The notes under the pieces: model-generated
The model's database searches: none
What the model saw: the letters and a program-made list of their open reading frames with translations, nothing else
Told to the model about the DNA's origin: nothing
Made by a program: the position numbers and the translations under genes
Part shown: positions 1 through 32,873 of the stretch, piece by piece
Layout of the letters: each line of letters starts with the position of its first letter
How positions within the stretch are numbered: position 1 is the first letter of the stretch
Source of the DNA: a virus
DNA: 32,873 bases
Strand: one strand, 5' to 3'
Virus record (IMG/VR): IMGVR_UViG_3300037321_000083
Span: 1 to 32,873 of that record

Positions 1-66
1 GCAGATTTCGTCAAACTCTTTTTTTACCGGCTGCGCCCACTGCCGCCCGACTTTGCGCTGCAGCAC
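1..66 (-). CDS. Partial leftward ORF running off the window start
   Basis: The minus-strand frame is open from a GTG at 66 to the window edge and reads VLQRKVGRQWAQPVKKEFDEIC. The frame is closed upstream by the TGA of the 25-residue peptide gene at 97-174, so GTG 66 is the only ordinary start. The mix of charged and aromatic residues looks like protein rather than noise. It contains KKEFDE, and the same six residues occur in the ORF fragment at the other end of the window (32827-32873), so the two fragments may be parts of one gene if the genome is circular. The run of seven A residues (forward T 19-25) could also slip. Function unknown. Confidence 0.35.
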   Translation of the reverse strand, partial: MLQRKVGRQWAQPVKKEFDEIC

Positions 67-96
67 GCCTGCCAGCGCCTGCCAGACGCTACCGCG

Positions 97-174
97 TCAC
101 AGTGATGCCATGACCACCAGACGCGCCAGACGGCCTGCCACATAGCAGCACGCCAGCAGCCCGATCAGTCGCAT
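97..174 (-). CDS. 25-residue hydrophobic peptide
   Basis: This tiny ORF starts at ATG 174, whose A overlaps the TGA of the upstream gene (TGATG overlap), so it would be translated by coupling. The product has a hydrophobic stretch (LIGLLACCYVAG) followed by arginines and a second hydrophobic patch, consistent with one membrane segment. The tight junction matches the style of this operon. Its shortness makes it uncertain, and no function can be assigned. Confidence 0.45.
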   Translation of the reverse strand: MRLIGLLACCYVAGRLARLVVMASL

Positions 175-854
175 CACAGCGCACCGCCGATCGGCGCAGA
201 CTTCCAAGGCTCCATTGGCGGCATCGCGTCCGTGACCTTCCACGCCGACAGATCCCGGCCCAGCTGAAACGTCGTGCGCAATTCCAGCAGCGCCGACCAG
301 AACTGCAGATAGCCGCGCCGCTTGGCTGCGACGACAGCAGCCGTGCCGACGATCGTGACCGGGCAGTAAAGCACCGGATCCAGCGACACGCCGCCGCGCC
401 GCGTCCGACGCTCTGTCGCTGGCCATCCAGCCTTGCCCAGATCCTTTGCGTCAGCAGTCGCAGAAAACAGACCGTGCTGGTTTTGCTGATAGTTCACCGG
501 CACGATCGCCACGTCGACGCGCCAGTCGGGCAGGATGCCAGCCCGCGCCAGCTCGACGATCTGCAGCGCCATGCGGATCCCGCCGCAGCCCTCCGGCAGC
601 ACAGACAGCGCAGACGCGACCAGATCCGCGTCTGGATGCGGCGACGACCGACCACCGCCGTCGATTTTGCAGCCGATGCGGCAGCGCTCCATTAGCATCG
701 CCTCCATGCTTAGACCGCCAGCTGGCGCGAATTCGTCCAGATCCAGCTGCGCAAATTCAGCCCGGAAGGCCCAGACGATCAGCTGCCAAATCCCGATTTC
801 ACGCGCCACGCCGGTCGACGCCCGTGGCAACGCTGCCAGATCCCGCGCCATCAT
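174..854 (-). CDS. Conserved-looking phage protein of unknown function
   Basis: The start is taken at ATG 854, which overlaps the stop of the upstream gene at 854-856. Upstream codons in the same frame lie inside that gene. The 226-residue product begins MMARDLAALPRASTGVAREI and has an aromatic-rich segment (IWQLIVWAFRAEF) and a Cys-containing central part (MERCRIGC). I recognise its general style from Rhodobacterales phage early regions but cannot name a family or activity. There is no signal peptide or clear membrane segment. It lies in the leftward early operon downstream of the origin, so a role in replication, recombination or host takeover is possible but unproven. Confidence 0.75.
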   Translation of the reverse strand: MMARDLAALPRASTGVAREIGIWQLIVWAFRAEFAQLDLDEFAPAGGLSMEAMLMERCRIGCKIDGGGRSSPHPDADLVASALSVLPEGCGGIRMALQIVELARAGILPDWRVDVAIVPVNYQQNQHGLFSATADAKDLGKAGWPATERRTRRGGVSLDPVLYCPVTIVGTAAVVAAKRRGYLQFWSALLELRTTFQLGRDLSAWKVTDAMPPMEPWKSAPIGGAL

Positions 855-1498
855 CACGCCGCAGCCCCGTCGCGCTTGATCTGGCCTGCCACAACAATCG
901 CAGCGACAGCCTGCCGGTCGCGCTTGTAGGCTTCCAGCCACTGCAGATCGACAGGATCAGCTGCGCCGCGCTCAATCCGCCCCCCGATCAGCAGGATCTG
1001 CCGCGCCGCATCCTCTGCCGCCTCCCTGATCAGGCGCAGATCATACGCCAACGGCGGGCGACCATGCTTTGCAAGGTGCCGATATAGCTCGACCTCGAAA
1101 CCGCCAGCGATCGCCGCAGGCCCTTCGATCGACGCAAGCCAGCTGGTCACGATCGGCATCTGAAACACCGGCGGCGACTGCAGCGCGTGCGCGTGCGACA
1201 AGATCGACGTTTCCGGCCAAATCGTCGCCTTGGGACGTGCACCGCCCGCGCCGATCGCATTGGTCAAAATCATATCCGCCAGCACGGCCAATGCCTTCGG
1301 ACCCATATACGCCAGCCGATCGCTGACCCGCTTGCGCATAGCGGCGTGCGCGTCGACAGTTTCGCCCTTCGCCCGCGTCATGCCAGCCTGATCGATGCGG
1401 TCCCATAGCAGCGCCTGCACCCGTGCCCGGCCCTCTGCTTTCCCTCCATGCTGGCCATTACAGCCCTTTTCGATCGTTGTTTCGCGCTGCGTTTCCAT
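854..1498 (-). CDS. Conserved-looking phage protein of unknown function
   Basis: The 214-residue protein starts at ATG 1498, preceded by a G-rich ribosome site (gagtgggggcgat). The N-terminal 40 residues are charged. The core carries motifs such as RKRVSDRLAYMGPKALAVLA and a C-terminal helical part rich in Ala, Arg and Glu (DLQWLEAYKRDRQAVAAIV), suggesting a soluble, mostly helical protein. It is the first gene left of the iteron origin and overlaps the next gene, so the two are co-translated. No catalytic motif is visible. A replication-associated role is inferred from position only. Confidence 0.75.
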   Translation of the reverse strand: METQRETTIEKGCNGQHGGKAEGRARVQALLWDRIDQAGMTRAKGETVDAHAAMRKRVSDRLAYMGPKALAVLADMILTNAIGAGGARPKATIWPETSILSHAHALQSPPVFQMPIVTSWLASIEGPAAIAGGFEVELYRHLAKHGRPPLAYDLRLIREAAEDAARQILLIGGRIERGAADPVDLQWLEAYKRDRQAVAAIVVAGQIKRDGAAA

Positions 1499-1534
1499 AT
1501 CGCCCCCACTCTAAGAAATTCGACGGTTCAAATC

Positions 1535-1703
1535 TTATCCACAGTCATTCAGTGCGCGTTGCGGATTATCTTTTCTTTTCTTTTCATTTCTTTTCCTTTC
1601 AGCGGTTACAGAAATTTCCGTGAAATTCCGTAAATGTTCTGTAACTTTCCGTAACCGTTCCGTAACTTTCCGTAACCGTCACAGAATGTTTCGTAACAGT
1701 TAC
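1535..1703. other. Candidate phage replication origin: DnaA box, pyrimidine tract, iterons
   Basis: This gene-free gap holds three origin hallmarks. A perfect consensus DnaA box TTATCCACA lies at 1535-1543. A pyrimidine-only-like tract of CTTTT repeats runs from about 1567 to 1600. A cluster of GTAAC motifs (direct at 1641, 1651, 1662, 1672 and 1693; inverted at 1605 and 1699) includes two tandem copies of TAACTTTCCGTAACCGT, with sites spaced 10-11 bp, one helical turn. It lies immediately downstream of a DUF1376-like initiator gene (1717-2319), as iteron origins often lie beside their initiator. A regulatory region bound by the same protein is the alternative. Confidence 0.65.
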
Positions 1704-1716
1704 AGAACCGCACAGA

Positions 1717-2319
1717 TTAGACGGCGCGCGAAACAACCTCGATCGCTTGGCGGATCATAAGTTCGGTGCGGTTTCCGTTGCAGTTCTCTGCCAGCCAATG
1801 ATCGATGCGCTCGACCATTGTCCGACTGTCTGCGATGCGACTGCAGCCAATTGATCGCAGCCGGGCATCCAAGTCTTTTAATGCCTTAGCAGCGCGACGT
1901 CTGGCGTTTTCAGCCTCACGATCGCGGCGCATTCCAACCGCACGCGATGCGATTTCTGCGACGACTGGATGCATCAGACGGACTTGGTCACCAACCCGGC
2001 AGCGTGTCCATTTGTGCAGGGGCGATACGTCCCGCCCGCAGTAGATTGCGAATTGCTCTGCCGAAAGACCGATCATCTTGGCGATCAGCCGATGATCCGT
2101 TGGCAGCGTACCCACAGGCGTTTGATCCTGCGCCAGCATAATCAAATCGAGGATTAAGCCGCGCACTTCCAGATCAGCCAGCAAGCGCGTCTCACTGGTC
2201 AGCCAGCGGCGAAAATGCAATTCTACAAAGTAATGCGATTGAAGCCGTTCATCTGCGGCGATCGGATATTCCGGCAGATCCGCAACACTCTCAGCGAGCG
2301 TAAACCTCGGCGCGTTCAT
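1717..2319 (-). CDS. DUF1376-like replication initiator candidate
   Basis: This 200-residue protein contains a segment typical of DUF1376-type phage replication proteins: a short stretch WLTSETRLLADLEVRGLILD, then MLAQDQTPVGTLPTD and LIAKMIGLS (about residues 38-90), a pattern of a winged-helix N-terminal domain with the characteristic GTLP turn. The rest is basic and helical (MRRDREAENARRRAAKALKDL), plausible for DNA contact or helicase loading. The start ATG 2319 overlaps the upstream gene's stop by four bases. The iteron and DnaA-box region begins directly after its stop codon, which supports an initiator that binds its own origin. The family assignment is from pattern memory, not a search. 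Confidence 0.6.
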   Translation of the reverse strand: MNAPRFTLAESVADLPEYPIAADERLQSHYFVELHFRRWLTSETRLLADLEVRGLILDLIMLAQDQTPVGTLPTDHRLIAKMIGLSAEQFAIYCGRDVSPLHKWTRCRVGDQVRLMHPVVAEIASRAVGMRRDREAENARRRAAKALKDLDARLRSIGCSRIADSRTMVERIDHWLAENCNGNRTELMIRQAIEVVSRAV

Positions 2320-2687
2320 GCTGCGTCCAACGCAGCTTCGGCACGGCGCGCTAACGCCTGCAGCCGCGTCCGTACCGATCCCGGCCTGCGCCCGATCGCG
2401 CGGCCGATTGCAGCGATTGTTTCGCCCTCAATTCTTAATGCTTCTATCCTGGCATCCTCTGCCGGTGTGAAGAGCCGCACCAGATGATCACCACGCCGCA
2501 CAACAAGGGTGCGCGTCGGAGCCAACGCGATTGCGGCCAATGGAATAACCCCATGTGCAAGGCAGTAATACTGTGCCGCCCCGATCGACATGCCCGTAGC
2601 ATCTGAAATGGTCCGCCAGCCTTGGCCGCGATCCCGACGATCGACGGCGTCAGCGATCGTCGCGGCGTCATACTTTCGCACACCCAT
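2316..2687 (-). CDS. Two-HTH DNA-binding protein candidate
   Basis: ATG 2687 is chosen because it overlaps the upstream stop (ATGA); the frame extends further but only inside the neighbour. The 123-residue product has two helix-turn-helix-like parts. The first is around residues 5-45 (TIADAVDRRDRGQGWRTISD, then GMSIGAAQYY). The second is in the C-terminal third (TPAEDARIEALRIEGETIAA, then IGRAIGRRPGSVRTRL), which resembles a SANT/Myb or sigma-region-4-like recognition domain. It sits just upstream of the initiator gene. A transcriptional or replication accessory role is inferred. Confidence 0.65.
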   Translation of the reverse strand: MGVRKYDAATIADAVDRRDRGQGWRTISDATGMSIGAAQYYCLAHGVIPLAAIALAPTRTLVVRRGDHLVRLFTPAEDARIEALRIEGETIAAIGRAIGRRPGSVRTRLQALARRAEAALDAA

Positions 2688-2968
2688 CAGCGGCCACCCT
2701 GCGGCGCAACTGACTTGCGCGACCACGTCGCACAGTCTGCCGCGTCCGCTTCGCCGCGCACGTCGCAGCCCAGCTTGTCGCACGGCCCAACCGCGCGGAT
2801 ATCGCCGCCCCCGAAATGCGCGCAGACGCCGCAGATCCGGCGCAAGCCGATCGGGCAGTTTCCCATTTTAGGATGCTTATCGCTTGGGCGCACCTGCACC
2901 GTCGATCGGAACGCCTGCGCCGGGTCAAAGATGAAACGCCCCGTCGTGTTGATCCGCGTGCCACTCAT
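2687..2968 (-). CDS. Small cysteine-rich protein
   Basis: The 93-residue protein starts at ATG 2968 and overlaps both neighbours by a few bases. It has six cysteines in a compact central part (CPIGLRRICGVCAHF, then GPCDKLGCDV and ADCATW), with one CxxC pair. This suggests a bound metal, most likely zinc, or less likely an iron-sulphur cluster. There is no signal peptide, so disulphides are unlikely. It is part of the leftward early operon. Function is unknown. Confidence 0.7.
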   Translation of the reverse strand: MSGTRINTTGRFIFDPAQAFRSTVQVRPSDKHPKMGNCPIGLRRICGVCAHFGGGDIRAVGPCDKLGCDVRGEADAADCATWSRKSVAPQGGR

Positions 2969-3390
2969 GCCGCGCCCTCCTTTTTAGTTTTGGTGAATTC
3001 ATCAGCAGCCGCGCCGCGTGCCCATGCCGGGCACGGCACCAGACCGTCAGCCCGGCCCGCCAGCATCGCGCCCCAGCGGTGCCCGTTCAAAGCCCGCGCC
3101 TCAGACTGCCAGTCAGGCGACCGGGTATCGGCGTGCAGCACGATCAGGCCCAGCCTGCAGCGCACGGTCATGCAAAGGTCGCGGCCCTGCATCTGCAGGA
3201 TCTGCAAACTACCGGCGGCGACCTGCAGGATCCCAAAGGATTGACTGGCGGCAGATACGCCCGGCAGCGCCAGTGCGATCGCCCACGCCTCGCGGCTGGC
3301 AGCAGCGGACGGCACGACGTAAAGGACCGTCTGGCCCTCGCGTGCCAGCACGATCGCCCGCGCCAGACATGGCAAAATTACGCCGATCAT
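2965..3390 (-). CDS. Early-operon protein of unknown function
   Basis: The 141-residue product starts at ATG 3390, overlapping the previous stop, and ends over the next start. The N-terminal 60 residues alternate hydrophobic strands and short helices (GVILPCLARAIVLAREGQ, then TVLYVVPSAAASREAWAI), like a small alpha/beta fold. The C-terminus is acidic/basic and ends KTKKEGAA. No P-loop or other catalytic signature is seen. The strict overlaps on both sides support that it is a real gene. Confidence 0.6.
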   Translation of the reverse strand: MIGVILPCLARAIVLAREGQTVLYVVPSAAASREAWAIALALPGVSAASQSFGILQVAAGSLQILQMQGRDLCMTVRCRLGLIVLHADTRSPDWQSEARALNGHRWGAMLAGRADGLVPCPAWARGAAADEFTKTKKEGAA

Positions 3391-3875
3391 GCGCCGCCAC
3401 CGGCAGCAGCCCGACGCCGATCTCGATCAGCAGCCCATGCGGTTTGCACTTGCGTGATGTAGCGCCGCGCGGCGCGGCACAGATCCGCCTCTGGCGTGCC
3501 GGGCTTGGCCCGCTTGTATTGACGCCACGCCAGCAGCGCAGGCGCAATCTTGTGCCCGACGGCCCGCGCCTCATTTACGGCGCACCGACGGCACGCGCTG
3601 CAGCAATACCTTTGCCAAGGCGTCGACGGCGCAAAGGCGACGCTGCAGCCAGGATTATCGCAGACGCCAGCGACGTGCATGGCGCAAGCGGTCAGCTCCG
3701 GCTCACAGGCGGTTTCAAATGGCTCGACGTCTAGGTGCAGTGTCACCGCATTTACGGCAGGCATTGCCGCGCGGCAGGCGGTCGCGGCGCTGGCGTCATG
3801 CGCCCCTGCGGCGTCATTTTGTTCAAACGATAAACCGCCGGAATAGGCGGCAGCTTGTGCAGCGTTAGCCCGCAT
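3387..3875 (-). CDS. Zinc-finger-like protein of unknown function
   Basis: The 162-residue protein has a cysteine cluster around residues 90-120 (CDNPGCSVAFAPSTPWQRYC, then CSACRRC) that looks like a treble-clef or zinc-ribbon fold. The following helix is strongly basic and aromatic (ALLAWRQYKRAKPGT, then AARRYITQVQTAWAADRDRR). The N-terminal 70 residues are Ala-rich and less constrained, so the start at 3875 could be too far upstream; it overlaps the upstream gene by 11 bases. A nucleic-acid-binding role is plausible from the finger and basic helix, but it is inference. Confidence 0.65.
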   Translation of the reverse strand: MRANAAQAAAYSGGLSFEQNDAAGAHDASAATACRAAMPAVNAVTLHLDVEPFETACEPELTACAMHVAGVCDNPGCSVAFAPSTPWQRYCCSACRRCAVNEARAVGHKIAPALLAWRQYKRAKPGTPEADLCRAARRYITQVQTAWAADRDRRRAAAGGGA

Positions 3876-4128
3876 GATGCGACCCCGCGACCGGCTGGCG
3901 GATCTGGTAGCGCACGACGCGCAGGCCCTTCTTGCCGCGTGCGACAGGCGTGTCCGCCTTGCGACGCCAGATTGCGCCTTGCGTCGTCGTGACCGTCGCC
4001 GTCCATAGCTTATCGATTGGCCCGACCTTGTCAGACAGATGCGCCCGCACGATCGTGCCGCGCAGCACAGGCTGACCAGTTCCGTCGTGATCGATCATTG
4101 GCCCCCACTCCATTGCGCATTCAGACAT
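3865..4128 (-). CDS. Early-operon protein of unknown function
   Basis: The 87-residue product starts at ATG 4128 behind a strong ribosome site (ttgagggggcttt). It reads as a small beta-rich protein with a middle segment LRGTIVRAHLSDKVGPIDKL and WTATVTTTQGAIWRRKA and a basic C-terminal part (RGKKGLRVVRYQIRQ), suggestive of an SH3- or OB-like barrel that could bind nucleic acid. No family is recognised. It is co-oriented and overlapping with its downstream neighbour. Confidence 0.65.
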   Translation of the reverse strand: MSECAMEWGPMIDHDGTGQPVLRGTIVRAHLSDKVGPIDKLWTATVTTTQGAIWRRKADTPVARGKKGLRVVRYQIRQPVAGSHHAG

Positions 4129-4367
4129 AAAGCCCCCTCAAGTAAGTCGGCGAAATTGAAAAAAGCGGCGGGACGGATCTGACCAGTGCGACCACCACAG
4201 CGCCCCGATCGATCCGCCCCGCCGCGCGGCAGAACCAGCGGGCGCACCCCAGATGCGCCGCCAGCCCCGCCGAAACCCCGCACCGCGTCTGCGGTCTGCA
4301 GGGTATCCAGCGCCACCATCGGAAAACTTTCCGAACTAGCAGAAAACTGATCATTCAAAGCAGACAC
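4095..4367 (-). CDS. Doubtful ORF between regulators and early operon
   Basis: A 90-residue frame starts at GTG 4367 and overlaps the next gene by 34 bases. It reads through the strong ribosome site of that gene. The composition (Gly-rich middle, ending LNAQWSGGQ) is only moderately protein-like, and a second minus-strand frame (4121-4354) covers the same stretch. The GGAAAACTTTCC-type repeat pair (4321-4333 and 4382-4394) flanks its start, so this stretch may be regulatory leader rather than coding. Confidence 0.3.
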   Translation of the reverse strand: MSALNDQFSASSESFPMVALDTLQTADAVRGFGGAGGASGVRPLVLPRGGADRSGRCGGRTGQIRPAAFFNFADLLEGALCLNAQWSGGQ

Positions 4368-4394
4368 AGCTCAATTCCGACCGGAAAGTTTTCC
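4321..4394. promoter_or_regulatory. Inverted GGAAAACTTTCCG repeat pair, candidate operators
   Basis: GGAAAACTTTCCG at 4321-4333 and its exact reverse complement at 4382-4394 form a perfect 13-bp inverted repeat separated by 48 bp. A third near-copy, GGAAAACTTTCGG, occurs at 4718-4730 inside the first codons of the adjacent HTH gene. Each copy is itself partly palindromic. The recurrence in one short region next to an HTH gene suggests binding sites for that regulator. A long-stem RNA structure is the alternative. Confidence 0.5.
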
Positions 4395-4486
4395 CAGACG
4401 ACGGGCGGCAGAAGCCGCCCACCACCTGCCAAACGCCGCGACGTGCGACGCCGTCCAAAATTCAGCAACGAACAACTTAAAACGCA

Positions 4487-4738
4487 TTATCGACCACCGA
4501 ACGCAGCGAGCGCCGCATCATGCGTTGAAGGGTCTGCCAGTGCGCGGGCGACAACCCAGCCTTGAGGCGCGTTAGACCCCTGCCACCAGTTTTCAGCAGT
4601 CGACGGGTCGACCCGGAAAACGAATGCGGCCTCCGTCGCGCTTTCAAAGTTAGCGTGGATAAAGTCGCGCCATGTTGCGGCGAATTGCTGGCGATAAGTT
4701 AAGACGTCAGAACGTGCGGAAAACTTTCGGCAAGACAT
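4487..4738 (-). CDS. Small HTH DNA-binding regulator
   Basis: ATG 4738 is chosen because it has an excellent ribosome site (ggaaaggaaccctaaca) just upstream; the longer frame to 4813 lacks one. The 83-residue product is a single compact domain with the pattern FESATEAAFVFRVDPSTAEN followed by WWQGSNAPQGWVVARAL, a helix-turn-helix with a tryptophan-rich recognition region. Such small proteins occur in alphaproteobacterial phage control regions. It follows the Cro-like gene in the leftward early transcript. GGAAAACTTTC-type repeats at 4321, 4382 and 4718 are possible targets. Confidence 0.65.
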   Translation of the reverse strand: MSCRKFSARSDVLTYRQQFAATWRDFIHANFESATEAAFVFRVDPSTAENWWQGSNAPQGWVVARALADPSTHDAALAAFGGR

Positions 4739-4809
4739 TGTTAGGGTTCCTTTCCTATGTCTGGTTTGTGGAACCGACATGGAAACAACAAAGGACGGGA
4801 CGGCGGCAG

Positions 4810-5025
4810 TCACGCCGCCGCCCCCGCTTGAGGCGCATCTTGAATTGGATTGTCCTGAATATAGGCCGACAGCTTCGCCGCGACCCGCAAGGTGCAGCCC
4901 TTGTCACCAACAAGGTTCGCGTAAAGGCGGCTATTTCCGACGGACTTGCCGCAAAGCGTAGCTGGCGCGATGCCAGCAGCCTCGCAGTAGGTTTCGATTT
5001 TCCTGATCAATTCTTTTTCGGTCAT
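4810..5025 (-). CDS. Cro-like early regulator
   Basis: ATG 5025 gives a 71-residue product; an upstream TTG at 5061 would lie inside the promoter. The protein is small and helical (MTEKELIRKIETYCEAAGI, then TLCGKSVGNSRLYANLVGD and TLRVAAKLSAYIQ), consistent with a minimal HTH domain with a recognition segment near VGNSRLYANL. It is the first gene of the leftward transcript and is divergent from the CI-like repressor, with two palindromic operators between them. By analogy with lambda this is the cro position. The Cro call rests on position plus the HTH-like pattern. Confidence 0.6.
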   Translation of the reverse strand: MTEKELIRKIETYCEAAGIAPATLCGKSVGNSRLYANLVGDKGCTLRVAAKLSAYIQDNPIQDAPQAGAAA

Positions 5026-5031
5026 GCAGAC

Positions 5032-5075
5032 CACATAGGGACAATTGTCCCCTTGGGTCAAGGGACAATTGTCGC
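5032..5075 (-). promoter_or_regulatory. Leftward early promoter with two palindromic operators
   Basis: On the minus strand a -35 box TTGACC (5061-5056) and a -10 box TATGTG (5037-5032) are separated by 18 bp. The perfect 14-bp palindrome GGGACAATTGTCCC (5038-5051) fills the spacer next to the -10 box. A second copy with one mismatch, GGGACAATTGTCGC (5062-5075), abuts the -35 box. Centres are 24 bp apart. Repressor bound at either would block polymerase. The same architecture recurs at 5864-5915. Confidence 0.75.
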
Positions 5076-5111
5076 CTACCGCGAAAACCCATTGTGGCCT
5101 ACAAATTAGAC

Positions 5112-5438
5112 ATGGCAGAGACTTTTAGAGAAGCATTCATACAAGCCCTAGAAAAGTCAGGCATGTCGATGGCTCGACTGTCTGAATTATCCAGCGTTTC
5201 ATTGGAACAGCTGAAGAAGCTGAAGCAACGCGAAACCGCGAAAACCAACGTAGATGACGCACGCAAGGTCGCGCACGCCTTTGGCCTATCGCTGGATGAA
5301 TTTATTGATAGTCCGCGACTATCAGCCCAGCTTGAAATAATTGAGCTATGCAAAGCGCTACCTGCCGACCTTCAGCGGCAGTTATTGTCTTTTGGTAAAG
5401 GTCTTGCTGCAGCGCAGGATCGTGAAGATCAAGAATAG
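5112..5438 (+). CDS. Short CI-like repressor (immunity repressor)
   Basis: ATG 5112 gives a 108-residue protein; GTG 5094 is an alternative. Neither has a clear ribosome site, so the message may be leaderless, as lambda cI is from its maintenance promoter. Residues about 12-65 form an HTH_3-like domain (ALEKSGMSMARLSELSSV, then LEQLKKLKQRETA and DDARKVAHAFGLSLDEFID). The remaining 40 residues are a helical tail (LEIIELCKALPADLQRQLLS), probably for dimerisation. There is no S24/LexA-type peptidase domain. It is divergent from the Cro-like gene and flanked by matching palindromic operators on both sides. Confidence 0.75.
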   Translation: MAETFREAFIQALEKSGMSMARLSELSSVSLEQLKKLKQRETAKTNVDDARKVAHAFGLSLDEFIDSPRLSAQLEIIELCKALPADLQRQLLSFGKGLAAAQDREDQE

Positions 5439-5519
5439 CTAATAATTTCAACTTAGTATCATTCGAACACATGTAAAAACCGCCTATCATATGTTAAGAA
5501 CATAAGAGGAACTCTTGCC

Positions 5520-5864
5520 GTGAGTCTATCGAAATTAGCAACCCAGAGCCTGAACACCGCAGCACGCCGCACTACTTTAGCGGTTGCCGCCCTGTTTTTA
5601 TCAGCCTGCACTGGCGATACAGACATGCGGCCAGTCACCGATACTTTAGTCGACGGTCGAATGGTCACGGTGTCACAGTCAACCAGCGATAAGAACACAT
5701 GGTCCGCGTTTGGATCAAGTATGCGCGACCGCGCATCAGTGACGACCGAGTACCTACGGCGCAATGTCCGCGCGATCGAGACTGTATCAGGCTGCAAAGT
5801 AAACGCAGCAACAACTAACCACGTCATCGTCACCACCATCACGTCCGTCGACTGCCCCACATAG
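5520..5864 (+). CDS. Lipoprotein in the rex position, possible superinfection-exclusion gene
   Basis: The start is GTG 5520 with a good ribosome site (aagagga at 5504-5510). The 114-residue product has a typical lipoprotein signal: basic N-terminus (residues 1-18), hydrophobic core LAVAALF and the lipobox LSAC, giving a lipidated cysteine at about residue 30, followed by TGDTDM. The mature part is about 85 residues with one more cysteine pair (SGCKVNA and VDCPT). Asp at +4 after Cys, not +2, would not by itself mark inner-membrane retention. It lies directly after the repressor inside the operator-bounded immunity region, so it is probably expressed in lysogens. Exclusion or lysogenic conversion is inferred. 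Confidence 0.7.
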   Translation: MSLSKLATQSLNTAARRTTLAVAALFLSACTGDTDMRPVTDTLVDGRMVTVSQSTSDKNTWSAFGSSMRDRASVTTEYLRRNVRAIETVSGCKVNAATTNHVIVTTITSVDCPT

Positions 5865-5915
5865 GGACTATAGTCCCTTAATTTCTTGACAGGGACTTTT
5901 GTCCTCATGTAATGG
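5864..5915 (+). promoter_or_regulatory. Rightward early promoter with two palindromic operators
   Basis: A consensus -35 box TTGACA (5886-5891) and a weak -10 region (TAATGG, 5910-5915) are separated by 18 bp. GGGACTTTTGTCCT (5892-5905) lies in the spacer. The perfect palindrome GGGACTATAGTCCC (5864-5877; 16 bp with flanking A and T) lies just upstream and overlaps the stop region of the lipoprotein gene. Centres are 28 bp apart. These match the two operators at 5038-5075, so one repressor should control both early promoters. This promoter would drive the rightward genes through the integrase. Confidence 0.75.
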
Positions 5916-5944
5916 TTCTTCATCGCAGCCGATGGAGTGCCAAA

Positions 5945-5992
5945 ATGAACGCCAGATCCTTAACACGCCGACGCACCTTGGTGCAGGCATGA
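5945..5992 (+). CDS. Possible 15-residue leader peptide
   Basis: ATG 5945 has a well-placed GGAG ribosome site (5934-5937) and reads MNARSLTRRRTLVQA before a TGA at 5990-5992. That stop overlaps ATG 5989 of the membrane protein gene in the ATGA manner seen throughout this operon. It could be a basic leader peptide that couples translation of the next gene. Too short for confidence. Confidence 0.3.
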   Translation: MNARSLTRRRTLVQA

Positions 5993-6207
5993 TCCCCGGC
6001 AGCATCGGCGACGCCGCCGGGCTTTTCTTCTTTTTGGCAGGTTTCAGCTGCGCCGTGATCGGCATCAAATTTGCCATGCGCGGCGTCGCCGAAATCATTG
6101 CCAGCACCCGCACGCGCACCCCGATCGAAAGCGACAGCGGCACCGTCGCCGTGCTGTTTGCCGGTGCGTTCGTGCTGGTCATGCTTGGCAAGGTCGCCGT
6201 CGCATGA
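5989..6207 (+). CDS. Small membrane protein, two predicted membrane segments
   Basis: The frame ends at 6207; starts at ATG 5932 (91 residues) or ATG 5989 (72 residues) are both possible. ATG 5989 is preferred because it overlaps the stop of a well-initiated 15-codon ORF. The product has two hydrophobic stretches (GLFFFLAGFSCAVIGIKF and VAVLFAGAFVLVMLGKVAV) joined by a polar loop with several arginines. It is the first substantial gene under the rightward operator-controlled promoter. Function unknown. Confidence 0.65.
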   Translation: MIPGSIGDAAGLFFFLAGFSCAVIGIKFAMRGVAEIIASTRTRTPIESDSGTVAVLFAGAFVLVMLGKVAVA

Positions 6208-6377
6208 TCCACATTTATATTTTCGCGGCAGCGCAGCTGTCGATCGTCGGCTTGATGATCGCCCGCCCCGGCATTGGCTGCGTCTGGTCGCTGGCCTACG
6301 TCGCCCCAGCTTGGGCAGCAGCGCACGGCGCAGCCATCGCTATCGCGGTGCAAGCTGCCACGCAGGCCACGCAGTGA
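6204..6377 (+). CDS. 57-residue membrane peptide
   Basis: ATG 6204 overlaps the preceding TGA (ATGA), and the stop at 6375-6377 overlaps the next GTG (GTGA). The 57-residue product is hydrophobic throughout: an N-terminal segment IHIYIFAAAQLSIVGLMIA and a C-terminal segment SLAYVAPAWAAAHGAAIAI, giving one or two membrane passes. The double overlap with its neighbours is the main evidence that it is real. Function unknown. Confidence 0.6.
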   Translation: MIHIYIFAAAQLSIVGLMIARPGIGCVWSLAYVAPAWAAAHGAAIAIAVQAATQATQ

Positions 6378-6679
6378 CCGGCGCACCGGATCCGGCGCAG
6401 ACTCTGACGATCACAGCGTTTTGCGGCCTGATCGATCGGCAGCTTTGCAACGACACCAGCCCTGTCGCCGCCAGTGCAGCCCGCAAGCTGGTCGCCGAGC
6501 TGGTCACATCGACCGTTGCCAACCACCGGCAGACCCCGATGCCCGATCGCAGCTTGCTGCAGACGCTGACGATGTGCGGCGTGCGCGTCGAAATCAGAAC
6601 GCATTCGGCGCTGACCTTGCTGCGCCACTGGCAGCGCCAAGCGCTGCAGCAGATCCACCAACCCCGAAAGGACCGATGA
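6374..6679 (+). CDS. Small early protein of unknown function
   Basis: The frame is open further upstream, but GTG 6374 overlaps the preceding TGA and gives a compact 101-residue protein, matching the operon's packing. It is helical and basic toward the C-terminus (LLRHWQRQALQQIHQPRKDR), with two cysteines in the first third (FCGLIDRQLC). No membrane segment or known motif is visible. It is co-transcribed with the DUF2303 gene. A DNA- or protein-binding accessory is possible, without direct evidence. Confidence 0.55.
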   Translation: MTGAPDPAQTLTITAFCGLIDRQLCNDTSPVAASAARKLVAELVTSTVANHRQTPMPDRSLLQTLTMCGVRVEIRTHSALTLLRHWQRQALQQIHQPRKDR

Positions 6680-7098
6680 TGATGACCGAAAAGAAAAGCC
6701 CTGCAAAAATCAATGCACCCGAACGTAACGACCCCTACCGGATGCGGACCCTTGAACAGATCCTGTCACTTTTCGACGGCGGCGACTTTCTTGAAAAGCT
6801 GATGGAAGGCCACCGCCAGCTGCAGACCGACCTGCTAGACCATCACGCCGACCACGGCGGCAAAGCAAAAGGCAGTATGACAATCGGCGTCAGCTACAAC
6901 CTTGGCAAAAGCGGCGACGTCGGCATGACCGCGACGGTCGCGTTTAAGGCTCCACAGAAACCCGCCAGCAGCGCGGCCGCCTTCATTAACGATAGCGGCG
7001 AATTGACGCTCTACAGCCCATTTATGGCTCGAATGCAGCCCGGAATTCGCGACGTGACAGACCACGACCCCGAAACCGGCGAAGTGCGCGACGTTTGA
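6676..7098 (+). CDS. Protein of unknown function upstream of DUF2303
   Basis: Three consecutive in-frame ATG codons (6676, 6679, 6682) follow the ribosome site AAAGGA (6667-6672); spacing favours the second or third. The roughly 140-residue product has a helical N-terminal half (RTLEQILSLFDGGDFLEKLM, then EGHRQLQTDLLDHHADHGGK) and a beta-rich C-terminal half (SMTIGVSYNLGKSGDVGMTA, then TVAFKAPQKP and GELTLYSPF). It precedes the DUF2303 gene directly, and the two probably act together. No family name is recognised. Confidence 0.7.
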   Translation: MMMTEKKSPAKINAPERNDPYRMRTLEQILSLFDGGDFLEKLMEGHRQLQTDLLDHHADHGGKAKGSMTIGVSYNLGKSGDVGMTATVAFKAPQKPASSAAAFINDSGELTLYSPFMARMQPGIRDVTDHDPETGEVRDV

Positions 7099-7127
7099 TC
7101 GCCAACTGCAATCTGAAAGGCCAAAAT

Positions 7128-8111
7128 ATGACAACCGAAAATCAAATGGCGAATGTCGCCGAAACCATGCGCGACGTGATGCGCGAATTGAGCGAACACA
7201 CCCCGATTGATACGCAAAGCGTGGAAAGCCGCTTCATCGACCCGACACTGATCACGCTGCCCGAAGGTCGAACAGTTCACGACCTGACCGACAAGATACG
7301 CGCCGCCGCCCAATTCCTGAAACCGGCCCGCCGCAAAGGCACCGCGCACCTGCAGGATCTGGTCAGCCTGATCGGCTGGTCCAACCGTTTTAAGGGCGAT
7401 GCGTCCGCCCTCTTTGCCGATAACACCCGGAATGCCCCGTCGCTCACCTGCGTCGCAAACTACCATGTCGGCGGTGGATCCGTGCCCCACCCGGACGGCG
7501 ACACGGCTGCCCGACACTGCGATCATCGCGGCGTTTATGCGTTCCCCCTGTCGGATGAATGGAAGGCTTGGACCGCCATTTCCGGCAAGCCTCTGGATAA
7601 GGACGACATGGGCGAATTCATCGAAGCGAACGCAAAGGATTTGCTGGACCCGACGCCTGCCGTCCTGCAGCTGAAAGCCGCAGACAAAAACGAGCCTTGG
7701 GAAAATCGCCTGATCGCGACAGCCCAGCAGATCGAAGGCAGGTTCGGACAGATCGCGCAGCTGTTGGCAATGTCGCGCCAGTTTCAGGTTTTCGAAACGT
7801 CCAATCTGGAAGTGACCAGCAACCGCGACACCGGCGAACAGTCGATCCAGTTCCTGAATGAACACAAAGACAAAGACGGGCAGCCCCTGAAAATTCCGAA
7901 TTTGCTGATCATAGCGATCCCGGTTTTCGTCGGCGGCGCACCCTACCGTATGCCGGTGCGGTTCCGGTACCGGAAAGCGGGAGGATCCATCAAGTTTATC
8001 ATGTCGATCTATAACCCCGAAAAGGCGTTCGATGCGGCGTTCGATGAAGCGCTGCAGCTGGCGAAGCAAGAAACCGCATTGCCCCTCTTTATGGGCAAGC
8101 CCGAAGCCTAA
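7128..8111 (+). CDS. DUF2303 family protein (YfdQ-like)
   Basis: ATG 7128 has a good ribosome site (gaaaggccaaa). The 327-residue protein carries signatures I associate with DUF2303, a family found in phages and prophages (E. coli yfdQ): a central segment AFPLSDEWKAWTAISGKPLD, then DMGEFIEAN and a C-terminal beta-rich part (FVGGAPYRMPVRFRYRKAGG). The biochemical role is unknown. Related genes often lie in phage early operons near integrase or recombination genes, as here. It is preceded by the unknown protein at 6676 and followed by a hairpin and the integrase. Confidence 0.75.
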   Translation: MTTENQMANVAETMRDVMRELSEHTPIDTQSVESRFIDPTLITLPEGRTVHDLTDKIRAAAQFLKPARRKGTAHLQDLVSLIGWSNRFKGDASALFADNTRNAPSLTCVANYHVGGGSVPHPDGDTAARHCDHRGVYAFPLSDEWKAWTAISGKPLDKDDMGEFIEANAKDLLDPTPAVLQLKAADKNEPWENRLIATAQQIEGRFGQIAQLLAMSRQFQVFETSNLEVTSNRDTGEQSIQFLNEHKDKDGQPLKIPNLLIIAIPVFVGGAPYRMPVRFRYRKAGGSIKFIMSIYNPEKAFDAAFDEALQLAKQETALPLFMGKPEA

Positions 8112-8117
8112 ACACCC

Positions 8118-8143
8118 GCCGGTGCCGCCACAGCTGCACCGGC
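8118..8143 (+). terminator. Stem-loop between DUF2303 gene and the integrase genes
   Basis: GCCGGTGC (8118-8125) and GCACCGGC (8136-8143) form a perfect 8-bp GC-rich stem with a 10-base loop, directly after the DUF2303 stop codon. No T-run follows, so it is not a classical intrinsic terminator. It may attenuate read-through into the integrase or act as a processing or stability element. Confidence 0.4.
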
Positions 8144-8176
8144 CACACCATCGACCACACCACAGGACGCCCCGTC

Positions 8177-8389
8177 ATGCCGATGCCCAGATCCACAGAA
8201 GCCCTGATCGGGCGCACGATCCGCGCCTGCCAAAACGCGGGCATGACGATCGGCAGCGTCGAAGTGATGCCCGACGGCACGATCAAGGTATTTGACCTGC
8301 AGGCCCCAAGCCCGGTAACGTCCGCCGCACCACCACACGCGGACACCACCACATGCGACCACCTATTCGGCACCAGCCAAAACGTCTAA
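8177..8389 (+). CDS. Small protein preceding integrase
   Basis: The 70-residue product has the pattern TEALIGRTIRACQNAGMTIG, then VEVMPDGTIKVFD in the first 45 residues. This pattern (short helix, then a beta hairpin with a DG turn) is common in a small conserved protein found just upstream of tyrosine integrases in alphaproteobacterial prophages. Its job is unknown; a directionality or regulatory factor is a guess. The C-terminal 25 residues are low-complexity. It overlaps the longest integrase frame by 37 bases. Confidence 0.6.
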   Translation: MPMPRSTEALIGRTIRACQNAGMTIGSVEVMPDGTIKVFDLQAPSPVTSAAPPHADTTTCDHLFGTSQNV

Positions 8390-9447
8390 AATATCTTATG
8401 CCCGGCAAAGGCGCTGGCGGCGTAACCTATTGGTATTTTGCACGCGATCGGAAAAACCTGATCCGCCTGCCAGATGCCCCCCACGATCACCCCGACTTTC
8501 TGACCGCCTACGCCGCAGCGCTTGCCGCCTCCGGCCCGGTCAAAGGTGACACCCCAGCCAGATCCGGCACCGTCGCGGCGTTGATCATTGCCGCCGAGAC
8601 TAGCCCGGCCTTTCGCGCCGTATCGCCCGGATATCGCGCCGCCCTGACCTCACACTTCGCCGAGCTGACCACAATCGTCGGCGCGGCCCCCTTTCGCCAG
8701 ATCAGCGCCGCGCACATCCGCAAGAATGTCGGCGACGCCAGCAACCCCACCATGCGCCGCAAGGTCTGGCGATTTCTGTTTGCCTTTGGAATTGATGCCG
8801 GGCTGTTGACTGCCGACCCCTCTGCCAGCGTCGCACCGCCAAAGCGGGCGACCAAATCCGTCAGCCATCCCCCTTGGACCGCCGACGAAATCAAAGCCTA
8901 CCGTGCCCGCTTTCCGATCGGCACCTCAGCACGCGGCGCGATGGAATTGCTGCACTTCACAGCGGCCAGGATTTCGGACGCCGTGCGCATTGGCCCCGGC
9001 ATGGTCGGCGGCGACGGCGTGCTGGCGTTCGTGCAAAAGAAAACCGGCGATCAGGCGTTCGTGCCGTGGACCTGCCAGCTGCCAGCGCACGCCGCCAGCA
9101 GTGACGCAGACCGCGCCACCATGCACAAGGCGCTGGCGGCAATGTCGACCGGGCAGTCGACATATCTGGCGACCAGCACGGGCAAGCCCCGATCGTCCGT
9201 CGGGCTTGGCAACCTGATCAGGGAAAGCGCGGCAGCTGCCGGGTTTGATAAATCAGCGCACGGCTTGCGGGCGACCCGCGCGATCGCGCTGGCGGAAAAC
9301 GGCGCGTCGACGCACCAGATCGGCGCTTGGACCGGGCACAAAAGCCTGAAAGAAATTGAACACTACACCACCGCGACCAACCGACGCCGCGCCGTTATGG
9401 GCGCAGCTGGCGCGGTCATCGATCCGGCGGATCCGGCGGCAGGCTGA
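8353..9447 (+). CDS. int: Tyrosine-family site-specific integrase
   Basis: The 364-residue protein has the layout of a phage tyrosine recombinase: an N-terminal arm-binding part (about 1-45, with YWYFARDR), a core-binding SAM-like domain (about 65-155) and a catalytic domain. Visible catalytic residues are Arg206 (AARISDAV), Lys229/230 (QKKTG), His303 and Arg306 (HGLR), His329 (GHKS) and the nucleophile Tyr338 (EHYTT). It catalyses integration and excision between attP and the host att site. ATG 8398 is an alternative start, but residues 1-15 look like part of the usual N-terminus. It probably lies on the rightward operator-controlled transcript. Confidence 0.95.
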   Translation: MRPPIRHQPKRLKYLMPGKGAGGVTYWYFARDRKNLIRLPDAPHDHPDFLTAYAAALAASGPVKGDTPARSGTVAALIIAAETSPAFRAVSPGYRAALTSHFAELTTIVGAAPFRQISAAHIRKNVGDASNPTMRRKVWRFLFAFGIDAGLLTADPSASVAPPKRATKSVSHPPWTADEIKAYRARFPIGTSARGAMELLHFTAARISDAVRIGPGMVGGDGVLAFVQKKTGDQAFVPWTCQLPAHAASSDADRATMHKALAAMSTGQSTYLATSTGKPRSSVGLGNLIRESAAAAGFDKSAHGLRATRAIALAENGASTHQIGAWTGHKSLKEIEHYTTATNRRRAVMGAAGAVIDPADPAAG

Positions 9448-9664
9448 CGCCATCGCCTGCAGATCGATCACCCGGTCGCTGAAATACAATTCGATATTGC
9501 CACACCGCAGCGCCGCAGTCGCGACAGCGATACCGCGCCAGCACGTCATCCGTCGTGACGCACTTCGCCTTTATTGCGTCCGCCACCTGCAGCGGCACGG
9601 CATCGCGCCCACATTCAAATTCTAGCCACAAAACATGGTCTGGAATTTCGCACAATTCGGTCAC
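9416..9664 (-). CDS. Small cysteine-containing protein, zinc-ribbon-like
   Basis: GTG 9664 is preceded by a clean AGGAG ribosome site (9-base spacing). The 82-residue product has a CRDC pair (RYRCRDCGAAVWQYRIV) and two more cysteines near the N-terminus, suggesting a small zinc-binding fold. It is convergent with the integrase, and the 3' ends overlap by 32 bases, so the transcripts are mutually antisense there. It follows the Dam-type methyltransferase. Function unknown. Confidence 0.6.
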   Translation of the reverse strand: MTELCEIPDHVLWLEFECGRDAVPLQVADAIKAKCVTTDDVLARYRCRDCGAAVWQYRIVFQRPGDRSAGDGVSLPPDPPDR

Positions 9665-9676
9665 GCCGACAGGCTC

Positions 9677-10171
9677 CTATTGTGTCAGGTTTGTTTCGTA
9701 GGGACGGAACACCGCGCCCAAAGACTTTGCACGCATCAATGCGTCTGCACCGCGCTTGCCCGCTGCCAGCAGCGTTGTGCCCGTGCCGGGCTGTTCGCCG
9801 ATCGTGCCGTCTGGCTTTTCAAATTTGACCTTTGGCGACACGAACAACAGCGCCGACGCCTGCGGTGCAAATTCCTGCCACCACGGCGCAGACGTGCGAT
9901 CGGGCAGCAGCGCCACCCCATCGCCATGCATAAAGAATTTTCCCAGCCAGTCGCGCTTGGTCGATTGATGCCCGAAAGGCGGGTTCATCCACACAAAACC
10001 ATGCCAAGGCAAGATCAGGCTTAGGTCTGAATACCAAACGTCGGCAGGAACATGGCGCGGCCCGTCAACCGGCGCGGCGACGTCCAAGTCGAACCGTTCG
10101 CCAAGCGCATCGAAAATATAGGCTGGCGTATACCATTCGTCAGTTTCGCCTGCGGCCTCATATGCTGCCAC
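9677..10171 (-). CDS. dam: Phage Dam-type DNA N6-adenine methyltransferase
   Basis: The 164-residue protein matches the phage Dam family (PF05869-like): an N-terminal DEWYTPAYIFDALGERFDLD, where D-W-Y-T-P is the family hallmark, then DVAAP and the catalytic NPPF motif at residues 63-66 (WMNPPFG). It should transfer methyl from AdoMet to adenine N6, most probably in GATC. The window is strikingly rich in GATC, which fits such an enzyme. The target sequence cannot be proven from sequence alone. Length is typical for the family. It lies between the serine recombinase and the small gene at 9416. Confidence 0.9.
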   Translation of the reverse strand: MAAYEAAGETDEWYTPAYIFDALGERFDLDVAAPVDGPRHVPADVWYSDLSLILPWHGFVWMNPPFGHQSTKRDWLGKFFMHGDGVALLPDRTSAPWWQEFAPQASALLFVSPKVKFEKPDGTIGEQPGTGTTLLAAGKRGADALMRAKSLGAVFRPYETNLTQ

Positions 10172-10173
10172 GG

Positions 10174-10845
10174 TTAAACCCTTTCCAAAGTCTTTTGATC
10201 AAACCCCGGAAAGCCCCGCGCTTTCCAGTTTGCGTAAGATGTATGCGACGCCATCGGCGGCAGCTTCGACCCCGCGACCGCATTCATATCTTTGACAATA
10301 TCGCGGGCACTCATATCGCCGTCAGGGATAGCGCCAGACCGCCACAGGTCGACAAATCTGGCAAAGCGCAGTGGGCAATCAAGGATGCGGTGTTTCGGCC
10401 CCATACGGACACCACGCGCCCGCGCCGACGCCATACCCGCCTTAGTCCGCACAGCTGTCATGTCACGCTCAAACTGCGCCAGCCCCGCCATCAGCGTCAC
10501 CATGAATTTGCCCATGGGCGTTGTCAGGTCAAAGGCTTCGGTCAGGCTGCGAAATAGGATTTTATCTTTCGCCAATTCATCCACGAACATGACGACCTCG
10601 ATCATGTTTCGCCCGATGCGGTCCAGCCGCCAAACGACAAGCCCGTCACCCTCGCGCATGACCTTTCGGACACGAGCCAAAACCGGGCGCTTTGTCGTCT
10701 TACCCGACAGCTTTTCCGTAAAAATCCGATTGTCAGGAATGCCTGCGGCCCGCAGCGCGTCTAGCTGCAGGTCTAGGTTCTGTTCCTCGGTCGACACGCG
10801 GGCATAGCCATAAAGGTTGCCGCTAAATTCAGGTGTGTTCAGCAT
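10174..10845 (-). CDS. Serine-family recombinase (resolvase/invertase type)
   Basis: The 223-residue protein begins with the catalytic domain of small serine recombinases: YARVST with nucleophile Ser18 and Arg16, the helix FTEKLSGKTTKRPVLARV, the VWRLDRIGRN motif (Arg73, Asp75, Arg77) and FERDMTAVRTKAGM on the E helix. Residues 1-150 are classical. The C-terminal part (about 155-223) is longer than the usual 40-residue HTH and only loosely HTH-like (SARDIVKDMNAVAGSKLPP). A second recombinase in addition to the integrase suggests resolution or inversion, or a mobile cargo gene. ATG 10845 coincides with the expected transcription start, so the message may be leaderless. Confidence 0.9.
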   Translation of the reverse strand: MLNTPEFSGNLYGYARVSTEEQNLDLQLDALRAAGIPDNRIFTEKLSGKTTKRPVLARVRKVMREGDGLVVWRLDRIGRNMIEVVMFVDELAKDKILFRSLTEAFDLTTPMGKFMVTLMAGLAQFERDMTAVRTKAGMASARARGVRMGPKHRILDCPLRFARFVDLWRSGAIPDGDMSARDIVKDMNAVAGSKLPPMASHTSYANWKARGFPGFDQKTLERV

Positions 10846-10851
10846 GACCGA

Positions 10852-10881
10852 ACATTACTCGCGGCCCGTTCATAATGTCAA
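10852..10881 (-). promoter_or_regulatory. Leftward promoter of the serine recombinase
   Basis: The minus strand has a perfect TTGACA (10881-10876), an 18-bp spacer and TAATGT (10857-10852). The expected start of transcription is about seven bases on, at or next to ATG 10845. The -35 box lies inside an imperfect dyad (10868-10891), so autoregulation by the recombinase or another factor is likely. Confidence 0.6.
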
Positions 10882-10940
10882 CATAGTGAACAGTTATGTC
10901 TTGACCGCTATTGTGAACGCCCTTAGTGTCAGGTCAAGAC
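10868..10940. promoter_or_regulatory. Divergent promoter region with dyads; rightward promoter and possible recombinase site
   Basis: This intergenic stretch holds an imperfect 24-bp dyad (GTTCATAATGTC/AACATAGTGAAC, 10868-10891; 9 of 12 half-site positions match) and a perfect 9-bp inverted repeat GTCTTGACC (10898-10906) and GGTCAAGAC (10932-10940). A rightward promoter TTGACC (10901-10906), 17 bp, TAGTGT (10924-10929) is embedded. GTGAAC occurs at 10886-10891 and 10913-10918 and inverted at 10868-10873. It could be an operator set or the recombination site (res-like) of the adjacent serine recombinase. Confidence 0.5.
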
Positions 10941-10972
10941 GAAACGAACACAGTCACAAAGGACCGCGCGGC

Positions 10973-11641
10973 ATGACAGAGCTTAAAATCTTGATCGGTT
11001 GCGAAACCAGCGGCACAGTCCGCGACGCTTTCAACGATGCCGGATATGACGCTTGGTCCTGCGATCTGCTGCCGTCTGACACCGGGTCAAATCGGCACAT
11101 CATAGGCGACGTGCGCGACGTGATGATGCTGGATGATTGGGACATTATGGCCGTGATGCACCCGCCGTGCACCCGCCTATGCAATTCCGGCGTGCGCTGG
11201 CTGACGACACCACCGCCGGGGCGAAGCCTGGATGATATGTGGCGCGAATTAGACGAAGGCGCAGCCCTATTTTCAGACGTTTGGAACGTCGGGCATATTC
11301 CGATGGTGGCAGTCGAAAACCCGGTTATGCACAAGCACGCCAAAGCCCGCATTGATAACTTTAAGCCCCTCTCTCAATCCATACAGCCTTGGCAGTTTGG
11401 CACGGATCCAGACGGCCCAGACAACGAGCGAAAACGCACATGTTTATGGCTGCGCGATCTGCCCAACTTGAAGGCGACCGGCACCCTAGACGGGTCGACC
11501 GCGCGGGACAGCGTGCACAAAGCCAGCCCCGGCGCGGATAGATGGAAAGCACGCAGCAAATTTTTCCCCGGCATTGCCGCTGCAATGGCTGATCAATGGG
11601 GCAAGCACGGCGTTAACTATTGCCGCCAGATCGCCGCCTAA
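10973..11641 (+). CDS. Cytosine-C5-methylase-like phage protein
   Basis: ATG 10973 has a ribosome site AAAGGA nearby; the longer frame crosses the promoter region. The 222-residue product has a Rossmann-like start (LKILIGCETSGTVRDAF) in the place of C5-methylase motif I, an acidic turn (SCDLLPSD), HPPCTRLC resembling motif IV (Pro-Cys) and VAVENPV resembling motif VI (Glu-Asn). Target-recognition and QxRxR motifs are not evident and the protein is short. It may be a degenerate or divergent DNA modification enzyme, probably protecting phage DNA. The nucleophilic Cys is inferred, and activity is uncertain. Confidence 0.65.
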   Translation: MTELKILIGCETSGTVRDAFNDAGYDAWSCDLLPSDTGSNRHIIGDVRDVMMLDDWDIMAVMHPPCTRLCNSGVRWLTTPPPGRSLDDMWRELDEGAALFSDVWNVGHIPMVAVENPVMHKHAKARIDNFKPLSQSIQPWQFGTDPDGPDNERKRTCLWLRDLPNLKATGTLDGSTARDSVHKASPGADRWKARSKFFPGIAAAMADQWGKHGVNYCRQIAA

Positions 11642-11814
11642 GACCTAAACGAAATCACCGAACACAAAGGGACACACCGAATTGACCGCCACCGGCCTGA
11701 ACCCAAGATCCGAAAGCTAGGCGGTCGATAGCGGGGGGCAGGCGGGGAAGGGTTAAGGCCCGTCTGCGCCCCGAACAAAAAACCCGCCAAAATTTAAAAA
11801 CTGGAAAACACAAA

Positions 11815-12234
11815 ATGACACCGACCGAAATCATCAGCGACGCCGACGTCGACCGGATCCACGCCAATGCAAACTTTGGCGACATGCCGAAACGCCAAGT
11901 GATAAATGAAGGCGTTTTCAAATATGCGATCGGGTCGCACTGCGGACATACGCAAACGCAGATCCTGCGCGAACATGGCCTAATCACACAGCCGCGCGGC
12001 CCGTCGGAAAACGCCAGCCTGACCGCCAAAGGCAAACGCTATGCGCGTGCGGTTTTTGCGCACCTGTCGTCAGCTGTCGCGGCCTACGTCACAAAACAGC
12101 AGATCGAACCAGTGGTGCCCGGCAGAAAATCCGAATCGCGCCCGCCGAAATATCGGCACGGCCTTGTTTCAGGGGTTGACGATCATTTAGGGCGATTGCC
12201 CGCTGCAGCTCAAAACCTACCCGGTCGGCGCTAA
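11815..12234 (+). CDS. Phage protein with winged-helix-like region, unknown function
   Basis: The 139-residue product starts at ATG 11815 behind a weak purine-rich site (ctggaaaacacaaa). Residues about 20-80 read FGDMPKRQVINEGVFKYAIG, then HTQTQILREHGLITQP and ASLTAKGKRYARAV, the pattern of a small winged helix (two helices, a recognition helix and a beta wing ending LTAKG). The C-terminal 45 residues are less ordered. It is the last rightward gene before the candidate attP, so in a prophage it would lie next to the chromosome end. The preceding 173-bp gap has only a weak 7-bp inverted repeat (11684-11690 and 11720-11726). Confidence 0.65.
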   Translation: MTPTEIISDADVDRIHANANFGDMPKRQVINEGVFKYAIGSHCGHTQTQILREHGLITQPRGPSENASLTAKGKRYARAVFAHLSSAVAAYVTKQQIEPVVPGRKSESRPPKYRHGLVSGVDDHLGRLPAAAQNLPGRR

Positions 12235-12235
12235 T

Positions 12236-12415
12236 TGCAAACACTTTCCAGAAAACTGCAAACACCTGATTAAAAGTCTTTATAATCAGGTGTTTGCTAA
12301 TTCTTTGGTGGACTGGGGAGGACAACCACAACCGTTGATTTGAAACGATAAATCAGCGGAAACTGCAAACATTCGACCCCATAAAAAACAATGCGTTACA
12401 AACCGACTGCAAACA
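12236..12415. other. attP: Candidate phage attachment site (attP) with arm-type repeats
   Basis: Five copies of (T/A)GCAAACA lie here: 12236-12243, 12257-12264, inverted at 12290-12298, 12364-12371 and 12408-12415. They flank a sequence (12306-12323) whose reverse complement GTCCTCCCCAGTCCACCA has the form of a tRNA 3' end: 5-base T-stem strand, 7-base acceptor strand, discriminator A, CCA. That is the expected build of an attP: a core identical to the tRNA end, with integrase arm sites on both sides. A perfect 15-bp inverted repeat (12258-12272 and 12283-12297) is also present and may terminate the convergent transcripts. Confidence 0.6.
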
Positions 12416-12459
12416 GGATCCGCGCGGGCGATACCGTCAGGCACCGCCCGCGCAGCACG

Positions 12460-12678
12460 TCAGGTCGCGCCGCCACGCTGCGCCAGCCAGCGCGACCACA
12501 CAAACGTGCCGCCAGTGCCCGCCGCATAGATCACGGCCCCCAGCGCGACGCTGGCAGCGCTGACGTCGACGGTCAGCAGACCAGTCACCTTGTCGAAATC
12601 GACAAAACCAACCCACCCCGCCAAAAACCCGAAACCGGGATATAAAAGCGCGATGCGCAAAATCAGTGCAATATCCAT
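12460..12678 (-). CDS. Putative holin
   Basis: The 72-residue protein starts at ATG 12678 with the ribosome site AAAGGGC. It has two hydrophobic stretches (about 4-24, IALILRIALLYPGFGFLAGW; about 42-64, SVALGAVIYAAGTGGTFVW) and a short charged tail (SRWLAQRGGAT), the layout of a class II holin. It follows the endolysin gene by 12 bases at the end of the late operon. Holins are too diverse to recognise by motif, so the call rests on topology and position. Confidence 0.55.
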   Translation of the reverse strand: MDIALILRIALLYPGFGFLAGWVGFVDFDKVTGLLTVDVSAASVALGAVIYAAGTGGTFVWSRWLAQRGGAT

Positions 12679-12690
12679 ATTATGCCCTTT

Positions 12691-13401
12691 CTAGGCTGTT
12701 TGAATTTGTGAAAGCGCGACGCCGATCGCGTCCTGCGCCGTGACCAGCTGATCAGCCAGATCCTGCGCCCTGCGCAGCGCCAGCGTCGCAGGCGACACGT
12801 CGACCATCTGCGGCAGCACGGCGGGCAGCGGCTTGCCCTGCAAACGCTCTAGCAGCTCACCGCCCTTAATCGTCGTCAGGACGCCAGACAGCCGCCCTTT
12901 GCCATCGGTGCGCCAGATCGCGATCGCGTCGCCGTTCGCGTCATAATTTCCCGTTTCAAAGAGGCGCATTTCAGCCGTGCGCCGCTTGCGGATCTCTGGC
13001 GGCTTAAGCCAGCCCATGAAATGCCGCGCCGCGTCCGGGTCGCCTGCGTTGATCGCCTTGGTCAACAGCGCCCGATAGATCCCGCCAGTGTTAAGGTCAA
13101 AGGATCCGACAGCGTCAAATTGATACTGCAGCAGCGGCACCGTGATCGCCTTGCGCACCCGCGCCGCATAGCCAGCGGCATCGATGCGGAATTGCCCGAT
13201 CGCCAGATCGATCGCCGCGTCGACGTCGTCAGGCATCGCACGCGGCAGACGCGCCGGATCCGGCCCGCCAGCCGCCGCGGTGTGACCGATGCCCCACGTC
13301 CAGACGCCGACGCTGTCCAAATAGGGCGCAGGGACAATGCCTTCATGCTCTGCTATTTCCAGCAGGCCCCGATCGCTGAAATCCATTTCCGCAAGTTTCA
13401 T
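12691..13401 (-). CDS. Endolysin, GH24 (T4-type) lysozyme
   Basis: The 236-residue protein has the T4-lysozyme catalytic pattern near its N-terminus: Glu20 in AEHEGIVPAPYLD, Asp29, then GVWTWGIGHT with Thr41 (E-8aa-D-11aa-T). It hydrolyses peptidoglycan at the end of infection. The middle (QYQFDAVGSFDLNTGGIYRA, then MGWLKPPEIRKRRTAEMRLF) matches the rest of the GH24 fold. The last 60 residues are a helical extension rich in Ala and Gln (ALRRAQDLADQLVTAQDAIG), not part of the core lysozyme. There is no signal peptide, so release depends on a holin. Confidence 0.92.
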   Translation of the reverse strand: MKLAEMDFSDRGLLEIAEHEGIVPAPYLDSVGVWTWGIGHTAAAGGPDPARLPRAMPDDVDAAIDLAIGQFRIDAAGYAARVRKAITVPLLQYQFDAVGSFDLNTGGIYRALLTKAINAGDPDAARHFMGWLKPPEIRKRRTAEMRLFETGNYDANGDAIAIWRTDGKGRLSGVLTTIKGGELLERLQGKPLPAVLPQMVDVSPATLALRRAQDLADQLVTAQDAIGVALSQIQTA

Positions 13402-13457
13402 CCGTCACCCCCAAGGCGTTGCGCTGTTCTGTTCTGTCGTGAATTTTTGCCGCTTGG

Positions 13458-14033
13458 TCAGGCTGGCGTCGCGTAGTAAAACACCGGCTTGGTCAGCTCA
13501 AAAATCGTTTCCTTGCCGCAGGTGTATTCCAGCTGCAGCTGCACCCGCGTGCGTCCGGCGATCAGCCCGCCCGGCTGATTAATCCGCAGCTCAAGTCGCA
13601 CAACCTCCAGCCCCAGCTGGCGCGTAGGACTGCGCGGACCCCCGGCCCGTTGAACATCATTTTCATCCGTGAAAGAGGGAATAATCTCGCGCAAAATGCA
13701 TCCGGTGCCGACGTCGGTGCGCCCAATGAAAAGCACCAGTTCAATCGGCACGCCGACGCCGACCGGCTCGCGCACATATGACATGCCGTCAGGCTGGCGC
13801 GTCACCCTGCTATCGCCTGTTAGCTTCAATAGGGTTTCGCCGATCGCGTCTAACTTGTGATCCAGCGCCGCCAGCTGCGCGGGCGAATTCCAGATCGCCT
13901 GCAGCTTAAAGCCCAGCGGCGTCGCGCCTGCCGCCAGCGCCAATGTCAGCAAGCCAAAGCCTGCCCGCGCCACCCATTTTTTTGCCTCATCCCGCATAAA
14001 TATTGCAAGGCCCGGCTGCGGATCATCTGCCAT
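13458..14033 (-). CDS. Membrane-anchored protein of lysis/tail region, unknown
   Basis: ATG 14033 overlaps the stop of an 18-codon ORF (TAATG). The 191-residue product has one hydrophobic segment (about residues 22-43, ARAGFGLLTLALAAGATPL), a helical stretch (LAALDHKLDAIGETLLKLTG) and then a beta-rich outer part (SYVREPVGVGVPIELVLFIG, then RVQLQLEYTCGKETIFEL). It would be anchored in the inner membrane with the large part outside. Placement just before the endolysin suggests a lysis accessory, but no Rz/spanin features such as a proline-rich tail are seen. Confidence 0.65.
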   Translation of the reverse strand: MADDPQPGLAIFMRDEAKKWVARAGFGLLTLALAAGATPLGFKLQAIWNSPAQLAALDHKLDAIGETLLKLTGDSRVTRQPDGMSYVREPVGVGVPIELVLFIGRTDVGTGCILREIIPSFTDENDVQRAGGPRSPTRQLGLEVVRLELRINQPGGLIAGRTRVQLQLEYTCGKETIFELTKPVFYYATPA

Positions 14034-14089
14034 TATAGCCACCCCGCTTGCAGAATCATGGGAAATGCTCTCATTGGTTTATCACTCAT
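14033..14089 (-). CDS. 18-codon ORF with strong ribosome site
   Basis: The minus strand has AAGGA seven bases before ATG 14089. The ORF reads MSDKPMRAFPMILQAGWL and its TAA overlaps the start of the next gene (TAATG). The strong initiation site suggests it is translated and couples translation of the downstream gene. Function unknown. Confidence 0.35.
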   Translation of the reverse strand: MSDKPMRAFPMILQAGWL

Positions 14090-14117
14090 GCCGATGTCCT
14101 TAGTGTCGGTTTGGGGA

Positions 14118-14180
14118 GACGCGGGGCATTGGGTGGCTGCCCTGCCCCGCGTCGATTGTGCCCACTGCCAGACGTGGCAG
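14118..14180 (-). terminator. Two strong hairpins after the polymerase-like gene
   Basis: GACGCGGGGCA (14118-14128) and TGCCCCGCGTC (14143-14153) form a perfect 11-bp stem with a 14-base loop. CTGCCA (14165-14170) and TGGCAG (14175-14180) form a 6-bp stem with a 4-base loop. They lie between the membrane protein gene (14212-15318) and the lysis genes. No clear T-run follows on either strand. They may terminate, attenuate or stabilise the late message, or mark the edge of an inserted module. Confidence 0.5.
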
Positions 14181-14211
14181 CAGGGCGGATAATCAAGTTT
14201 TTGGTTGTGAA

Positions 14212-15318
14212 TTACGCCGTGCGCGTTTTTGCGAATGCGGCGGGGGCTATCCGTGGCGTTTTCTCGGTCGCCATCCAAAACAGCATGATAAACAGCGGCA
14301 CCTTGTGACGCAGCCCGATACCCGCTGTAAAGCTGGACATGCCGTAAACGAAAAAGCAGATCACGACAGCCGCAACGGTCATCGCCAGATATTGCGCCCG
14401 TGACTGAAAGATCAGAGCCAGACAGTAGGCGCTCATCAGCGTGCTTAAACTGGCAACCAGCCATTCAGTCCCGCCAGATGGACCCGCTAAGATCGGCGCA
14501 GCAAAGAACGCGATTGCAGCGACAGCGCCTCGCGCCTCGTATGGAAAGCCCATATCAAATAGTTGCGGCGCGTAGCTTGTTTCTGCCTTTCTTTCGGATG
14601 CTGACAGTTTGTTTTCCAGCGCTGCAGTCCGCGTCTCTGACGACTCAATTGCAGACGCCTTTGACGACAGGGCAACAAAGTCAGCCCAGTAAACCTCCAA
14701 CAAAATAAACGAAGCCAGCGCAGCCAGAAGCGCGATGCGCCAGTTCTTGAGTAGCGCGCCAGCGGCAAAAACATTGCCGGGATGCGCGATAACAACAAGA
14801 AGTAGCGCAGCACCGCCTAGGACCGTATTGCCTAGCCTCTTTGCTGCCGATGCCCCATGCGTGGTGAATAGGTATGCAACTATCACAGCAAGGACGCTGT
14901 AGGTAAACTCGCCCATCCCATTTCCGATCTGGTAGGCGCTGTAGCAAAGAAGTAGCAACAGGACTGGCTTCTTTAGCAGCCCTTTTGATCGGGACTTTAG
15001 CGCAACCAACAATCGGAAAAGAGCGAACCCATACACCATCGCCCACGCAGGCCCTGTAAATGTGGCAATCGCCCCAAAAATGTATGTGTGAACCCTGTCA
15101 CCGCAAAGCCTGAATGCAAATGAACACCCGTTCACAGTTGCAGCGTAACTTTGGGCATCACCGACCGGCCCCACGAATGATCCAGAAGCGGACAGCACTT
15201 GGCAAAGCATCGCTGCAGCAACCATCAGGACTAGTGATACAGAAACCGACCATCTCTGCGCCCTGATGTGAAGCACAAGACCGATCAGAAGGCCCGCTGC
15301 CATTAGAATGAATGTCAT
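14212..15318 (-). CDS. Polytopic membrane protein, Wzy/EpsG-like polysaccharide polymerase candidate
   Basis: The 368-residue protein has about nine or ten hydrophobic segments along its length and a 40-residue hydrophilic helical loop (about 215-255, SSKASAIESSETRTAALENK, then LSASERKAETSY). Topology and style (early GDAQSYAA motif, late GLRHKVPLFIMLFWM) resemble EpsG/Wzy-type polymerases of surface polysaccharide. No catalytic motif is certain. It directly follows the tailspike gene, which suggests the phage alters host surface sugar. It and the tailspike are poorer in GATC than the rest of the late operon, a sign of separate origin. Confidence 0.6.
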   Translation of the reverse strand: MTFILMAAGLLIGLVLHIRAQRWSVSVSLVLMVAAAMLCQVLSASGSFVGPVGDAQSYAATVNGCSFAFRLCGDRVHTYIFGAIATFTGPAWAMVYGFALFRLLVALKSRSKGLLKKPVLLLLLCYSAYQIGNGMGEFTYSVLAVIVAYLFTTHGASAAKRLGNTVLGGAALLLVVIAHPGNVFAAGALLKNWRIALLAALASFILLEVYWADFVALSSKASAIESSETRTAALENKLSASERKAETSYAPQLFDMGFPYEARGAVAAIAFFAAPILAGPSGGTEWLVASLSTLMSAYCLALIFQSRAQYLAMTVAAVVICFFVYGMSSFTAGIGLRHKVPLFIMLFWMATEKTPRIAPAAFAKTRTA

Positions 15319-15390
15319 GCCCGGACCTTACTATCTGCAATCCATCAGTGCATAGACGATCAATGACAGCGGGACAACATTGCCTGGGAC

Positions 15391-17679
15391 TTACCCGCCG
15401 ATGACGCGATATCTGACCTGCGCGTTGACGTTGTGCGCAGCCGCGTCAGGGTTGTTGACTTGGAACCTGACATATTTTGCGTCTGCAAAAACATTGGTCC
15501 GGTGAACGATTGGGACGCCAAGCGAAAACGGCGCAGGGTTTCTGTCTACAGTCCCAGACATAACGCCGCTAAGTGTTGAGTTCGTCTGAAATTTCACATT
15601 AGCCGGGACCGCAGCGATTACGTTGTCCTGATATACTGCGATGCTGTCGATGTAGATCGCACCAGCAGGCGGCACCTCATCTAGGGCAAATATGGTGGTT
15701 GTTCCAGCAGCAAGCGAACCATAGAACGATGCAACGTGTGATGTTCCTGCCCGCTTGCCAGCGCCTAAGCCCTTGTTATTCTCAAACACTAGCCCAGACA
15801 GGGGGGTGTTCAGGAAGTACGTACCAAGCGCACCACCAGAAGCACGGTTGTTCGTAAATATTCCTGCGAAGTTGGCAATGTTGTAATCATACTCGCCGGA
15901 GTTGATCGCCTCGTTATGGGAAATTTCAGCGTTCACATTTGCAGATGAAACAAGGAAACCATACCGGCCACAGCCAGACGCGAAGTTGCCCAGAACAGAC
16001 CCGCTTGCAATGTCGTTTAGGCGGTATCCCTCTTGCCCGCAGTCAATAGCTTGATTGCCGGACATTTGCAGCCCGATAATGTCGCGGGTCGCGCCAGAGT
16101 TGATGGTGACAAAGCCGTAGTTTTTGACGTTGCGGACGATGTTGTCAGTGATCGTGATGTAACGCGGGCACGTTCCTGTCAGGTTGTCATTTACCTTGAT
16201 GCCGTTCACGCAGCCCACATCGGCCCCAGCCAATCCACCGCCAACCGCCCAGCTACCGTTGATAAGGTTTCCACTGACGAGGCAATGTGATGCGCTTTCC
16301 TCAATGGCAATTCCGAGTGTCGATGTTCCGCTAGTTCGGGCTGTAATCTCATTATTCAAAACCTTAGCGCCAATGGCGCTATTTGTTACCACAACGCCGC
16401 TGTCCGTAAAGGCGGTGACGATGTTCTGCACCGCTTGCCCGCGGTTGCCGCTCATCGCAAGGAATGTCTGGCCGTACGTGCCGCAGTCGTAGCTGTTGCG
16501 GATATACCTTGCCCGATCTACTGCCGCCCTCTCAAGGATGCCGTAGCGAAAGCCCGTGAAGTCACAGCCGCTAACAACCTGCTTTTTCCCGGTTAAAGGC
16601 TCTACGCCAATGCGGGTTATCCCTGAAACGTCAGAGGCGAAAGACATGCCTTTGACCTTCACACCATCGGCGGAAAGCTGAAGGATGCCCTCAAATGTCG
16701 CTGTGTCGGTTGCTGCAATGCTACCGCCGCCAGCGATGATCAGCTTTGCCTTAGTAACGGCAGCGCCCTTTGCAAAGTTATATGCGGCCGCCATGATCAA
16801 AGTGCCGCCAGCGGGAATTGCCGTTTGTGCTTTGTTGAAAACTGCCGTCACATCGGAAGTCGTCGCATCACCAAAAACCTCAATTGGGTATCCGCCATTG
16901 ATCGAAAGAACGGTCATTTTCACGCCAGCCGCGTTTGTGATGTTTCCAGCTTTCACTTGCGTCAGCTGCAATTCAACGGGCTGTCCGTTGTAACGAAGCC
17001 GGATCGTGTCAACAGTGCCATAGACTGACTGGAAAAGGGCAAGCGTTCTTGTGTCCTCGTCGGCGCGGCAGTCTACATAACGCGACGTACTGACAAGCTG
17101 GAACGCAGCGCCGTTCTTGACGGTCGGGCTGGCGGTGTATGCGCCAAGGGCTTTGTAAATCCACTCGCGGCCCGCAACCTGCGCCCGTTGGTTCGCCACA
17201 ACGTCAGTCGCGGCCAACATCGCGGCCTCAGTCAGGAACGGGCGAATATCTGCGGCGTTTATTGCCGCAGACTGTTTCCCGATCTGCCAGTTGTTTGCGT
17301 ATATGGACGCGGACGGCGTGTTTTTAATCGCCGTGATGGTATCCGTTGCGACGAAAGACACGCCGCTGATTGTGCCTGCCCCAGATACGCGGAATGTGTC
17401 GCCCGCCTGCACTGCTCGCGTTGCGCCTGCATATTGCGCCGACGTAGGGAATGCACCCGACGATGCGTCAAAACCGGGTCCGACGATGCGAATATCGCCC
17501 GCTGCCAGATTGGCGATTTGCGTTTGCAGGTTGCCGTCGCCCGCAACCCGCGCCGCAGCTTCAACCGCAATGACCGCAGCCTGCGCCACACTTACAGGCT
17601 TGTCAGCGTCGGACGTATTGTTGACATTGCCAAGCCCCAGCAGCCCGCGCGAAATAACCGGCGGTTGAAATTCAATCAT
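15391..17679 (-). CDS. Tailspike/tail fibre, right-handed beta-helix
   Basis: The 762-residue protein starts at ATG 17679 after AGGGA. The first 60 residues match phage fibre N-termini (RGLLGLGNVNNTSDADKPVS, then VAQAAVIAVE), which attach to the tail. A linker (about 65-140) precedes a long beta-helix (about 290-640) built of short repeats such as ISGNLINGS, VNGIKVNDN and MSGNQAIDCG, as in pectate-lyase-like tailspikes. The C-terminal 110 residues are a beta domain, likely for trimerisation or sugar binding. It probably binds and may degrade host polysaccharide; catalytic residues cannot be named. Confidence 0.85.
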   Translation of the reverse strand: MIEFQPPVISRGLLGLGNVNNTSDADKPVSVAQAAVIAVEAAARVAGDGNLQTQIANLAAGDIRIVGPGFDASSGAFPTSAQYAGATRAVQAGDTFRVSGAGTISGVSFVATDTITAIKNTPSASIYANNWQIGKQSAAINAADIRPFLTEAAMLAATDVVANQRAQVAGREWIYKALGAYTASPTVKNGAAFQLVSTSRYVDCRADEDTRTLALFQSVYGTVDTIRLRYNGQPVELQLTQVKAGNITNAAGVKMTVLSINGGYPIEVFGDATTSDVTAVFNKAQTAIPAGGTLIMAAAYNFAKGAAVTKAKLIIAGGGSIAATDTATFEGILQLSADGVKVKGMSFASDVSGITRIGVEPLTGKKQVVSGCDFTGFRYGILERAAVDRARYIRNSYDCGTYGQTFLAMSGNRGQAVQNIVTAFTDSGVVVTNSAIGAKVLNNEITARTSGTSTLGIAIEESASHCLVSGNLINGSWAVGGGLAGADVGCVNGIKVNDNLTGTCPRYITITDNIVRNVKNYGFVTINSGATRDIIGLQMSGNQAIDCGQEGYRLNDIASGSVLGNFASGCGRYGFLVSSANVNAEISHNEAINSGEYDYNIANFAGIFTNNRASGGALGTYFLNTPLSGLVFENNKGLGAGKRAGTSHVASFYGSLAAGTTTIFALDEVPPAGAIYIDSIAVYQDNVIAAVPANVKFQTNSTLSGVMSGTVDRNPAPFSLGVPIVHRTNVFADAKYVRFQVNNPDAAAHNVNAQVRYRVIGG

Positions 17680-17690
17680 TTTATTTTTCC

Positions 17691-19733
17691 CTAAGTGATT
17701 GTCTGCAAAACCGGCCCGGCGTCCACAATGCTAGGTTTCCCACTGACATTGATTGAACGCGCCGTATAAGATGCGCTGCCCACGCCCGGTGCGTCTATGA
17801 AAGAAACCGGAAGGTCAGCCCCAGAGAATAGCGTCGCAACTACATCGCCCCCGCGCCTGACCTGCGTTTTCCAAAGATTTTCAGACACTGACGTGTGCAG
17901 CGAAACACGCGCCTCGCCACCGCCGCGATCGACAACCGTCAAATCAGTCGGTGCCTCTGGCGCTTCGATTGCCGCCGTTGCGATTACATCATCGAAAACC
18001 ACCGATGCCGACGACGGCCCGTCCGTCGTCTTAAACCACAGGCGCAGATCATAGCTCGCACCGTCGACCAGACCCGTGATCTGCGCCCTCGTTGTGGACG
18101 GCGACACCGGCCATTCTTCAAACTGCCCGGACCCGGCCCGCGCATACTTCAAAACAGGCGACAGCGCTGGCGACGGACGCGGATCCCAGACGACGACAAT
18201 GCCCGCCGCATAACCATTCTGCGCCGACCGGATCCCGGCACCCGCTGCGACTGCGTTTTCAGGCGCAGGCACTGGCAGCGACACGTCAGGCTCCGGCAAC
18301 GTCTGCGCCTCACCTTCAAACGCTGGCGACCATTCCGGCGGGTTATAGGCCCGCAGCTGCAGCGTGACGCCGCCGGTCGACAGGTCCAGCTGGCGGCTTG
18401 CCACGCGCCAAAACGCCGACGGCAATTCGGGCACATTGAGCCGCACATAGCGCTCAAATGCTGCCCGCCGGGCAGAGGGCTTAAAGCGCAGCGACAGCTG
18501 CATGGCAGGATTGTCACGCTCGATCTGGATCTGCGCCAACCTGCGCCCCTGCGTCGGCGACGGGCACATGCTTAAATCATACTCCGGCCCGATCGCCGCC
18601 TGACCGTTCTGCGCCTCCCGCACAGCGTCGACCCACGGGTCGCCTGTCGTCGCCTGAAACGCCAGATCCGGGTCGACATAGGTGAACGGCAATTCCGTGT
18701 ATCGGTCCAGCTGATCCGGCCCGCCGTTCCAATCGTCAAAGCCGATGATTTCGGACCGCTCCAGCGTCACCGTCGGCGCACGCCAACGCCCGACATAAAT
18801 GCCAATCTTGCCAGACGGCAGCAGCTGCACATCGCCAGCACAGGCCCGCATCATGCGCTTCAAAACTTCTCCCGGCTTTTCTGTCAGGGCATAGCTGCCC
18901 CAGATCCGGTAACGGCTTTCCGTGCCGCCATCAGCCAGCGCGATCTGATCGTCGCAATCGTCCGCCGCCTGCGTCAGCAGATCCAGATCGACCTGCCCCG
19001 ATAAGTTTAGCCCGTCGGGATGCTGAATAAAGTCGGCGATAATCAGCGCCGCATTGTCGCTCCAAGCCGTCACACCGATGCGCGGGTCATAGACTTTGCA
19101 CCCCCGCGCGACCAGCTGCAGCGCAGGCTCATTATGCGGGTATACCTCCCGATAGGATTCGGCGTCGACGCTCTCTGCGATCGTCAGCGTCACCCACAAC
19201 CCCGCCAGTCGATGCGTCGCGTCGTACTCTGGCCAGACGCCCGCGATCTGTGAAAAGTAGCCCTGCCCTGCAGTGCCCAACCGATTAAAGATGCGAACCA
19301 AAGGCGACCCGCCAACGCCAAAGACCCCCTCGGTCTGGTATTGCTCATTCGTCACCCAGCCGTCGACGTTCACGTTCACGACGACACCGTCCAGGATGTA
19401 GCTTTCGACCGCATCGATCGGCCCTTCGCCATGCACAAGCACCCGGTAAAACTTGCCGCCTGATGTGCGGAAAAATACCCGCGTGCCGCCAACCCGTACC
19501 CGGCCATAGTGCCGCGTGCGATCGCCGATCGCCTGTTCGATTTCCAGCTTGATATTTTCCGGGTCGACCCGTGGCGGCGCACTCAATGCCGCCACCGCCG
19601 TCGACAGCAACAGCGACCCGCCGATGCTGGTCGCAATGCCCAGCCCCGTCAGCCCCCCCGCCGCCGTAAACAGCGCAAAACTACCGCCCGCACCGAACAC
19701 GGTAGGCGCGATAAAAAGCAAAGCCTGCGGCAT
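17691..19733 (-). CDS. Tail tip / host-specificity protein (J-like)
   Basis: The 680-residue protein starts with a hydrophobic, Gly-rich segment (about 1-50), then a hub domain (about 55-330: VRVGGTRVFFRTSGGKFYRV, then GEGPIDAVESYILDG and LKRMMRACAGDVQLLPSGKI). The C-terminal third has two fibronectin-type-III-like repeats (about 505-590 and 595-680; TRAQITGLVDGASYDLRLWF and EAPTDLTVVDRGGGEARVSL). This is the layout of lambda J and related central tail fibres. It sits last in the tail-tip block, after the peptidase-like gene, and just before the tailspike. Confidence 0.85.
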   Translation of the reverse strand: MPQALLFIAPTVFGAGGSFALFTAAGGLTGLGIATSIGGSLLLSTAVAALSAPPRVDPENIKLEIEQAIGDRTRHYGRVRVGGTRVFFRTSGGKFYRVLVHGEGPIDAVESYILDGVVVNVNVDGWVTNEQYQTEGVFGVGGSPLVRIFNRLGTAGQGYFSQIAGVWPEYDATHRLAGLWVTLTIAESVDAESYREVYPHNEPALQLVARGCKVYDPRIGVTAWSDNAALIIADFIQHPDGLNLSGQVDLDLLTQAADDCDDQIALADGGTESRYRIWGSYALTEKPGEVLKRMMRACAGDVQLLPSGKIGIYVGRWRAPTVTLERSEIIGFDDWNGGPDQLDRYTELPFTYVDPDLAFQATTGDPWVDAVREAQNGQAAIGPEYDLSMCPSPTQGRRLAQIQIERDNPAMQLSLRFKPSARRAAFERYVRLNVPELPSAFWRVASRQLDLSTGGVTLQLRAYNPPEWSPAFEGEAQTLPEPDVSLPVPAPENAVAAGAGIRSAQNGYAAGIVVVWDPRPSPALSPVLKYARAGSGQFEEWPVSPSTTRAQITGLVDGASYDLRLWFKTTDGPSSASVVFDDVIATAAIEAPEAPTDLTVVDRGGGEARVSLHTSVSENLWKTQVRRGGDVVATLFSGADLPVSFIDAPGVGSASYTARSINVSGKPSIVDAGPVLQTIT

Positions 19734-20117
19734 TCAAATTTTCCACTGTTCCAAGATTTCAAAGACAGGCGGCGACACCACGCCGCCGTCAGATTTCAAA
19801 AAAAGCCGATCGCCCGACATGATGCCCGCCAGCTGCCGCCCCGCCACCCGCGCGACGCAGACGCCATCACCCGCGCCGCCCGCCGCGTGACCGGCCATCA
19901 GCGCCCGCGACAGCGCCAACAGACCACCGGACCGCAGCAGCACCTGCCGACAGGCAAAGGCGGTGCCGTAGGTGCCCCGCAGCGCCGCTGCAGGATCCCG
20001 GCCCGTTGCCGCTGCGACATAGGACGCCGCCCACAGTGCGCAGTCATTCACGCCCCAGCGCCAAGGATCTGCAGCGGTGCCCCGAATGAAATCGGCAGCG
20101 CTCACCATTCCGTCCAC
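19734..20117 (-). CDS. NlpC/P60-like (C40, DUF6950-like) tail protein
   Basis: The 127-residue protein has the family start FIRGTAADPWRWGVNDCALW, with the candidate catalytic Cys in NDCALW, followed by AATGRDPAAALRGTYGTAFA and a GDRLFL strand motif. In lambda the K protein and in GTAs gp14 hold this position and cut peptidoglycan during DNA entry. The expected second catalytic residue (His) is not visible, so it may be inactive or use another residue. The gene abuts the J-like gene and overlaps its upstream neighbour. Confidence 0.7.
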   Translation of the reverse strand: MDGMVSAADFIRGTAADPWRWGVNDCALWAASYVAAATGRDPAAALRGTYGTAFACRQVLLRSGGLLALSRALMAGHAAGGAGDGVCVARVAGRQLAGIMSGDRLFLKSDGGVVSPPVFEILEQWKI

Positions 20118-20746
20118 ACTGGATCGGTCGACATGACCTCCGGCACATAGCGCAGGCCCCGATCGCCCGGATACCGGCGCAGCTGATCGCGGTGCGTCAA
20201 CCGGCCAAAGACCGGCGCACCGGCCCGCGCCAAAGCCCCTTCGACCGTCAAAGTCAGAACAGCAGCCGATGCGTCAAACGATACCGCCACCGTGTCCATG
20301 ACGCCGCGATGCAGCGCCACAGGGTCGCCGATCGGCTGCGACCTGCCATGCGCGTCGCGTGCGGTTTCGCTGAAAATCTGCTCCCACAAAACCGCCGGGC
20401 GATTGACATATTCCGCCGGGTTTCCGACCAGCTGCGGAATAATCCCCAGCCCCTGCATGGCCCGCTGTTCTGCGGTCATCGCCTCCCACGGGATGCCCAG
20501 CGTATAGGACATGGACGGCGCAAGCGTATCGTCGCCCGACGACACCGACGACGCCGCGACCAGATTGCCCATGCCCTGCCAAGTGCGGGTCCACTTGCTA
20601 TCGATAAACGGCACCGAACGATTTGACAGATACGCGGTGCCGGTCGCGAATTGCAGTTCTAGCAAAAGCGAAATTTGGATCACGTCGCGGTTTAGCGCTG
20701 CCGTGACCGCTGCCGGATCCGACTGCCCAGACAAATAAACGCTCAT
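20102..20746 (-). CDS. Tail hub / minor tail protein, DUF2163-like position
   Basis: The 214-residue protein is beta-rich (DVIQISLLLELQFATGTAYL, then VAVSFDASAAVLTLTVEGAL) and ends LRYVPEVMSTDPVWTEW. In GTA and lambda-like clusters the gene between the distal tail protein and the NlpC/P60 protein encodes the hub (GTA gp13, lambda L), which fits here. It lacks a clear cysteine cluster, unlike lambda L or GTA gp13. Assignment is by synteny and composition. Confidence 0.7.
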   Translation of the reverse strand: MSVYLSGQSDPAAVTAALNRDVIQISLLLELQFATGTAYLSNRSVPFIDSKWTRTWQGMGNLVAASSVSSGDDTLAPSMSYTLGIPWEAMTAEQRAMQGLGIIPQLVGNPAEYVNRPAVLWEQIFSETARDAHGRSQPIGDPVALHRGVMDTVAVSFDASAAVLTLTVEGALARAGAPVFGRLTHRDQLRRYPGDRGLRYVPEVMSTDPVWTEW

Positions 20747-21417
20747 CTTTGAAACGCCTCGACCACGGTCAGCATATAGTCGCCTTGGAATGTCGAAAAC
20801 TTATGCGCCGCCGCTGCCGCGTCATCATCAGGCAACCGCACGCGGATCTGCGGTGCGTTTACATTCAGCTTGCTTCCGACCGACACCGCCGACCGCAATG
20901 GCGGATTGAATGTGACCGCTGCACCGCTGACAGACTGCACCCGGTAAAGATAATCTGCCCACGAAAAGAACGCGCCGGGCTGCAGCACCACCGCACCGCC
21001 GCCCTGCGTCTGGATAATCTGCGCACCAGCTGGCGCAGCCGCCGCGACCAGCAGATCAGCATCGCCATTCAAAACCAAAGCGTTTGGCTGGCCATCCTCA
21101 AAAGCCATATTTGAGGCATTGAAAACAAACAACGGCCCCGTCAGCCCATACCCGCCCCGGTTAAAGTTCGGCACCGGGATCGAAAACGTGCCAGCCGGCC
21201 CGCGCAGCTGATCAAGAAACGCCATGTAAGCGCCAGACGATCCGCCCCATTCCCACGCATCGTCGACGCGATAGGTGCAAGCCCAGCTGCGGTTTTCTGT
21301 CGTGACGAATTGCTGCCAACCATCCAGACCCCTGCCCGGCGACCGGGTTTCCGTGACCAGCCGCCAGTTTTCCATCTGCCGCAGCGTTAAGCTGCCCGGC
21401 ACTGCGATCGCTGCCAT
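20743..21417 (-). CDS. Distal tail protein candidate
   Basis: The 224-residue protein directly follows the tape measure gene, the position of the distal tail protein in siphoviruses (lambda M, GTA gp12). It is beta-rich with aromatic segments (GLDGWQQFVTTENRSWACTY, then DDAWEWGGSSGAYMAFLDQL and GTFSIPVPNFN). The C-terminal half carries strands around VFFNPP-like and IRVRLPDDDA segments. No DUF2460 signature is evident. The start overlaps the tape measure stop. Confidence 0.7.
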   Translation of the reverse strand: MAAIAVPGSLTLRQMENWRLVTETRSPGRGLDGWQQFVTTENRSWACTYRVDDAWEWGGSSGAYMAFLDQLRGPAGTFSIPVPNFNRGGYGLTGPLFVFNASNMAFEDGQPNALVLNGDADLLVAAAAPAGAQIIQTQGGGAVVLQPGAFFSWADYLYRVQSVSGAAVTFNPPLRSAVSVGSKLNVNAPQIRVRLPDDDAAAAAHKFSTFQGDYMLTVVEAFQR

Positions 21418-23450
21418 TAGGGTCGCCTTTGCTTTTCAATCAAACTTTGGTTGTTTTGCTGCACAACTCGCACCGACACGTTTGCCGCCTCTTGCCGCAC
21501 GTCCTGCAGCGTGACGCCCTCCGGCACATGCAGGACCAGATCGATCTGCCCGCCATCCATACCGCCCAAACGCGTCGCGGGTATGATCTGCGACCCGCCG
21601 GGCAGGTTCACCAGTTCGCCGCCGCGCTCATTGATCCGGGTCAAACCGCCGCGCCAGTTTGGCGTGCCGTTTGCATTGGCCCCGATCGCAGGCACCGCCA
21701 CCCCGCCAATGCCGCCACCGATCGCGGACAGGCCAGCGCTCCAAAGCGCGTTATAGGCTTGGCTGGCCAGCATTTCAGCAAAGCCCGCCAGCACGCCCGC
21801 GATGCTTTCCGTCAAACTTTTCGCCCCGGTCACTAGGCCCGTGAAAGCCTCTTTTCCCAAATCTTTGACGCGGGTCATTTCTTCGCTAAGTTCTTCGACG
21901 GCCTCTTTGACCTTCTTGACCTTTTTCGCCGCAGCGCCGCTGCCAGCCGCTGCAGACCCGCCGCCGCCAGCATCTGCAGCACCGCCACCGCCGCCGCCAT
22001 CGCCTGCGTCATCCAGCGCCGCCAGCTGCGCCGCCAGATCCGCAGCGCTATCCGACGCCCCAGCTGTCGCGTCATCTGTCGCCGACATAGTATCGCGCAG
22101 CGCTTGCAGACTTCCCAGCGGCGCAGTCGCTGCCGCCACCAGCCCAGACAAGGCCCCGGTCGCCGCGCCAGCTGCCGCATCAGCTGCAGCAGTCACGCGG
22201 TTTAATTCCGTCACCATGCCAGCGCCTAGCGGCTGCAGGTTCGTATTGAAAATGGCGTTTAAGCCGTCCGTCACGTCTGCCGTAAAATCGACAAACGCCT
22301 GCGCCATCGCAGCCAGACCACCGATGAAAAACGCTTTCATCTTTGCGGATCCGGCGTTGAATGCCGCAGGCACGATCGCAAAACCGTCGCCGATCCGTTG
22401 AAAGACCTCGACCGCGACCGCTTTCAAAAGCGACAGCGCATTGCCAAACCCGCCAGCCTTGCTGACCAGACGCGCAAACCATTCGACCAGGTAGCCCGCG
22501 CCGATAATGAGCGCCCCGAAACCCGTGCGCATGATCGCGCCGCGCAGCAGCGCCAGCCCACCGGTCAGGCCCGTTGTGGCCCCTGCCGCCATGACGAAAC
22601 CCGCGACCCACCGCACGGCCATAAAGGTCGCAAAGGATGCCGCGACGCTGGCAATCGTGCCAATGTTAGCCCCCAGCGCATCGATCACGACGCGCAGCCC
22701 GCCGCCCTCTTGCATCAAGGAAACGAACGCGACCGAAATCGCCTGCAGCGCTGGCGCGAATGCTATCGCCAGACGGTTTGAAACGGCTTCGGTCACAAAC
22801 CCCATGCGCGAAAACGCATCGTTTGCACTTTCGACCTTGGCGGCATCGACGGCGCTGATCGACAGGCCCATCGCCTCAATTTCAGATCGTGCCGCGCGGA
22901 TTGCATCGCCGCCCTGCATGACCAGCAGCGCCATGCTGGCATTTTTTATGCCCAGCTCACCCAATAGCCCGGCAGTTTCCTGCGCCGACATGCCCAGCGA
23001 TTTCGCCTTGTCAGCGATCGCGGCCAGACGTTCGTCGGCGTCCATTGTCAGCAGCTCACCCGCCGACAGACCGATCCGGTCCAGCGCGTCAGCGGCAGGC
23101 CCGCCGATCGATGCGGCGTCAGCCAGACGCCTGCCCAGCTTTTGCATCGCCGCACCGACGTCATCAGCGCCGACACCGGCGTCGCCGCCCGCTTGCTGCA
23201 GCGCCCGCAGCCCGTCGATCGTGCCGTCGACAGATCGCGCCATTTTGGCCTGACTGTCGATAAATGACAGCCCGTCCTTGGTCATCTTTGCCGCCATGCC
23301 CGCCATCGCGGCGACCGCGACAGCCGCCGCAACCTTGGCCTTTGCTGCAAACTTTTGCAGACCGGACTGGCTTGATTTCAAACCGTTTTGGAATTGCGCA
23401 GAATTCAGGCCCAGCTCGACCCGTAGCGCACCGATCACAGCACCTGCCAT
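21417..23450 (-). CDS. Tape measure protein
   Basis: The 677-residue protein has the usual N-terminus (VELGLNSAQFQNGLKSSQ, then LQKFAAKAKVAAAVAV), helical Ala-rich repeats, a hydrophobic middle (about 230-330) and a low-complexity Gly/Ala linker (DDAGDGGGGGGAADAGGGGS) near 490, then a hydrophobic C-terminal part (EMLASQAYNALWSAGLSAIG). It fixes tail length; at the usual 1.5 angstrom per residue it implies a tail of about 100 nm, which suits a siphovirus. It follows the frameshifted chaperone genes as in lambda. Confidence 0.9.
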   Translation of the reverse strand: MAGAVIGALRVELGLNSAQFQNGLKSSQSGLQKFAAKAKVAAAVAVAAMAGMAAKMTKDGLSFIDSQAKMARSVDGTIDGLRALQQAGGDAGVGADDVGAAMQKLGRRLADAASIGGPAADALDRIGLSAGELLTMDADERLAAIADKAKSLGMSAQETAGLLGELGIKNASMALLVMQGGDAIRAARSEIEAMGLSISAVDAAKVESANDAFSRMGFVTEAVSNRLAIAFAPALQAISVAFVSLMQEGGGLRVVIDALGANIGTIASVAASFATFMAVRWVAGFVMAAGATTGLTGGLALLRGAIMRTGFGALIIGAGYLVEWFARLVSKAGGFGNALSLLKAVAVEVFQRIGDGFAIVPAAFNAGSAKMKAFFIGGLAAMAQAFVDFTADVTDGLNAIFNTNLQPLGAGMVTELNRVTAAADAAAGAATGALSGLVAAATAPLGSLQALRDTMSATDDATAGASDSAADLAAQLAALDDAGDGGGGGGAADAGGGGSAAAGSGAAAKKVKKVKEAVEELSEEMTRVKDLGKEAFTGLVTGAKSLTESIAGVLAGFAEMLASQAYNALWSAGLSAIGGGIGGVAVPAIGANANGTPNWRGGLTRINERGGELVNLPGGSQIIPATRLGGMDGGQIDLVLHVPEGVTLQDVRQEAANVSVRVVQQNNQSLIEKQRRP

Positions 23451-23454
23451 TTAT

Positions 23455-23769
23455 TCAGCCCTTATTGATTGCTTTATCCCAGCGCATTGCGATCGCCAGC
23501 ATATCGTCCGCCGCCTGCGCCTTGGCGCGGGTCGGTTCGCTGATCATTGCGGCCAAACGGGGGATTTTCTTGACCCGGTGCAGACTTTCGATCGTGTGCG
23601 CCAGCTGCATTCTGTCGTGCAGCTCGCGCTTGATCCGCAGCCCTGCGCCCTGCATGTGCGCTACATATTCCCGCAAGGTAATGCGCCAGAATTCAGCCGG
23701 CACAAACCCTGCGGAAACGTAGTCAGCCAGCAGCGCCGGCCAATCTATTTTGTCCGTTTGGCCTTCGCT
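23455..23769 (-). CDS. Tail assembly chaperone extension read by -1 frameshift
   Basis: This frame is open from the slippery run at 23769-23775 to the stop at 23455 but has no usable start near its beginning; the first start codon is GTG 23703, inside the conserved-looking segment DWPALLADYVSAGFVPAEFW. After a -1 slip it adds 104 residues to the first 116 of the upstream frame, giving a 220-residue fusion. The extension is helical and basic (LRIKRELHDRMQLAHTIESL). In lambda the GT fusion made this way binds the tape measure protein. Confidence 0.75.
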   Translation of the reverse strand, partial: SEGQTDKIDWPALLADYVSAGFVPAEFWRITLREYVAHMQGAGLRIKRELHDRMQLAHTIESLHRVKKIPRLAAMISEPTRAKAQAADDMLAIAMRWDKAINKG

Positions 23770-24116
23770 TTTTTTGCGCGGCCCGCCTCGCGACCGACCG
23801 CCGGTTCCGGCTCCGGCATCGACTGCGACACAGCTGCGCCTAGCTTTTCTGCCAGTACGTCCAAACCGACTTCATCGATCAGCCCGCCCGCCTCTTTCAG
23901 CGTCAAATTGTGATGATCCAGCAGGCCCGCCCATAGCAGCAGCCGGATCGGCTTAATGCCCGGCGGGTTTTTCTGATCCTCAAGACTGGCCAAGAATTGC
24001 GGCGCAGGCATTCCCGCCGCTTCTTCAAGTTCGCACAGCGCGTTTGTCGTAAACGCCAGCGTGTAAATCGACGCGCCGATCGTCAGCGCCATTGTGCCGC
24101 GTGCTGCGTTTGCCAT
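23745..24116 (-). CDS. Tail assembly chaperone, GTA-gp10-like
   Basis: The 123-residue protein matches the GTA-gp10 (PF11836-like) pattern: GTMALTIGASIYTLAFTTNA, then LCELEEAAGMP and a helical second half (LLLWAGLLDHHNLTLKEAGG). Its C-terminal tail is Lys-rich (GRAKKAKAKRTK) because it covers the slippery A run. It overlaps the tail tube gene by one base and precedes the tape measure gene, the chaperone position. The short product and the -1 frameshift fusion would be made in a fixed ratio. Confidence 0.8.
   Translation of the reverse strand: MANAARGTMALTIGASIYTLAFTTNALCELEEAAGMPAPQFLASLEDQKNPPGIKPIRLLLWAGLLDHHNLTLKEAGGLIDEVGLDVLAEKLGAAVSQSMPEPEPAVGREAGRAKKAKAKRTK
23769..23775 (-). other. 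Programmed -1 ribosomal frameshift site
   Basis: On the coding strand the zero-frame codons are GCA AAA AAA GCG, so the heptamer A AAA AAA is a canonical X XXY YYZ slippery site. Slipping back one base joins the GTA-gp10-like frame to the open frame that ends at 23455, bypassing the stop at 23745. The position, between tail tube and tape measure genes, is where most siphoviruses have such a site. Confidence 0.8.
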
Positions 24117-24559
24117 TAGACCACCGGCCCCGGCACGCTGATATAGCTTGACGACAGCTTGAACGTGACCGCAGCGGTCATGCGATCGTCAAGCGGCACG
24201 GCGGGTTCGTAAGACGTCAGGAAACCCTTAAAGGTCCACGTCGCGCCGTTGGGATATGTGATGCGATAGCTGCCGATCTTTTTCGCCGTGCGCACCGCTT
24301 GGATCGCCGCGTCGTCGCCGACACCCGGCAAAAAGTGAATGCCGAACGAACATTCGCCCGGATCCGTCAGGCCCGGCATGAATTCTTTGGTTTGGTTCGG
24401 CGATGCCATATGCGTTTTTTCGATCACGTCGACGGCGTCCGACGGCGGCGCAATGTCGATCAGCTCTGCGATCGGGTCGAATGCCTCCGTCGCGGCCCCG
24501 TCGCCAATTCCGAAAATTGTGCCGAAACCAATTTCTGCATCTGATTCCACGTTAGTCAC
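24116..24559 (-). CDS. Major tail tube protein
   Basis: The 147-residue protein contains ASPNQTKEFMPGLTDPGECS followed by FGIHFLPG, a pattern of lambda-V-like and GTA-type tail tube proteins, and ends with strands (YPNGATWTFKGFLTSYEPAV, then AAVTFKLSS). It polymerises around the tape measure to form the tail tube. It overlaps the DUF3168 gene by four bases and is followed by the chaperone genes, the standard order. Confidence 0.85.
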   Translation of the reverse strand: MTNVESDAEIGFGTIFGIGDGAATEAFDPIAELIDIAPPSDAVDVIEKTHMASPNQTKEFMPGLTDPGECSFGIHFLPGVGDDAAIQAVRTAKKIGSYRITYPNGATWTFKGFLTSYEPAVPLDDRMTAAVTFKLSSSYISVPGPVV

Positions 24560-24945
24560 TCCAAGTTTGAAAAGTTGATTTTGTAGTCCTGCGCGATGCC
24601 GTGCAGACGATCAGGATCATTCGACCCCGCGCTGCGCAGATCCCGCACGCCTTCCCGGAAAACGCCCTGAAAGGCCCCGGCCCGATATCCGGACAGCAAG
24701 GCATTCACGGCCCGCGCCGTCTGGTCTGCGGCGTCATAGTCGACGGCGAAAACATCGATCTGGACCACGGCCCCGACATATCGCGACAGCCCGCCCATAT
24801 GGTAAACATCGCCGCCGCTGATCAGCGACAGCCTGATCGCGGGCACCGCATCGCCTTGCGGACGCCCGCCCCAATCCACGCGGCCTGCGACCAGCGCTGC
24901 GACCGCAGGATCCGACAGCAGCAGCTGCCGCATTGCACGTTTCAT
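24556..24945 (-). CDS. Tail completion protein, DUF3168 family
   Basis: The 129-residue protein has the DUF3168 layout: a first helix (RQLLLSDPAVAALVAGRVDW), a PAIRLSLISGG strand, a middle strand with VQIDVFAVDYDAADQTARAV and a C-terminal part with IAQDYKINF. DUF3168 proteins cap the tail tube at the head side (HK97 gp10/lambda U neighbourhood). It follows the HK97-gp10-like gene directly. Confidence 0.85.
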   Translation of the reverse strand: MKRAMRQLLLSDPAVAALVAGRVDWGGRPQGDAVPAIRLSLISGGDVYHMGGLSRYVGAVVQIDVFAVDYDAADQTARAVNALLSGYRAGAFQGVFREGVRDLRSAGSNDPDRLHGIAQDYKINFSNLE

Positions 24946-24948
24946 CGC

Positions 24949-25407
24949 TTATCCTTTCGCCAGCTTTGCCGCCTTGCGTGCGGCTGTTTTCGCCGACTTT
25001 GCGATCGCCTCTGCAAGCCCGCTTTTGACGTCCGCCAGCACCTTGTCTTTGCCAGCTGACCATGCCGGGCGCAGATGCGGCTGCGGCGACTGATCGTCGT
25101 TTCCGAATTCGGTCTGGATTGCCTGCGACAGCGCCCCCGGCCCGGCGAAAACTTCGATCGCGGCCTTGCTGTCTTTCACCAGCTTGCGGTGCAGCTTTGC
25201 CTGCCGTTTCGACAGTTTCGTGCTGACACCGTAGCTTTCCTTAAGATCGCCTTGGCCCTTCGGCGCATTCGCCCGGCCCGCATCTGCGATCGGCGTCAGC
25301 GCCTTGATCCCAACCCGGCGCAGCAGCCCGCGCCCGGTCGACTTCTTCATGCCCTCCATGGCCTTTTCCAGATCCCGCAGGCCCGTGACCGTGACGCCCC
25401 GCGCCAT
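24949..25407 (-). CDS. HK97 gp10-like tail component
   Basis: The 152-residue protein fits HK97-gp10 (PF04883-like): an N-terminal VTGLRDLEKAMEGMKKSTGR, a central LTPIADAGRANAPKGQGDLK with SYGVSTK, and a strand with VFAGPGALSQAIQTEFGNDD and QPHLRPAW. The family lies at the neck between head and tail and helps tail completion. The C-terminal 35 residues are Lys/Ala-rich. It overlaps the head-tail joining gene at its start. Confidence 0.88.
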   Translation of the reverse strand: MARGVTVTGLRDLEKAMEGMKKSTGRGLLRRVGIKALTPIADAGRANAPKGQGDLKESYGVSTKLSKRQAKLHRKLVKDSKAAIEVFAGPGALSQAIQTEFGNDDQSPQPHLRPAWSAGKDKVLADVKSGLAEAIAKSAKTAARKAAKLAKG

Positions 25408-25739
25408 CAGGTTTTGACCGCGTTTGCGGTCATCTCAAAACCGTCGGACGGATCCAGCTGTTTAATGCCGGATATGTCATAGGTCACACCGTCAGACAGG
25501 ATCTGATCAGCCGCCGTGATCCCTGCCGTGAAATCAGACAGGCGCACAGTAAACCGCGTTGTGACTTGTGCGCTGACCTGCGCCGCCGCGTATTTTTCAC
25601 CGTCCGAAATGTCGCGCCGCTTGGCCCAGACTGGCGACCCGATCGGCGCGAATGATTTCGGCGCGGACGTCAGCCCGTCGTCATTCGGCACGCCGCGCAG
25701 GAATTGTGCCCGGCGGTTTAATTCCCCCGCCCGGATCAT
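25407..25739 (-). CDS. Head-tail adaptor (head closure) protein
   Basis: The 110-residue protein is a typical Phage_H_T_join (PF05521-like) member: an opening AGELNRRAQFLRGVPNDDG, a conserved VWAKRRDISDGEKYAAAQ and closing strands (TTRFTVRLSDFTAGITAADQ, then DGVTYDISGIKQLD). It closes the portal vertex after packaging and links to the tail. It overlaps the gp6-like connector gene by four bases. Confidence 0.9.
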   Translation of the reverse strand: MIRAGELNRRAQFLRGVPNDDGLTSAPKSFAPIGSPVWAKRRDISDGEKYAAAQVSAQVTTRFTVRLSDFTAGITAADQILSDGVTYDISGIKQLDPSDGFEMTANAVKT

Positions 25740-26269
25740 GGCTGCCGCCAGATTAGCGGATCAATCAGACAGTCGACCGCAAACGGCAACACCGACACCG
25801 ACCCGGCGATCGTCGCTTCGCGATTTGTAAACCAGTTCGCGACCATCATCATCACAGCGACCCGCACCGACGGCAGCGACGCCGCTGGCAGACCGCAGTC
25901 AAATTCGACCACGACCCGCGACACCGCAGGACCGGACGCCGCGACATAGGATCCGCGCTGATCGGCGACCAGATCCGCAGACGTCGCAGCGACGTCGCCG
26001 CCGTCTGCGTCAAAGCCCGCGACCCGCACCGCAGACACGTCAGGCATCGCCAGCCGCAGATCTCCCCAGCTGTCGAATTCCTGCGACCACGTCTGCGGCA
26101 TGATTGCCCGGCCCATGATCCCGCGCCAGCCGTCCAGCATCGCCAGCGCCGCCGCCCGGTAAACGTCGATCATCGCGTCCTGATCGGGTCCGTCGACGCG
26201 CAGATGCGCCCGCAGATCCTCCGCCGTCACAAGCGGGTCAGACGGCGGCGTGACCAGTTTCAGCATCAT
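25736..26269 (-). CDS. Head-tail connector (gp6/phiE125 gp8-like)
   Basis: The 177-residue protein has the family pattern VTAEDLRAHLRVDGPDQDAM, then IDVYRAAALAMLDGW, GRAIMPQTWSQEF and, at the C-terminus, LPSVRVAVMMMVANWFTNRE. The start is mainly helical, as in HK97 gp6. It assembles a ring under the portal. It overlaps both neighbours by four bases, in standard order between the small head gene and the head-tail adaptor. Confidence 0.85.
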   Translation of the reverse strand: MMLKLVTPPSDPLVTAEDLRAHLRVDGPDQDAMIDVYRAAALAMLDGWRGIMGRAIMPQTWSQEFDSWGDLRLAMPDVSAVRVAGFDADGGDVAATSADLVADQRGSYVAASGPAVSRVVVEFDCGLPAASLPSVRVAVMMMVANWFTNREATIAGSVSVLPFAVDCLIDPLIWRQP

Positions 26270-26610
26270 TTCGTTTCCGGCGCCTTCGCGCTGGCCTTAT
26301 TGGTCGGCGCAGCCTTCACCTTGGCGGCAGCTGCAGCGTCAGCTGCGTCTGCGTCAGCCTTCACCTTGGCGGCAGCTGCAGCGTCAGCTGCGCCTGCGTC
26401 AGCCTTCACCTTGGCGGCAGCTGCAGCGTCAGCTGCGTCTGCGTCAGCCTGCGCCTTGGCGGCAGCTGCAGCGGTTTCAGGATCCGGCAGCGCCCCCAGC
26501 TCGACCGCAGCTGCGACCAGCTCCGGCGGGCAGATATCGCCCGGCGCAAAATGCTTTGGATAGACGGACCCGGCGGGCACGCCCTCAAAAGGTGCGGTGA
26601 AAGTCTGCAT
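26266..26610 (-). CDS. Small head-region protein with Ala/Lys tandem repeats
   Basis: The 114-residue protein has a unique N-terminal 45 residues (TFTAPFEGVPAGSVYPKHFA, then PGDICPPELVAAAVELGAL), a style common to small proteins next to major capsid genes. The rest is three full and one partial 15-residue repeat of the type AAAAKVKADADAADA and a Lys-rich tail. The repeats are helical and alternately charged. It may be a decoration, scaffold-like or connector-associated protein; none is proven. The DNA repeat unit is 45 bp. Confidence 0.7.
   Translation of the reverse strand: MQTFTAPFEGVPAGSVYPKHFAPGDICPPELVAAAVELGALPDPETAAAAAKAQADADAADAAAAAKVKADAGAADAAAAAKVKADADAADAAAAAKVKAAPTNKASAKAPETK
26311..26475. 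repeat. 45-bp tandem repeat within the small head gene
   Basis: Three complete 45-bp units start at 26311, 26356 and 26401 and a degenerate fourth runs 26446-26475. Units 1 and 3 look identical; unit 2 differs by one base (GCC for GTC-type codon, Gly for Asp). The unit is in frame, so copy-number change would not break the gene. Confidence 0.9.
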
Positions 26611-26705
26611 ATCGGATCCCCTTGGGTTTGGTTGAAAAGCCGTTCACTCACAAAAACGGGCGCACCACCGGCACGCCCGCTTGATCAGTCAACCACAGAT
26701 GCGGA

Positions 26706-27953
26706 TTAGGCGGCGATTTTCAGCAGCTTGATCGCGTTGCTGTCTTTCACCTTGCCGCCAAGGCGTTTGAACATCTGATAGCGAATGTAACCGGCCTTGG
26801 TCACTTCATCTTTAACCACAGCCAGCCCGGCGCGGTCGGCGATCAGATAACCCTTTTTGAAATCACCGAACGCGATCGGCAGCGCATTGGCGGCGACGTC
26901 GGGCATATCTTCGGCGATCATGGCGTTATAGCCTTCGATCGTCGACGGCACGCCAGCTGCGACGGCACGCTGCAGCAGGTAAACGCCGTTGGCGTCTTTC
27001 ACCTTGGCCAGCTGCGCCAGCGTCAAGCTGTTCATCAGCCAATTTGCATTGGCGCGATAGCCAGATTTCAGGCCATAAACGACGCTTTTCGTCAGGTCGA
27101 ACGGATTGGACCCCAGCGTCGCGGCGTTGCCGCTGGCGACAAACTGCAGCACGCCAAAGGCGCGGGCTGCGTCGGCAGTCACGACTGGCGTGCCCGCCAG
27201 AATGCCGGTCGGCTTGTTCACGCCATTGCCCGAAATAAACGCGACACCTTCGGCGACGGCCATCTGCTCGACTGCCGACATTGTCAGCCATGCCTCGACG
27301 TCGAAAAATAGATCCTCAAGGCTTTCGCGTGTCGTTTCAGGCTTGGCGACCAGCGACCCAAAGGTCGGCGCACATTCGCCCAGACCCGGCGTGTCCGTCT
27401 GGCTGCGCGTCACAGTTTCGCCGACCCATTCGGTGCCAAATCCATTCAGATCGACAAGCTCTTTATAGTCAGACGTGCCGACTTGCACGACGCGGGCGAT
27501 CTGGCGGATCGGGCTGACGTCCTGCACCTGTTTGGCGATATCTGCAGCGATTTCCTGCGGCAGCGCAAAACCGCCAGACGCGCCGACATTCGTGCGCACG
27601 TCCGTCGCTTTTTTCGCCAGATCAAACAAGGCGTTTGCCCGGTTGTGGTCGTTCGGGTTGCGGACATAGTCGACAAACGCCGACTTGTATTCGTCAGCCT
27701 CTGCCGTCGACGCGCCGCCCTGACCGGGTCGCGCCGCCTTAGTTTCGATATCAGACAGCCGCTTTTCCAGCGCCGTCGCCTGCAGCTCTGCCGCCTGCTT
27801 TGCTGCCAGCGTGTCCGCCAAGCTGGACTCCATGCGGGCAATCTTTTGCGCTGTCAGGACGTCGGCGGACTTCATGCCGTCGACTTCGCCGCGCAGCGCA
27901 TCGATCGTTTTGTTACCGGCAACCACCAGCGCTTTAAGTTCTTCAGGGTCCAT
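26706..27953 (-). CDS. Major capsid protein, HK97 fold
   Basis: ATG 27953 is chosen over GTG 27959 because the AAGGA site is nine bases away. The 415-residue protein has an N-terminal coiled coil of about 75 residues (DVLTAQKIARMESSLADTLA, then ALEKRLSDIETKAAR), the scaffold-like delta domain removed by the protease, a linker (RPGQGGAS), and the HK97 shell domain (from FALPQEIAADIAKQVQDVSP to GFLMF-like strands; GNGVNKPTGIL is typical). It follows the protease gene by 12 bases. Confidence 0.95.
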   Translation of the reverse strand: MDPEELKALVVAGNKTIDALRGEVDGMKSADVLTAQKIARMESSLADTLAAKQAAELQATALEKRLSDIETKAARPGQGGASTAEADEYKSAFVDYVRNPNDHNRANALFDLAKKATDVRTNVGASGGFALPQEIAADIAKQVQDVSPIRQIARVVQVGTSDYKELVDLNGFGTEWVGETVTRSQTDTPGLGECAPTFGSLVAKPETTRESLEDLFFDVEAWLTMSAVEQMAVAEGVAFISGNGVNKPTGILAGTPVVTADAARAFGVLQFVASGNAATLGSNPFDLTKSVVYGLKSGYRANANWLMNSLTLAQLAKVKDANGVYLLQRAVAAGVPSTIEGYNAMIAEDMPDVAANALPIAFGDFKKGYLIADRAGLAVVKDEVTKAGYIRYQMFKRLGGKVKDSNAIKLLKIAA

Positions 27954-27965
27954 GACCACTAATCC

Positions 27966-28682
27966 TTATTGATTTTCAGATTTGCAGCGGGCTTTCAGAA
28001 GCTCCACCAGCTCTAGATCGATGCCGCCGCCAGCGTCATGCATGGCCTTAACTGCACCCAAACCCCCGCCCATCAGGGCGCGGGCGACCGAACGGGTAAA
28101 CCCAGCGTCATGCGTGAGTTTCCGTTCAAATTCGACGCGGGTCAGTTCCGCCGCCTTGATCCCGTCAATCCGTGCCGTCACCAGCATCGGAAACGTGACC
28201 AGCGAAACCTCCCAAATTTCTAATTCCGTCAGCGACCGGACACCAGCAGCGTCGCGGGTCGCCTTGATCGTGCGATAACCGATCGACAGCCCGTCGATCG
28301 CGCCCGCCTCGACCAGCGCGATCGCTTCGCGGCCCTTTTCAACGTCAGACAGGATCCGGCCCTTCACCAGCAGGCCCCGGTCATCCTCGACCACTTCATC
28401 CCAGACGCCGATCGGCTTCGACGGGTCATGCTGCCACAGCATTTTGACCCGCGATTTTCCGGCCTTTTTGGCCCGCAGCGACTTGGCAAAAGCCCCTTTG
28501 ACGATCTGGTCGCCGCCCTGATCGGTCTGGCCAAACAGCGACGCATAGCCTTCGATCGCGCCGCCGCTGATCGACTTGATTTCGATCGGCACCGTCTTGC
28601 GTTCCAGCTGATCGATCGCGTCGTCGCCTTTGCATTCCAGCGCCAGCGCCGCCAGCGCCGCCTGCATCATTCGATCATTCAT
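27966..28682 (-). CDS. HK97-family prohead protease
   Basis: The 238-residue protein has the U35/S78 family pattern: GAIEGYASLFGQTDQGGDQI, the catalytic His85 in MLWQHDPSKPIGVW, and Ser133 in IDGLSIGYRTI, followed by ELEIWEVSLVTFPM. It trims the capsid delta domain during maturation. The C-terminal 60 residues are an extension with no known motif. The start overlaps the portal gene's end by eight bases. Confidence 0.95.
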   Translation of the reverse strand: MNDRMMQAALAALALECKGDDAIDQLERKTVPIEIKSISGGAIEGYASLFGQTDQGGDQIVKGAFAKSLRAKKAGKSRVKMLWQHDPSKPIGVWDEVVEDDRGLLVKGRILSDVEKGREAIALVEAGAIDGLSIGYRTIKATRDAAGVRSLTELEIWEVSLVTFPMLVTARIDGIKAAELTRVEFERKLTHDAGFTRSVARALMGGGLGAVKAMHDAGGGIDLELVELLKARCKSENQ

Positions 28683-29886
28683 CTTTTACCGGCTCCGCTG
28701 TTGGGTTCATTGCGCCGCGCGGCAGGACATTCGCCCACGCGGCAGGATCCGGCGGCAGGCCCGCATCGATCCGCACTTCATTCGGCGTCATCCAGCCCGG
28801 CTGACCGCCAGCGCCAAGCGCCTTTGTGTAGTAGTCCGCCTGATCCTTGAAATCGCCACGCGCTAACCCGCGTTCCTCAAGGTCGACCCGATACCCGTCG
28901 ACGCCTGACAAAATGTCGCGTGCTGCGGCTTCTTCAAAGCGCACAAACCACGGCATCAAAGTATGCGTCAGATGCACCCTGAACATTTGTTCCGCGCTGC
29001 CAAACGTCGCGGCCTTATCTTGCTGCATCAGCATGATCGGCTGCACCCGGAAGGCGCGGGCGATTTCCTCAATCTGAAACCGCCGGGTTTCCATGTGCTG
29101 CGCGTCGACGCTGGTCATGGTCATCGACTGAAAAGAGGCGTCGCCGTCCAGAATTGCGATGCCGCCTTCGCCGTTGATGCCGAATTTTTGCTGCCAAGTT
29201 TCCTGCAGCGCTTTTTTTGTTTCAGCGCCTAGCTTGTTTTTGAATGACAGCACCCCGGACGGCTTGCCGCCGTTGCCTGCCAGCTTGGCCTGTTGACGCT
29301 CCAGCGCCCGGCTTAATCCGATCGCCTCGCGGGCTTGGCGGATCGCGGGCAGACCGTCGAAACCATCCAGCGACGGCCCACGCAGGTAAAACACCTGATC
29401 ACGGGTAAAATAGCCGTGCGTTTTGTCGACATAATCGACCCGAAACCGCAGCGACCAGTCGGGCATCTGCTCCACCGACCAAGATCCTGCAGGCACCGGC
29501 AGCAATTCGCGCACTTCGTCGTTTACGACGTTCTTAATCGCGATCGCCCCGCGCCCGATCACAGCGTTAAAAACCATGCCTTCGCGAAATTCAAAGCTGG
29601 TTTGCCAGCCGTTCGGCTTCACCGCCAGCAGCTTGTGCGCCCAATGCTCCCGCGCGACAGCGCTAGTGCGTTCGTCGCCGTTGTAAGTGTCCTGCAGGAT
29701 CCGCACCGGCACCTGCGCGACGCCTTCGGCGATCACCCGCGCTGCGCAGAACACGGCAGGCACGTCGACGGCATTGTGCGACGTGACAGACAGACCCGAC
29801 GCCGATGCCCAGCCGATCCAGCCCGCAAAGCCCGCCAGCTGGTCGACCGTATAGGTCGCGCTCTTGCGCAGAAAACCAAACATCAA
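28675..29886 (-). CDS. Portal protein, HK97 family
   Basis: The 403-residue protein has family landmarks: VPAVFCAARVIAEGVAQVPV near residue 45, an RDQVFYLRG strand, then DGFDGLPAIRQAREAIGLSR, and RRFQIEEIARAFRVQPIMLM, with the C-terminal helix region HTLMPWFVRFEEAAARDIL. It forms the dodecameric ring through which DNA enters and leaves. It overlaps terminase large at its start (ATGA). Confidence 0.95.
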   Translation of the reverse strand: MMFGFLRKSATYTVDQLAGFAGWIGWASASGLSVTSHNAVDVPAVFCAARVIAEGVAQVPVRILQDTYNGDERTSAVAREHWAHKLLAVKPNGWQTSFEFREGMVFNAVIGRGAIAIKNVVNDEVRELLPVPAGSWSVEQMPDWSLRFRVDYVDKTHGYFTRDQVFYLRGPSLDGFDGLPAIRQAREAIGLSRALERQQAKLAGNGGKPSGVLSFKNKLGAETKKALQETWQQKFGINGEGGIAILDGDASFQSMTMTSVDAQHMETRRFQIEEIARAFRVQPIMLMQQDKAATFGSAEQMFRVHLTHTLMPWFVRFEEAAARDILSGVDGYRVDLEERGLARGDFKDQADYYTKALGAGGQPGWMTPNEVRIDAGLPPDPAAWANVLPRGAMNPTAEPVKDE

Positions 29887-31595
29887 AGCACCATCAATTC
29901 GGCGTCGTCCAGATAGCTGCCGCCGGTCGCCGACGGGTTGCGCGACATCAGCATGAAACCATTTAGCCCCGCGATCAGCGGGTCGATCTTAGCCTTGCCC
30001 GCCGTTTCTTTCGTAATGATCACAGCACTGCCCCTTTGTTCGGTCCGGGCATTGCCCAAAACCCAATCCATCATTGGCTGCCCCGCATGGCGCAGCGTTC
30101 CGTTTTTCAGCTTGCGCTCCATGCCCCAGATCGCAGGCGACAGGCGCGACCCCTGCCCGATCGCGGCCATCTGCTCATCCGAAATGCCTCTGAATGACAA
30201 TTCATCGACCAGCGCCGCGACCCCGTAAGGGTCCAGCCCGATCGCGCCTTCCTCCGGCAGCAGCCCGGCGATCAGCAAGCGCTCGACGTAGTCCGCCACG
30301 CCGATGATATCTTGCGTCAATTCGTCGTCTTTCAGGATCGTCAGGCATCCTGATCGCTCAAAATCCAGCAGGCGCGGCGCGATTTCCTTGCGCAGCTTCA
30401 AAACCTCTGGATGCGCCCACGCATGAAACCATGCCAGCCAGTCGCGGGTTTCCTTGTCGCGCCCGATGATCGACAGGCCCAGAAGGTCATCCAGACCGCC
30501 ACCATCGATGCCGACGACAGCCACGTCGCAGCGATCGATCAGGCTTTCCAGATCCAGCCCCGGCAGCGCGGCCTTGCCCCAGAATTGCGCTCCCATCCAT
30601 GACGTCGCTTTCAGCCCGACGCCGATTTCGACGTTAAAATGCTGCGACGCCAGCAGTGCCAACGCGGCAGGCCCGTCGCGTTCTGCCGCCGTCAGCTGGT
30701 CCAGCAGAAACTGCGGATCGACAGACAGTCCGAAATTCGGATTGACCAGCCCCCACGTTTTGGGATTTTTCCAGCCTTCTTTTTTCAGCAGATCCGGCGG
30801 CAGCTCATACAAAACCGCCAGCATCGGCAGACTGATTTCGCCGTCGCGCACGGCCCGCGCCTTGTCCAGCTCTTGACCGAACACGCCCGACGGCGGCGTC
30901 TTAGACTGCGTCGTGATCTGCAGCAAAAACCCGTCGGTGCGCGATGCCAATGCGCCGCGCAGCTCGACAAAAACTTCGGAAGCGCCCGACTTTTTCGCGA
31001 ATTCGTGCGTTTCATCGATCAGCGTATAGGTCGCCTTGCCGCCCGTGATCGTGTCCGTGTCCGATGCTTTGATCGCGATTTCCGCAAGGCTGATCCGGTG
31101 CGTTATCGTTTTGGCGTGATCCTTCAAATGGAATAGATCGGTCAGCACCGGATCCAGCCTGATCATGCCTTTGATCGTTTTGAACGCGATGCCCGCGATT
31201 TTCATCGTCGGCGCGATCAGCAGCAATTCAGCCTCTGGCCGCTCATTCATAATCGCAGCGGTCAGGATGATGCCCGCCGCCATGCTCGACTTGCCGTTTT
31301 TTTTCGGCACCAACAGGAAAAACTCGCGCAACATGCGCCGCCGGGTTTCCGGGTCATAGCTGCCGAACACGACGCGGACGAAATCAAACACCCAATCGGC
31401 GCAAACTTCGGCGTGCGTCGGCGTCCCGATCAGATCCGGCACCCGCAAGCGCTTAAAAATCCTCAGCGCCTTTTCCGCGACAGCATCAAACAGCGGCAGA
31501 TCTGGCAGCAGTGACGCCCGCGCCTTGATCCGTTCAGCCCAATCCGGCACCGCCGTGCCCCAATTTGAAAGGTCCGACGGATCCAGCAGCTGCAT
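29883..31595 (-). CDS. terL: Terminase large subunit (Terminase_1 type)
   Basis: The 570-residue protein has an N-terminal ATPase with a deviant Walker A at residues 97-104 (PKKNGKSS), an adenine-side motif near LLLIAPTMKIAG and Walker B TLIDETHEF at 191-199 with catalytic Glu195. The C-terminal nuclease has acidic residues at 364 (VGIDGGG) and near 455 (GLDPYGVAALVDEL). It cuts concatemeric DNA and pumps it into the prohead. Length is typical. It lies 11 bases after the small subunit gene. Confidence 0.95.
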   Translation of the reverse strand: MQLLDPSDLSNWGTAVPDWAERIKARASLLPDLPLFDAVAEKALRIFKRLRVPDLIGTPTHAEVCADWVFDFVRVVFGSYDPETRRRMLREFFLLVPKKNGKSSMAAGIILTAAIMNERPEAELLLIAPTMKIAGIAFKTIKGMIRLDPVLTDLFHLKDHAKTITHRISLAEIAIKASDTDTITGGKATYTLIDETHEFAKKSGASEVFVELRGALASRTDGFLLQITTQSKTPPSGVFGQELDKARAVRDGEISLPMLAVLYELPPDLLKKEGWKNPKTWGLVNPNFGLSVDPQFLLDQLTAAERDGPAALALLASQHFNVEIGVGLKATSWMGAQFWGKAALPGLDLESLIDRCDVAVVGIDGGGLDDLLGLSIIGRDKETRDWLAWFHAWAHPEVLKLRKEIAPRLLDFERSGCLTILKDDELTQDIIGVADYVERLLIAGLLPEEGAIGLDPYGVAALVDELSFRGISDEQMAAIGQGSRLSPAIWGMERKLKNGTLRHAGQPMMDWVLGNARTEQRGSAVIITKETAGKAKIDPLIAGLNGFMLMSRNPSATGGSYLDDAELMVL

Positions 31596-31606
31596 TTTTT
31601 CGCCCC

Positions 31607-32077
31607 CTAATTGGTCGGCCCGTCAAATTTCAGATCATCGCCCCAATCCGGGCTAATCTCTGCGGCCTTTGCCGCCCGCGTCGCAGCCTCTTTCTTGCCG
31701 ATCGCCTCCGGCTTGGCCTGATCTGACTTTTCGCGCTGCCCCGCCCGCGCCATCAGATCATTTCGATCGACCAACCGGCCCAGCTCTTTCAGCGCCGACA
31801 CGTTGCCTTTGAATGCCAGATCCGCCGTGACCTCGACCCGCCGGGCTTCCAGCCTGTCGCGCATCTGGTCGCGGACCTTTAGATCGGCTCTAAAATGCCG
31901 CTTCAACGTCGCTGGCGACACGTCGCAGGCGTTTGCGATGCGCGGATTAGACCAGCCCAGCGACAATAACAGCCTGACTTTATTGGATAATTCCGGTGTG
32001 ACCTGAAACGCAGGTCTGCCGCGCCGGCCTTTTCCGGGCTGCGCCGGGTTGCCAAACAGGTCAAAATCTTCGGCCAT
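31607..32077 (-). CDS. terS: Terminase small subunit
   Basis: The 156-residue protein has an HTH region (LLLSLGWSNPRIANACDVSP, then ATLKRHFRADLKVRDQ), a helical oligomerisation part (RVEVTADLAFKGNVSALKEL) and a charged C-terminal tail that ends DDLKFDGPTN, likely contacting the large subunit. The GRRGRPAF segment near the start is a typical basic arm. It recognises the packaging site, which may lie directly upstream. Confidence 0.85.
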   Translation of the reverse strand: MAEDFDLFGNPAQPGKGRRGRPAFQVTPELSNKVRLLLSLGWSNPRIANACDVSPATLKRHFRADLKVRDQMRDRLEARRVEVTADLAFKGNVSALKELGRLVDRNDLMARAGQREKSDQAKPEAIGKKEAATRAAKAAEISPDWGDDLKFDGPTN

Positions 32078-32156
32078 CGGAAAAAATTCTCTGCGTGAGG
32101 GAACGCGGGTCTAGAGAAAATCGCCCGCCAAGGATGGACCCACCCCCCCTTATTGG
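32078..32156. other. Candidate cos/packaging region between HNH and terminase genes
   Basis: This 79-bp non-coding gap separates the HNH gene from the small terminase gene. In many cos phages with an adjacent HNH endonuclease the cohesive-end site lies here. The gap holds an A/T-rich stretch (AAAAAATTCT), a GCGGG...CCCGC inverted pair and a run of seven C on the plus strand near its HNH end. No known cos consensus is recognised, so this is a positional guess. Confidence 0.35.
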
Positions 32157-32501
32157 TCAGCGCCAAGCGTTGTTTTCTTCGCGTTGTTTGATTGCGTTGT
32201 GACAATGCTCGCACAGCGTCTGCACATTGCCCGGATCAAAGAACAGATCACGATCGCCCCGGTGCGCGATGATATGATCGCCGTGCAGCTTGGACGTGTC
32301 CGCCTCGACCTTGCCGCAGTTTTGGCAAGTGAACAGGTCACGCACCAGACAGGACCAGCGCAGCGCCTGCCAAGTCGCCGTGCCATACCAGCGCCGCCAC
32401 CAGTTTCGCTGTCGCCGTTCGCCATCACGGTTTGCCGCGACGATGCCCAGACGCGGGCGCAGGCTGGCCAGACGCGGCGCGACTTGCTTCAACCGGCCCA
32501 T
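32157..32501 (-). CDS. HNH endonuclease
   Basis: The 114-residue protein carries a complete HNH motif: Cys59-x2-Cys62 (CQNC), Asp75-His76 (GDHIIAH), Asn92 (GNVQTLC), Cys97-x2-Cys100-His101. The cysteines bind structural zinc and the His residues bind the catalytic metal. In HK97-like phages such enzymes help terminase cut at cos. It is directly upstream of the small terminase gene, and the start overlaps the previous gene's stop. Confidence 0.93.
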   Translation of the reverse strand: MGRLKQVAPRLASLRPRLGIVAANRDGERRQRNWWRRWYGTATWQALRWSCLVRDLFTCQNCGKVEADTSKLHGDHIIAHRGDRDLFFDPGNVQTLCEHCHNAIKQREENNAWR

Positions 32502-32746
32502 CAGTCGCGGCCCAGAACCACCGGCCCAGTTGCAGGCCCGTCAGGCCAGCGCACAAACTGGATCCGACCGACGACCAGCCGCAACCTCAGCCGTTGGGTT
32601 TCAAGGTCCAGCACCGGCTGATCGTCGGCGTCGCGGGCATAGACCACAGCAAAGCCCAGATTGTCATCGCACTCGACCACGTCCTGCAGCTCGACACCGT
32701 TGCACAACACATCGCCGAAATCAGTCCCCGCATTAAACCGTGTCAT
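32501..32746 (-). CDS. First late gene, unknown function, head-joining-like
   Basis: ATG 32746 follows a GGGGGA site; a TTG at 32764 is a poorer start. The 81-residue product is small, acidic and beta-rich (GVELQDVVECDDNLGFAVVY, then LETQRLRLRLVVGRIQFVRW). It has no recognised domain, but a similar small protein often precedes HNH in alphaproteobacterial phages. It is the first gene of the late operon, just after a GC-rich hairpin that separates it from the early operon's end. Confidence 0.7.
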   Translation of the reverse strand: MTRFNAGTDFGDVLCNGVELQDVVECDDNLGFAVVYARDADDQPVLDLETQRLRLRLVVGRIQFVRWPDGPATGPVVLGRD

Positions 32747-32765
32747 TGGATCCCCCAAACGCAAA

Positions 32766-32796
32766 GCGCCCGCGCGGCTTTCATACCGGCGGGCGC
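32766..32796 (-). terminator. GC-rich hairpin between early and late leftward genes
   Basis: GCGCCCGC (32766-32773) and GCGGGCGC (32789-32796) form a perfect 8-bp stem with a 15-base loop, just upstream of the first late gene and downstream of the partial early ORF at the window end. A short T-run follows on the minus strand (ctttgcgtttg). It may be the early terminator that late expression must pass, as tR' sites in lambda, or simply an attenuator. Confidence 0.5.
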
Positions 32797-32826
32797 AAAT
32801 CTGTCTTGTGTCTTATGGCAAGGGGT

Positions 32827-32873
32827 CTAGGTTTCGTCAAACTCTTTTTTACCGTCTGCGCGTCCGCTGCCGC
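32827..32873 (-). CDS. Partial C-terminal ORF entering from the window end
   Basis: The minus-strand frame from the window edge reads GSGRADGKKEFDET and stops at TAG 32829-32827. The upstream part lies outside. KKEFDE is shared with the partial ORF at 1-66. If the window ends join, the two frames differ by one base at the junction; a single extra base would give one continuous 37- to 40-residue C-terminal part. This is weak but supports the ends being adjacent. Confidence 0.3.
   Translation of the reverse strand, partial: GSGRADGKKEFDET
32832..32854. repeat. Imperfect terminal direct repeat (other copy at 6-29)
   Basis: TTTCGTCAAACTC plus a T-run plus ACCG occurs at both ends of the window, with six T at 32845-32850 and seven T at 19-25. 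Beyond it the sequences diverge except for scattered matches (CTGCGC, CTGCCGC). It is not an exact assembly overlap. Confidence 0.7.

Follow-up and report, generated by a model that had tools for sequence, protein, structure and literature searches.

The question raised by positions 12236-12415 of the window (the whole stretch of DNA analysed, 32,873 nt, from IMG/VR virus record IMGVR_UViG_3300037321_000083) is whether this repeat-rich segment is the place at which a phage recombines with its host chromosome and, if so, what lies between such a site and the integrase gene. The segment is probably the attP of a temperate tailed phage, the site at which its tyrosine integrase recombines the phage genome with a host tRNA or tRNA-like gene at the 3' end of that gene. 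This explanation directly rests on a break in homology at the core, on the colinear course of a relative across the window ends, on the tRNA sites used within the integrase clade, and on the distance between core and integrase. An attP fixes the integration site, the prophage ends, and the cargo region of this uncultured lineage, whose integrase relatives belong to phages of Rhodobacter and Paracoccus.

The plus strand at 12306-12323 reads TGGTGGACTGGGGAGGAC, and its reverse complement, GTCCTCCCCAGTCCACCA, fits a tRNA 3' end composed of a T-stem strand (CCTCC), an acceptor strand (CCAGTCC), the discriminator A, and CCA. This 18-mer and the five copies of WGCAAACA within the segment had been pointed out in a first-pass annotation of the window, and both are confirmed in the sequence (Table 1). 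These copies are the only ones in the whole 32.9-kb window, for which 2.3 are expected by chance; three lie to the left and two to the right of the core and form putative repeated arm-type sites on both sides. Lambda-type integrases are positioned on attP by arm sites together with inverted core sites, and strands are exchanged within a 7-base overlap. The segment resembles a lambda-type attP in that an arm motif recurs on both sides and inverted core sites appear to enclose a 7-base overlap; unlike that system, the integrase gene is not adjacent to it, and Xis and IHF sites are not established here. No complete tRNA gene is present in the window, as is expected for an attP.

Table 1. Features of the candidate attP and of the adjoining integrase and cargo region (window coordinates)
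Feature	Position	Strand	Basis or remark
Tyrosine integrase, 364 aa	8353..9447	+	Pfam PF00589, E=2.7e-11; phrog_1 integrase
82-aa ORF, no assigned function	9416..9664	-	convergent with integrase
Cargo: Dam-type adenine methyltransferase	9677..10171	-	PF05869, phrog_111
Cargo: serine recombinase, resolvase/invertase group	10174..10845	-	PF00239, E=2.9e-41; phrog_125
Cargo: phage DNA methyltransferase-like protein	10973..11641	+	phrog_757, E=9.7e-56
Cargo: ORF, no assigned function	11815..12234	+	phrog_18088; ends just before first arm site
Putative integrase arm site TGCAAACA, P side	12236..12243	+	motif search; function putative
Putative integrase arm site TGCAAACA, P side	12257..12264	+	outer end of palindrome
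Near-perfect palindrome, 40 nt	12258..12297	.	ends 8 nt before core
Putative inverted arm site AGCAAACA, P side	12291..12298	-	outer end of palindrome
Putative attP core	12306..12328	+	sequence; G002 homology break at 12305; tRNA-3'-end similarity rank
Inverted core-type sites TGGTGGAC / GACAACCA	within 12306..12328
Probable overlap TGGGGAG, 7 bases	12314-12320		from symmetry
Putative arm site TGCAAACA, P' side	12364..12371	+	CGCAAACA at the same place in G002
Putative arm site TGCAAACA, P' side	12408..12415	+	identical in G002, nearly invariant stretch
Candidate target sequence at host tRNA 3' ends, CTCCCCAGTCCACCA

The WGCAAACA cluster exceeds chance; taken alone, it is suggestive rather than overwhelming, because in DNA of such composition a count of this kind is reached by some 7-mer at the 3-4% level (five copies in 3.6% of simulations of the local composition). 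The moderate rarity of the cluster leaves room for a different reading of the segment, in which the repeats and the palindrome, which follows the end of an ORF, form a terminator or operator or a replication iteron cluster and the likeness to a tRNA arises by chance. Such a function is scarcely credible in view of the break in homology located exactly at the core, the core orientation common to the integrase relatives, and the rank of the core in tRNA likeness, all of which are described below.

The break was found by comparison with close relatives. A search of IMG/VR with the integrase yielded two contigs whose integrases are 97-98% identical to that of the window, among them G002 (IMG/VR contig 3300007522_000045, 30,327 bp; integrase 97% identical). 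The left end of G002 contains the right half of the segment, and its match to the window begins exactly at base 12305; from there the contig follows 12305-14000 and 17784-32873, passes straight into base 3, and continues to 9651, with gaps and mostly at 88-97% identity. Compared in blocks of 20 bases, the two sequences agree at 4-8 positions left of 12305, which is the level of chance, and at 16-20 positions to the right; within the core, identity is 34/35. A further contig, L013 (3300032435_000150), begins at this junction as well, and both relatives depart from the window exactly at 12305, where presumed host DNA begins. TGCAAACA is absent from the 105-109 nt left of the core in G002 and L013, and both P' sites are retained in G002, one with a 1-nt change; a flank that lacks the arm motif beside conserved P' sites is as expected of a bacterial-side attL. 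The left flank of G002 would then be host DNA in an attL-like arrangement. It is above all this break, in a relative whose integrase is 97% identical, that supports the attP and the core position proposed in the first-pass annotation, and the five copies around the core, with the P' pair kept in G002, bear out its putative arm sites.

The same flank (AAAATTCACAAGAAGTGGGTCTTGCAGTACGG) is strongly hairpinned (z = -6.1 and -4.9), and it may derive from the phage rather than the host, either as a divergent arm or as an arm belonging to a related tandem prophage. On that account the break at 12305 reflects an exchange of modules at attP; the attP would still lie here and no attL would have been seen, which is compatible with the attP part of the preferred explanation. 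Palindromes stand near the core in this flank too, one of them stopping 8 nt short of it like the palindrome of the window, and the left breaks of two assemblies fall at nearly the same base; the right ends of G002 and contig L003 are also identical, and breaks of this kind could be caused by a variable region of the phage. The lack of TGCAAACA throughout the 105-nt flank, despite a 97% identical integrase and conserved P' sites, argues against a divergent P arm, which we regard as a real but distinctly less probable source of the flank than host DNA. A protein search with the flank gave no identification, and Rfam searches of the flank and the attP returned only sub-threshold chance matches. 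Neither attR nor an empty attB was seen, and extension of G002 reached no attR in any contig; apart from G002 and L013, the 16-mer core occurred elsewhere in viral contigs only in unrelated contexts.

Because G002 breaks at 12305 and is colinear across the window ends, the window can be read as a circularly permuted unit that carries an intact attP and has the core as its point of departure, and the integrated-type junction appears to map to the core. Prophage ends at the window ends, which the first-pass annotation had named as an outcome that would speak against its proposal, are contradicted by G002, which runs straight across the end of the window into its start. An imperfect repeat of about 43 nt is present at the window ends, 1-47 and 32830-32873 (GTTTCGTCAAACTCTTTTTT..CCGCTGCCGC), and the two copies correspond to one continuous place in G002 and L003. 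Although classed as linear, the record probably represents a complete circular genome that was opened at a variable poly-T run.

The resemblance of the core to a tRNA is less direct. The 18-mer had been suggested as a query against tRNA genes; in 84,980 genomes it has two exact matches, neither of them a tRNA. Such a scan is too strict, because att identity within the clade extends over only about 15 nt, as in RcapNL and Pthi1. No tRNA with the exact core as its 3' end was found in these genomes, in viral contigs, or among plasmids and phages. When every 18-mer of the window starting with TGG (1069) was compared with 35 tRNA 3' ends, tRNAs fetched by the core pattern being left out, the core ranked first of 1069, with 15 of 18 positions matching. 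Searches of plasmids and phages with the predicted T arm found related, non-identical tRNA ends, those of Phaeobacter tRNA-Arg(ACG) and Sphingobium tRNA-Ile, both alphaproteobacterial. As far as sequence comparison goes, a tRNA origin of the core is supported, though not proven, by this rank and by clade precedent; of the original tRNA claim, the likeness thus stands, and a tRNA carrying this very 3' end was not found.

An acceptor end of the form CCAGTCC-A-CCA does exist: viral tRNAs and a permuted tmRNA have it. The tRNAs in viral contigs that carry the core acceptor are unrelated, and they and the permuted tmRNA were the only such cases. A permuted tmRNA gene, which comes in two pieces, is able to carry CCAGTCC-A-CCA as its acceptor end and might accordingly be the target: on viral contig L067, a permuted tmRNA ends in CCAGTCCACCA. 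Its 5' piece (GGGCTGG) starts about 68 nt past the CCA, and nothing equivalent occurs in the 105-109-nt flank of G002; a tmRNA target is very unlikely because this flank lacks the second piece that would be expected downstream. The L067 gene itself (4389-4759 on a 56-kb viral contig) encodes the tag ANDDLFAQAA.

A somewhat better, still improbable, alternative to a tRNA retains the attP and takes as target a protein-coding gene at its 3' end, where the phage core would restore roughly the final ten codons. The flank and core of G002 can be read as (M)SKIHKKWVLQYGHEIPAKGNFVTVKANYVGVRHINSWWTGEDHHNR-stop, an open frame of 46-47 codons that spans the core and closes with a TGA at 12337-12339, and the near-identity of the window and G002 reaches just beyond this stop. 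However, an open frame of such length would not be improbable by chance, the flank is dominated by strong palindromes, and searches of Pfam, NCBIfam, PHROGs, PDB, plasmids, and phages gave no convincing match to the ORF. Moreover, the relatives in the clade with visible sites use tRNAs, and a protein-coding gene is the weaker rival to a tRNA target.

This clade precedent comes from 31 integrase relatives, in which a core was looked for wherever the sequence continues past the integrase stop. In ten of them (L005, which is RcapNL; L006, which is Pthi1; L023, L025, L032, L035, L038, L040, L046, and L047), a core that starts with TGG and resembles a tRNA 3' end lies 19-32 nt past the stop, in the same orientation; in L033 and L034 no clear core was found near the integrase. 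The cores of five of the ten are at tRNA-Ser(GGA) or tRNA-Arg(TCT): that of L023 is the 3' end of tRNA-Arg(TCT), and those of L035, L038, and L040 are the 3' end of tRNA-Ser(GGA). In all tRNA cases observed, the CCA end faces the integrase, as it does in the window. In three relatives a palindrome ends 7 nt short of the core, compared with 8 nt in the window; the WGCAAACA motif is not evident in more distant relatives.

The closest known systems show both the likeness and its limits. The integrase of Paracoccus phage vB_PthS_Pthi1 (MK291444) is homologous to that of the window (40-42% identical), and its attachment site is a 15-nt sequence, CCTCACCGTCCGCCA, in tRNA-Ser(GGA) (PMC6536676). The two phages share a TGG-first core in the same orientation to the integrase, and the putative site of the window would, like that of Pthi1, cover about 15 nt at the 3' end of a tRNA gene, but in Pthi1 the tRNA is known, the core sequence is another one, and the core lies 26 nt past the integrase stop, without cargo. 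Rhodobacter phage RcapNL and the prophage L023 at tRNA-Arg(TCT) are closer (integrases 46-47% identical) and have a similar layout, in which a repressor, a DUF2303 gene, and the integrase are followed by convergent structural genes; a palindrome precedes their core, TGGCGATCCCGGGAG, by 7 nt. Unlike the window, their core is located 30 nt past the integrase stop, and both the arm sequences and the tRNA differ. The RcapNL attP and the tRNA-Arg(TCT) end of L023 have only 15 nt in common. In the more distant phi2LM21, whose integrase is 31% identical, the site is in tRNA-Phe(GAA), with 17 nt of identity (PMC5537653).

That the phage encodes its own tyrosine integrase follows from the Pfam and PHROGs matches in Table 1, and the alignment shows the R...HxxR...H...Y residues. 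In the RcapNL/Pthi1 layout the core follows the integrase stop by no more than about 30 nt; here it starts 2858 nt past it, in agreement with the 2.8 kb first reported. The gap holds two methyltransferase-like genes (the protein at 10973..11641 has no Pfam match), a serine recombinase, and an orphan ORF. The earlier description of this cargo as lying between attP and integrase is supported; in the prophage the cargo would, as proposed there, occupy one end, the one on the tRNA side. The 82-aa ORF, which has no Pfam match, follows the integrase in both the window phage and G002; similarity to G002 ends near its start codon, with divergence from 9651. In the slot between integrase and attP, G002 carries different genes, including one for a 386-aa protein. 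This protein (minus strand; G002 28647-30327, L011 10647-12327), which replaces the methyltransferase and serine recombinase cargo of the window, has no match in Pfam or PADLOC.

The segment otherwise reads as an ordinary phage attP; its single unusual feature, a modest curiosity, is that a cargo slot separates it from the integrase gene. Tentatively, and with the balance of probability against it, the stretch can be viewed as a standing cargo slot of the lineage, with the 82-aa gene (about 9651) and the att core (12305) as its limits, in which gene sets replace each other at the tRNA-side end of the prophage and across which the integrase acts on an attP kilobases away. Turnover of the slot could be driven by integrase-mediated exchange at the core.

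Under the preferred attP explanation, the integrase would bind the WGCAAACA arms (three in P, two in P') and the core-type sites TGGTGGAC and GACAACCA, and strands would be exchanged within the approximately 7 bases of the overlap. Recombination would take place with the 3' end of a presumed host tRNA or tRNA-like gene, the CCA end of which faces the P arm, and this 3' end would stay intact after integration. In the prophage, the endolysin or late side would adjoin host DNA downstream of the tRNA, and the cargo, followed by the P arm, would adjoin the tRNA gene itself. The predicted order in a lysogen is host - core - late genes - early genes - integrase - cargo - P arm - core/tRNA.

An integrase clade in which attP normally lies about 30 bases away thus also includes members with kilobases of cargo in between, which is a warning for prophage boundaries drawn at the integrase gene; among the IMG/VR relatives that derive from isolates, most have their end precisely at the stop codon of this gene. 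Elsewhere in the window, a small protein encoded at 26266-26610 contains an in-frame repeat of about 15 residues (AAAKVKADADAADAA), and the DNA repeats of this gene also align out of register with the relative. Between the tail genes and the endolysin, 14212-15318 encodes a 368-aa protein with no match in Pfam or PHROGs; judged by eye, it looks polytopic and membrane-bound, which is unusual for a phage late region.
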